Source: an uncultured Aquiluna sp. (GTDB lineage Bacteria > Actinomycetota > Actinomycetes > Actinomycetales > Microbacteriaceae). Taken from it: a stretch of 47,498 nucleotides of DNA. This document shows, piece by piece, positions 1 to 47,498 of this stretch (its first letter is position 1; the number at the start of each line of letters is the position of its first letter). Location of the stretch: assembly GCA_905182225.1 (NCBI GenBank), contig CAJJAJ010000006.1, positions 1 through 47,498 on the forward strand, written 5' to 3'. The position numbers and the translations under genes are program-made. Below the pieces are notes generated by a model. That model worked only from the letters and a program-made list of their open reading frames with translations. It was not told the origin of the DNA and did not search any database.

Positions 1-47
1 ACCAGTTGAGTTTTGAGATTAAACCAGAATTCGGGCTTATCGGACAA
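1..47 (-). CDS. SPOR-domain-like small protein, N-terminal fragment (runs off window)
   Basis: Reading leftwards from a TTG at 47-45, the frame stays open to the window edge and gives SDKPEFWFNLKTQL after the initiator. A strong AGGAGG Shine-Dalgarno lies 4 bases before the TTG. Small actinobacterial SPOR-domain proteins commonly begin with a phrase of the type 'EFWFN..T.QVEEG' and are found beside map, which is why I assign it there. Only about 15 codons are visible, so the peptidoglycan-related role is inferred from family resemblance and position. It is divergent from map. Confidence 0.6.
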   Translation of the reverse strand, partial: MSDKPEFWFNLKTQL

Positions 48-75
48 TGTGCCTCCTATTTTGCTAATTCAAAAA

Positions 76-87
76 TAGACTGAAGGG
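76..87 (+). promoter_or_regulatory. candidate -10 element of map (leaderless type)
   Basis: TAGACT (76-81) matches the actinobacterial TANNNT -10 pattern and is followed by exactly 6 bases before the map ATG at 88. Transcription would therefore start at or next to the start codon. No convincing -35 was found. The GAAGGG that abuts the ATG is too close to be a normal Shine-Dalgarno. Confidence 0.4.
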
Positions 88-951
88 ATGCCAAAAGCGA
101 GCAACTCCAGTCTTGTCCCGGGAAGAATATCTAAACCACGAAGCGTACCTTCAAACATAGCCAAGCCAGAGTACGTTGGAAAGAGCGGCCCCGCTAAGCA
201 CACAGGTGGCGACAAGTACGACGAAGAGACCATTGAAAAAATTCGCGAAGCTAGCAAGCTCGCGGCTCAAGCGCTCGACACAGTTCTCGCGGCCGTCAAA
301 CCCGGCGTTACAACGGATCAGCTGGACCAGATAGGTCATGATTTCCTCATCGGCCACGGAGCCTATCCATCAACCCTTGGCTATCGAGGATTTCCGAAGT
401 CACTCTGTAGCTCATTAAACGAAGTCATCTGTCATGGGATCCCTGATGACACGGTGATTGAAGACGGTGACCTTGTAAACATCGACATCACCGCTTACCT
501 AAGCGGTGTCCACGGTGATAACAATGGAACCGTGGTTGCGGGACGGGCATCTGAAGAAGTCAAACTGCTTGTGGAGCGAACTCGTGAAGCCATGATGCGC
601 GGCATAAAGGCCGCAACCCCAGGAAGAGAAGTCAACATCATTGGACGGGCTATCGAGAGCTATGCCAAGAGATTTAACTACGGAGTTGTGCGTGACTTCA
701 CCGGTCACGGTGTTGGAACCAGTTTTCACACCGGCTTGATAATTCCGCACTACGACGAACCGGCGTACACGGACCTAATTGAGCCCGGAATGATTTTCAC
801 AATCGAGCCTATGCTTACCCTCGGCTCTCAGGATTGGGACATGTGGGATGACGGCTGGACAATCACAACCAAGGATAAGAAATACTCCGCGCAATTCGAG
901 CACACAATTTTGATTACCGAAACCGGCCCAGAAATACTTACGGAGATTTAG
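88..951 (+). CDS. map: methionine aminopeptidase, type I
   Basis: Removes the N-terminal methionine from new proteins in the cytosol, after deformylase. The 287-residue product has the whole MetAP-I fold: catalytic His116 in CHGIP, then the five metal ligands Asp133, Asp144, His207, Glu240 and Glu271. The first 45 residues form the Pro/Lys-rich extension seen in the longer actinobacterial MetAPs, including the IAKPEYVGK segment, so the ATG at 88 fits family length even though its ribosome-binding site is poor. The stop codon touches the ppgK start, so the two genes are probably one operon. Confidence 0.97.
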
Positions 952-1704
952 ATGACACCCATTGCAGTAGGCATTGACGTAGGCGGCACCGGGATTAAGG
1001 CGGCGTTGGTCGACACCTCAACCGGAGAGCTTGCCTCCACAAGGATTCGCATTGCAACTCCCGATGGCGGCGAGCCGGACGCGGTCGCAGCAGTTTGTAA
1101 GGATCTTCTAGACCAACTTAAGCCTCCGTCTGATGCCAGGGTTGGCGTCTGCCTTCCGGCAGTAGTAACCCACGGCATTACAAGGTCTGCTGCCAACATC
1201 AGTAATAACTGGATCGATTTTGGCGCAGAGGACTTACTTACAGCTGCACTCAATCGAAAAGTCCACGTGCTGAACGATGCCGATGCAGCCGGGGTCGCCG
1301 AGATGACCTACGGCGCCGGACGAAATGCACGTGGAGTCACAATTTTGGCGACCCTTGGAACAGGAATAGGTTCGGCTCTGTTTGTTGATAAGGCACTGGT
1401 CCCAAACACCGAATTCGGGCATCTGGACATTGGTGAATACATCGATATTGAAAGCTACGCGTCGTACGGTGCGTTTCAGCGCGACCAAATTTCTCTAGAG
1501 CAGTGGGGCAAGCGGCTAGAAAAGTTCTTCGCTCACCTAGAAAAGCTATTTAGCCCGGACCTATTTATAGTCGGTGGCGGAGCAAGCAAATCTCACGAAG
1601 AGTTTTTTCCCTTCATAAAAGTAAAAACTCAATTAGTGCCCGCTGAGACAAAGAATGCCGCCGGCATCATAGGCGCCGCGACCATGGCTGTGCAGTATCT
1701 ATAA
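952..1704 (+). CDS. ppgK: polyphosphate glucokinase (ROK family)
   Basis: Phosphorylates glucose to glucose-6-phosphate using inorganic polyphosphate (and usually ATP), an actinobacterial speciality. The 250-residue protein begins with the phosphate-1 motif DVGGTGIKAAL (residues 9-19). The catalytic Asp109 sits in LNDADAAG, and the phosphate-2 loop TLGTGIG follows at 134-140. The C-terminal segment FIVGGGASKSHEEF is characteristic of PpgK rather than of sugar-specific ROK kinases. The ATG follows the map stop with no gap, so translation is probably coupled. Polyphosphate use is inferred from family membership. Confidence 0.93.
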   Translation: MTPIAVGIDVGGTGIKAALVDTSTGELASTRIRIATPDGGEPDAVAAVCKDLLDQLKPPSDARVGVCLPAVVTHGITRSAANISNNWIDFGAEDLLTAALNRKVHVLNDADAAGVAEMTYGAGRNARGVTILATLGTGIGSALFVDKALVPNTEFGHLDIGEYIDIESYASYGAFQRDQISLEQWGKRLEKFFAHLEKLFSPDLFIVGGGASKSHEEFFPFIKVKTQLVPAETKNAAGIIGAATMAVQYL

Positions 1705-1705
1705 A

Positions 1706-2056
1706 AGTGAGATGGGTCGGCCGATACGCCGGGTTCTGTAATGCCTAAGCACTGACGGCCATCTATCTCGGCCACAAATTGCTAAGTGGCTCTAGCGACC
1801 TACCCGAAGACTAAACGAGCAGTCCTTAGCGTCTTCTTACTTGGTCTTGCTCCCGGTGAGGTTTACCTAGCCGAACTAGTCTCCTAATCCGCTGGTGGTC
1901 TCTTACACCACCGTTTCACCCTTACCCCCGGAGGGGCGGTTTACTTTCTGTTGCACTATCTCTTGGGTTACCCCAGGTGGGCGTTACCCACCACCGTGCC
2001 CTTTGGAGCCCGGACGTTCCTCGGCAATGCCGCGACCGTCCAGCCGACCCATCTCG
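1706..2056 (-). ncRNA. rnpB: RNase P RNA, bacterial class A
   Basis: Catalytic RNA subunit of RNase P, which matures tRNA 5' ends. On the minus strand the conserved blocks appear in order: GAGGAACGTCCGGGCTCC, ACAGAAAGTAAACCGCC, GGTAAGGGTGAAACGGT, GTAAACCTCACCGGGAGCAA, TAGATGGATGGCCGTC-like text, and ACAGAACCCGGCGTAT near the 3' end. The terminal P1 helix is visible as GAGATGGGTCGGC near 2055-2043 pairing with GCCGACCCATCTC at about 1721-1709. Ends are set from this helix and may be off by a few bases. It begins only about 10 bases after the stop of the RNase HI fusion on the same strand and converges on ppgK. Confidence 0.95.
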
Positions 2057-2065
2057 CAACCAAGA

Positions 2066-3175
2066 CTAGCCTTGAATCAGATGGGCGCAAGAGTTGATGG
2101 CGAATGTTTCCACGAAACCAGTACCAAAGAACCGGTAAATACTTATGCTCCCCGGTGCAAAATTTATGTTCCAGTAAGTCGAATCCGCAGACCGTTGAGC
2201 CAACTTGGCTATCACCCTAGATGGCATCATGTGCGTAACCAGGACCACGGTGCGACCCTGATTATCCAGAACCGCTTCAGAAACAAGTTCTGAAACGCGT
2301 TCTTCTAGATCCTGGACTGACTCTCCCCCTGGAGGTCTTTGGCTGGTTGATGCTCGCCACTTGGATACCTCCTGGCTTGACTCCATCTCCATGGAGTCCA
2401 TGGAGATCCCATCCCACTCACCGAAGGCGATTTCTCTAAGTCGCTCATCTGGAACGAGCACTACCCCTTCAGTGCCGGACAGAGCCTCGGCTGTCTGTGT
2501 GGTCCGCTTCATAGGCGAGTTGATTATTGATGACACTGGCGGAAGGTCAAAAAGCTGCAGCAGCGGTGAAACCGCGGCGGCGGCCAACTTTGCCTCCTTG
2601 ACGCCCTTTTCACTTAGACCGACGTCCTCGCCGTCACCGCCCGCAATCAGATTTGCTGAAGTGCTAGTCGTGCTGCCATGCCTTATAACGACGAGGGTTG
2701 TCGGCTCTATTTTTTGCCTGGGTGCTCGAATACTCCTTGGCTGCAAAGCAGAAAGTGGAAGATCCGCCTCTTCGCCATGAAAGTCACCCTCGTCTAGAGC
2801 CCTGTTTGCGTTACCGTCTGCGAAGGTATTTTTATCCCGTGGGATCCACTCGAGCTTCACGTCGAAGGCTCCAAGTAATTGACTGGCCTCGAAAACCAGT
2901 TCCTTGATCTCGGGGCTCTTCACTTTCCAGCGGCCGCTGAGCTGTTCAACTACCAATTTTGAATCAAGTCTTATGGTCACCAAACGGTGCTCTGTAGTTA
3001 TCAAGAACCGGAGAGCAGCAATAACACCCTGATATTCGGCGTAGTTATTCGTCTGGTTACCTAAAGCTTCGCCGAAGTCCGCAATGGTGCTGCCCGACTC
3101 ATCCTCAATGTGGACGCCATAAGATGCTGGACCGGGGTTGCCCCGAGAAGCTCCATCGCAGTAGACAAAAATCAT
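2066..3175 (-). CDS. bifunctional RNase HI / histidine phosphatase fusion
   Basis: Two domains in 369 residues. Residues 1-130 are RNase HI, which cuts RNA in RNA-DNA hybrids, with the acidic active site Asp7, Glu47, Asp71 and Asp120. Residues 158-360 are a histidine (CobC/phosphoglycerate-mutase-like) phosphatase, with the catalytic RHG at 165-167, a central EIAFGEWDG and a second catalytic His in VVLVTHM. The layout matches the actinobacterial Rv2228c type, where an acid phosphatase is fused to RNase H. It follows the zinc-ribbon and Nif3 genes in the same order as in mycobacteria. The ATG lies 12 bases after the upstream stop. The phosphatase substrate cannot be told from sequence. Confidence 0.93.
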   Translation of the reverse strand: MIFVYCDGASRGNPGPASYGVHIEDESGSTIADFGEALGNQTNNYAEYQGVIAALRFLITTEHRLVTIRLDSKLVVEQLSGRWKVKSPEIKELVFEASQLLGAFDVKLEWIPRDKNTFADGNANRALDEGDFHGEEADLPLSALQPRSIRAPRQKIEPTTLVVIRHGSTTSTSANLIAGGDGEDVGLSEKGVKEAKLAAAAVSPLLQLFDLPPVSSIINSPMKRTTQTAEALSGTEGVVLVPDERLREIAFGEWDGISMDSMEMESSQEVSKWRASTSQRPPGGESVQDLEERVSELVSEAVLDNQGRTVVLVTHMMPSRVIAKLAQRSADSTYWNINFAPGSISIYRFFGTGFVETFAINSCAHLIQG

Positions 3176-3187
3176 TTTGAAATCAGG

Positions 3188-3904
3188 TCACTCTCGAACC
3201 AAGATTGCACTGCACTCAGGGCAAGTTGCCAGCTCGTCATGGGCAATTGCGCGAATCGCTCCTAGAGCCGTGGAGGTTAGGTTCATGTTGCAGGCTCCGC
3301 AGGTTGAATCGCGCAGGGACCCAATGGCAGAGCCACGTTTGCTCAATCTTTCAAATAACTCAACAAGGCCGGATTCGATCGAAGACCGGTTCTTATCAGC
3401 TTGCCCACGAAGATCGGACAGCTCGAGGGTGACTCTTGCCAAGGATCTATTGGCTTCATCGGTAGCTACTCGAAGGTCATTCTGAAGGGCTTCGCGGCTG
3501 ACCTGTGTCTCGTGCTGGAGAGCCTTTGAATCCTCGACCCGCTCCATTTGAAGCAGCTGCGCTTCCTCAAGTTCGCCCTTCCGTTTTCCAAGGGTCACTA
3601 ACTCGTGCTGAATACCAGTGATTGTCTTTGCATCAGAAGATTGAGTAAGCCGCTGCTCATCCTTAGCAATACGAGCTTCCACTAGCTCAAGGTCAGTTTC
3701 CGAGCGCCGTAAGTCTCGCTCTATTTCTTCGTGGTCACTCAGCATTTGGCTCGCCTGAGAGCTCAAAAGCAAAAGCGCTTCGCGAATACTCTCCGAGGCT
3801 TCCCCGGCGGCAATCTTCGAGGCTTCTGCCTCGAGCAGACGTATTTGAAACACCTGCTGATTAAAGGCCATCAGGACCGGCAGTTGACTCGGATCTATCT
3901 TCAT
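3188..3904 (-). CDS. coiled-coil protein with C4 zinc ribbon (CdsZ/Rv2229c-like)
   Basis: Long helical, Glu/Gln/Arg-rich coiled coil over about residues 20-180, followed by a C-terminal zinc ribbon with Cys202, Cys205, Cys228 and Cys231. This is the zf-RING_7/DUF164 architecture, annotated in other actinobacteria as the zinc-ribbon regulatory protein CdsZ; its role is poorly defined. I chose the ATG at 3904, whose ATGA overlaps the upstream Nif3 stop by 4 bases. An in-frame start 21 bases further upstream would add MGFCGDA, inside Nif3. Product 238 residues. The conserved position between Nif3 and the RNase HI fusion supports the assignment. Confidence 0.88.
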   Translation of the reverse strand: MKIDPSQLPVLMAFNQQVFQIRLLEAEASKIAAGEASESIREALLLLSSQASQMLSDHEEIERDLRRSETDLELVEARIAKDEQRLTQSSDAKTITGIQHELVTLGKRKGELEEAQLLQMERVEDSKALQHETQVSREALQNDLRVATDEANRSLARVTLELSDLRGQADKNRSSIESGLVELFERLSKRGSAIGSLRDSTCGACNMNLTSTALGAIRAIAHDELATCPECSAILVRE

Positions 3905-4704
3905 TGCATCACCACAAAATCCCAAGGGTCGGTCGACAAGTCATTGACGACAAAGATAACAGAGCCAAACTTATCACTGAGCTGCTTTTGAGCTGCCTCA
4001 AGCCACAGCCATTCCGCTGCCCAGTGCGCGATGTCCATGAGGGCTGGGCCGCCATCTAATTTGCCCTGCTCGACAAAGTCTTGAGAAGCGTGGTGCCTGA
4101 GATCAGAGGTGATAAAAAGGTCCAAATTGGCGTCTTGAGCAATGTTCAAATAGCTGTCGCCTGCACCGGCAACCAAGCCGACTCTGGATATTGGACGCTC
4201 TGGGTCCCCCGAAATCTTTATGCCCTGAGCAACTGACGGCAAAACTCTGGCAGCTGCTCGAGCAAATTCCAATAACGTGGTCGTTTTCCCAAGGTTTCCA
4301 ATGACACCCTGTTTAGTATCTGGATCTAGAAAATCAAGGGAACCCAAGCCAAGAGCCTTCGCCAACGTCTGAGAAACTCCGTTGGAAACAAAATCAGCGT
4401 TCGTGTGAGCAGAAAAAACAGCCAGGTCATTTTTGATGGCAAATGCTGCCTCTGCGCCCTTTGCCAAATCCTCCCGCAGGGTATGAGCACCCCTTAGGAA
4501 CATGGGGTGATGCGACAAAACAAGATTGGCGCCACTGTCCTTGGCATGCATTAGGACATTCATTGTTACGTCAACAGTCAGGAACACAGTTTGTATCTCC
4601 GAAGAAAGGTTGCCGATCATCAACCCGGAGCGATCCCATTCGGCAACCTCGGATTCAGGCCAGAGCTCATTGAAGTGGTTGACAAGAGTGGATAGTTTTT
4701 CCAT
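3901..4704 (-). CDS. Nif3-like dinuclear metal centre protein (DUF34)
   Basis: Member of the Nif3/YqfO/DUF34 family, toroidal hexamers with a two-metal site; the family's enzymatic role is unsettled. Visible metal-site motifs are LSHHPMF (His65, His66), SAHTNAD, DLRHHASQDF, and a C-terminal DIAHWAAEW carrying the last His and Glu. The 267-residue length is usual for the short form that lacks a PII-like insert. The start is uncertain: ATG at 4704 (preferred, weak GAAG 3 bases upstream) or an in-frame TTG at 4716. It is the first gene of the trio that continues into the zinc-ribbon protein. Confidence 0.88.
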   Translation of the reverse strand: MEKLSTLVNHFNELWPESEVAEWDRSGLMIGNLSSEIQTVFLTVDVTMNVLMHAKDSGANLVLSHHPMFLRGAHTLREDLAKGAEAAFAIKNDLAVFSAHTNADFVSNGVSQTLAKALGLGSLDFLDPDTKQGVIGNLGKTTTLLEFARAAARVLPSVAQGIKISGDPERPISRVGLVAGAGDSYLNIAQDANLDLFITSDLRHHASQDFVEQGKLDGGPALMDIAHWAAEWLWLEAAQKQLSDKFGSVIFVVNDLSTDPWDFVVMQ

Positions 4705-4791
4705 ATCTTCAGCCAATCAAATTAGTGCTTCGTGATTTACGCCGCGCTTCTGGCTCTTGGTGCCGCAAAAATCGCGACCAAGCCGTTCGAG

Positions 4792-4864
4792 TGGGCCCTA
4801 CCGGGCTCGAACCGATGACATCCACGGTGTAAACGTGGCGCTCTACCAACTGAGCTAAAGGCCC
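4792..4864 (-). tRNA. tRNA-Val(UAC)
   Basis: Complete cloverleaf on the minus strand. The acceptor GGGCCTT pairs with AGGGCCC (one G-U), the discriminator is A, and the D arm reads GCTC...GAGC. The anticodon stem CCACG/CGTGG encloses loop TTTACAC, giving anticodon UAC for valine. The T loop is GGTTCGAGCCC. CCA is not encoded. A TAAGAT hexamer at 4878-4873, 8 bases upstream, could be its -10 element. Confidence 0.96.
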
Positions 4865-4894
4865 CTCGCGAAATCTTACTACCAAACCACCTGC

Positions 4895-5353
4895 TTAGAT
4901 TAGCTCAAGCGCCTTTTTATACGAATCAAGATCTCTGGGCTCTCCCGGTGAGGTGATGAACTTTGCGACCAGTTCGCCAGACTTGGCAATCACGAAGGTG
5001 CCTCTAGTGCCATGCCCGCGGTCCTCAAGGAATACGTCATATAACTTTGTGACCGAACCATGGGGCCAGAAGTCGGCTAGCAGCTGGAACCCGTAGCCCT
5101 GATCTTCGGCGAACTTTGCCTGCGTGAACTTACTGTCGACTGAGATGGCCAGTAGCTCAACCTCCGCCGATTCAAAGGTGGATAAGTTATCTCTAAGTTC
5201 ACAGAGTTCTTCGGTGCAAGTGCCCGAAAAAGATAGTGGATAAAAAACAAGGACCACGGGCTTTTTACCTTCAAAATCGCTTAGCGTAACAACTTCACCA
5301 AACTGATTGGTGAGAGAAAAATCAGGTGCCTTTTCGCCGACAGAAATTGACAT
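4895..5353 (-). CDS. ahpE: peroxiredoxin, AhpE/BCP type
   Basis: Thiol peroxidase that reduces hydrogen peroxide and organic peroxides. The 152-residue product has the AhpE-like text FYPLSFSGTC with peroxidatic Cys46, a downstream DFWPHGSV segment and RGTFVI. Unlike one-Cys AhpE, a second Cys sits at position 51, the place of the resolving Cys in BCP/PrxQ enzymes, so an atypical 2-Cys cycle is likely. The ATG at 5353 has an AGGAG 7-8 bases upstream; a longer frame starting at 5392 lacks such support. It is divergent from aceE with a 134-bp shared promoter region, matching the ahpE-aceE proximity known in mycobacteria. Confidence 0.92.
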   Translation of the reverse strand: MSISVGEKAPDFSLTNQFGEVVTLSDFEGKKPVVLVFYPLSFSGTCTEELCELRDNLSTFESAEVELLAISVDSKFTQAKFAEDQGYGFQLLADFWPHGSVTKLYDVFLEDRGHGTRGTFVIAKSGELVAKFITSPGEPRDLDSYKKALELI

Positions 5354-5487
5354 TTTCCGCTCCTTTAATTTTGGACTAATTCCACCCTGCAAAACCCACA
5401 GAGTGTCGGACAGATTTCTAAGTCCTATGTAGACTTTAGACGCTCACACAAGAGCACAAGGAATCCAAGCCACGAAAAGAGGCTTCA

Positions 5488-8211
5488 GTGTCACACAACA
5501 ATCAAGATGCATACGTGCCGCCATCCCCGGACCGCGATCCACAAGAGACAGCGGAATGGCTTGAATCGCTGGATGCCCTTGCCAAATCCCATGGGCGAGG
5601 CCGTGCAAGAGAAATTATGCAGTCGCTGTTGCGCAGATCGCACGACCTACAGCTGAATGTTCCTCTAATCCCGACCACAGATTACATAAACACCATTTCT
5701 CCGGAAGACGAGCCTGACTTCCCGGGCGACGAGCAGATAGAGCGTACCTATCGCGCATGGATGCGCTGGAACTCCGCGATCATGGTGCACCGAGCCCAGC
5801 GACCCGGCATAGCTGTCGGCGGACACATATCATCTTTTGCCTCAAGCGCTTCGCTCTACGAAGTCGGCTTTAACCACTTCTTCAAGGGTCACGACCACCC
5901 CGCCGGAGCCGACCAAGTTTTCATCCAGGGCCACGCATCACCTGGGCCATATGCCCGCGCATATCTCGAGGACAGACTCAGTGCGGAAAAGCTAGACGCC
6001 TTCAGACAAGAAAAGTCTCAAGCTGGAGGAGGACTACCCTCCTACCCACACCCAAGGCTTCTTCCGGAATTCTGGGAATTCCCGACAGTGTCCATGGGGC
6101 TTGGACCCATCAATGCCATTTACCAGGCACAATTCAACCGCTACCTGCAGGGACGCGGCTTTAAAGACACCAGCGAACAACACGTTTGGGCGTTCTTGGG
6201 AGACGGCGAGCTCGACGAGGTTGAATCAAGGGGGGCTTTGCAGCTTGCTGCGAATGACAGCCTAGACAACCTAACCTTCGTAGTGAACGCAAATCTGCAG
6301 CGCCTAGACGGCCCGGTTCGAGGTAATGGCAAGATTATTCAAGAATTAGAAAGCTTCTTCCGAGGCGCCGGCTGGAACGTCATAAAGGTCATCTGGGGCC
6401 GGGAGTGGGACCCCTTGCTCCAACAGGACACCGACGGCGCGCTCGTTAACCTAATGAACCAAACCCCAGATGGCGATTACCAGACTTTTAAGGCCGAATC
6501 CGGAGCGTTCGTTAGAGAAAACTTCTTTGGCAGAGACCCACGAACAGCCAACATGGTCGGAGACATGACAGACGACCAAATTTGGGGCTTGAAGCGCGGA
6601 GGGCACGATTATAAAAAGATCTATGCCGCTTACAAAGCCGCGACAGAGCACAAGGGTCAGCCAACGGTAATAATTACCAAAACCGTAAAAGGCTATGGTC
6701 TGGGTAAGAGCTTCGAAGGCCGAAATGCCACCCATCAGATGAAAAAACTAACTCTCCAGAATCTCAAGGACTTCAGGGATGAAATGCGCGTTCCTATAAC
6801 CGACGCGCAACTCGAGTCAGATCCATATCAGCCACCCTACTTCCACCCCGGTAGAGATGCGCCAGAAATCCAATACATGCACGAGCGTCGAAAAGAGCTC
6901 GGGGGCTACCTGCCTGAACGTAGAAGTAAGTACGTGAACTTCGAATTACCTTCCGATAAGGCCTATGGCTCTCCTCGCAAGGGATCCGGTAGCCAGGAGA
7001 TAGCAACCACTATGTCCTTCGTGAGAATGCTCAAGGATCTTCTGAAATCTGAAGGCTTCGGCGAGCGAATCTCCATGATCATCCCGGATGAAGCCCGAAC
7101 TTTTGGGATGGATGCATTTTTCCCAACAGCCAAAATCTACAATCCAAACGGTCAGAATTATCTATCAGTCGACCGTGAGCAACTCTTGAGCTACAAAGAA
7201 GCCACCAACGGCCAGATACTGCACACCGGAATCAATGAGGCAGGCTCGCTTGCCGCATTCACCGCGGCTGGTTCAAGTTACTCAACCCACGGAGAGCCGA
7301 TTATTCCGTTCTACGTCTTTTACTCAATGTTCGGATTCCAGCGAACAGCGGATGCCATTTGGCTAGCTGGCGATCAGATGGTCAGAGGCTTCATGATTGG
7401 CGCCACTGCTGGGCGCACGACGCTGACTGGAGAGGGCCTGCAGCATGCCGATGGTCACTCCCCAGTTCTGGCAAGCACAAACCCCGCTGTTATTAGCTAC
7501 GACCCTGCCTACGGTTACGAAATGGCACACATAGTTCGAACTGGAATCGAACGCATGTACGGTGGCGAACACCCGGATCCAAACGTCATGTTTTACATAA
7601 CCGTCTATAACGAACCCGCACTGCAACCGGCGGAGCCTGAGAATGTTGATGTCGATGGCATCGTCAAGGGAATACACCTCGTGGGCAAAAATGCAGCATC
7701 AGGCCATAAAGCGAAGATTCTTGCATCCGGAGTGGCAATCCCGTGGGCGCTTGAGGCCCAACAGCTATTGCTTGAGTGGGGCGTCTCAGCCGATGTTTGG
7801 TCAGTCACCAGCTGGACTGAGCTTCGCAAAGATGGCCTAGCATCCGACGAGCAAAAGTTCCTGTATCCCAACAACGACCCAACGATGCCATACCTGACAA
7901 GCAAGTTAGCAGACTCCGAAGGTCCGACCCTTGGAGTCAGCGACTTCATGCACTCAGTGCCCGACATGATCAGGCCTTGGATCTCTGGAGACTACGCCAC
8001 TCTAGGAGCCGATGGCTTCGGCTTCTCTGATACACGAGCGGCTGCAAGAAGGTACTTCAAAATTGACGGTCCTTCGATCGCAGTTAGAGTGCTGGAACAA
8101 TTAGTTGCGGAACAGAAAATTGACCCCTCGATTCCTCAGTTAGCGATTGACAAGTACCGGTTGCATGAAGTTGCGGCTGGAACAAGCGGAACAGCCGGTG
8201 GAGACGCCTAA
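5488..8211 (+). CDS. aceE: pyruvate dehydrogenase E1 component, homodimeric
   Basis: Thiamine-diphosphate enzyme that decarboxylates pyruvate and acetylates the lipoyl domains of E2, feeding acetyl-CoA to the cycle and to fatty acid synthesis. The 907 residues match the single-chain E1p family (about 890-930). The ThDP motif starts GDGE at residues 238-241 and ends with [10 protein letters not shown]; the C-terminal transketolase-like part includes [13 protein letters not shown] and GLQHADGH. The GTG start is supported by AAAGAGG 5 bases upstream. No E2 or E3 gene is in the window, so the complex is encoded at more than one locus. The last codons overlap the next gene. Confidence 0.97.
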
Positions 8212-9358
8212 GCATCTTGCGTGGCTGAACTCCATAGCCGGAGAGTTGGCAACCGCTACCTTGATTCGGCTCGACGAGACGCTGCCCTGGTATCGAAACA
8301 TGCCGCCGGTTCGACGTGCGGCGATAGGCGGTGTTGCTCAAACGGGCATCACTAGCTTTATTAGTTGGTACAAGGACCCAAAGGCGCAGCCATGGGTAGC
8401 AGCAGACGTATTTGGCAGTGCACCGAGAGAACTTCTCAGATCGATTTCGCTCCAGGAAACCCTTCAGGTCATTCAAGTTGTCGTGGAGATGGTTGAGGAG
8501 ACTGTTCTCAAGGAACACCCAGATCTTCACACCGCGGTTCTCAAATACTCAAGAGATTTGGCCTTTAGTGCGGCCGATGTTTACGCTCGAGCGGCGGAGG
8601 CCCGAGGTCTCTGGGATGCCAGGCTAGAAGCATTAGTTGTCGACTCAATAATTAGTGGTGAAACATCACAGGAAATTAGCTCCCGCGTCGCCGCTCTTGG
8701 GTGGCAGGCGGATGGGGCCGTGGCTGTTTTGCTCGGCTCCACCCCATCGAGCGAGGATCCCGATGGTGTTCGCAAAACGGCCAGGAAACTCTCCGCCGAC
8801 GTGCTGGTTGGAATTCAAGGTAGAAGGCAAGTTGTTGTAGTTGGACTCATGAAACCGACCGATGATGCAGAAGCTAAAATATACGAAACAGCCAGCGCGT
8901 TAGAGCAATACTTTGGGTCCGGGCCACTGGTCCTTGGCCCGACAGTGTTGAGTGTCTCTGACGCGTCAAAATCAGCTAAGGCCGCTCTTTCAGCTCTCGC
9001 AGTTGCCGCTACTGTCGACTCACCTACTCGCCCAACCCACGCCGATAAACTCCTGCCGGAAAGAGCGCTAGCAGGAGATCCGCTTGCTAAGCAAGCAATG
9101 CTGGATAAGTACTACACACCTCTTGCGGACTCACAATCTGACCTCCTTTCAACCCTTCGGGCCTATCTCGATTGCGGCAGGTCCTTGGAGGCCACCTCCA
9201 AGCAATTGTTCGTCCACGCAAACACGGTCAGATATCGACTAAAACGAATCCAGGAAATTATTATTGATAACCCAACTGACCCGAGATCCGCTTTCATGCT
9301 GCAAATAGCGCTCGCTCTCGGGGCGATAAACGATAGCGAGTCGGGAGTTAGAAGATGA
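8165..9358 (+). CDS. fasR: PucR-family helix-turn-helix regulator of fatty acid synthesis
   Basis: About 397 residues. The C-terminus (about 330-385) carries the PucR-type HTH, with [11 protein letters not shown] and [16 protein letters not shown]. In Streptomyces coelicolor the PucR-like FasR activates the adjacent fabD-fabH-acpP-fabF operon, and mycobacteria have the same gene between aceE and fabD, so function is inferred from family plus position. The start is unsettled: ATG 8165 (used here), TTG 8147 or GTG 8198. The GTG would give an N-terminus closer to family length. All overlap the end of aceE. The stop overlaps the fabD ATG as ATGA, implying coupled expression. Confidence 0.88.
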
Positions 9359-10254
9359 CGATGCAGATTATTGCCTGTCCAGGTCAAGGTTCTCAGGCAG
9401 CTGGTTTCCTTGACACCTGGCTCTCCGAGGTCGAGGGCTTCCGGGCCGTGATGGAGAAATTATCCTTGGCAAGCGACCTTGACCTTGTCGGCCTTGGCAC
9501 GACAGCGGATGACGCCAAGATCAAGGACACGGCTATAGCCCAGCCACTGATCGTGGCGTCCTCAATTGCGACCTACAGGACATTGTTTCGAGACTCCCCC
9601 GTCGCTGGAGTCCTCGGTCACTCGGTCGGCGAATTTGCAGCTGCGGCAATAGCCGGAGTTATTTCGGACGAGGAGGCCATAAGGCTTGTGGCAATCCGCG
9701 CGCGCGCGATGGCTAAGGCCGCTGCCGAGCATCCAACAAGCATGGCCGCAATCCTTGGCGGAGACCCTACTGAAGTAATGCTTGCGGTTGGAGCACTAGG
9801 CCTTGAGATAGCGAACCACAACGGTGCCGGCCAGCTGGTCGCTGCAGGAGACCAGAGCAAAATAGCTGCCCTAATTGCTTCGCCACCAGCCAAAACTCGC
9901 GTCATTGTGCTCAAAGTGGCAGGTGCATTCCACACCAGCTACATGGATTCCGCTCGCCTGGAGTTGGCCGAGGCAGTTGCGCAAATAGCTGTAACAGATC
10001 CGATAATGAAGCTTTGGAGCAACGTCGATGGTCAACTCTGTGACAGTGGACAAATCTTTATTGACTCGCTAGTCAGCCAGGTAACAGCTCCGGTTCGGTG
10101 GGACTTGTGCATGGCCAACCTCCCAGAAGAGCAGCTCGATTTTGTCGAGTTACCTCCTGCCGGAGCACTCACGGGACTTGTAAAAAGAGCGGTCCCCAAT
10201 GCGAACCCGATAGCCTTGAAGGTGCCAACTGATTTCGAGAAGGTTACTAAATGA
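9355..10254 (+). CDS. fabD: malonyl-CoA:ACP transacylase
   Basis: Loads malonyl groups from CoA onto acyl carrier protein for FAS-II. The 299-residue protein has the early CPGQGSQ motif, the nucleophile Ser90 in GHSVGEF, and the catalytic His193 in GAFHTSYM. The substrate-guiding Arg is in IRARAMAKA. ATG 9355 overlaps the regulator stop by 4 bases; a second ATG two codons later is an alternative. The gene ends in an ATGA overlap with fabH, so the regulator, fabD and fabH form one tightly coupled unit. Confidence 0.96.
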   Translation: MTMQIIACPGQGSQAAGFLDTWLSEVEGFRAVMEKLSLASDLDLVGLGTTADDAKIKDTAIAQPLIVASSIATYRTLFRDSPVAGVLGHSVGEFAAAAIAGVISDEEAIRLVAIRARAMAKAAAEHPTSMAAILGGDPTEVMLAVGALGLEIANHNGAGQLVAAGDQSKIAALIASPPAKTRVIVLKVAGAFHTSYMDSARLELAEAVAQIAVTDPIMKLWSNVDGQLCDSGQIFIDSLVSQVTAPVRWDLCMANLPEEQLDFVELPPAGALTGLVKRAVPNANPIALKVPTDFEKVTK

Positions 10255-11249
10255 AACAGCTCCAAGAATCCATTCCGGTGGCCCACACCCGCATTTATGC
10301 TCTGGGCGCTGCAAGAGGAAATCAGGTTGTGTCCAACGATGACATAGCCGGCCCGATTGATTCTTCGGACGAGTGGATTAGACAGCGGACCGGAGTGGCA
10401 ACAAGGAACAGGGCTGCCGAAGATCAGTCCATGATGGACTTGGCTGTGGAGGCTTCAAAAGAAGCTATAGCTAAATCCGGCGTTGACCCAAGCGAAATCG
10501 GTGCGGTCATCTTGGCCACCATTTCATTTCCATATCAAACTCCGTCTGGCGCCTCGTTATTATCTGAGCTAGTTGGGGCTCAAGGCGCAGCGGCCTATGA
10601 CATATCCGCAGCCTGCGCAGGTTACTGCTACGGCATAGCCCAGGCTGATGCTCTGGTTCGTTCCGGATTGTGCAAATACGTTCTGGTTGTTGGAGCAGAG
10701 AAGCTTTCAGACTTTATCTCCCCAACTGACAGAACCATAAGCTTCCTTCTTGGAGACGGTGCTGGCGCCGCAATAGTTGGCGCGAGCGATCACCCTGGAA
10801 TTTCAAAGACGATTTGGGGTGCTGACGGTTCGAGCTGGGACAAGGTCGGCATGACCGGATCAATTCTGGACTTCAGAGACGGCAAAACTCCATGGCCAAC
10901 CCTCACGCAGGAAGGCCAGACCGTATTTCGCTGGGCCGTTTGGGAGATGTCCAAGGTTGCAAAACAGGCCCTTGATGCTGCAGGCATCGAAGCAAGCGAT
11001 CTAAGCGCTCTTGTCATGCACCAAGCAAACTTGCGAATTATAGATGAGTTTGCAAGGCAGATGAAGCTTCCAGATACCGTGGTGATAGCCAAGGACATCG
11101 TGGAAACCGGAAATACCTCGGCTGCCTCCGTTCCGCTGGCAATGCACCGCATTCTCGAGGAAAAAAAGGTAACAAGCGGAGCATTTGCACTTCAAATTGG
11201 TTTCGGCGCGGGACTCACCTTCGCTGCCCAAGTTGTAGAACTCCCATAA
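10251..11249 (+). CDS. fabH: beta-ketoacyl-ACP synthase III
   Basis: Condenses a starter acyl-CoA with malonyl-ACP to begin fatty acid synthesis; actinobacterial FabH enzymes often accept branched starters. The catalytic triad is visible: Cys122 in DISAACAGY, His257 in MHQANLRI and Asn288 in GNTSAASV. Length, 332 residues, is typical. The ATG overlaps the fabD stop (ATGA). The protein shares the thiolase fold with the type III PKS at 21995-23050 but is clearly the FAS-II enzyme by motif and context. Confidence 0.96.
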   Translation: MKQLQESIPVAHTRIYALGAARGNQVVSNDDIAGPIDSSDEWIRQRTGVATRNRAAEDQSMMDLAVEASKEAIAKSGVDPSEIGAVILATISFPYQTPSGASLLSELVGAQGAAAYDISAACAGYCYGIAQADALVRSGLCKYVLVVGAEKLSDFISPTDRTISFLLGDGAGAAIVGASDHPGISKTIWGADGSSWDKVGMTGSILDFRDGKTPWPTLTQEGQTVFRWAVWEMSKVAKQALDAAGIEASDLSALVMHQANLRIIDEFARQMKLPDTVVIAKDIVETGNTSAASVPLAMHRILEEKKVTSGAFALQIGFGAGLTFAAQVVELP

Positions 11250-11288
11250 GATAATCCAGTTACTAACGAAACATTTAGGAGAAACCCC

Positions 11289-11537
11289 ATGGCACATTCA
11301 CAGCAAGAAGTACTAGCCGGACTAGCTGAGCTGGTCAACGACGAAACCGGCATCGCAGCCGACGCTGTTCAAATGGAGAAGTCATTCACCGACGACTTAG
11401 ACATCGATTCCATATCGATGATGACCATCGTGGTCAACGCCGAAGACAAGTTCAGCGTAAAAATCCCAGACGAAGAAGTAAAGAACCTGATAACTGTGGG
11501 CGACGCAGTGACCTACATAACGGCGAATCAAGACTAA
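11289..11537 (+). CDS. acpP: acyl carrier protein
   Basis: 82-residue acidic carrier whose Ser41 in DIDSISMM receives 4'-phosphopantetheine. The usual DSL triad reads DSI here, a conservative change. An AGGAG lies 7 bases upstream of the ATG, the strongest ribosome-binding site in this operon, as expected for a protein needed in excess. The 39-base gap from fabH is the largest within the cluster. The stop is one base before the fabF GTG. Confidence 0.96.
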   Translation: MAHSQQEVLAGLAELVNDETGIAADAVQMEKSFTDDLDIDSISMMTIVVNAEDKFSVKIPDEEVKNLITVGDAVTYITANQD

Positions 11538-11538
11538 A

Positions 11539-12771
11539 GTGCGCCGCGTAGTTGTTACAGGCATTGGGGCAACCACTCCCCTTGCCGGTGACGCCATGTC
11601 TAGCTGGGAGGCGCTTTTACAGGGTAAAAGCGGCATAGCCACGCTTGAGCAAGACTGGGTGGCTAAATACGAGCTCCCGGTTACATTTGCCGGCCAAGCG
11701 AAGATCGCTGCCAGCTCAGTCCTCAGCCCTCAGGAAGCAAAAAGACTAGATCCTTCCAGCCAATTCGCGTTGATTTCAGCCAGGGAAGCCTGGGCTGATG
11801 CTGGACAACCAGAAGTAGAACCGGAACGACTTGCGGTTGACTTTGCCACCGGAATCGGAGGGGTGCAGACCCTACTGGACGCCTGGAGCACTCTTCAAGA
11901 GCGCGGTCCAAGACGCGTACTACCCATGACTGTTCCGATGCTTATGCCGAACGGACCAGCGGCCGCTATAGGTATGGCGCTAGGCGCCAAGGGTGGAGCA
12001 AGAACCGCAGTTAGCGCTTGCGCCTCCGGAAACGAAGCAATTGCGAACGCTTTCCATAGAATTCAACGAGGCGAAGCCGATGTGGTAGTCGCCGGGGGTG
12101 CTGAAGCGGCAATTCATCCGCTTCCGATCGCTGCCTTTGCCGCGATGCATGCCCTAAGCAGAAAAAACGAAACGCCCGAAGAAGCGTCCAGGCCCTACGA
12201 CATTGACCGAGATGGATTCGTGATGGGTGAAGGTGCGGGAGCTCTAGTTCTTGAGTCACTGGAATCTGCACAGTCTCGAGGAGCGAATATCTACTGCGAA
12301 ATCGTCGGTGGCTCGGTAACAAGCGACTCTTATCACATCACAGCGCCAGATCCTGAGGGTGCTGGGGCCGCGCGAGCGATGTTAGACGCCTTGGAACAGG
12401 CAGACGCATCGATAGCAGACGTTGAGCATGTAAACGCTCACGCAACATCTACACCGGTCGGAGACATTGCCGAGTACACGGCTGTAAATAGAGTTTTTGG
12501 AACCCACACAGAGAACTTAGTGATAGCTGCCACTAAGGCTTCCACTGGGCACCTGCTCGGTGGAGCCGGAGCAATCGAGGCCATCTTTACGATTTTGGCT
12601 CTAAAGCAACAGCAGGTTCCTCCAACTATCAATCTTGACAACCAAGATCCGGCAATTCCGTTGAATGTCCCGAGGTCTATGGCACGCCTTCAAAGGCCAG
12701 ATGCGGTTGCTATCTCGAATAGCTTCGGTTTTGGGGGTCACAACGCTGTACTGGTGTTCCGCAACATCTAA
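11539..12771 (+). CDS. fabF: beta-ketoacyl-ACP synthase II
   Basis: Elongating condensing enzyme of FAS-II. 410 residues, with the Cys-His-His active site: Cys161 in SACASGNE, His301 in NAHATSTPVGD and His337 in KASTGHLLGGAGA. GTG at 11539 is used because it directly follows the acpP stop and gives the standard MRRVVVTGIGATTP-type N-terminus. The stop shares three bases with the convergent DUF3145-like gene, so no room is left for a separate terminator between them. Confidence 0.96.
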   Translation: MRRVVVTGIGATTPLAGDAMSSWEALLQGKSGIATLEQDWVAKYELPVTFAGQAKIAASSVLSPQEAKRLDPSSQFALISAREAWADAGQPEVEPERLAVDFATGIGGVQTLLDAWSTLQERGPRRVLPMTVPMLMPNGPAAAIGMALGAKGGARTAVSACASGNEAIANAFHRIQRGEADVVVAGGAEAAIHPLPIAAFAAMHALSRKNETPEEASRPYDIDRDGFVMGEGAGALVLESLESAQSRGANIYCEIVGGSVTSDSYHITAPDPEGAGAARAMLDALEQADASIADVEHVNAHATSTPVGDIAEYTAVNRVFGTHTENLVIAATKASTGHLLGGAGAIEAIFTILALKQQQVPPTINLDNQDPAIPLNVPRSMARLQRPDAVAISNSFGFGGHNAVLVFRNI

Positions 12772-13232
12772 ACGGCTTTCGGTAACAACCTCACGCCTTC
12801 AGGCAAGACCCTCAATGGCTCAAAGATATCAAACCAGGCTTGCCCCTCAGCCAACCTTATGAGTCTTGCGAATTCAGCCATATTGCCCTGAGACTGAGAG
12901 ATGAACCTTTGGATTTGCCCGAGTCTAATAACTTGCTCCCCGGCCGCGTCAATACCCTTTCGATGGATACCAAGCCTCGGGTGAACTAAGTAGCGCTCGT
13001 TCTCAGCCCCTCGGCTTTCAATCTCACAAACTATCCCCTGCTTGAAAAACTCAGATGCCAGATCAGCACAGACGCCAGCAGGGCATTCAAAACTTGTTTG
13101 GAGTTGATAGGTCGAAGGTAATGCCGGCTGAGCAAACCAGGCTCTGGACGCAGAAAACCCTGCAAGGATTTCATCTATTTCCTTGCACTTATCTTGCGGG
13201 CAAGAAAGAACCCACAAAAGACAGTTGTCCAG
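12768..13232 (-). CDS. DUF3145-like actinobacterial protein, probable CTG start
   Basis: Unknown function; the family lies next to fab genes in many actinobacteria. The recognisable parts are ERYLVHPRLGIHRKG and the C-terminal GQAWFDIFEPLRVLPEG, which resembles the family's 'G..WDDELE.FR' ending. Homologues start about 20 residues before the first visible TTG codon could matter, and the frame is open back to a stop at about 13246. Within this stretch a perfect GGAGGT (13244-13239) sits 6 bases before a CTG at 13232-13230, giving about 154 residues. The TTG at 13217 is too far from that site. I favour CTG as initiator; this is inference. Confidence 0.75.
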   Translation of the reverse strand: MDNCLLWVLSCPQDKCKEIDEILAGFSASRAWFAQPALPSTYQLQTSFECPAGVCADLASEFFKQGIVCEIESRGAENERYLVHPRLGIHRKGIDAAGEQVIRLGQIQRFISQSQGNMAEFARLIRLAEGQAWFDIFEPLRVLPEGVRLLPKAV

Positions 13233-13385
13233 CTTTCGACCTCCGATTCAGATAAACATCTTCCCCAATGTCCTGAATCGTTGCCTTGAGGATAAACCTC
13301 GAGCCCTAGAAAAGTCAAAATATTTTTGAGCCACTGGGCAAGAGCAGCAGCCTAGAGAGGTTTCAGCCGATAACATCAAGGGGTT

Positions 13386-13979
13386 ATGAGCAAACTATAT
13401 TTTCGCTACGGCGCCATGAATTCAGGCAAATCCACCGCCCTGCTTCAGGCTGCATACAACTATGAAGAGCGAACTCAGCACGTCCTGATTGCCAAGCCAT
13501 CCGTGGACTCCAAGGGCGATAAGTCCATAATCAGCAGACTGGGCGTATCCAGAGACGTTGACTTCCTGATTACCCCGACTCAGAACCTGCGCGAAAAGTT
13601 TGCAAGCGAAGCGGAGTCTTTGAACCGAGCTGAAAACAAGAAGATAGCTTGCTTGCTTTTAGATGAGGCCCAGTTTCTGACTCCGGAGCAAGTAGACCAG
13701 TGTCTTGAGATTGCCGTGCTTGATGGAGTCCCGGTTTTGGCCTACGGAATCCGGACCGATTTTAAGACCCTGAGCTTCCCTGGAAGCAAGAGGCTGCTCG
13801 AGATTTCGCACAGCCTGGAGGAACTAAAGACCATCTGCAGATGTGGTCGAAAGGCAATGTTCAATGGGAGGCTATTGAATGGGGCATTCGTCTTTGACGG
13901 TGAGCAAGTCGCCATTGACGGGGACCAGGTCACCTATGAATCCCTTTGTGCAAATTGCTACCTAGAAAAAACAATTTAG
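13386..13979 (+). CDS. tdk: thymidine kinase, type II
   Basis: Salvage enzyme phosphorylating thymidine with ATP. 197 residues with the P-loop GAMNSGKST (9-17), Walker B plus catalytic Glu in LLDEAQF (Asp93, Glu94), a lasso loop before GDQVTYES, and the structural zinc site Cys151, Cys153, Cys188, Cys191. The ATG follows AAGGGG closely. A TAACAT hexamer at 13371-13376, 9 bases before the start, could be a -10 element that gives a very short leader. Single-gene unit between convergent and unrelated neighbours. Confidence 0.96.
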   Translation: MSKLYFRYGAMNSGKSTALLQAAYNYEERTQHVLIAKPSVDSKGDKSIISRLGVSRDVDFLITPTQNLREKFASEAESLNRAENKKIACLLLDEAQFLTPEQVDQCLEIAVLDGVPVLAYGIRTDFKTLSFPGSKRLLEISHSLEELKTICRCGRKAMFNGRLLNGAFVFDGEQVAIDGDQVTYESLCANCYLEKTI

Positions 13980-13991
13980 GCCCGTCACGCT

Positions 13992-14035
13992 TAGATAACA
14001 ATCGGCCCCTGACTAGATAACAATCAGACCTTGAC
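13992..14035. repeat. tandem 22-bp direct repeat upstream of aapJ
   Basis: Two adjacent 22-bp units (13992-14013 and 14014-14035) are identical at 19 positions. Each starts with the same 12 bases, TAGATAACAATC, and ends in TGAC. The 22-bp period is close to two helical turns. Probable protein-binding sites upstream of the aapJ transcription start; I do not recognise the binding protein. Confidence 0.75.
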
Positions 14036-14060
14036 GAGGGTTTCCAATTACTGCCAGGCA

Positions 14061-14092
14061 TAGTCTTGCCCTACAAGACCACTTGGGTCTTG
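14061..14092 (+). promoter_or_regulatory. candidate aapJ -10 element and leader hairpin
   Basis: TAGTCT at 14061-14066 fits the TANNNT -10 pattern and predicts a start near 14073. The transcript would then open with a 7-bp perfect hairpin: CAAGACC (14074-14080), loop ACTTG, GGTCTTG (14086-14092). It is not followed by a T run, so it is a leader structure (stability or translation control), not a terminator. The leader to the GTG at 14145 is about 70 bases. Confidence 0.4.
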
Positions 14093-14144
14093 CCGCTCTC
14101 GAAGAAATTTCGGAGTGAGATGTTTCTCCATTGAAAGGGGACAC

Positions 14145-15251
14145 GTGAAAAGCAAATCATTATCGGTTCTAGCAGTTGCTTCAGCTGCAGGACTATTTCT
14201 TGCAGGTTGTGCCAGCACCGAAGCTGAGACAACAACTCCTGCTGCAACGCAGACGACAACGACCACTACAACTGAGGCGGCAGGTTCAATGCTAGACAGC
14301 GTTATCGCTGCAGGCTCAGTACGTTGTGGAACTCGCGACGCCCTCCCGGGCTTTGCAGTTCTAAACGACGCCGGTGAGCACGTTGGATTCGACTCGGACT
14401 TCTGTCGCGTTATCGCCGCAGCGGTCCTTGGAGATGCTAATGCTGTTGAGATGATTGATCTCGAGACCGCAGATCGCTTCACAGCACTTCAGAGTGGAGC
14501 GATTGACGTTCTAGTCCGAAACACAACTTGGACTGCGACGAGGGATGGTAGCGAAGGTGCAAACTTCCTTCAGCCAACCTTCTACGACGGCCAGGGAATG
14601 ATGGTTACCTCGGACAGTGGTTACAGCAAGATAAGCGCAATGGATGGTGCAATCATCTGTGTAGCAAAGGGCACAACTACTGAGGGCAACGCTGCTCTTG
14701 AGTCGTCCCGCTTGGGTCTTGACTGGGAAATCCGTTCGTTCGACGAGACCGACTTGATTCTGGAGGCTTTCCTTGCCGGACAGTGTGACGGATGGTCATC
14801 AGACGTCAGCCAGCTAACCGGGCTCCGATCTGCTTACCCGAACGGAAGTGAAGCTCTGACGATTCTTCCAGAAGTGTTCTCAAAGGAGCCACTAGCGCCA
14901 GCAGTGCTGGACGGCGACACCGCTTGGGCACAGGCAGTCAACTGGGCAATACTTGCAACGATCCAAGCTGAAGAGTTCGGAATCACCAGTGCAAACGTCG
15001 ACAGCATTCGCGACACAACAACGGACGTTGGAATGCTTCGTTTCCTTGGAGCAGACGTTCCAGGTAGCGACGGAGCAGCCGTTCTAGATCCAAACCTTTC
15101 ATTGCCTACCGACTTTGCTTACCAGGTAGTCAAGCAGGTTGGAAACTACGGAGAGATATTCGCACGTCACCTAACCCCACTGGGCCTAGACCGAGGTCTG
15201 AACTCATTGTGGAACGACGGTGGAATTCTCTACGCACCTCCTTACCGTTAA
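14145..15251 (+). CDS. aapJ: amino-acid ABC transporter substrate-binding lipoprotein (AapJ type)
   Basis: Captures amino acids outside the membrane for the AapQMP complex. The GTG at 14145 has AAAGGGG upstream and gives a clean lipoprotein signal: basic start, hydrophobic core and lipobox LAGC with Cys22. A Thr-rich linker follows (about residues 24-45). The binding domain has AapJ hallmarks: RCGTRDALPGF, GFDSDFCRV, DRFTALQSGAIDVLVRNTTW and YDGQGMMV. Family members bind a broad set of L-amino acids; the ligand here is not predictable. A longer frame from 14115 would spoil the signal peptide. It heads the four-gene transporter operon. Confidence 0.93.
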   Translation: MKSKSLSVLAVASAAGLFLAGCASTEAETTTPAATQTTTTTTTEAAGSMLDSVIAAGSVRCGTRDALPGFAVLNDAGEHVGFDSDFCRVIAAAVLGDANAVEMIDLETADRFTALQSGAIDVLVRNTTWTATRDGSEGANFLQPTFYDGQGMMVTSDSGYSKISAMDGAIICVAKGTTTEGNAALESSRLGLDWEIRSFDETDLILEAFLAGQCDGWSSDVSQLTGLRSAYPNGSEALTILPEVFSKEPLAPAVLDGDTAWAQAVNWAILATIQAEEFGITSANVDSIRDTTTDVGMLRFLGADVPGSDGAAVLDPNLSLPTDFAYQVVKQVGNYGEIFARHLTPLGLDRGLNSLWNDGGILYAPPYR

Positions 15252-15280
15252 ATAAACAGCGTCATTAAGGCAATAGGCAA

Positions 15281-15318
15281 CTCAATTGAGGGCTCAGTAA
15301 AATGAGCCCTCAATTGAG
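15281..15318 (+). promoter_or_regulatory. perfect 16-bp stem-loop over the aapQ start codon
   Basis: Left arm 15281-15296 (CTCAATTGAGGGCTCA) is the exact reverse complement of right arm 15303-15318, with a 6-base loop GTAAAA. The only plausible Shine-Dalgarno for aapQ, GAGGG (15288-15292), lies in the left arm. The ATG (15302-15304) is at the loop-stem junction and the first codons form the right arm. In the aapJ-aapQ mRNA this should lower aapQ translation and protect the upstream aapJ message, setting binding protein well above permease. No T run follows, so it is not a typical terminator. Confidence 0.85.
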
Positions 15319-16465
15319 CACACCCTCTAAAGTGGCGTTTTTTAGGGACATAAGAACCCTAAAATGGGCGCTCCAAATACTTGCCCTATTGGCAGTGTTC
15401 GCATTGTTCTATTGGCTCTACGGTAATTATCAAGAAAATGTAGCCAAAAGCAGCATTCAGACCGATCTTCGCTTTCTCGACAATCCAGCAAACTTTACGA
15501 TTCCGGGAAATGACCTGGATCAATCACAACCGGTACGAGACGCATTCGTCGAGGGTTTTCTGAATACCCTCCGAGTCGCATTTATAGGCATCGCTCTCGC
15601 CACAATCCTTGGAACCTTGATAGGTATAGCCAGGCTTTCTAAAAACTTTATGGTCAGAACACTCGGCACTGTTTACGTTGAACTAGTTCGAAACCTGCCA
15701 TTGCTTCTCTTGCTGACATTCATGAACCTTGCGGTAGTTCTGCAGGCATTCCCCAGAATTGAAAACGCCTGGCTGCCACTTGACCTTTTCGTGGTGTCAA
15801 ACAGAGGCATTGCCATCCCCTGGTTCATCGGTTCTCCTGCCCAGCTAGGAATCGGAATCTTGAGCGCGGCACTACTTGCATTCGTGGTGGCCAAAATTCG
15901 AATCAGACAGGCAGATAAAACCGGTAAGCAAGACCGTGCGTGGCTGGTTGGCATAGCTACATTCGTGGTCTTGGTCGTTCTGATTTGGCTGTTATTCGGG
16001 TACGGCTGGGAACTCCCATACGTTGACGGCCGGGGAACGACGGGCGGACTAAGGTTGGACCCTTCCTTCTTCGCTCTGGTTGCATCGCTGGTTATCTACA
16101 CAAGCAGCCACATCGCGGAGATTGTTCGCGGTTCGATTCTCGCTGTCTCCAGAGGCCAAGGAGAGGCTGCGGATGCCATCGCGCTAAGCGGTTCTCAAAA
16201 AATGAGACTAATCATCCTTCCTCAAGCATTTCGCATAGCAATGCCGGCGCTCGGAAATCAATACCTGAACCTAATAAAAAACTCATCATTGGGAGCAACC
16301 ATCAGCTACTTTGAGCTCACCCAGATCGCTCAAATCACAGTCGGCAATGGTTCGCCTGCAGTTCCAGCTTTCTCTCTTACCTTGTTGGTTTATCTAGCAA
16401 TTTCTCTAGTCACTAGCCTCGTGGTGAACTTTTTCAATCGAAGACTTGCACTGGTGGAACGATGA
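15302..16465 (+). CDS. aapQ: amino-acid ABC transporter permease (AapQ type)
   Basis: One of two membrane subunits of the amino-acid importer. The 387 residues include an N-terminal membrane helix (about 21-40), an extracytoplasmic segment, several more helices, and the cytoplasmic coupling loop with an EAA motif in GEAADAIALSG followed by ILPQAFRIAMPALGN. Length and the large segment before the core fold are typical of AapQ within the HisM/GltK group. ATG 15302 is embedded in the hairpin described separately; GTG 15332 is a weaker alternative. The stop overlaps aapM as ATGA. Confidence 0.92.
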   Translation: MSPQLSTPSKVAFFRDIRTLKWALQILALLAVFALFYWLYGNYQENVAKSSIQTDLRFLDNPANFTIPGNDLDQSQPVRDAFVEGFLNTLRVAFIGIALATILGTLIGIARLSKNFMVRTLGTVYVELVRNLPLLLLLTFMNLAVVLQAFPRIENAWLPLDLFVVSNRGIAIPWFIGSPAQLGIGILSAALLAFVVAKIRIRQADKTGKQDRAWLVGIATFVVLVVLIWLLFGYGWELPYVDGRGTTGGLRLDPSFFALVASLVIYTSSHIAEIVRGSILAVSRGQGEAADAIALSGSQKMRLIILPQAFRIAMPALGNQYLNLIKNSSLGATISYFELTQIAQITVGNGSPAVPAFSLTLLVYLAISLVTSLVVNFFNRRLALVER

Positions 16466-17646
16466 TTACTTGGATGAGAAGAAACCTGTTCAGGTCGATT
16501 ACCGACACGATACTCACTGTAATTTCAGCGAGCATATTGGGTTACGTGATATTTCAGGTGTTTCAGTTCGTGTTTGTCACTGGGCGCTGGGAAATCATTC
16601 AAGTCAACCTGAAAATACTCCTAGTTGGCCGCTTTCCAGAGGAGCTGATGTTCCTGGTGGGTTTCTCAATCTTGGCGACATGCTTCTCCATAGCTAGCCT
16701 CGCTTCAGGGATGAATCGACCACTCGACCAACCGCCGACTCTTGCTGGAAAGCTATGGGAGCTATTTCAGCGTTTTGGGCTAATTATTGCCACCTCAGCC
16801 TTCTTGATAGTTCTAGCTGGAGACCTAGACGCCGTTCTGTTCGGAGCATACGTGGTGCTTTCGATCTTCGCAGGAAGACTCTTTGGAACAGCCAGGCGAA
16901 CGACCCTCCTGAGAAGACTTCCCGGGTGGTTGTGGTTATCAATAAATGCCACGCTGCCTCTAGTGCTAATTTTCTTGACAATGGGGCAGGCCGCGCTCGA
17001 AGAGTGGGGCGGGTTCCTGATCAATTTCTACCTTGCCGTAGTTAGCATCGCGCTGAGCTTCCCGTTGGGCGTGATGTTGGCACTTGGCAGAAGGTCAACA
17101 TTGCCTCTTCTGCGTTGGCTATCCACCGCATACATTGAGCTAATTCGAGGAGCTCCACTTTTTGTTCTTCTGCTACTAGCCGGTGTTGCTCTCGAGTTTT
17201 TCATACCAGCCAGCATCGCGCCCGATGCCATCTTTAGGGCGGTAACCGTGTTCACTTTGTTCACTGCCGCATACCTCGCAGAGGTTATTAGAGGCGGCTT
17301 ACAGTCGATACCGAAGGGCCAAGCGGAGGCCGGTAAAGCGCTTGGGCTCTCCACTTTTAGGATTACGTTCCTAATCACTCTGCCCCAGGCGCTGAGAAAC
17401 GTTATCCCAGCCCAAATAGGTCAATTCATCTCGCTGTTCAAGGACACTACGCTTGCGGGCGTCGCACTCAGCGTCTTCGACCTACTAAATGTTGGCACTG
17501 CCATCACTAAACAGGATGATTACCTCGGCCAAGGCCTAATCTATGAATCCCTAGCGTTTGTGGGACTACTTTTCTGGGTTGGATCATACGTGATGAGCAG
17601 AGAAAGCCAAAGAATCGAAAAGAAACTAGGAGTTGGTATTCGATGA
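16462..17646 (+). CDS. aapM: amino-acid ABC transporter permease (AapM type)
   Basis: Second membrane subunit, 394 residues. Multiple hydrophobic helices; the conserved permease core occupies roughly the last 210 residues, with the coupling-loop text [11 protein letters not shown] followed by [15 protein letters not shown]. The N-terminal half has extra helices, as usual for AapM. The ATG overlaps the aapQ stop and the stop overlaps the aapP ATG, both as ATGA, so the two permeases and the ATPase are translationally coupled while aapJ is not. Confidence 0.92.
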
Positions 17647-18428
17647 GCAATGAAGTATTTAAGGATGCATCCAAGATGTCAGGTGGACGCGAATCCGACG
17701 ATGCCATAATCGTTATCGAGGGCGTCTATAAGCGTTTCAAGGACTTTGAGGCGCTGAAGAACATAAACATGCAAGTTGGGCGTAAAGAGGTTGTCGTAGT
17801 TATTGGCCCTTCGGGATCGGGTAAATCGACTCTAATACGTTGCATCAATAGGCTCGAGGCACACGATGACGGCCACATCTTGGTAGATGGCACCGCGCTG
17901 ACAACGGACATTCGAAACATTCAGGAAATTCGAAAAGAAACCGGCATGGTCTTCCAAAACTTCAACTTATTCCCCCATCTCACGGTCCTGACAAACGTTG
18001 CAATCGGGCCCAGAAGGGTTCGAGGTCTATCCAAATCTGCTTCCGAGGAGCTTGCGATGGAACTACTAACGAGAGTGAAGATTCCAGAGCAGGCAGACAA
18101 ATTTCCGGCCCAACTGTCCGGAGGTCAGCAACAGCGCGTTGCACTAGCAAGAGCTTTAGCGATGACGCCAAAGGTGATGCTTTTTGATGAGCCCACTAGC
18201 GCACTCGACCCGGAAATGATCAACGAGGTTCTGGACGCAATGAAGGAACTCGCGCAAGACGGGATGACCATGATTGTGGTAACCCATGAAATGGGCTTCG
18301 CCCGCGAAGTTGCCGACCGGGTCGTATTCATGGACAAGGGCGAAATAGTCGAGGTTGGCACACCTACGGAAATATTTGACAACCCCAAAGAAGAGCGAAC
18401 CAAAAAGTTCTTGTCGCAGATTCTTTAG
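17643..18428 (+). CDS. aapP: amino-acid ABC transporter ATP-binding protein (AapP type)
   Basis: ATPase of the importer, 261 residues. Walker A GPSGSGKS at 55-62, Q-loop in [12 protein letters not shown], signature [15 protein letters not shown], Walker [13 protein letters not shown], and switch His in VVTHEMGFA. The motifs fit the polar-amino-acid (GlnQ/HisP) class. The first 20 residues are a non-conserved extension; a start at Met12 is possible, but the ATGA overlap with aapM favours 17643. The last gene of the operon; no clear terminator follows. Confidence 0.95.
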
Positions 18429-18501
18429 CAGGACTACGCTAAGTTTCACTCGATTTGCTTGAATGAGTGTCATCTGTAAGCTTTGCAAACGGAGGCTCGT
18501 T

Positions 18502-19569
18502 ATGAACAAACTCAATTTCCTGGATCGACTACTCGAGCCTCCGCCGATAATCCTTTCGGGTGGCTACTTGTTTGAAGCCGAGAGGCGCGGATATCTAACC
18601 GCGGGTGAGTTTGTTCCGTTAGTAGCACTTGAGCACCCAGAGGTTCTGAAGCAAATCACAACTGACTTCCTTAGGGCAGGCAGTGACATCGCTCTGGCGT
18701 TTACCTACAACGGTCACCGAGAAAAATTGAAACTTCTGGGGCAAGAGCACCTGCTTGAGCCCCTCAACAGGGCGGCGATGTCAATCGCCGCTGAGGCAGC
18801 TCGCGAGCAACGAGTGGCTCAGTCACGAGACATTTATGTAGCAGGAAACATTTCCAATTCGAACATCTTCGACCCGGCTGATGAGTCTTCGAAATCGGCC
18901 GTCCGAATGATGTATCGGGAGATGATTAACTGGGCGAAGGAAGAAAGCGCTGACCTTATTGTGGCCGAGACTATGTACTACTTCGAAGAAGCGAAGATCG
19001 CCCTAGAAGAAATACAGCTTGCAGGGCTAGCCTCAATCATCAATGTTGCGATTTTCGCCAACGGTGCGCTGCGGGATGGAGTTTCAGCGCAGGATGCATG
19101 CAAAGCTCTGGCTGAAGCTGGGGCCGATGTGGTCGGAACTAACTGTTTTCACGGTCCCCAAACAATTCGACCCATAGTAGAAGCGATAGTTGAGGCCACC
19201 AAAGGGCATAACGTTTGCGCCATGCCGGCAACGTATCGCACAACCGCGGAACACCCCACGCTATTTAATCTGCCCGACCCGCTAAACACGGCAGTTCTCC
19301 GGCATGAGAGAACTTTTCCAGACGCGCTCGAGGCTCAAAATTCCAACCGATATGAGACCGCTGAGTTTGGAGAATTTGTGCTTGGTCTCGGGGTGAAGGT
19401 CATCGGTCTTTGCTGCGGTGCAAGCGTTATCCATCATCGACAACTGGCCGAGAGTCTCGGGAGAAAGACTTACTTATCTAGATACTCCCCCGACATGAGC
19501 AAGCATTTTCTGTACGGGGACGAAAAGGTCATTCCGACGAGCTCGACAGAGTTTGGGCCTCAGGCCTAA
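18502..19569 (+). CDS. betaine-homocysteine S-methyltransferase-like protein
   Basis: Zinc-dependent methyltransferase of the homocysteine S-methyltransferase family, likely making methionine. The sequence follows the BHMT branch (RRGYLTAGEF, FLRAGSDIALAFTYNG) rather than MmuM or the MetH N-terminal domain. Zinc ligands are Cys215 in GTNCFHG and Cys304-Cys305 in GLCCGAS, the same spacing class as BHMT. The Trp that cages betaine in mammalian BHMT is not evident in the matching GEFVP segment, so the methyl donor is open. ATG 18502 has GGAGG 6 bases upstream, better than an in-frame ATG at 18463. It follows aapP by 73 bases and converges on the UbiA gene. Confidence 0.85.
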   Translation: MNKLNFLDRLLEPPPIILSGGYLFEAERRGYLTAGEFVPLVALEHPEVLKQITTDFLRAGSDIALAFTYNGHREKLKLLGQEHLLEPLNRAAMSIAAEAAREQRVAQSRDIYVAGNISNSNIFDPADESSKSAVRMMYREMINWAKEESADLIVAETMYYFEEAKIALEEIQLAGLASIINVAIFANGALRDGVSAQDACKALAEAGADVVGTNCFHGPQTIRPIVEAIVEATKGHNVCAMPATYRTTAEHPTLFNLPDPLNTAVLRHERTFPDALEAQNSNRYETAEFGEFVLGLGVKVIGLCCGASVIHHRQLAESLGRKTYLSRYSPDMSKHFLYGDEKVIPTSSTEFGPQA

Positions 19570-19582
19570 TCCGCCAAATGAC

Positions 19583-20419
19583 CTAAACCTCAATCGGCCC
19601 AACGCCGAGCATAAGCAATATTGCGTTCACCAAACATGCAACGACCAGCAGTGGAAAGATCGCGCGAGGTGGTGTTGGCCTGAGACTTAACACGGACGCA
19701 ATGCCAGCCAACACAATAGTCGCCGTCAAACCAATTACACCTATGAGGCCTGCCAAGCTGTTGCTCTGATAAACAGCAATGCTGGAGGCAAGAATTGCCG
19801 TAGTAGAAATGACAAGTGCCGAGATTTTCTGACCAACAATGTGAGGAAGCGCTTTAACCCCGGTCGCTCTATCCTCAAGAAGATCGGGCAAAGTATTCGC
19901 AAAGTGCGCGGAGACTCCCAGCAGAGCTGCAACAACCACAACCCATGCGGGTGGGACCTGGCTCTGCTCAAGGCTCAATGTCACAAAGACCGGCAAAATA
20001 CCGAACCCAATTGCATAGGGTAGAACTGAGAACGCAGTTGCTTTAAGGCCAAGGTTGTAGGCCCAACCTGCAACGAGCATGAAAACCATCCATCCAAGAC
20101 TCTCCCAGCCGAGCAAACCTGAGATGACGAGCGCCAAAATACCCGCAGCAAAAGAAGAGTTCCGAACAAGCGAAGCGAGTAGTGAGCCCTGTGCTAATGG
20201 CTTATCGGTGCGTCCGGCTGCGCGATCTCGCTTGTGGTCCAGCCAGTCGTTTGATAACCCCACCGAGAACTGCTGCAACAAAACCGCGAGCCCTACCAAC
20301 GCAACTCTTCCCGCGTCCAGGCCGATACCAACCGCAAATAGCGTGGCGAAGAGCGCCACTGCAAGCGAGGGCATTGGGTGGGTAGATTTGAAGAGAAAAC
20401 TAAGTTTGCTTGCAAACAT
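19583..20419 (-). CDS. UbiA-family membrane prenyltransferase
   Basis: Polytopic enzyme that attaches a polyprenyl chain to an aromatic (or related) acceptor. Its 278 residues hold the first Asp-rich motif NDWLDHKRD (Asn57, Asp58, Asp61, Asp65) and the second DLLED (Asp179, Asp183), both needed for magnesium-diphosphate binding, with about eight hydrophobic segments. ATG 20419 begins two bases after the FAD gene's stop; a longer frame from 20461 would start inside that gene. As the last gene of the T3PKS operon, its acceptor is plausibly the polyketide ring. The sequence does not show whether it overlaps in function with MenA. Confidence 0.88.
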   Translation of the reverse strand: MFASKLSFLFKSTHPMPSLAVALFATLFAVGIGLDAGRVALVGLAVLLQQFSVGLSNDWLDHKRDRAAGRTDKPLAQGSLLASLVRNSSFAAGILALVISGLLGWESLGWMVFMLVAGWAYNLGLKATAFSVLPYAIGFGILPVFVTLSLEQSQVPPAWVVVVAALLGVSAHFANTLPDLLEDRATGVKALPHIVGQKISALVISTTAILASSIAVYQSNSLAGLIGVIGLTATIVLAGIASVLSLRPTPPRAIFPLLVVACLVNAILLMLGVGPIEV

Positions 20420-20421
20420 GG

Positions 20422-21465
20422 TTAGCGCGCCAAGCGATTGACGACCAAACCAAAGACCCAAGGAAGCCTGCTTGCCAGAGGCACAATGGCCATTCTGACC
20501 GGGGAATTCGCCGCTGAAATAAGGCCTTGAGTCAGAACCCTAAAGTCTCTGCTCACTCGGCGCCAAGCTTTTTCATAACTTGCTGGCTTGTCTCTCAAAA
20601 TGCAATCAATCGCCACTCTTGCTTGAGCGAAACCAAGCCTCAAGCCTTCACCAGTAATTGCATCCACATATCCGGAGGCGTCACCAACCAACAGAATGCG
20701 ACCCTTGGTGCGTGCAGTGGTTAGCTGAGGAAATGAACCCGCTCCACTTCGCTGCGATGCCGGAGAGGCACCCCTTAGCCTTCCTGCAAGTTCTGGGATG
20801 CTAGCTATGGTTTCATCAAAGTCGGTTGACTTCGGTCCTAGGACTGCAACGCCCACTTGATCTTCGGATACTGGAGTTATGTAGACCTCAGCGGTCTTGG
20901 TGTAAAAGACCTCAATGAATTCGGACCAAGGCGCAACTTGGAAATGCTGCCTTATTCCAAAGCGTTTAGATCGCTTTGGAGACAGCGCCTTCACTAATCC
21001 AGCAGCTTTAGCAATACTCGAATGCAAGCCGTCGGCGGCGATTAGGTAACGGCCTTGGATGTTCTGACCACTTGAGCACGAGGCAACCAAACCACTTTCG
21101 GATTCCGTGACGTAGCTCACGGATGCCTCGACAAAAACTACACCAAGTTCATCTGAGCGCGACCTAAGGCTTCCGTGAAGCTCCGTGCGCCTAACGCCTT
21201 TTCCTACACCACTCGAAAATCGATGAGATACTGCATGCCCGCCACTTCGATATGTGACTCCGGCAAGATCACGCCCCTTGGGAAACACACCCAACCTAGC
21301 TAAAAGCGGAATTGCACCGGGCATTAGGCCCTCACCACAAGCCTTGTCAATTACTCCAGTGCGCGGTTCGACAACCACAGCTGATAGGCCGCTCAAACGG
21401 GCCTCAATGGCCGATGCCATGCCCACCGGGCCTCCCCCGACGACTATTACGTCGTAGTCGTTCAT
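20422..21465 (-). CDS. FAD-dependent oxidoreductase (SrsC / geranylgeranyl-reductase-like)
   Basis: 347 residues with an N-terminal dinucleotide fold (VVGGGPVG, 8-15), a CGEGLMPGA segment at about 43-51, DGLHS, and the FAD-ribityl motif LLVGDASGYVDAITGEG near residue 265. This is the p-hydroxybenzoate-hydroxylase/geranylgeranyl-reductase superfamily. In type III PKS operons such flavoproteins (SrsC in Streptomyces griseus) hydroxylate the alkylresorcinol ring towards a quinone, so ring oxidation is the favoured role; reduction of prenyl double bonds is the main alternative. The ATG overlaps the methyltransferase stop (ATGA). Confidence 0.85.
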   Translation of the reverse strand: MNDYDVIVVGGGPVGMASAIEARLSGLSAVVVEPRTGVIDKACGEGLMPGAIPLLARLGVFPKGRDLAGVTYRSGGHAVSHRFSSGVGKGVRRTELHGSLRSRSDELGVVFVEASVSYVTESESGLVASCSSGQNIQGRYLIAADGLHSSIAKAAGLVKALSPKRSKRFGIRQHFQVAPWSEFIEVFYTKTAEVYITPVSEDQVGVAVLGPKSTDFDETIASIPELAGRLRGASPASQRSGAGSFPQLTTARTKGRILLVGDASGYVDAITGEGLRLGFAQARVAIDCILRDKPASYEKAWRRVSRDFRVLTQGLISAANSPVRMAIVPLASRLPWVFGLVVNRLAR

Positions 21466-21998
21466 CTCAAGCCCTTCAAAGCCTTGTTTTCGGTCGGAAT
21501 CCTAAAGCCCAGGAGTAATGCAGCATTGAGTGCAGTGAAGATGGTGGCAGTTATCCAAGCGGAGTGAACCATAGGCAAGGCGATGCCCTCAATTGCTACG
21601 ACCCAATAGTTGGGGTGACGAAGCCAAGGCAGCGAATATGGACCTTTTCTCACAAGCTGCGCGCCTGGAATCACGATCACCCTGGTATTCCACTGGGACC
21701 CAAGTGCCCAAATAAACCAATATCTTGCCGATTGACATCCGATGGCAATGGCAAGGAATATCCAGCCCGGAGAACCAAGAAATTGGCGGTCAAAAAAAAC
21801 AACTTCGATTATGGCTCCCGCCAGTAACCCGGTGTGCAGGGCAATCATGAAGGGCAAATGACCGTGGCCATATTCGATACCGCCGGATTTGAACGCTAGT
21901 TTCGCATTTCTAGTCGAAACAACAAGTTCGTAAATCCGCTCTGCACCCGTGGCCAAAATAAGACCGATGAATAGCATCACACTGACAGTCAAGATCAT
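21462..21998 (-). CDS. isoprenylcysteine carboxyl methyltransferase-like membrane methyltransferase (SrsB-like)
   Basis: 178-residue integral membrane protein with about four to five hydrophobic helices. The ICMT-family C-terminal signature is present: LRHPNYWVVAIEGIALP and, near the end, FRIPTENKAL. In Streptomyces the homologous SrsB methylates alkylresorcinols made by a neighbouring type III PKS, the likely role here. ATG 21998 overlaps the PKS stop as ATGA and is preceded by GGAG; a GTG at 22004 is the alternative. Second gene of the operon. Confidence 0.85.
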   Translation of the reverse strand: MILTVSVMLFIGLILATGAERIYELVVSTRNAKLAFKSGGIEYGHGHLPFMIALHTGLLAGAIIEVVFFDRQFLGSPGWIFLAIAIGCQSARYWFIWALGSQWNTRVIVIPGAQLVRKGPYSLPWLRHPNYWVVAIEGIALPMVHSAWITATIFTALNAALLLGFRIPTENKALKGLR

Positions 21999-23050
21999 TT
22001 CCACTCCAACAAGACAAGCTCAAGAGAGACTCCGGGACCAACTGCAAATAGCACACCAATTGTCGCCGAAGGCTGCTCAGAAAGATCGTTCAAGACATGA
22101 AGAACCGCGGCTGAGGACATATTTCCAGCTCTGGACATAACATCCCAGCTAGCGGACAGGTCCGAGTCAGTTAGATCAAGCGATGAGGCAAATGCCTCGA
22201 GGATTTTCGGACCCCCCGGATGCGCTATCCATACATCAATGTCTTCACGAGAGAGCCCTTGTTGACTCAGGAGCACATCTACCTCAGCTGCGAAGTTTTC
22301 AATTATCATCTCGGGCACGCCTGCCTCAAGCATCAGCGAAAGCCCGCTGCCGCCCACTTTCCAGCCAATGAGAGATTCAGTATCCGAGTACAAAGTGCTT
22401 CTGGTGGCCTTTACATCAATTCCATTAAGAGCCTTAGGGTGTTGACGGCCCACCATGACGACGGCAGCTGCGCCGTCACCAAAAATTCCCGTGCCAACGT
22501 AGTTGGCCATCGATCGATCCTCCCACTGGATAGTCAATGAACATAGCTCAACGGAAACGACCAGCGCCACAGCTTTGGGGTCACCTATAAGATAATCCGC
22601 GACACGTGCTATTCCGGCAGCACCCCCAGCACAACCAAGGCCAAAGCTTGGGATTCTTTTAAGGTCTGACCGGAATCCCATTCGAGCGGCAAGCAATACA
22701 TCCAGTGCTGGAGCGCCGACCCCCGTTACCGTAGTGAAGAAAAGATGATCAACTTCATCGGCATTTAGCCCAGTTTCTTCAAGCGCTCTTCTGGTGCAGT
22801 CCTCCACCAGCGAGAGTGCGTGTTGCGCAAAAAGTGTATTCGCCCTCGTGAACGAATCAATGTCTGTGTATTCCGAAATAGGTAAAACGAAGTGACGCTG
22901 TTCGATCTTGGAATTGCTGTGAAGCCGCTCTAAGACAGCTCTAGTTCCGTCCGTCGGTGCGAGCCTGGGTGCCAAAGCCGCGGTTACCTCAGATTGAGAA
23001 TGAACATGCTCAGGCAGGGAGGTTTTGACCTGAATGATCACTGCCGACAT
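21995..23050 (-). CDS. type III polyketide synthase (chalcone/stilbene synthase family)
   Basis: Iteratively condenses an acyl-CoA starter with malonyl-CoA and cyclises the product, typically to alkylpyrones or alkylresorcinols in bacteria. The 351 residues have the Cys-His-Asn triad: Cys140 in FGLGCAGGAAG, His277 in IAHPGGPKIL and Asn310 in SRAGNMSSA. The C-terminal GVLFAVGPGVSLELVLL is the family GFGPG-type loop. It fits bacterial PhlD/SrsA-like enzymes better than RppA, but chain length and cyclisation cannot be read from sequence. A GGGAG lies 8 bases before the ATG. It leads a four-gene operon of overlapping genes. Confidence 0.93.
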   Translation of the reverse strand: MSAVIIQVKTSLPEHVHSQSEVTAALAPRLAPTDGTRAVLERLHSNSKIEQRHFVLPISEYTDIDSFTRANTLFAQHALSLVEDCTRRALEETGLNADEVDHLFFTTVTGVGAPALDVLLAARMGFRSDLKRIPSFGLGCAGGAAGIARVADYLIGDPKAVALVVSVELCSLTIQWEDRSMANYVGTGIFGDGAAAVVMVGRQHPKALNGIDVKATRSTLYSDTESLIGWKVGGSGLSLMLEAGVPEMIIENFAAEVDVLLSQQGLSREDIDVWIAHPGGPKILEAFASSLDLTDSDLSASWDVMSRAGNMSSAAVLHVLNDLSEQPSATIGVLFAVGPGVSLELVLLEWK

Positions 23051-23073
23051 TCACACACTCCCATCTATAAGCT

Positions 23074-23146
23074 CAAGTGTAACTAGGTGAGAGGTGTCTA
23101 ACTGAGTGAGAGCCGGTGTATATTTCCATGTTTGGTCCTGTTGCAA
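23074..23146 (-). promoter_or_regulatory. candidate promoter and leader repeats of the T3PKS operon
   Basis: Reading on the minus strand, TTGCAA (23146-23141) is followed by an 18-base spacer and TATACA (23122-23117), predicting a start near 23110 and a leader of about 60 bases. Inside the leader is an imperfect direct repeat, on the plus strand GTGTAACTAGGTGAG (about 23077-23091) and GTGTCTAACTGAGTGAG (about 23094-23110), which could be an operator. No regulator gene lies beside it. Confidence 0.4.
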
Positions 23147-23163
23147 GAAAAGGTATCCAAAAG

Positions 23164-23237
23164 TGGGGCGTGCGGGACTTGAACCCGCGACCGAACGATT
23201 ATGAGTCGTTTGCTCTAACCAGCTGAGCTAACGCCCC
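23164..23237 (-). tRNA. tRNA-Met(CAU), elongator type
   Basis: Minus-strand cloverleaf: acceptor GGGGCGT/ACGCCCC, discriminator A, D arm GCTC...GAGC, anticodon stem AACGA/TCGTT with loop CTCATAA (anticodon CAU), T arm GCGGG/CCCGC. A paired first base excludes initiator tRNA. A CAU anticodon could also be the lysidine-modified tRNA-Ile2; position 4 of the acceptor is G, not the C seen in the E. coli Ile2 species, so Met is preferred. CCA is not encoded. TAGAAT at 23254-23249 is a good -10 candidate 11 bases upstream. Confidence 0.88.
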
Positions 23238-23395
23238 CAGCCTCTTAGATTCTACCCAACTATGGCAAGGCCTCCGCGTCTAAAGCAACCTGGCCAAGTT
23301 ATTTCTGCTTCAGGTTTCGCACCTTTTGCACCTGCACGGGGCCTTCAAGGCAAAAGCAGACAAACTCGGGACACACATTTATCGATTTGGATGAT

Positions 23396-24844
23396 TTAAT
23401 CGTCGCGTTTACGGCGAAATTTCTTTGCAGCATCGCCTAGCTCGCTTCGAAACTCGGACAGCTGCTCCCTCACCTCCTCGCGCACCTCGCTTAGCCTCTC
23501 CCTGGCCTCATCGGCCGCACCCGATAATCTTCCTCGCGCGCTCTCCGACGCACCTTCTGCGCGGCGCCGAAGGCTTAGGGCCTCTACCCTGAATTCCTCT
23601 ACGCGCTTTCTAAGCGAAGTGGACAGTCGGCCGATTGGCAAAAAATACTCAGGCCGATTGTCGGCTGTGGTCGGAACATCTGCGCCCGTGCCCCGATAGA
23701 GATCTTCAAAGATTCTTATGGTTGTTGCGATGTCATGCGACTGAATCAGATGCAAGGAGTTTTCACTGAGTCTCGCAAGCTCTTTGTCGTCCGCCGAAAG
23801 CACAAGCTCTAAGCGTTCTTTCAGGGCTTCAGCGTCGTCCGGGGGAAAAAGATACCCGTTGTCGCCGTCGTGAACCAAATGCGGAAGCGCCATGGCATCC
23901 GCGGCTATGACTGGTCGCCCAGAAGCCATGGCCTCCATGGTTGCAATCGACTGCAACTCGGCAATTGACGGCATTACAAAAACAGTGCAGTTTTCATAAA
24001 TCCTCGAAAGCTCTTGGTCGGTAACGTGCCCCAGGAACTCGACGCGATCCAAAATCCCAAGCTGACTGGCCTGACGCTCAAGACGCTCTCGCTCTCCCCC
24101 ATCGCCAACCAGTCGAAGTTTTAGATTTGGAAACTTATCCAATTTGCTAATGGCGCTCAGCAAAATATTGATTCTTTTCTCGTCATCCAATCGACCAACG
24201 AACAGCGCCACCGGCTCCAAGTTCTGAGTTCGAGTCTGGTTCGCAAACTTTGTTGCATCTATGCCGCAGCTGATTGCCAAAACGCCCTTGACGTGCGCTG
24301 AATTCTCCAAGAGATCGGCCGCACGTCTCGTGGGGGTAGTTAGAGCGTCCATCTTCCGCAGGACTCTGCCAGCATCCGCCCAGAGAATCTTGATTGCAAG
24401 AGGGTGCATAAATATAGGCAGAAACGCATACTTGAGCAGGTTCTCAGGCATCGTGTGGTTGGTTGCGATCCTCCGGATCGACATTCCTCTGGTTGCGCTC
24501 ATCGCAAATCTTCCAACCATCAGGTGAGACTGTATGTGCAGTGCATCCGGCTTTTGCTCAAGAATTATTTTCTTGATAGCCCTGGATAGCCCAAAGGGAG
24601 ATGTCAAACGATGACTCTTGTGGTTCGGCATCTTGTGACTCTTGAGTCTATGCACGGTCATCATGGCACCGTCGTGAACTTCCACTCTTGTTCCGGACCA
24701 ACCGTCAACACCGGGAGCAATAATTGCCACCTCGTTACCGTTTCTCACAAGACCACCGGCTAAACGTTCGGCAAACCTGGCTGCCCCGTTTATGTCCGGG
24801 GCAAAGGTGTCGCAGGCTATGAGGACCCTAATCGGTTTACTCAC
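23396..24844 (-). CDS. GT4-family glycosyltransferase with charged C-terminal tail
   Basis: 482 residues. The N-terminal domain opens with RVLIACDTFAPDINGAARFA, typical of GT-B GT4 enzymes. The C-terminal nucleotide-sugar domain has VALFVGRLDDEKRI, LRLVGDGGERERLE and the acidic motif with SIAELQSIATMEAMASGRPV. Family resemblance is to diacylglycerol glycosyltransferases and PimB-like mannosyltransferases; donor and acceptor are unknown. About 90 residues after the catalytic fold form an Arg/Glu-rich helical tail, encoded by visibly GC-richer DNA. The GTG start overlaps the upstream gene by 8 bases and has GAAGGG 5 bases before it. Confidence 0.88.
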   Translation of the reverse strand: MSKPIRVLIACDTFAPDINGAARFAERLAGGLVRNGNEVAIIAPGVDGWSGTRVEVHDGAMMTVHRLKSHKMPNHKSHRLTSPFGLSRAIKKIILEQKPDALHIQSHLMVGRFAMSATRGMSIRRIATNHTMPENLLKYAFLPIFMHPLAIKILWADAGRVLRKMDALTTPTRRAADLLENSAHVKGVLAISCGIDATKFANQTRTQNLEPVALFVGRLDDEKRINILLSAISKLDKFPNLKLRLVGDGGERERLERQASQLGILDRVEFLGHVTDQELSRIYENCTVFVMPSIAELQSIATMEAMASGRPVIAADAMALPHLVHDGDNGYLFPPDDAEALKERLELVLSADDKELARLSENSLHLIQSHDIATTIRIFEDLYRGTGADVPTTADNRPEYFLPIGRLSTSLRKRVEEFRVEALSLRRRAEGASESARGRLSGAADEARERLSEVREEVREQLSEFRSELGDAAKKFRRKRDD

Positions 24845-25736
24845 TGTTACCCTTCTCTGTCAACTGCGGGTGAAATTTGTTCAAAGCGAGGACTCCAGAT
24901 ATAGCAACGATACCCGCCACTGCGTAGCCGAACATTTGTCCGAGACTGGCCGCCTCAGCCTCACCAAGAATTGCGATGCCGATCATGACTGCAACAGCAG
25001 GATCGATTACAGTCAGGCCCGCGATGACCAAATCCGGAGGGCCGGACGCGTAAGCGTTCTGAACGAACCATCCGCCCAGAACCGTCGCTCCGACTAGGGA
25101 AATAAGAGCGAGCAGCGTCAGAAAGTCATAGTCCTGCTGCAGAATTCGCTGAATCACGACTTTGGCGAGCGAGGCAACAAAGCCATAGAGGACGCCCGCC
25201 CCAAAAATGTATTGCAGCGCACCTACCCTGCCCATTGACCGCCAGAATAATGCGCCGAACATCAGCAGTAAGAGAAATAATATTCCGACCACTTGCAAAA
25301 GCTTCTCGTTGCTCATTTCAACCGCCACAGCACTAGAGGCTGCCACTGCAACAAAACCACCAACGCCCAGAGTTGTTAGGGCAATTGCAAGAAACGTGCT
25401 CAGATTTAGGCGGAGCCTGTAAATCTTTGCGTTTAAAAGAGAGGTCATAATCAGCGCAATTGCGCCGATCGGCTGCACCACAATCAGTGGAGCAAGTGCA
25501 AGCGCCGACAGCTGGAAGAGTATTGCGAGCACCAAAAAACTTGTTCCAGTCAGCCATCTGGGTCTTCTGAGAAGATCAGCAATTTGATTGAGGCTTAGGG
25601 ATCCAAGTCTCGGGCGGCTAGGTGCATGATGCTTAGTCACTGCGTCATTTTGGAACTGTGCACCAAGTGAGAGAAAAATCGCTCCGATAACAGCAAGGCC
25701 GATCGCAAATGCCCTTACAACCTCGGGTGAAAACAA
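24837..25736 (-). CDS. DMT-superfamily membrane transporter (EamA / NIPA-like)
   Basis: 299 residues with about nine hydrophobic helices, small-residue-rich, in two similar halves, as in drug/metabolite transporters. The AFAIGLAVIGAIFLSLGAQFQ start and LIVVQPIGAIALIMTSLLNA segment resemble actinobacterial DMT proteins related to the NIPA magnesium-transporter group. Substrate unknown. The TTG start is supported by AGGAG 7 bases upstream. It shares an operon with the glycosyltransferase (8-base overlap), so export or supply of a lipid or sugar precursor is conceivable but unproven. Divergent from def. Confidence 0.8.
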   Translation of the reverse strand: MFSPEVVRAFAIGLAVIGAIFLSLGAQFQNDAVTKHHAPSRPRLGSLSLNQIADLLRRPRWLTGTSFLVLAILFQLSALALAPLIVVQPIGAIALIMTSLLNAKIYRLRLNLSTFLAIALTTLGVGGFVAVAASSAVAVEMSNEKLLQVVGILFLLLLMFGALFWRSMGRVGALQYIFGAGVLYGFVASLAKVVIQRILQQDYDFLTLLALISLVGATVLGGWFVQNAYASGPPDLVIAGLTVIDPAVAVMIGIAILGEAEAASLGQMFGYAVAGIVAISGVLALNKFHPQLTEKGNSE

Positions 25737-25808
25737 AACTTTTCTCCTGTCGGACTGGAAGCCCTAAAAGCCTAGACCACCAAGCTGAAATTACCCCTAG
25801 AGATTAGC

Positions 25809-25820
25809 TAAAATGGGCAC
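25809..25820 (+). promoter_or_regulatory. candidate -10 element of def (leaderless type)
   Basis: TAAAAT (25809-25814) is followed by 6 bases, GGGCAC, and then the def GTG. There is no Shine-Dalgarno in front of the GTG. The same -10-N6-start spacing occurs before map and before the leuA leader peptide. Confidence 0.45.
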
Positions 25821-26384
25821 GTGACCTTGAAGACAATACTCATAACCGGTGATCCAGTGCTTCACACACGAGCCCTAGATGTCCCGTTGATAGATGATTA
25901 CATCCGCCAGTTGGTTCAAGACATGTTCGAGACCATGGATGCAGCACCCGGCGTAGGCCTAGCTGCAACTCAAATTGGTGTCGGACTCAGAATATTTGTT
26001 TACGCGTACGGCACTGACGATGAGGAAATTCGGGGGGTTGCAATCAACCCAGAGCTTTCTATCTCCGAACTCTCTGACGAGGAACTGGATGAAGAGGCTG
26101 ACGCCGAGGGTTGTTTGTCAATTCCAGGAGAAAGATTTCCCCTCAAGCGGGCAAACCGCGCCCTGTTGATGGCTACTGATCTAGAGGGCCAGGATTACCA
26201 AATAGAAGCCGAGGGCTGGCTGGCTCGAATCTTTCAGCATGAGTTTGATCACCTAGAAGGAATGCTCTACGCAGACCGGCTAATGAAACCCCATAAGAGG
26301 CACATGAAAAAGGCAATCAAAGAAAATAACTGGGGTATACCTGGATTGTCGTGGTTGCCAGGAAAAGACTACCTAGAGCCCTAA
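25821..26384 (+). CDS. def: peptide deformylase
   Basis: Removes the formyl group from nascent N-formyl-methionine. 187 residues with all three motifs: GVGLAATQIG (44-53), EGCLSIPG with metal ligand Cys98, and QHEFDHLEG with His140, Glu141 and His144. An acidic stretch (about 83-96, SELSDEELDEEADAEG) lies just before motif 2, and the C-terminus carries the basic, Trp-containing tail common in actinobacterial deformylases. GTG 25821 gives the standard N-terminus. The 3' end overlaps azlD tail-to-tail by 12 bases. Confidence 0.96.
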   Translation: MTLKTILITGDPVLHTRALDVPLIDDYIRQLVQDMFETMDAAPGVGLAATQIGVGLRIFVYAYGTDDEEIRGVAINPELSISELSDEELDEEADAEGCLSIPGERFPLKRANRALLMATDLEGQDYQIEAEGWLARIFQHEFDHLEGMLYADRLMKPHKRHMKKAIKENNWGIPGLSWLPGKDYLEP

Positions 26385-26672
26385 AAGCCTTGCGCCTGCA
26401 GCCACTAGCGCCCCAGCTAGCACAACAAAAATATATGGAACCCTCATAGCTAAAAGCGCCCCAGCAACAACTAGGGAAGCTGCTCGTGCATCAAGAACCA
26501 GATCGCTCTGAGTCGAAAATCCCTGAAGCATGACAAGCGCTGCAAGCAAAGAAACCGTCATGCGCTCGGCAATCAGCCTTCCGCGCTCACCAATAAGACG
26601 GTCGGGAATCAAGAAACCGAGAATTTTCCAGCTGTAGACCGCTAACGATGCAAAAATCACCGTGCTGATCAA
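26373..26672 (-). CDS. azlD: AzlD-family branched-chain amino acid exporter subunit
   Basis: Small hydrophobic protein (99 residues, about four helices). PDRLIGERGRLIAERMTVSLLAALV and the small-residue-rich second half are typical of AzlD, the partner of AzlC in export of leucine, isoleucine, valine and analogues. TTG at 26672 overlaps the azlC stop as TTGA and has GGGGG 6 bases upstream. Its end overlaps def on the other strand. Confidence 0.85.
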   Translation of the reverse strand: MISTVIFASLAVYSWKILGFLIPDRLIGERGRLIAERMTVSLLAALVMLQGFSTQSDLVLDARAASLVVAGALLAMRVPYIFVVLAGALVAAGARLLGL

Positions 26673-27313
26673 TTTTTGCCCCCTATCGGGAGCAAAGCAA
26701 CAACAGCGGCCAACAACACTGGAACACCAGCTGGTGTGAGGGGAATTGCTACCAATGCAACTAATGCGCCGATGCCGGCCAAAGCCAAGTTATTTCTTAA
26801 TCTAGGCCATAGCAGTCCCAGAAACGCAGCAGCAGCAGCGCCATCAAGACCCCAGGCCTCGACTGACCCAAAAAGGTTTCCGGCCAAGGCTCCCAGCAAA
26901 GTTGCTGTGTTCCAAAAAATGAACACAGCACCGCCGGTCAGCCAGAAGCCAAGTTTTTGATCTCTCAGACCTTCCTGGGCCGCGGAAACAGCATTGGACT
27001 CATCTATGGTCAAATGGGCTGCCAGCATGCGCCACAGGCCTCTAGGGCTAATGATGCTGTTAAGTCGAAGTCCATAGAAGGAGTTTCTGACACCCATTAG
27101 CCAAGCCGAGGAAATTGCAGTGATCGGAGCTCCGCCAGCAGCAACGATTCCTACAAATGCGAATTGACTTGCGCCCGAAAACATCAAAAGGCTGAGCAAC
27201 ATGACTGCCGGGACCCCTAGGCCAGCGGCAGACCCAATGGCCCCAAATGAAACCCCGTAAAGGCCAGTGGCAAGACCCACGGACAGTGAAGTGGAAATTA
27301 CTTGCCTGCTCAT
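26669..27313 (-). CDS. azlC: AzlC-family branched-chain amino acid exporter subunit
   Basis: Integral membrane protein of 214 residues, with the AzlC/BrnF motif order: an early LSLLMFSGASQFAFVGI, then SSAWLMGVRNSFYGLRL, then DESNAVS. Larger subunit of the two-component branched-chain amino acid exporter. The ATG has GGAGA 4 bases upstream. The gene begins only 19 bases beyond the 3' end of tRNA-Asn on the same strand, so it may lie on the tRNA transcript. Confidence 0.9.
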   Translation of the reverse strand: MSRQVISTSLSVGLATGLYGVSFGAIGSAAGLGVPAVMLLSLLMFSGASQFAFVGIVAAGGAPITAISSAWLMGVRNSFYGLRLNSIISPRGLWRMLAAHLTIDESNAVSAAQEGLRDQKLGFWLTGGAVFIFWNTATLLGALAGNLFGSVEAWGLDGAAAAAFLGLLWPRLRNNLALAGIGALVALVAIPLTPAGVPVLLAAVVALLPIGGKN

Positions 27314-27332
27314 GCCGTCTCCAGGAAAAGTG

Positions 27333-27408
27333 TGGCTCCTCGGCTTGGACTCGAACCAAGAACCTATCGATTAACAGTCGATTGCTCTGCCAATTGAGCT
27401 ACCGAGGA
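27333..27408 (-). tRNA. tRNA-Asn(GUU), CCA encoded
   Basis: Minus-strand cloverleaf: acceptor TCCTCGG/CCGAGGA, discriminator G, D arm GCTC...GAGC, anticodon stem ATCGA/TCGAT around CTGTTAA (anticodon GUU), T arm CTTGG/CCAAG with TTCGAGT. The 3' CCA is in the DNA, unlike the other two tRNAs in the window. It sits between dnaG and azlC on their strand. Confidence 0.96.
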
Positions 27409-27451
27409 ATGCATCCCTAGAGACACGGCACAACATTAGCAGATTCGCGAG

Positions 27452-29269
27452 CTATTTCATCAACTCACGACGTTCTGATTCCAACGCCATCAATTCTTGC
27501 TGAACTTGGGCAAGCTGTTCTGGACTTGCTGTCGAGTCGATACGCCTCAGAGCAGCCATTAAATCAACTTTCTCTCGCGCCAAAGTGTTGAGCATCGCTG
27601 TCCTTACGACACCAGCCGCGTATTTACTTAGCTCCACCTCGTTAGCGACAGGAAGATTAGCCAGAGCCAGAGATCGAACAACGTCCAAATCCTCTGGCAA
27701 AACTTGGGTGGCCAACAGATTGGCGAAGCTATCCTCGGCTAAATGCATAGAGTTCAAGTTCGCCACCTCGAGAATTCGATGATGCTGGGCAACGGAAAAA
27801 CCCGAGGCCAACATCCGACGAAGTTGATCCGAACTAAAGGCACCCGGCGCCTGAACCAGGACTTCGAGTATTTGCCTCTCCATTCGAGCCTGAGGAGTGA
27901 CTACCTCGGGGGAAGCGCTTCCGGTCTGTCTCATCGGTTCTACCCGCTGCTGAACCTGTTTGGTAACACCAGCTCGAACCATTTGCTCTACTTCAGAAGA
28001 GTCAAGAGACACCCAATCCGCTAGCGCCCTTATGTAACCGGTCTTGAGCGCGGAATCAGTAATCTCAGCAACAACTGGCGCTGCCGCTCTTGCCGCCGCT
28101 ACCCGAGAATCAAGATCTGCTAAAGAAAACTGGCTAATTCGGTGGCGAATTACGAACTCAAATAGTGGCTTTTTGGATTCGAGCATTTTTGATATTGCCC
28201 CGTTGCCCATTTTCTGTCGAAGGTCAGCGGGGTCAAGCCCATCAGGCCCGCTCGCGACAAAGGTCAGGGCATTGAACTTCGAGCTATCTCCATAAACTCG
28301 AAGCGCGGCCTTCTCTCCCGCAGCATCCGGGTCAAAAGTGAAAATCACCTCGGCCGGATCATTTGTTTGACCCAATAATCGATTGATTATGCGAATGTGC
28401 TCCTCGCCAAAGGCAGTGCCACAAGTTGCGACAGCCGTCTCCACGCCGGCTAAGTGACAAGCCATGACATCGGTATACCCCTCGACGACAACGATCTGCC
28501 TTGACTTGACGATGGCTTTTCGAGCCAAATCAAGGCCATAAAGGACGCTCGACTTGTGATATACGGGGGTCTCAGGAGTGTTTAGGTATTTCGGACCCTG
28601 GTCGTCATCGTAGAGTTTCCTGGCACCAAACCCAAGCACTTGCGAGTTTGCGTCTCGGATCGGCCACAACACTCGCCCGCGAAAGCGGTCATAGCCGCCC
28701 TTGTCACTCTCCATCGCTAAGCCGGCTAAGACAAGTTCCTGCATCTGGTAACCGGCAGTCGTAGCCGCATTTATTAGGTTCTGCCAACCCTTTGGGGCAT
28801 AGCCAATTCCGAAAGTTGCAAAGCTTTCCAATTCAAATCCGCGAGACAGCAGAAAGTCTTGAGCAGCCTGGCCTTCGCTCGATTGCAGTTGCCCCTGGTA
28901 GTAATCCGACGCGAATTTGTTTAGGGCTAACAACCTGGACCTTGATGAACCCTCGTCGGTTCCCTCCTCAAACTTCAGCTGATAGCCGACCTTGTCCGCC
29001 AATCGCTGCACCGCATCGGAAAAGCTAACCGACTCGATCTCTTGAATGAACTTGTAAACATCGCCACCAACTCCACAGCCAAAGCAGTGATAGAACGCAG
29101 GATTAGCTCGAACGTTAAAACTGGGTGATTTCTCATCGTGAAATGGACACAGCCCCTTGAAGGAGCCCGAACTTGCTGCCTTTAGAGAAACGTAGCCGCC
29201 GACGACCTCCACAATATCAGCGCGCTCTTTTAGCTCTTCAATGTCCCCTTGGGATACTCGACCAGCCAT
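27452..29269 (-). CDS. dnaG: DNA primase
   Basis: Makes RNA primers at the replication fork. 605 residues: an N-terminal CHC2 zinc domain with Cys41, His44, Cys62 and Cys65; a TOPRIM catalytic core with VVVEGYTDVMA and FTFDPDAAG; and a C-terminal helicase-binding region with low conservation. Length is normal for actinobacteria. The ATG is 9 bases after the dgt stop, making dusB-dgt-dnaG one unit. Confidence 0.97.
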   Translation of the reverse strand: MAGRVSQGDIEELKERADIVEVVGGYVSLKAASSGSFKGLCPFHDEKSPSFNVRANPAFYHCFGCGVGGDVYKFIQEIESVSFSDAVQRLADKVGYQLKFEEGTDEGSSRSRLLALNKFASDYYQGQLQSSEGQAAQDFLLSRGFELESFATFGIGYAPKGWQNLINAATTAGYQMQELVLAGLAMESDKGGYDRFRGRVLWPIRDANSQVLGFGARKLYDDDQGPKYLNTPETPVYHKSSVLYGLDLARKAIVKSRQIVVVEGYTDVMACHLAGVETAVATCGTAFGEEHIRIINRLLGQTNDPAEVIFTFDPDAAGEKAALRVYGDSSKFNALTFVASGPDGLDPADLRQKMGNGAISKMLESKKPLFEFVIRHRISQFSLADLDSRVAAARAAAPVVAEITDSALKTGYIRALADWVSLDSSEVEQMVRAGVTKQVQQRVEPMRQTGSASPEVVTPQARMERQILEVLVQAPGAFSSDQLRRMLASGFSVAQHHRILEVANLNSMHLAEDSFANLLATQVLPEDLDVVRSLALANLPVANEVELSKYAAGVVRTAMLNTLAREKVDLMAALRRIDSTASPEQLAQVQQELMALESERRELMK

Positions 29270-29278
29270 AACTGAATC

Positions 29279-30532
29279 CTATGCTCTTGAGCTGCGGTGA
29301 AGAGCGACCGCTGCAGGGTCAGTAAGAGATGCAACGTAATCGACGATGACTCGCTTCTGAGCTTTTTGATCTTTTGCCTCTAGCCATGCAACGGTACCGG
29401 TCGAGTCGAGTCCTGCGCCGTTCTTGGCTAGCAAGGTTTCTGCAAGCTCCACGAGCAAAGTTCGTTGATCCTCATAGTATGCCTGACGCGAATTTTCTGT
29501 CATTACCGAAGAAGCAACGATCCCCTTTAGAACGGCGATCTGACTTTTCACCAGGCTCGGAACCATAACGCCTGCACTAAAACGACTCAAAGAGCCCTTG
29601 TTCGATTCGACCAAAACGGCACTGGTGGTTCTGGACACAAACGAACCTATGAGATCACTGGCTAGATTTTTGAGACTAGCCAAATGCCTGGGCGATCCAT
29701 CAAACTTCTTGAGCCAATGGCTGGAGGATTGTAATGATAATAGAGCTGCCTCTAGTTCTGCCTCCGAATAGGTGCCCTCAGACCACTTGCCTATGTCCTC
29801 AATTAGGGCGTCGTTTGATGTGACAACCGAAATCAGCGCTGGATTCACGAACCCCTCCACGATTGAATCCTCAAAATCATGCACTGAGTAAGCAACATCG
29901 TCAGCAAAGTCCATAATTTGAGCCTCAACGCACTTGACGCCTTCGGGAGCTTGCTGCCTCATCCAATCGAAGACCTCTACATCGTCGTCATACACGCCGA
30001 ATTTTGTAACGTTGTCGAACTCGGCTGCTCTGGACAGTGGCCACGGATACTTGGTCGCGGCATCCAATGAGGCCCTAGTTAGATTCAGGCCCCTCGAGAT
30101 GCCACTGTCGTCATAAATCTTTGGTTCAAGCCTCGTTAGAATCCTGAATGTTTGAGCGTTGCCTTCAAAGCCTCCAATGTCGGCCGCCCAAAAGTTCAGA
30201 GCCGACTCGCCGTTATGGCCAAAGGGTGGATGTCCAAGATCATGAGCTAGGCAGCCCATGTCCACTAGATCTGGGTTAACTCCCAGGGCTGTTGCCAGCT
30301 CCCTACCAACCTGAGCAACCTCAAGCGAATGAGTAAGTCTTGTTCTTGCAAAGTCCCCGGAGCTTGGGGAAAGAACCTGAGTCTTAGCGCTCAGCTTCCG
30401 GAACGCAGCAGAGTGCAAAACTCTTGCTCGATCGCGCGCAAACTCTCCGCGGCCCTCCATTTGAGATCCAGGCTGTTCCACAAAACGCTCGAGATCCCGA
30501 GGGTCATAGCCGCTTTCTGTTTTGGCAACCAT
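29279..30532 (-). CDS. dgt: deoxyguanosinetriphosphate triphosphohydrolase-like protein
   Basis: HD-domain enzyme that hydrolyses dNTPs to nucleosides and triphosphate, controlling dNTP pools. The HD metal site is His68 (THSLEVAQVG), His97-Asp98 (CLAHDLGHPPFGHNG) and a later Asp in DFADDVAYSVHD. ATG 30532 is preceded by GGAGG that ends 6 bases before it and straddles the dusB stop region; the longer frame starting at 30631 lies within dusB. Product 417 residues, normal for the family. Its place next to dnaG is the standard actinobacterial arrangement. Confidence 0.94.
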   Translation of the reverse strand: MVAKTESGYDPRDLERFVEQPGSQMEGRGEFARDRARVLHSAAFRKLSAKTQVLSPSSGDFARTRLTHSLEVAQVGRELATALGVNPDLVDMGCLAHDLGHPPFGHNGESALNFWAADIGGFEGNAQTFRILTRLEPKIYDDSGISRGLNLTRASLDAATKYPWPLSRAAEFDNVTKFGVYDDDVEVFDWMRQQAPEGVKCVEAQIMDFADDVAYSVHDFEDSIVEGFVNPALISVVTSNDALIEDIGKWSEGTYSEAELEAALLSLQSSSHWLKKFDGSPRHLASLKNLASDLIGSFVSRTTSAVLVESNKGSLSRFSAGVMVPSLVKSQIAVLKGIVASSVMTENSRQAYYEDQRTLLVELAETLLAKNGAGLDSTGTVAWLEAKDQKAQKRVIVDYVASLTDPAAVALHRSSRA

Positions 30533-30534
30533 GC

Positions 30535-31689
30535 TTATCCTCCTGAGACCGACAGTTCCGCGAACTCCAGCTGAGATCGATGAGTGTCGTTCAGATCTCT
30601 CGAATCCAACCAGCCTTCCGGCAGTGAGCACTTTTTTAGCGAGCCGAGCCTGCCCCGTGGGCCCTCAGCTTCTGCACCTGGATAGGGGGTCTCTCGCTCT
30701 AGCAAGCCCAATAAGTCAGACGCCTGCTGCAAGGACTCGACCCTTGCAAGATCGGCCCTAAATTCTCCACCAACCGGGTAGCCCTTAAAATACCAAGCAA
30801 CGTGCTTCCTGATATCTCGGCACGCCCTGCCTTCTTCCTGGAAGAACTCAGTCAAGAGTTCGGCATGTCGATAAAAAGCATCGGCCACCTCACCAAGCGA
30901 AGGCATTACTTCTTCTACCTGTGGATTCTTGTCACCAGCTATGTAGCCTGCTATTGCTCGTTCGAGATCCTGGAAGAGCCACGGCCTTCCGAGGCATCCT
31001 CTGCCAACAACTATGCCGTCTACTCCGGTCTTATCCATCATTGATACTGCGTCCTGAGCTGACCAAATGTCACCATTGCCAAGTACTTGAACATCTGGCA
31101 ATGACTCTCGAAGCTCTGTGATCGCGTCCCAGTCTGCTCTTCCGGAATAGAAATCCTCCGCGGTTCGCCCATGCAGAGCTACGGCAGTAACACCTGCGTC
31201 CCGAGCAGCTTTTCCAGCGTCCAAAAACGTTAGGTGATCTTGGTCTATTCCTTTGCGCATTTTCACTGTCACTGGGATTGTTCCAGCGGCCTTCACGGCA
31301 GATTGAACAATGGCCTCAAACAGCTCTGATTTCCAAGGCAGGGCCGCTCCCCCACCTTTTCTGGTGACTTTTGCAACGGGACAGCCAAAATTCAAGTCAA
31401 TATGATCAGCTCGGTCTTCTTGAACGAGCATTTCAATAGCTTTAGATATTGTCGCGGGATCGACTCCATAAAGCTGAACCGACCGAAACTCCTCGGACTC
31501 GTGATGCCCAATAAGGCGCATTGACTCCTCAGTTCGTTCAACCAGGGCTCTGGAGGTGACCATCTCAGAGACAAACAGGCCATTGCCGTACTCGCGACAG
31601 AGCCTTCTGAAGGCAGTGTTAGTTATACCGGCCATCGGTGCCAGTACGACTGGCACCTCAAAGGTTTTAGATCCGTAGGTTAGTCCCAA
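30535..31689 (-). CDS. dusB: tRNA-dihydrouridine synthase
   Basis: FMN enzyme reducing uridines in the tRNA D loop. 384 residues, a TIM barrel with VVLAPMAGITNTAFRRL, catalytic Cys103 in LNFGCPVAKV, then GTIPVTVKMRKG, ALHGRT and DGIVVGRGCLGRPW. The start is a TTG at 31689, 4 bases after the glyS stop, with only a weak upstream purine run; translation probably depends on coupling to glyS. It ends just before dgt. Confidence 0.93.
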   Translation of the reverse strand: MGLTYGSKTFEVPVVLAPMAGITNTAFRRLCREYGNGLFVSEMVTSRALVERTEESMRLIGHHESEEFRSVQLYGVDPATISKAIEMLVQEDRADHIDLNFGCPVAKVTRKGGGAALPWKSELFEAIVQSAVKAAGTIPVTVKMRKGIDQDHLTFLDAGKAARDAGVTAVALHGRTAEDFYSGRADWDAITELRESLPDVQVLGNGDIWSAQDAVSMMDKTGVDGIVVGRGCLGRPWLFQDLERAIAGYIAGDKNPQVEEVMPSLGEVADAFYRHAELLTEFFQEEGRACRDIRKHVAWYFKGYPVGGEFRADLARVESLQQASDLLGLLERETPYPGAEAEGPRGRLGSLKKCSLPEGWLDSRDLNDTHRSQLEFAELSVSGG

Positions 31690-31693
31690 TTAG

Positions 31694-33067
31694 CTAGCTG
31701 AGTCTCTCAAATAGGTAGCTGGCGACCTTGTCCAAGGACACTCGTTCTTGAGCCATTGAATCACGCTCACGAATAGTCACGGACTGGTCATCGGCTGTCT
31801 CAAAATCAATTGTTATGCAAAAAGGAGTGCCAATTTCATCTTGTCTGCGATACCTACGGCCAATCGCACCTGAGTCATCAAAGTCGATGTTCCAGTTCTT
31901 CCGAAGCTCGGCGGCCAACGACTTAGCAATTGGATTTAGTGCCTCGTTTCTGCTGAGCGGCAATACAGCTGCCTTCACGGGCGATAGTCGATAATCGAGT
32001 CGAAGAACGGTTCTGGTGTCAACGCCACCCTTTGCATTGGGGGCTTCATCCTCTGTATATGCATCGACCATGAATGCCATGAGCGACCTAGTGAGTCCAG
32101 CCGCTGGCTCAATAACGAATGGAGTCCAGCGCTTTTCCTCGGTTTGATCAAAGTAACTCAAATCAACACCAGAAGAAGCCGAATGGGTTTTTAGGTCAAA
32201 ATCAGTTCGGTTTGCAATTCCCTCAAGCTCACCAAATTCTCCACCCTGAAAACCAAAGCGGTACTCGATGTCAACGGTGCGCTTTGAGTAGTGAGAGAGC
32301 TTTTCCTTCGGGTGGTCGAACAGTCGAAGGTTATCCGGATTGATTCCGAGATCTAGATACCAGTTATGGCGTTGTTCGATCCAGTATTCATGCCATTTTT
32401 CATCTTCACCTGGCTTTACAAAAAACTCCATCTCCATCTGCTCAAACTCGCGCGTTCGAAAAATAAAGTTACCCGGAGTGATTTCGTTGCGGAAGCTCTT
32501 TCCCATTTGACCAATTCCAAATGGAGGCTTCATCCTTGAAACATTTAGAACGTTGTTAAAATTCACGAATATTCCTTGGGCCGTCTCGGGCCGAAGGTAA
32601 TGCATTCCGGTGTCATCATCGACTGGGCCTAGCGAGGTCTTCAATAGACCGTTGAAGCTCTTTGGCTCAGTCCAGGATTCCTTTGTGCCACAGTTTGGGC
32701 AGGCAATCTCCGCCATTGATTTGGGAGCCCTGGACTTCTTCTCTTCAAAGGCCTCTTCCAGGTGATCCTGACGAAAACGCTTGTGACAGCTGGTGCACTC
32801 AATCAAGGGGTCAACAAACGCCTCAACGTGACCAGAAGATTCCCAAACCTTGGTAGGCAAAATAATGGAGCTATCAAGCCCGACAACGTCATCTCTGCCA
32901 GACACCACAGACTGCCACCACTGACGCTTGATGTTTTCCTTTAGCTCCACTCCGAGTGGGCCATAATCCCATGCCGATCTCGATCCGCCGTAAATCTCGC
33001 CAGCCTGAAACACAAAGCCTCTGCGTTTTGCAAGCGAAATTACCTGGTCGAGCTTTTGATTGGCCAT
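31694..33067 (-). CDS. glyS: glycyl-tRNA synthetase, dimeric class II type
   Basis: Charges tRNA-Gly. 457 residues of the alpha2 (GlyQS, archaeal/eukaryal-like) form used by actinobacteria: [20 protein letters not shown] at the start, motif 2 in [19 protein letters not shown], a CxxC pair (ECTSCHKRF) with a second CPNCG forming a zinc-knuckle insert, and a C-terminal anticodon-binding domain ([19 protein letters not shown]). Lies 39 bases after uppS on the same strand. Confidence 0.97.
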
Positions 33068-33106
33068 TATTCTCCGGGGATTATTTATTGGATGTCTAGC
33101 GATTCC

Positions 33107-33865
33107 CTAGTTTAGTGGGGCATCTAAGGCACCACCGAAGCGGCGCTGCCTTCTTCCAAACTCACCAATAGCATCCCACATTGACTCGCGAGTGAAATCA
33201 GGCCACAGAACGTCCATGAAAATCATCTCCGCATAGCTCGATTGCCAAAGCATGAAGTTAGAGGTGCGCATCTCTCCGCTCGAGCGCAAGAACATGTCCA
33301 CGTCCGGAAGCTCTGGAACATAAAGTCTTTTTTGAATCGCCTTCTCGGTTATGGATTTGGGAACTGAACCACTAGCGCTGACCTCTTGGAGAATCTTGTT
33401 CACCGCGGCAACTATCTCCTGCCGTCCTCCGTAGTTAACAGCCATGGTTAGGACCAAGCCAGTGTTGTTCTTGGTCATTTCTTCGGCGACACGTAGCTCA
33501 CGCACCACGCTAGGCCAAAGCCTGCGCTCCGACCCAGACCAACGAATGCGAACGTTCCATTCCATGAGGAGATCTCTCCGTCGCCTCAAAACATCTTTGT
33601 TGTAGCCCATGAGAAACTTCACTTCTTCGGTCGACCGCGTCCAGTTCTCCGTCGAAAATGCATAGGCAGTCAAATTCTCGACACCGGCGTTACTCGCTCC
33701 TGCAACAGCCTCCAATAGAGCCGCCTCGCCAGCTCTGTGACCCTCGGTGCGAGCAAGACCACGCTCATTGGCCCACCGGCCATTCCCGTCCATAACCATC
33801 GCGATGTGCTTTGGAACAGCCCCAAGAGTTGGCACTTTTCTCGTCGGGTCAATAAGTTTTATCAA
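33107..33865 (-). CDS. uppS: isoprenyl transferase (undecaprenyl/decaprenyl diphosphate synthase type)
   Basis: Cis-prenyltransferase building the lipid carrier for cell-wall synthesis. 252 residues; the signature HIAMVMDGNGRWANERG contains catalytic Asp26, followed by AYAFSTENW, and the end has FLRSSGEMRTSNF and VLWPDF. Product chain length is not readable. TTG 33865 overlaps the recO stop as TTGA with GGAG 5 bases upstream. The recO-uppS pairing is standard for actinobacteria. Confidence 0.95.
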   Translation of the reverse strand: MIKLIDPTRKVPTLGAVPKHIAMVMDGNGRWANERGLARTEGHRAGEAALLEAVAGASNAGVENLTAYAFSTENWTRSTEEVKFLMGYNKDVLRRRRDLLMEWNVRIRWSGSERRLWPSVVRELRVAEEMTKNNTGLVLTMAVNYGGRQEIVAAVNKILQEVSASGSVPKSITEKAIQKRLYVPELPDVDMFLRSSGEMRTSNFMLWQSSYAEMIFMDVLWPDFTRESMWDAIGEFGRRQRRFGGALDAPLN

Positions 33866-34584
33866 CTTCGCTCCACGTGCTCCAGGGATCTAAGTCCTCT
33901 CTCAAGCTGCCATTGCAAGTAGCCAGCAACGACGCCGCTCACGGCCGCACGAGTTGCCATGTTGGCGCGACCAACGCCTGGCCAATCACCGATAAGCAGT
34001 GCGCTAATGTGTGAAATTCCATCGACCCCAAGACGAACCGACCCGGGCATAGTGCACGATTGGCAACTGACAGATCCAGAGTGAACGGAAAATGAAACGG
34101 TTTCAGTTGATGCGCAGCCCTGGCACTGGTCAATATTGGTAATCCAACCTGAGATTGCCAATGCCCGCAAAAGGTAAGAGTCCAGGATCTGATCGGAAGC
34201 ATGCTCTTTCAGTGAAAGAGCCCTGAGGGCTCCAATCACGAGCATGTAGTGCTGGGAGGAAGAATCTTCGCGCGTGAAGCGTTCGGCCGCTTCGACAACT
34301 GCACTAGCTGCTGTGTATCTGGCGTAATCCGCGATTATGACGGCTCCGTAGTTAGCGAGTTGCTCGACCTGAGAAACAGTGTCTAAATTTCTGCCCTCGT
34401 AAAGCTGCAAATCCACAACATTAAACGGCTCTAACCTTGCGCCGATTCTGCTGCTAGTTTTCCTGACACCCTTTGCAACCGCTCTAACTTGACCGTGATT
34501 TTTTGTCAACAGCGTTACTATGCGATCGACTTCCCCAAGCTTGTGGGTTCGGATGACGACGGCTTCATCTCGGTAATGCGGCAT
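33862..34584 (-). CDS. recO: DNA repair protein RecO
   Basis: Loads RecA together with RecR on SSB-coated single-stranded DNA. 240 residues: N-terminal OB fold (YRDEAVVIRTHKLGEVDRIVTLLT), helical middle, and a zinc site with Cys154, Cys157, Cys174 and Cys177. ATG 34584 gives the normal family start. It lies 27 bases downstream of leuA and overlaps uppS. Confidence 0.94.
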   Translation of the reverse strand: MPHYRDEAVVIRTHKLGEVDRIVTLLTKNHGQVRAVAKGVRKTSSRIGARLEPFNVVDLQLYEGRNLDTVSQVEQLANYGAVIIADYARYTAASAVVEAAERFTREDSSSQHYMLVIGALRALSLKEHASDQILDSYLLRALAISGWITNIDQCQGCASTETVSFSVHSGSVSCQSCTMPGSVRLGVDGISHISALLIGDWPGVGRANMATRAAVSGVVAGYLQWQLERGLRSLEHVERS

Positions 34585-34611
34585 AGAACAAGTATCGCAA
34601 TAATTGCGGGT

Positions 34612-36414
<1,803 letters not shown>

Positions 36415-36430
<16 letters not shown>

Positions 36431-36456
36431 CCAATAAGCAGGAGGTTTAAACTCAT
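36415..36456 (-). CDS. leuL: leucine-rich leader peptide of leuA
   Basis: A 13-codon gene, ATG 36456 to TAG 36417-36415, encoding MSLNLLLIGRDEA. Four of codons 3-7 are Leu (TTA, CTC, CTG, CTT) followed by Ile, the hallmark of ribosome-mediated attenuation of a branched-chain amino acid gene. It overlaps the left arm of the attenuator hairpin and lies about 60 bases before leuA. A TAGCCT -10-like hexamer ends exactly 6 bases before its ATG, so the peptide gene is probably translated from a leaderless transcript. Confidence 0.8.
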
Positions 36457-36488
36457 GTTCTCAGGCTAGCACTTGAGGACCAGTTGCG

Positions 36489-37373
36489 CTAGAACCCAAG
36501 TTTTCCAAGCTGCTTAGCATTTCTTTGCCAGTTTTGAGCAATTCTGACTTGAATTGCCAAGTGAATGGACTCATCCATCAGGGTTTCAATCTCGCGCCTG
36601 GCCTTCTGACCTATGGTTTTCAACATCGAGCCACCCTTGCCGATAATGATCCCCTTTTGAGAATCGCGCTCGACCCAAACTGAAACGTGAACGGTCGGCT
36701 TTTTTGTATCGTAGAGAATTTCATCCAGGGTGACGGCAAGAGAGTGTGGCAACTCATCATTGACCAACTCCAAGGCCGCCTCTCGAACTAGCTCGCAAAT
36801 CCTATCCTCTAGAGGTTCCTCACTCACGACATCTTTCTCATAGAACAATGGCCCAATTGGTAAGTAACCAATCAGAAGAGTCTCTAGAAGCTCAACCTGC
36901 TCCATGGTGGCGGCTGAAACCGGAACAATCTCTTCCCAGTCGTGCATCTCTGAGGCTGCCATCAGGTGTTGAGCAAGTTTTTGCTTAGATACGGTTTCAC
37001 ACTTGGTGACAATTGCGATTTTCTTGGCGCGGCCGTATTTGGCAATGTCCGCAACAATTTTTCGATCGCCCGGCCCAATTTCCTCATTGGCCGGGGTGCA
37101 AAACACGATTACATCCACCTCGTGCAGAGTCGAGCTCACAAGATCGTTTAGCCGCTGTCCCAAAAGCGTTCTTGGCCTATGAAGACCAGGAGTGTCGACC
37201 ATTATCAACTGGCCAGTTTCCGTGGTCTTGATTGCCCTAATTGCGCGCCTGGTGGTTTGTGGTTTAGAGCTAGTAATGGCGACTTTTTCGCCCGCAATAG
37301 CATTGGTGAGCGTTGACTTGCCGACGTTCGGTCGGCCCACGAAGCTTACAAACCCTGATCTAAATTCACTCAT
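36489..37373 (-). CDS. era: GTPase Era
   Basis: Ribosome-assembly GTPase for 16S rRNA and the 30S subunit. 294 residues: G1 GRPNVGKST (13-21), switch Thr in KPQTTRR, G3 DTPGLHRP, and a C-terminal KH domain with IIGKGGSMLKTIGQ. The G4 guanine-specificity motif reads TKCE at 123-126 where [NT]KxD is expected; the codon is clearly GAA. The start overlaps the upstream CBS-domain gene by 8 bases. Confidence 0.95.
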   Translation of the reverse strand: MSEFRSGFVSFVGRPNVGKSTLTNAIAGEKVAITSSKPQTTRRAIRAIKTTETGQLIMVDTPGLHRPRTLLGQRLNDLVSSTLHEVDVIVFCTPANEEIGPGDRKIVADIAKYGRAKKIAIVTKCETVSKQKLAQHLMAASEMHDWEEIVPVSAATMEQVELLETLLIGYLPIGPLFYEKDVVSEEPLEDRICELVREAALELVNDELPHSLAVTLDEILYDTKKPTVHVSVWVERDSQKGIIIGKGGSMLKTIGQKARREIETLMDESIHLAIQVRIAQNWQRNAKQLGKLGF

Positions 37374-38439
37374 CTATCACGAGTTTACGAACTAATACGC
37401 TAAGTAGTTGGCCTTTCTTGGCAACTACGCGCTCGGCAGTAAGCATTAGACCCTGCACCTCGACTGTTTCCCCGCCCACAGGAAGCGCTCCAATTGCCTT
37501 GACCAGAAGACCGCCGATTGTGTCAACATCATCGTCATCAAGCTCAATCTCGAAAATTTCAGCAATTTCATCCAACGGAGTTCTGGGCTGGCACCTGAAA
37601 GTTGTTTCGGAGAGTTTCTCTATTCCGACAACCTCACGGTCGTACTCGTCCCCAATTTCACCAACGAGCTCCTCAATCAGATCCTCCACGGTCACGATTC
37701 CAGCAACCCCGCCATACTCATCTACGACAATTGCAATCTGAGTCTTTACCCGCTGCATCTCTTGAAGCAGCTCCGCAACCGACTTGGATTCCGGAGTAAA
37801 GAGCGCCTGTCTCGAAGCCTCAATTGCTTTTTTGACCGACAGTAGGCCCGGGTCTTGATGCACAACCCTAGCAAGGTCTTTTAGGTAGAGCACACCAACA
37901 ACGTCATCGACGCTCTCCCCCACAACCGGCAGCCTCGAAAACCCAGTCGCCATAAACATGCTCAATGCATCCTCGAGCAACGCATCGCTGTCAACTACTT
38001 CCACGTCTACCCGAGGGACCATGACTTCACGGACCACCGTCTCGCCAAACTCTTCAACCGAGTCCAGAAGTTCTTGTTCATACTCTTCGGCCACCTCAGG
38101 AGTTACAAGCCTGATTGGGGCAACCAATTTGCTCCACCATGTCACAAGCCCGTTTGCGTTATTGGATAGTTTCTCGGCAAATTTAGCCCTACCGAGAATT
38201 CGGCCAAGTAGCTGCTGTGTAAGCCAAAGTCCGAGCAGGCCTAGAGCCAAAATGTAACCAAGATTGCCTGCTTCCACGGCAAAAACCAGCCAAAAACCGG
38301 CTAAAGCGCTCAATAACAGCCCTCTGGCAATAGATAAAGCTCCTGCCCGAGCGTCTTCAGCAATTTCTAGAGTGGTCTGAATGGCAGCCAGAATAATCAA
38401 CAGGGCCACCAGCACTAAACCTGAGATTACGAAAATCAA
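37366..38439 (-). CDS. CNNM/HlyC-type CBS-domain membrane protein
   Basis: 357 residues. Hydrophobic DUF21-like N-terminal region (helices at about 1-25 and 35-85), a tandem CBS pair (FSRLPVVGESVDDVVGVLYL and QIAIVVDEYGGVAGIVTVEDLI), and a C-terminal CorC/HlyC transporter-associated domain. Family members act in magnesium or cobalt transport or its regulation; the old name hemolysin C is misleading. TTG 38439 overlaps the ybeY stop as TTGA. The ybeY-CNNM-era order is conserved across actinobacteria. Confidence 0.9.
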   Translation of the reverse strand: MIFVISGLVLVALLIILAAIQTTLEIAEDARAGALSIARGLLLSALAGFWLVFAVEAGNLGYILALGLLGLWLTQQLLGRILGRAKFAEKLSNNANGLVTWWSKLVAPIRLVTPEVAEEYEQELLDSVEEFGETVVREVMVPRVDVEVVDSDALLEDALSMFMATGFSRLPVVGESVDDVVGVLYLKDLARVVHQDPGLLSVKKAIEASRQALFTPESKSVAELLQEMQRVKTQIAIVVDEYGGVAGIVTVEDLIEELVGEIGDEYDREVVGIEKLSETTFRCQPRTPLDEIAEIFEIELDDDDVDTIGGLLVKAIGALPVGGETVEVQGLMLTAERVVAKKGQLLSVLVRKLVIDE

Positions 38440-38894
38440 GAGGTTTCCGATTTGTAGAAATCAGCCAGCAAGTTTTTTTGCAGATCAAACATTTCTTTTT
38501 CTTCGTCCGTTTCAGCGTGATCGAAGCCAACCAAATGAAGCATGCCGTGGGTGACCAGCAGCAGGATTTCATTGATTGTTTCGTGACCAGCCGTTTTAGC
38601 TTGCTTTATTGCAACCTGCGGGCAGACAACTATGTCGCCCAAAACTCCCTCGGGAGAACTGCCTCGGTCGTTACCCGGACGTAATTCGTCCATTGGAAAA
38701 CTCAAGACATCAGTTGGTCCTGGTTCATCCATCCACTTAATGTGCAGGTCAGTCATCGGCCCTTCGTCAACAAAGGTAATCCCCAGGTCCACCAATTCGT
38801 GAAGCTTGAGGACTCCTCGAACGAAATACGCCAGCTCAAGCACTCGTTCAGTATCCACAGTGATTTCTGATTCATTTGCTATCTCAACACTCAT
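38436..38894 (-). CDS. ybeY: rRNA maturation endoribonuclease YbeY
   Basis: Metal-dependent endoribonuclease in 16S rRNA 3'-end maturation and ribosome quality control. 152 residues with the zinc motif HGMLHLVGFDH (His116, His120, His126), preceded by the conserved TDVLSFPMDE and GDIVVCPQVA. ATG overlaps the phoH stop (ATGA), and the gene end overlaps the CNNM gene. Confidence 0.96.
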   Translation of the reverse strand: MSVEIANESEITVDTERVLELAYFVRGVLKLHELVDLGITFVDEGPMTDLHIKWMDEPGPTDVLSFPMDELRPGNDRGSSPEGVLGDIVVCPQVAIKQAKTAGHETINEILLLVTHGMLHLVGFDHAETDEEKEMFDLQKNLLADFYKSETS

Positions 38895-39838
38895 TTGATT
38901 GCCGCTTTGTCATAAGCCTCGACGATTCTTGTGACCAGTTCATGTCTAACTACATCTCTGCTTGTTAGCTTTTGAACGTTGAGTCCTTCAACATCAGCTA
39001 GCACGATCTGAGCAATCCCAAGTCCAGACTTCCCGCCGGGAAGATCAATCTGAGTAACGTCACCGGTTACAACCATCTTGGAATTGAACCCCAGTCTTGT
39101 CAGAAACATCTTCATTTGTTCACCGGTGGTATTTTGCGCCTCGTCAAGAATGATGAAGCTGTCATTTAGGGTCCTGCCTCGCATGTAGGCAAGAGGTGCA
39201 ACCTCAATAACCCCGGCTTCCATAAGCTTTGCTGTCACATCTGGCTCTAGCATCTCCTGAAGTGAATCAAATAGCGGTCTCAGATAGGGATCGATTTTTT
39301 CACTGAGTGTCCCAGGCAAAAAACCAAGCCTCTCTCCAGCCTCAACGGCTGGCCGGGTAAGGATTATCCGGCTGACTTCTTTTCGATAAAGTGCCTCCAC
39401 GGCCTTTGCTACCGCCAAGTAGGTTTTTCCAGTGCCCGCAGGTCCAATCCCAAAGGTGATGGTGTTCTGGTCAATGGCATCTAGGTACTCTTTTTGGCCC
39501 GCCGTCTTAGCCCTTACCGTCTTGGCAGGCGTGTTTATCGTGCTTGACGCAAGTATCTTTGCAGCTGGCTGCTCTTTATTGTCCTGAATAATTCGTATCG
39601 TCTCTGAAACACCTTGAGGATCCGGACTAAGGCCCTGCTTTATCATCTCTGCAAGCTGCTCGAACAGCTCAGAAGCTAGATCCAACTGAGCCTGATCACC
39701 CGTGACATTAAAAACATTCCCCCGATTTTGAATGACTAAGCCCGGCAGCTCAGCCTCAATTCGCTTCAGATTCTTGTCTTGCTCGCCCAAGAGATCAAGG
39801 AGTGCTACTCCGGTTATTTCAAAGCTTGCTTTAGCCAC
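38891..39838 (-). CDS. phoH: PhoH-like ATPase
   Basis: 315 residues. A KH-like N-terminal region (about 1-70) precedes a PhoH nucleotide-binding domain with Walker A GPAGTGKT (132-139), ILTRPAVEAGERLGFLPG and Walker B FIILDEAQN. Probable RNA-linked ATPase; phosphate-starvation control, known in E. coli, should not be assumed. GTG 39838 shares one base with the HIT gene's TAG (TAGTG). It is coupled to ybeY. Confidence 0.93.
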   Translation of the reverse strand: MAKASFEITGVALLDLLGEQDKNLKRIEAELPGLVIQNRGNVFNVTGDQAQLDLASELFEQLAEMIKQGLSPDPQGVSETIRIIQDNKEQPAAKILASSTINTPAKTVRAKTAGQKEYLDAIDQNTITFGIGPAGTGKTYLAVAKAVEALYRKEVSRIILTRPAVEAGERLGFLPGTLSEKIDPYLRPLFDSLQEMLEPDVTAKLMEAGVIEVAPLAYMRGRTLNDSFIILDEAQNTTGEQMKMFLTRLGFNSKMVVTGDVTQIDLPGGKSGLGIAQIVLADVEGLNVQKLTSRDVVRHELVTRIVEAYDKAAIK

Positions 39839-40152
39839 TAGTTGGACTGCTGACTGAGAATGTGCGCGTGAGTGTGAAAGACCGATTGCCCCTCACGCTT
39901 GCCAGTATTGAACTGAAGCTTGAACTGGCCGTCAGTTTTAGTCGCTGCAACTTTTCGAATCAACTCAAAAAGACCTTGAAGACTAGAAGAATTATCAAGC
40001 TGAAGAATATTTTCACTGTGAATTTTTGGAACCACCAAAATGTGGACCGGAGCCCGCGGGTAGAGATCTAGGAAGGCTATGGCGTGCTCGTTTTCGGCGA
40101 TCAGCTCGGTCGGAACCTCGCCAGCGACTATCTTGCAAAAAATGCAGTCCAT
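39838..40152 (-). CDS. HIT-family protein
   Basis: 104-residue histidine-triad nucleotide hydrolase. N-terminal CIFCKIVAGEVP and the catalytic triad VFHTHAHIL (His93, His95, His97). Family members cleave adenosine 5'-phosphoramidates; the cellular substrate is unknown. ATG 40152 has a strong AGGAGG 5 bases upstream; the longer frame starting at 40188 runs back into rsmE. In the hrcA-dnaJ-rsmE-HIT-phoH array. Confidence 0.93.
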   Translation of the reverse strand: MDCIFCKIVAGEVPTELIAENEHAIAFLDLYPRAPVHILVVPKIHSENILQLDNSSSLQGLFELIRKVAATKTDGQFKLQFNTGKREGQSVFHTHAHILSQQSN

Positions 40153-40178
40153 GTTCTCCTCCTTAATCATTTTAGCCA

Positions 40179-40871
40179 CTAGCTCCATTGCCCGGACAGG
40201 GCCATTAGCGCTGCAATAGCTGCAGGCCCGGCGCTTGAAGTTCGAAGAATAGATACGCCAAGCCGGACGCCCACAAACCCTTGAGACGCGAGACTGTCAA
40301 TTTCATGCTGTGCAAAGCCGCCCTCGGGTCCTACCACAATCGTCACTTCATTCTCCAGCTGCAGTCCAACGATGCTTGTCGAAGCCTGGGGATCGAGTAC
40401 AAGACCGGTACCGACAGGTATCAACTGCTTGAGAGTAGAAAGGTCGTTGATGTCCGCCCTAAACGCCTGCTGAGATTGCTTCATTGCGGAAATAGCGATT
40501 TGGTTCCAGCGCTCCTGATTTCTTGACGCCTTAGCTCCCCAGTCGACCACTGATCGTGAGGCTTGCAGTGGAGTTATGCTCGAGACGCCCAATTCAACAG
40601 CGGCCTGGAGAGCAGCCTCGTCTCTGCCGCCTTTAGCAAGTGATTGCACAAGGTGTATCGCGGGGGTTGACCTGGCTGTTACTTGGAATGATTTTGGTTC
40701 AAGCTGTCCTGTAGCGGCATTTGAAACTGTGGCGGTCAGTACTCCACCGACACCATTGGTTATGGCGACCTCTTCCCCATCTCTGATCCGAAGACTCTTG
40801 AAATGTTCAAGCTCGGTCGCTGTAATAACAGATGAAGCCTCGGTAATGCTTGGGTCATAAAACCAATGCAC
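40179..40871 (-). CDS. rsmE: 16S rRNA (uracil-1498-N3)-methyltransferase
   Basis: SPOUT enzyme methylating U1498 in the 16S decoding region. 230 residues: N-terminal PUA-like part (HWFYDPSI, ELEHFKSLRIRDGEEV), then the knot with SLAKGGRDEAALQAAVELGV, AMKQSQQA, VVGPEGGF and LGVSILRTSSAGPAAIAAL. The end motif lacks the Arg and Glu of the E. coli version, but this is common in actinobacterial RsmE. GTG start shares one base with the dnaJ stop (TAGTG). Confidence 0.94.
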   Translation of the reverse strand: MHWFYDPSITEASSVITATELEHFKSLRIRDGEEVAITNGVGGVLTATVSNAATGQLEPKSFQVTARSTPAIHLVQSLAKGGRDEAALQAAVELGVSSITPLQASRSVVDWGAKASRNQERWNQIAISAMKQSQQAFRADINDLSTLKQLIPVGTGLVLDPQASTSIVGLQLENEVTIVVGPEGGFAQHEIDSLASQGFVGVRLGVSILRTSSAGPAAIAALMALSGQWS

Positions 40872-41923
40872 TAGAACCTGCCTCTAGCCCGACGACTGCC
40901 GAGTCGGGGTGAGTCATCCTTGTGAAGCGCCTTGAGTTTTTTGAAAAGGTCTTTTTGTTTTCCATCTATCCGGTTTGGGGTCAAAATCTTCAGTTGCAGC
41001 AAAAGGTCTCCGCGTCCGCGTCCGCGCAGCTTATTGGACCCGAGGCCCTTGAGAGTTATTACATCCCCGTGCTGAGCACCTGCCTTCACCGTAACAAGTG
41101 AGGGGCCATCCAGTGTTTCGATTTCGGTTTCGAAACCAAGGGCTGCATCCGCGATTGGAACCTCCAGCACAGCAACCAAGTTGTCCCCATCGCGGCCAAA
41201 AATCGGGTCCGCGCGAACCGAAACCTCAAGGTAAATGTCACCGCTGGGTCCGCCTCCGAAACCCACTTCACCTTGACCTGGTAGGTGCAAACGCAAGCCG
41301 TCGGACACTCCAGCTGGGATATTAAGATCTAGATCTCTTGAGGCTCTGACTCTGCCTTGGGCTCGACATTCAACGCAAGGATCTGGAATCACTTGACCGG
41401 TTCCCCGGCAAGTTCCGCATGGTGCAGTGGTGACCATGGCCCCCATAAATGACTGCACCTGACGCTGAATCTGGCCTGACCCTCTGCAGATGTCGCAGGT
41501 TTGAGCACTTGTTCCTGGGCGACAGCAGCTGCCCTTGCACTCCTCACAGAGAACCGCGGTGTCTATGGTTAAGACCTTATTGGCCCCGAAAACTGCCTCT
41601 TTCAAATCCAAGTCCACCCTCAGCAGGGCATCTTGACCTCTTTGAGACCGGGACTGCGGTCCACGTTGGCCTCCGCCACCGAAGAAACTGTCGAAAATGT
41701 CTCCGATGCCAAATCCCTCGTTACCACCTCCGTCGTAGCTTGCTCTAGTGCTGCTGTCACTTAGAACCTCGTAAGCGTGAGTGACAAGCTTGAAGCGCTC
41801 TTGAGCTTCCTTAGCCGGATTGATATCGGGGTGAAGCTCTCTTGCCAGTTTGCGATAAGCCTTCTTGATTTGATCCTGGGTCGCATCTCTCGCGACTCCG
41901 AGAACTTCATAGTGATCGCTCAA
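40871..41923 (-). CDS. dnaJ: chaperone protein DnaJ (HrcA-linked)
   Basis: DnaK co-chaperone, 350 residues: J domain with HPD at 31-33, Gly/Phe-rich region (about 65-88), four zinc repeats starting at Cys126, Cys143, Cys169 and Cys183, then the substrate-binding C-terminal domains. Repeat 1 is odd: it reads CEECKGSCC, with Cys133-Cys134 in place of the usual Gly-Ala. Repeat 4 reads [11 protein letters not shown] 41923 overlaps the hrcA stop as TTGA and has GGAGG 7 bases upstream. No dnaK or grpE here, so this is the second actinobacterial DnaJ, under HrcA rather than HspR. Confidence 0.93.
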
Positions 41924-42945
41924 GAATTTGCCTCCAGTACATTGCTTAGATATTTTGCAACGGCTCTAACCGAAGCTATGTTCCCGGAATAGTTCATTCT
42001 TGTTGGACCGAGGACGCCAATTTTAGCCAGTTCGGTTCCCGAGTTGTCATAACCGACGGCCATCATGGTTGCGTGCTGTACTCCAGCAACCCCGAGTTCG
42101 GAACCGATCTTCAGGCCCACCCCGTATTGATCGGTTTGCATTTCTTGCATCAAACGAAGCATTACGACTTGCTCCTCAATCGCCTCAAGAACACTGGAAA
42201 GCTCGCCACCAAAATCTTCATCGTGCTTGGCCAAATTTGCGGTGCCCGACAAAACTAAACGCTCTTCCCTGTTGGCATCGACCAAAGACTGAAGTTGAGA
42301 CACAACCCTGCCAACAAAATCTATTCGGCTGGGAGCAAATTCGGCTGGGAGCTTATCCAAAATTACTTTTACATCAGTGAAGTTTGCACCGACCAGCATC
42401 CCGTTTAGTCGTCCGCGTAACTCGGTAACAAGATCAATTTCGGCCGGAGCACGCAGCTCCACCTGAACCTGCTGAACTCTTCCTTTTTCAGAAATGAGCA
42501 TCACAACAAGCCTTAGCTCGGCAATGGGTATGAGTTCAACGTGGCGCACCTTGGCGTTTCCCAGCGTTGGATACTGCACAAGCGCCAAAGTGTTGGTAAG
42601 CGCGGACAATGACCTGGCAGTTCTTTCCACAATCTCGTCCAGGTCAGTCGCACCGTCCAAGAAAGTCTCAATCGCGCTGCGCTCTGAGTGCGAAAGTGGC
42701 TTAATCTCTCCGAGCTTGTCCACGAAAAGTCGATAGCCCTTTTCGGTTGGAATTCTGCCGCTTGAGGTATGTGGCGCAGTAATCAGGTCTTCTTCTTCTA
42801 AGAGGGCCATGTCATTGCGAATTGTTGCGGCCGAGACTCCCAGGGGATGCCTATCAAGAAGGGACTTGGAACCAACAGGCTGGTTCGAGGCTATGTAATC
42901 CTCAACAATTGCCCGCAAGACTTCTAGGGATCTGTTGGGAATCAT
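41920..42945 (-). CDS. hrcA: heat-inducible transcription repressor HrcA
   Basis: Represses heat-shock genes by binding CIRCE and is released when GroE is titrated. 341 residues: an N-terminal winged helix ([54 protein letters not shown]), then the HrcA dimerisation/GAF-like region. ATG 42945 is the first codon of the family-typical [10 protein letters not shown] start and lies at the edge of a CIRCE-like element, so the gene should be self-regulated. It is coupled to dnaJ. Confidence 0.95.
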
Positions 42946-42971
42946 TAGCACTGTCCTATCATGAGTGCCAA
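42945..42971. promoter_or_regulatory. CIRCE element (HrcA operator)
   Basis: TTAGCACTG (42945-42953), 9-base spacer, GAGTGCCAA (42963-42971). Each half matches the consensus TTAGCACTC-N9-GAGTGCTAA at 8 of 9 positions. One end is inside the hrcA start codon and the other is 16 bases from the hemW stop, so HrcA bound here would block both initiation and read-through into hrcA-dnaJ. Confidence 0.85.
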
Positions 42972-42987
42972 GTCTATTCAATAAGTG

Positions 42988-44187
42988 CTAGTTCGTCAGC
43001 AGCTGAAGAACTATGCGATCAACAAAAAGCCTGCCGGCAGCGGTGACAGCCAGATTTTCGTTCTCAATCTTCAAGCTTCCATCAAGAACAAAGGGGTCAA
43101 TCGTGCTTTTTATGATGCCGAGTTCAGCCAATACTTTTAGAGGAATGCCAGTGCTGGTTCGAAGCTCCAACATCAAGCGCTCCTCGAGGTTGGTTCGCGC
43201 ATCAATGTATTCGATTCCTGCAACAGGCGAGCCGTTCGCAAGTTGTTTTTGATAACTCAAGGGATGTTTAGTATTCCAAAACCGATTCCCACTTAAGTGC
43301 GAATGAGCACCCGGGCCAAAACCCCACCAATCAGCGCTGCCCCAATAAGCGTGGTTGTGCTTCGAAGGTTTGCCCCAATTAGCGACTTCATACCAAGGAA
43401 GACCGTTGGCCTGGAAAACCCGGTCCGCAATTTCAAACTTCTCCGCGTCTAAGTCATCGTCTGTTTCCGGCAATTCACCAACCTTGATTTGCCTGGCAAG
43501 CTTTGTTCCCGGCTCAACAATCAAGGAATAGGCTGAGACGTGTCCAGTGCCCATTGAGGCGGCGATTTCAACGGTCTTTCTCCAAGAATCAAGAGACTCG
43601 TTTGGAGCGCCATAAATCAAGTCGAGGCTGCTCTCTAACCCAAGCTCGGTTGCAGCCTTCAAAATCGGTCCAACTTTGTCGGGATCATGAACTCGCTCTA
43701 GCGTGGCTAAAACTTTCGGGTCGAAACTCTGGACCCCGAGACTTATTCTGTTGACGCCTACGGCCGCAAGTTGCTCTAAATACTTAGGACTGGCAGATTC
43801 AGGATTGGCTTCAAGTGTTATTTCGATATCCGGTAAAAACCCATAATGGCCTTTCAAGCTGGTGATGATTTGCTCGATTTGATTACTGGTAAAAAGCGAC
43901 GGTGTCCCGCCACCAAAAAATAATGTGGAAAGACTTCGCTTCTGATAGCCCGAGTTTTCAAGAATCTTCGCACTGGCGTCTATTTCGGTAATTAGTGACT
44001 CGTGAAAACTTGACTGGGACAGCCCCCCGATTTCCTTTGCGGTGTAGGTATTGAAATCGCAATATCCGCATCTGAATTCGCAAAACGGAATATGAACATA
44101 AGCGTGAAAGGTTTTTAGGTCGTCGAACCTAGGAGGTATTAAGTTCGACTCTGGCCAGGTCAGCCCAAGCGGCAATCTAGCCGACAC
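42988..44187 (-). CDS. hemW: heme chaperone HemW (radical SAM, coproporphyrinogen III oxidase-like)
   Basis: 399 residues. The radical-SAM cluster motif CEFRCGYC (Cys36, Cys40, Cys43) is followed by Phe, as in HemW, not by Cys as in true HemN. Also present: LFFGGGTPSLF, VNRISLGVQSFD and a C-terminal HemN-like domain. HemW inserts heme into respiratory enzymes; older annotations call it an oxygen-independent coproporphyrinogen oxidase. GTG 44187 shares one base with the lepA stop (TAGTG). Confidence 0.93.
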   Translation of the reverse strand: MSARLPLGLTWPESNLIPPRFDDLKTFHAYVHIPFCEFRCGYCDFNTYTAKEIGGLSQSSFHESLITEIDASAKILENSGYQKRSLSTLFFGGGTPSLFTSNQIEQIITSLKGHYGFLPDIEITLEANPESASPKYLEQLAAVGVNRISLGVQSFDPKVLATLERVHDPDKVGPILKAATELGLESSLDLIYGAPNESLDSWRKTVEIAASMGTGHVSAYSLIVEPGTKLARQIKVGELPETDDDLDAEKFEIADRVFQANGLPWYEVANWGKPSKHNHAYWGSADWWGFGPGAHSHLSGNRFWNTKHPLSYQKQLANGSPVAGIEYIDARTNLEERLMLELRTSTGIPLKVLAELGIIKSTIDPFVLDGSLKIENENLAVTAAGRLFVDRIVLQLLTN

Positions 44188-46043
44188 TACTTTTTCTTTT
44201 CCGTGCCTGAAGTTTCGTCAGAGGACAGCGCTTTTATAAATGCGTCCTGAGGAACTTCTACTCGGCCCACCATCTTCATTCGCTTCTTGCCTTCTTTTTG
44301 CTTTTCAAGAAGCTTCCGCTTTCGGCTTATGTCACCGCCATAGCATTTAGCCAGCACGTCTTTCCGGACAGCGCGAACGCTCTCGCGAGCAATAATTCTG
44401 GAACCGACAGCAGCTTGGATTGGAACCTCGAACTGCTGCCTTGGTATTAGCTCACGGAGCTTCGAAGTTATTTTTGTGCCGTGACCATAAGCCTTGTCCT
44501 TATGAACAATCGAGCTAAACGCATCAACCTTCTCACCCTGAAGCAACAGATCTACTTTTACTAAGTCGCCCGGGAGATAACCGGCTTCTTCATAGTCCAG
44601 CGACCCATAACCTTGGGTCTTACTTTTTAGCTGGTCAAAAAAGTCAAAAACGATCTCAGCGAGCGGAAGCTGGTAGCGCAGTTGAACTCGATCTTCACCC
44701 AGGTATTGCATGTCAATCATCGTTCCACGGCGGGTTTGACACAGATCCATAATTGTGCCCACGTAGTCCTTTGGACTCAAAATCGTGGCCTTTACGATTG
44801 GCTCTTTTACTACCTTTATTTTTCCCTCAGGAAACTCAGATGGGTTAGTGACTATGAACTCGGTGTTGTCCTCGCGAGTGACTTGATAAACCACCGATGG
44901 GGCCGTTGCAATTAGAGACAGATTGAATTCTCGCTCTAGACGCTCGGTGATTATCTCAAGGTGCAACAAGCCCAAAAAGCCACAGCGAAAGCCAAAGCCA
45001 AGGGCCGCCGATGTTTCAGGCTCGTAGACCAGTGAGGCATCGGAGAGACGAAGCTTGTCCAGTGCCTCCCGAAGGTTCGGGTAGTCGCTTCCATCTATTG
45101 GATAAATACCAGAAAAAACCATTGGCTTTGGCTCTGCGTAGCCCTTCAGTGAAAGTTTCGCAGGTTTGTCCTTAGTGGTGACAGTGTCTCCGACCTTAGA
45201 AAGCCTGACATCCTTTACGCCAGTGATCAGATAGCCCACCTCGCCAGCTGCTAAGCCTTTGGTGACAACCGGTTCCGGGCTAATCACGCCGATTTCCAAC
45301 AGCTCGTGCACTGCCCTGGTTGACATCATCTGAATCTGTTCCCGAGAGGACAGCCGCCCATCAATCATCCTGACGTAGGTAACCACGCCGCGGTAGCTGT
45401 CATAAACAGAGTCAAAAATCATTGCTCGAGCAGGGGCATTGATGTCACCTGTTGGCGCAGGCACTCGCTGCACGATACGGTCAAGAAGCTCTTCTACTCC
45501 AACACCAGTTTTACCCGAGACCCTCAAGCAATCATCCGGGGATCCACCAATCAAATTGGCAAGCTCCTCCGCGTACTTCTCAGTTTGGGCTGCTGGAAGA
45601 TCGATTTTATTTAGAACCGGAATGATTTCTAGGTCATTTTCCATAGCTAGATAAAGATTTGCCAATGTTTGCGCTTCAATCCCCTGAGCTGCGTCCACGA
45701 GCAACACCGCTCCCTCGCAGGCAGCCAACGACCTAGAAACTTCATAGGTGAAATCGACGTGGCCAGGAGTGTCAATCATGTTTAGAGCAAAGGTTTTATT
45801 GTCTAACTCCCAGGGCAGCCGAACTGCTTGGGACTTGATCGTAATTCCGCGCTCTCGCTCAATGTCCATTCGATCTAAATACTGGGCGCGCATTTGACGG
45901 TCCTCGACTATTCCAGTCAGCTGCAGCATCCGATCTGCCAGCGTCGATTTACCGTGATCAATGTGCGCAATTATGCAGAAATTGCGTATTTGATCCTGGT
46001 CGGTTAAAGACGGCTCGAGAGCAGACCGTGCGCGTGGAGACAA
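44187..46043 (-). CDS. lepA: elongation factor 4 (LepA)
   Basis: Ribosome-bound GTPase linked to back-translocation and initiation-phase biogenesis. 618 residues from the TTG at 46043: G1 AHIDHGKST (27-35), G3 DTPGHVDF, G4 NKID, and the LepA-specific C-terminal domain ([31 protein letters not shown]). I chose the TTG because it gives an [10 protein letters not shown] start like other Microbacteriaceae LepA proteins and has GAGG 5 bases upstream. An in-frame ATG at 46079 would add 12 residues. It heads the long minus-strand array and is divergent from rpsT. Confidence 0.94.
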
Positions 46044-46092
46044 GTAAACCTCATTTATGGATGAATGTAACTTGGCCATTCTCCCATGATGC

Positions 46093-46150
46093 TTGCTCGA
46101 CAGGAGCCAAACTGGTAGAGTTTTGCCTTGTTCGCGGAGATTTACTCCGC
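46093..46150 (+). promoter_or_regulatory. candidate rpsT promoter and leader hairpin
   Basis: TTGCTC (46093-46098), 17-base spacer, TAGAGT (46116-46121) predicts a start near 46128. The leader then has a 6-bp hairpin, GCGGAG (46134-46139), loop ATTTA, CTCCGC (46145-46150), followed by AAAAATTTTT. S20 is translationally self-regulated in other bacteria, so a control role for this leader is possible. Confidence 0.4.
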
Positions 46151-46178
46151 AAAAATTTTTGGCCAGAGAAAGTAGAAC

Positions 46179-46439
46179 ATGGCAAACATCAAGTCCAAGA
46201 TCAAGCGCATCGGAACTAACCAGAAGTCCGAGGACCGCAACAAGGCAGTGAAGACCGAAGTCAAGTCTGCAATCCGCGCGGTGCGCGATGCTAGCTCAGC
46301 CGGTGATAAGGCTGCCGCTGCTGCCGCACTAGTCGGAGCCAACAAGAAGATCGACAAGGCTGTAAGCAAGGGCGTCATCCACAAGAACCAGGCGGCTAAC
46401 CGTAAGTCAGCTATTGCCAAGAAGGTAAATAGTCTCTAA
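46179..46439 (+). CDS. rpsT: 30S ribosomal protein S20
   Basis: Small, strongly basic 16S rRNA-binding protein of 86 residues. [21 protein letters not shown] at the start, an Ala/Lys-rich helical middle and [19 protein letters not shown] at the end are family hallmarks. Upstream purines GAGAAAG serve as ribosome-binding site. A strong terminator follows. Codons look highly biased (AAG for Lys, AAC for Asn), as expected for a ribosomal protein. Confidence 0.97.
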
Positions 46440-46451
46440 AAAGCTTTTTAG

Positions 46452-46479
46452 AAAACCGGGCTTATGGCCCGGTTTTTTT
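46452..46479. terminator. bidirectional intrinsic terminator between rpsT and holA
   Basis: AAAACCGGGC (46452-46461), 5-base loop, GCCCGGTTTT (46467-46476), then more T (TTTTTTT to 46479). The stem is 10 bp with perfect pairing. On the plus strand it ends rpsT; on the minus strand the same stem ends holA with a shorter T run. Its right edge overlaps the last codon of holA. Confidence 0.92.
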
Positions 46480-47440
46480 ATTGCCCAGATTTAGCCATCG
46501 CCAATAACAGTTTCTCGATGGAGTACTCCGGGTCCCGGCTTGCGCCCTTTACATCGAAATCAGTTTGGGCAGCCAGCTGCACCAGCTCTATGAGCTGAGG
46601 TTCACTCCAGCCCGCCAACTCCTTTATCGCCCGATCCTGCTGCCACGGTTGCATTCCAGTCGCAGCCGCAGGGGCATTTCTGTCGTTAAACAGCCTTGCT
46701 AGCTGTCTGATCTTCATCGAAAGTGCAGCCGTCAAGGCAACGCTGTCAATACCGGTTGCGAAGCCGTGCCGAAATAGCCTGATAGCCTCACTCGCATTGC
46801 CGGCTAGAGCAGCATCGGCAATCTTGAACGCGTTTGTTTCGACTCTGCCTTGAAAAGTTCGCTCCACTTCGGCAAGTGAGACTTTGGGTACACCCGAATT
46901 GGCCAATTGATCACAGGCGGCGCCAAGTTCCCCCATATCGGACCCGAAAGCCGCTACAAGCGCTCTAATGGCAGGCTGGTCGATTGGCGTCTCGAGTCTC
47001 TGAAATTCCCGCTTTATAAAATCGATCCGATCGACATCTTTTTTTACCTCTTCACAAGAAACATTTAAGGCAGATGCGGAAAGCTGCTTTTTTAGTTTGC
47101 CATTGTGTCCAACAAGGTTAGGAATCCGAACCACGATCGTGCAGTTTTCTGCAGGCTCTAAGAGCAACTGCTCTAAGTCCTCGGCCAGGCCCTCGGATGC
47201 ACTGCCGATGATTACCAGTCTTGGCTCATTAAAAAGCGACGGCGAGGCCAGGCTAAAAATTAGTCCGGGAGAATATTCGCCATCGGCAACTTCATTTACT
47301 TCTAAATCTTCGTGACTAGCCCGCAACTTGTCCTTTATCAACCTGGACGCGCGAGATGCAAAGTATGACTCAGGACCGGATATCAGTACAAGGTTGGCTG
47401 GCTCGGCCTGATGCCAGCTAACCGTTCGTCCATTAGTCAC
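46478..47440 (-). CDS. holA: DNA polymerase III delta subunit
   Basis: Clamp-loader subunit that opens the sliding clamp. 320 residues, weakly conserved but recognisable: NLVLISGPESYFASRAS at the start, SLFNEPRLVII, the middle GSDMGELGAACDQLA and a helical collar domain (ALSMKIRQLARLF, DFDVKGAS). GTG 47440 overlaps the stop of the gene to its right as GTGA. comEC-holA-rpsT-lepA is a conserved actinobacterial order, which supports the call. Confidence 0.93.
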   Translation of the reverse strand: MTNGRTVSWHQAEPANLVLISGPESYFASRASRLIKDKLRASHEDLEVNEVADGEYSPGLIFSLASPSLFNEPRLVIIGSASEGLAEDLEQLLLEPAENCTIVVRIPNLVGHNGKLKKQLSASALNVSCEEVKKDVDRIDFIKREFQRLETPIDQPAIRALVAAFGSDMGELGAACDQLANSGVPKVSLAEVERTFQGRVETNAFKIADAALAGNASEAIRLFRHGFATGIDSVALTAALSMKIRQLARLFNDRNAPAAATGMQPWQQDRAIKELAGWSEPQLIELVQLAAQTDFDVKGASRDPEYSIEKLLLAMAKSGQ

Positions 47441-47498
47441 GCCGTTAGTTTACCCGCGCTTGAAATCTTCCATGCTTGTCCTTCGAACCTAAAAGCGA
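47437..47498 (-). CDS. C-terminal end of an upstream gene, probably comEC (partial)
   Basis: From the window edge one minus-strand frame is open and encodes AFRFEGQAWKISSAGKLTA before a TGA that overlaps the holA GTG by 4 bases. The other two frames offer no such coupling. About 20 codons are too few for a family match; ComEC, the DNA-uptake channel, is inferred only from the usual gene order. Confidence 0.4.
   Translation of the reverse strand, partial: AFRFEGQAWKISSAGKLTA

Follow-up and report, generated by a model that had tools for sequence, protein, structure and literature searches.

The closest described relatives of the locus analyzed here are srsABC of Streptomyces griseus and its counterpart sco7671-7669 of S. 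coelicolor, in which a type III polyketide synthase (PKS), an ICMT-like methyltransferase and a FAD enzyme lie in the same order as in the window (the whole 47,498-nucleotide stretch of DNA analyzed, from an uncultured Aquiluna sp.), and pkqABC (pks10) of Mycobacterium smegmatis, a polyketide quinone system with the same trio. In the accessible excerpts of the literature, srsABC is described as a three-gene operon and the srsABC/pkqABC pathway is treated as consisting of three genes, with an alkylquinone as its end product. According to the available parts of two papers (PMC5916927, PMC9927152), the mycobacterial trio works without a UbiA-family prenyltransferase. Expression of a trio elsewhere reportedly led to alkyl benzoquinones or pyrones, with no prenyl group mentioned in the accessible text (PMC9927152). 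The window differs from these descriptions in adding UbiA as a fourth gene.

The four genes occupy positions 19583-23050 on the minus strand of this small-genome actinobacterium and form a tight operon running from the PKS through the ICMT-like and FAD genes to UbiA. The type III PKS (SrsA/PkqA/Pks11-like; 21995..23050, 351 aa) was assigned by Pfam Chal_sti_synt_N/C, its match to Pks11 and alignment; the ICMT-like membrane methyltransferase (SrsB/PkqB-like; 21462..22004, 180 aa, GTG start) by Pfam ICMT; the FAD-dependent oxidoreductase (SrsC/PkqC-like; 20422..21465, 347 aa) by Pfam FAD_binding_3; and the UbiA-family membrane prenyltransferase (19583..20419, 278 aa from ATG) by Pfam UbiA, its motifs and its AF2 fold. 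All four proteins exceeded the Pfam curated cut-offs. The PKS and ICMT-like genes overlap by 10 nt, the ICMT-like and FAD genes by 4 nt (ATGA), and the gap between the FAD and UbiA genes is 2 nt with ATG 20419 taken as the UbiA start, a spacing identical in a congener (L043); the start given in the ORF listing is instead the TTG at 20461. The original prediction had described four same-strand genes with overlapping or nearly touching junctions and intact catalytic residues, on which the ORF, junction, Pfam and alignment checks agree, and its assignment of the trio to the srs/pkq type was upheld by the nature and order of the three enzymes. Promoter and terminator scans gave scores no better than those of shuffled sequences.

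We propose, with a probability of roughly 0.7, that these genes constitute a single membrane-lipid pathway in which UbiA prenylates the PKS-derived ring, giving a product with an alkyl and a prenyl tail. The PKS would add malonyl units to a fatty acyl starter and close the chain to an alkylresorcinol, which, by analogy with srsABC and pkqABC, the ICMT-like enzyme would methylate and the FAD enzyme would oxidise towards a quinone or quinol. With a prenyl diphosphate as donor, UbiA would attach a prenyl chain to the ring, and the end product would be a phenol or quinone carrying one tail of each kind. The order of the steps, the site and length of the prenyl chain and the function of the product, perhaps the electron carrier or antioxidant of the original prediction, are conjectural, as is the supply of the starter by the FAS-II genes.

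The PKS triad (Cys140, His277 and Asn310) is present and invariant in all 12 aligned sequences, the window included, and the best solved relative of the enzyme is Pks11 (E 2.7e-85). Trp230, which we tentatively take to be the equivalent of ArsB residue 281 (mapped through CHS numbering), is kept in at least 90% of the 12 aligned rows, none of them an ArsB sequence. Trp at ArsB position 281 is a marker of resorcinol cyclisation according to the available part of PMC9927152, and the accessible descriptions of pkqABC place a Trp at the resorcinol-directing position, to which Trp230 of the window PKS may correspond. It is Trp230 that suggests an alkylresorcinol-type cyclisation.

The ICMT-like protein scored 84 bits with Pfam ICMT (cut-off 24), staying under the equivalog cut-off of isopcys_mtase (23.3 versus 160), and the FAD enzyme scored 60 bits with FAD_binding_3 (cut-off 22), its motifs GxGxxG, DG and GD being invariant in 25/25 rows. 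Quite unlikely, in our judgement, is a different role for the FAD enzyme, as a prenyl reductase saturating the chain added by UbiA instead of a ring hydroxylase; the product would then be a phenol bearing an alkyl chain and a phytyl-like one. Among NCBIfam models the window protein matches the geranylgeranyl reductase model GG-red-SF best, and all 25 FAD rows matched this model, and one prenyl reductase (3oz2) appears in the PDB fold list at rank 18. However, the window protein reached only 101 bits against the GG-red-SF cut-off of 158.8, whereas a separate fifth gene of the prenyl-reductase family, added in 6 of 72 loci, exceeds it in all six. Moreover, mycobacteria-like loci that lack UbiA contain the FAD gene, and the top folds for the AF2 model (pLDDT 90.8) are mostly flavin halogenases and monooxygenases.

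The window UbiA scored 82.5 bits with Pfam UbiA (PF01040; cut-off 34.2), and both of its motifs, NDxxDxxxD and DxxxD, are unchanged across 90 rows of the family. Its AF2 model (pLDDT 94.6) has the all-helical UbiA membrane fold, with 6m31, 4od4, 7bpu and 4tq3 as top matches (TM 0.75 to 4od4), and a phmmer search against the PDB gave no match at E 1. That this protein is a menaquinone, heme or carotenoid enzyme located here by accident is scarcely credible and already contradicted, even though it shares their superfamily and the genome holds two carotenoid-type UbiA paralogues (L004 and L005, PRK13105/13595-type matches, one cut by a contig end), which we take to be CrtEb-like. MenA was rejected on a score of 20.4 bits with the single MenA-type model matched (cut-off 277), CtaB heme O synthase on the lack of a cyoE_ctaB match at E 0.001, and CrtEb-like lycopene elongase on the lack of a PRK13105/13595 match and a PRK12875 score of 32.1 bits against 205. 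The original prediction had named a MenA- or heme-type UbiA as the result that would speak against it; in the part of this check that was run, separate copies were found elsewhere, with MenA (L002, 354.8 bits, cut-off 264) adjoining MenB-, MenD- and MenE-like genes and CtaB (L001, 391.2 bits, cut-off 246) lying away from the operon. The UbiA profile did not retrieve the CtaB, MenA or CrtEb-like copies of this genome at E 1e-5. Two prenyl diphosphate synthases are also encoded. The draft genome (90.7% complete) encodes menaquinone genes, and a search of it for cytochrome bd subunit I had no result, so that a replacement respiratory quinone receives no positive support.

The linkage of UbiA to the trio was then compared across actinobacteria. 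In the order and class sets combined, UbiA lay within 6 kb of the trio-type PKS in 94 of 169 distinct genomes from 14 of 28 families, being unlinked in 14 of the 28; the figures were 45/75 PKS genomes in the order set (327 searched) and 56/102 in the class set (296 searched). Among named genomes, 34 of 80 had UbiA and PKS in one locus, including Streptomyces globisporus, S. anulatus, Cellulomonas, Kribbella and Streptosporangium. In the class set, where 131 of 160 UbiA genomes were typed and 29 with E above 2.2e-29 were dropped, 79 genomes carried both genes (p 5e-17, Fisher tests ignoring shared ancestry); counting the dropped 29 gave 80 (p 6e-10, likewise ignoring ancestry), with the 56 linked genomes unchanged and the added genome (G810) having UbiA and PKS on separate contigs. 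In Microbacteriaceae, UbiA occurred in 99 of 104 genomes with the trio versus 56 of 195 without it, eight UbiA matches between 1e-20 and 1e-30 in the family set not being scored as positive, and in most of the family it lies far from the trio. Its placement varies (divergent, upstream on the same strand, or at the 3' end on either strand), and a quick tree of 71 trio loci implied at least eight changes of linkage and at least 12 of arrangement; genes in high-GC loci were called by crude rules (longest ORF or GC3).

The search for the four-gene order in Microbacteriaceae recovered it in four congeners (PKS identity 68-94%) and in Pontimonas-type L045 and L046; it also recurs in the Nanopelagicales-like L077 and L102. 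This recurrence excludes chance adjacency, which is rejected as well by the linkage, the Microbacteriaceae co-occurrence and the repeated rearrangement. The predicted tie between UbiA and the trio thus holds by gene context in the order, class and Microbacteriaceae samples. The extra UbiA is no peculiarity of this small genome: as the order and class samples show, the srs/pkq-type pathway commonly has it as a fourth gene in Actinomycetia.

The same UbiA family was also found with other type III PKSs. Among Microbacteriaceae genomes with UbiA and no trio, 51 of 56 carry another type III PKS, versus 10 of 24 controls with neither gene, and in 37 of the 51 it lies within 4 kb of UbiA; one of the 51 (G165) clears the PF02797 cut-off by only 0.8 bits. 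The nature of these clusters was examined in a few of the 51 genomes (eight loci with a PKS match of 26-33% identity). Where looked into, such a cluster has a methyltransferase unrelated to the ICMT-like protein of the trio, as in L086, in which a class I methyltransferase and a different FAD monooxygenase stand beside UbiA. This UbiA family and type III PKS clusters thus show a conserved association.

Around the 56 linked loci, no fifth gene recurs widely: beyond the four genes, clusters comprised 12, 10, and 5 or fewer loci, the two largest being by eye largely reading-frame artefacts and the 5-locus cluster a transporter. An AMP-binding-ligase/SBF-transporter pair precedes the operon in two of the five genomes of the genus that have it (L042, checked by Pfam, and L043, judged by eye), and is not among the recurrent clusters shown for these loci. 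In both the UbiA tree and the trio tree, a quick tree, the whole operon of the Nanopelagicales-like L102 and L077 is nested in the Pontimonas clade, whereas SmpB, encoded upstream on the contig of L102, has its nearest relatives in family f51. The operon therefore seems to have been transferred whole from one order to another, as far as these trees can tell; the UbiA tree is unrooted, as the intended outgroup paralogues had no profile match, with L092 and L093 as long branches.

These data also bear on an alternative that we consider unlikely: the product of the trio by itself would be an unprenylated polyketide quinone, and UbiA would serve a different prenylated molecule needed under the same conditions. 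In its favour are the mycobacterial trio, working without UbiA, and a few genomes that keep UbiA without any type III PKS (5 of 155 Microbacteriaceae UbiA genomes), among them G303, where UbiA, its aspartate motifs intact, sits at the chromosomal position that the operon has in the window genome. All 13 PKS genomes of family f22, inferred to be mycobacterial from the closeness of their trio PKS to Pks11, lack a UbiA match, unlike the window, and six f22 loci contain PKS, ICMT and FAD with no UbiA match; the trio also lacked UbiA in 16 of 75 PKS genomes of the order set and in 22 or 23 of 102 of the class set, according to how weak UbiA matches are scored. By contrast, adjacency in 14 families with several rearrangements, the occurrence of this UbiA family next to another, distant PKS/methyltransferase/FAD set and the apparent transfer of the operon as a unit all favor one joint pathway.

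Tentatively, two-tailed meroterpenoid quinones, with an alkyl and a prenyl chain, the latter hydrogenated in some lineages, may form a widespread, unrecognised class across Actinomycetia. The published srs/pkq trios would then be core parts in many families, the prenyl step lost or never present in mycobacteria, and two distant PKS/methyltransferase/flavoprotein sets with unrelated methyltransferases would each be tied to one and the same UbiA family. An extra, unrecognised terpene-adding step may thus exist in the versions of the pathway known so far. If the prenyltransferase is a regular fourth partner, the natural end product has probably escaped notice, together with its function, in planktonic actinobacteria as well as in Streptomyces, Cellulomonas and their relatives. 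The coupling also provides a substrate hypothesis for a UbiA family lacking an assigned substrate. If G050 is Pontimonas salivibrio, the operon conflicts with a published claim that its streamlined genome has no polyketide synthases.

Compared with known systems, the locus of S. globisporus (L130), a relative standing in for srsABC, shows 47, 52 and 44% identity to the window PKS, ICMT-like and FAD proteins. In S. globisporus, S. anulatus and S. microflavus, presumably the S. griseus clade, UbiA is divergent and adjoins the PKS, unlike in the window. The literature searched contained no proposal of prenylation for the srs/pkq trio, although Funabashi 2008 and Anand 2015 could mention UbiA; in its available portions, UbiA near a type III PKS is listed for single actinobacterial strains (PMC8779670, PMC7587189). 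EboC/Ubi-297 (PMC9235831) is, like the window UbiA, an unassigned bacterial UbiA-like prenyltransferase in a conserved cluster, but the accessible text describes an eboA-E cluster with quinoline acid acceptors and mentions no type III PKS. The losA locus of Micromonospora endolithica (PMC7587189) resembles the window by description, with UbiA and a methyltransferase near the type III PKS; as given in the excerpts, the PKS alone was activated, and the reported alkylresorcinols carry no prenyl chain. A hierridin-like cluster of Raphidiopsis mediterranea (PMC8086630), a single cyanobacterial case whose prenyltransferase type is not stated in the available part, combines a type III PKS with a prenyltransferase, and its authors suggest a prenylated compound. 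Finally, in the T3PKS locus of Gephyromycinifex aptenodytis (PMC8779670), UbiA is at the opposite end and no prenylated product is proposed in the accessible text, but UbiA, PKS, ICMT and FAD stand together as in the window.

The four genes, encoding a type III polyketide synthase (PKS), an ICMT-like methyltransferase, an FAD enzyme and a UbiA-family protein, lie on the minus strand at 19583-23050, as had been described from the sequence alone. The tight packing was borne out by overlaps of 10 and 4 nt and, with the ATG at 20419 taken as the UbiA start, a last gap of 2 nt, and all four proteins exceeded the curated Pfam cut-offs in domain matches. The catalytic residues claimed to be intact were indeed so, and were invariant in alignments of 12 rows for the PKS triad, 25 for the FAD-enzyme motifs and 90 for both UbiA aspartate motifs. 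The nearest solved structure to the PKS was mycobacterial Pks11. By our own position mapping, Trp230 of the window PKS would be the counterpart of ArsB Trp281, which directs cyclisation to resorcinols. The AlphaFold2 model of UbiA (pLDDT 94.6) matched archaeal UbiA structures (TM 0.75 to 4od4). The model of the FAD enzyme best matched halogenases and monooxygenases, with a prenyl reductase at rank 18.

We consider it likely, with a probability of roughly 0.7, that the four genes form one membrane-lipid pathway in which UbiA prenylates the ring product of the other three (the trio). By analogy with srsABC and pkqABC, as described in the available portions of three papers (PMC9927152, PMC5916927, PMC6669644), the PKS would produce an alkylresorcinol, the ICMT-like enzyme would O-methylate it and the FAD enzyme would oxidise the ring. 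UbiA would add a prenyl group onto a free ring carbon or oxygen.

The genome, a 1.09 Mb draft in 38 contigs (90.7% complete), was also checked for menaquinone genes, as the original prediction had proposed. Five UbiA-family matches were detected. Besides the window gene, these are CtaB and MenA, which both score above curated cut-offs, and a pair of carotenoid-type copies, of which one is truncated at a contig end. MenB-, MenD- and MenE-like reading frames adjoin MenA; these families were the best models with scores below the cut-offs, and two of the frames are cut by the ends of the examined stretch. Therefore, menaquinone genes exist in this genome and the window gene encodes a prenyltransferase in addition to them; the alternative of a MenA or heme-type enzyme is very unlikely, MenA and CtaB being separate genes. 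Two prenyl diphosphate synthases were present, and cytochrome bd subunit I was not found in this incomplete draft. These data speak neither for nor against a respiratory role of the product.

PKS and UbiA were searched independently in the same samples of species representatives, some of them draft genomes, and their positions were compared. In the order sample (327 genomes), the trio-type PKS was found in 75 genomes, UbiA in 82 and both in 59, lying no more than 6 kb apart (linked) in 45. The corresponding values for the class sample (296 genomes) were 102, 160, 79 and 56, using the 131 best of the 160 UbiA genomes; all 160 gave 80 genomes with both genes. With ancestry ignored, Fisher tests of the association yielded p values of 4e-31 (order), 2e-31 (family) and 5e-17 (class, 131 UbiA genomes), the last weakening to 6e-10 with all 160 counted. 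In the union, 94 of 169 PKS genomes were linked, covering 14 of 28 families, and seven linked genomes were common to both samples. Linkage was high in families f38 (13/13), f35 (11/11), f14 (7/7), f18 (14/15) and f45 (12/13), reached 1/8 in f15, and was zero in f22 (n = 13), f8 (n = 13), f36 (n = 9), f27 (n = 6), f16 (n = 4), f43 (n = 4) and eight more families of 1-3 genomes each. Trees and similarity suggest that f22 is mycobacterial, f37 Streptomycetaceae and f51 Nanopelagicales; the f22 trio PKS is very close to Pks11.

Outside the window's family, UbiA and the PKS were most often divergently oriented (68 of 94 linked), and in all but two of these 68 pairs the aligned regions were separated by 36-330 bp. 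In the window's clade, by contrast, the operon ends with UbiA. A quick tree built from the joined trio sequences of 71 loci implied at least eight changes of linkage and at least 12 of arrangement.

Among the best 80 loci from named genomes, UbiA was present in 34, ICMT in 79 and FAD in 72, with UbiA about 3.6 kb away in one locus (L132). UbiA-bearing loci included Streptomyces globisporus, S. microflavus and S. anulatus, as well as Cellulomonas, Oerskovia, Phycicoccus, Terrabacter, Kribbella, Streptosporangium and Saccharothrix. No widely recurring gene beyond the four was found in the 56 linked loci compared. A fifth gene was present in 6 of 72 loci with UbiA and PKS matches, between the two in three of them; all six proteins exceeded the geranylgeranyl reductase family cut-off, and the one compared with the PDB matched a single entry at E 1e-8, which is a digeranylgeranylglycerophospholipid reductase from an archaeon. 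The presence of a prenyl reductase gene beside UbiA suggests that the product carries a polyprenyl chain.

The trio-type PKS was found in five of the 22 genomes of the genus. The gene order, proposed for comparison among relatives, was recovered in the other four of these (L041-L044) and in two Pontimonas-type genomes (L046 and, in G050, L045:6944-10369). The available part of the Pontimonas salivibrio CL-TW6T genome paper describes an organism without polyketide synthases, in conflict with this operon if G050 is that strain. Two congeners carry two extra genes directly upstream of the operon, an AMP-binding ligase and an SBF-family transporter (L042:4165-6899, L043:3974-6690), a possible acyl-CoA starter supply.

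The window's gene order also occurs in a Candidatus Nanopelagicales MAG (L102:5992-9414, on a 421 kb contig) and in G804 of f51 (L077:2752-6174). In trees, UbiA and trio of both loci were nested inside the Pontimonas-type clade, whereas the SmpB encoded upstream of the operon on the L102 contig was 71-78% identical to the SmpB of nine f51 genomes, against 59-66% for nine Microbacteriaceae and 60-71% for five others. A DUF305-like neighbour, recognised by eye, is common to both loci and absent beside L045 and L046. This pattern indicates that the four genes moved together, probably by inter-order transfer, MAG contamination being a less likely possibility.

Within Microbacteriaceae (UbiA counted at E <= 1e-30), UbiA was found in 99 of 104 trio genomes, mostly distant from the trio, and in 56 of 195 trio-less genomes. 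Another type III PKS (PF02797 above cut-off, short of 1e-60 against the window PKS) was present in 51 of these 56, versus 10 of the 24 genomes examined that lack both trio and UbiA, and lay within 4 kb of UbiA in 37 of the 51. The cluster at L086:6723-9717 comprises a PKS, a class I SAM methyltransferase and an FAD_binding_3 monooxygenase, with UbiA convergent. Eight sampled loci from several families have a distant PKS near UbiA, 26-33% identical to the window's. Therefore, one UbiA family accompanies two sets of PKS, methyltransferase and flavoprotein genes whose methyltransferases are unrelated, and we regard this as the strongest single argument for UbiA acting on the PKS product.

No type III PKS of either kind was found in 5 of the 155 Microbacteriaceae genomes with UbiA (G010, G095, G118, 66% complete, G303 and G309). 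The G303 copy (L049:1898-2716) has intact aspartate motifs and occupies the same position in the chromosome as the window operon, with some shared neighbours, the trio being absent. The G010 copy (L048:8804-9631) also has intact motifs, with no type III PKS found in that genome. In G735, a lone UbiA of the window's family comes immediately after a Pyr_redox_2 protein resembling a type II NADH dehydrogenase (L088:3650-5980), possibly a hint at quinone metabolism; a similar-looking frame lies at 12023 in L102, about 2.6 kb past the operon.

The PKS/ICMT/FAD trio is already known, and the accessible text of one study treats sco7669-7671 as the operon (PMC4573997). In similarly partial texts, UbiA is listed beside a type III PKS in Gephyromycinifex aptenodytis (PMC8779670) and near losA in Micromonospora endolithica (PMC7587189), and one cyanobacterial hierridin-like cluster has an unspecified prenyltransferase, for which a prenylated compound was suggested (PMC8086630). 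In the literature that we searched, short of the two primary papers on the trio, we found no statement that UbiA regularly accompanies the trio in actinobacteria. UbiA appears to be the overlooked fourth, prenylating member of this operon type, conserved in many families.
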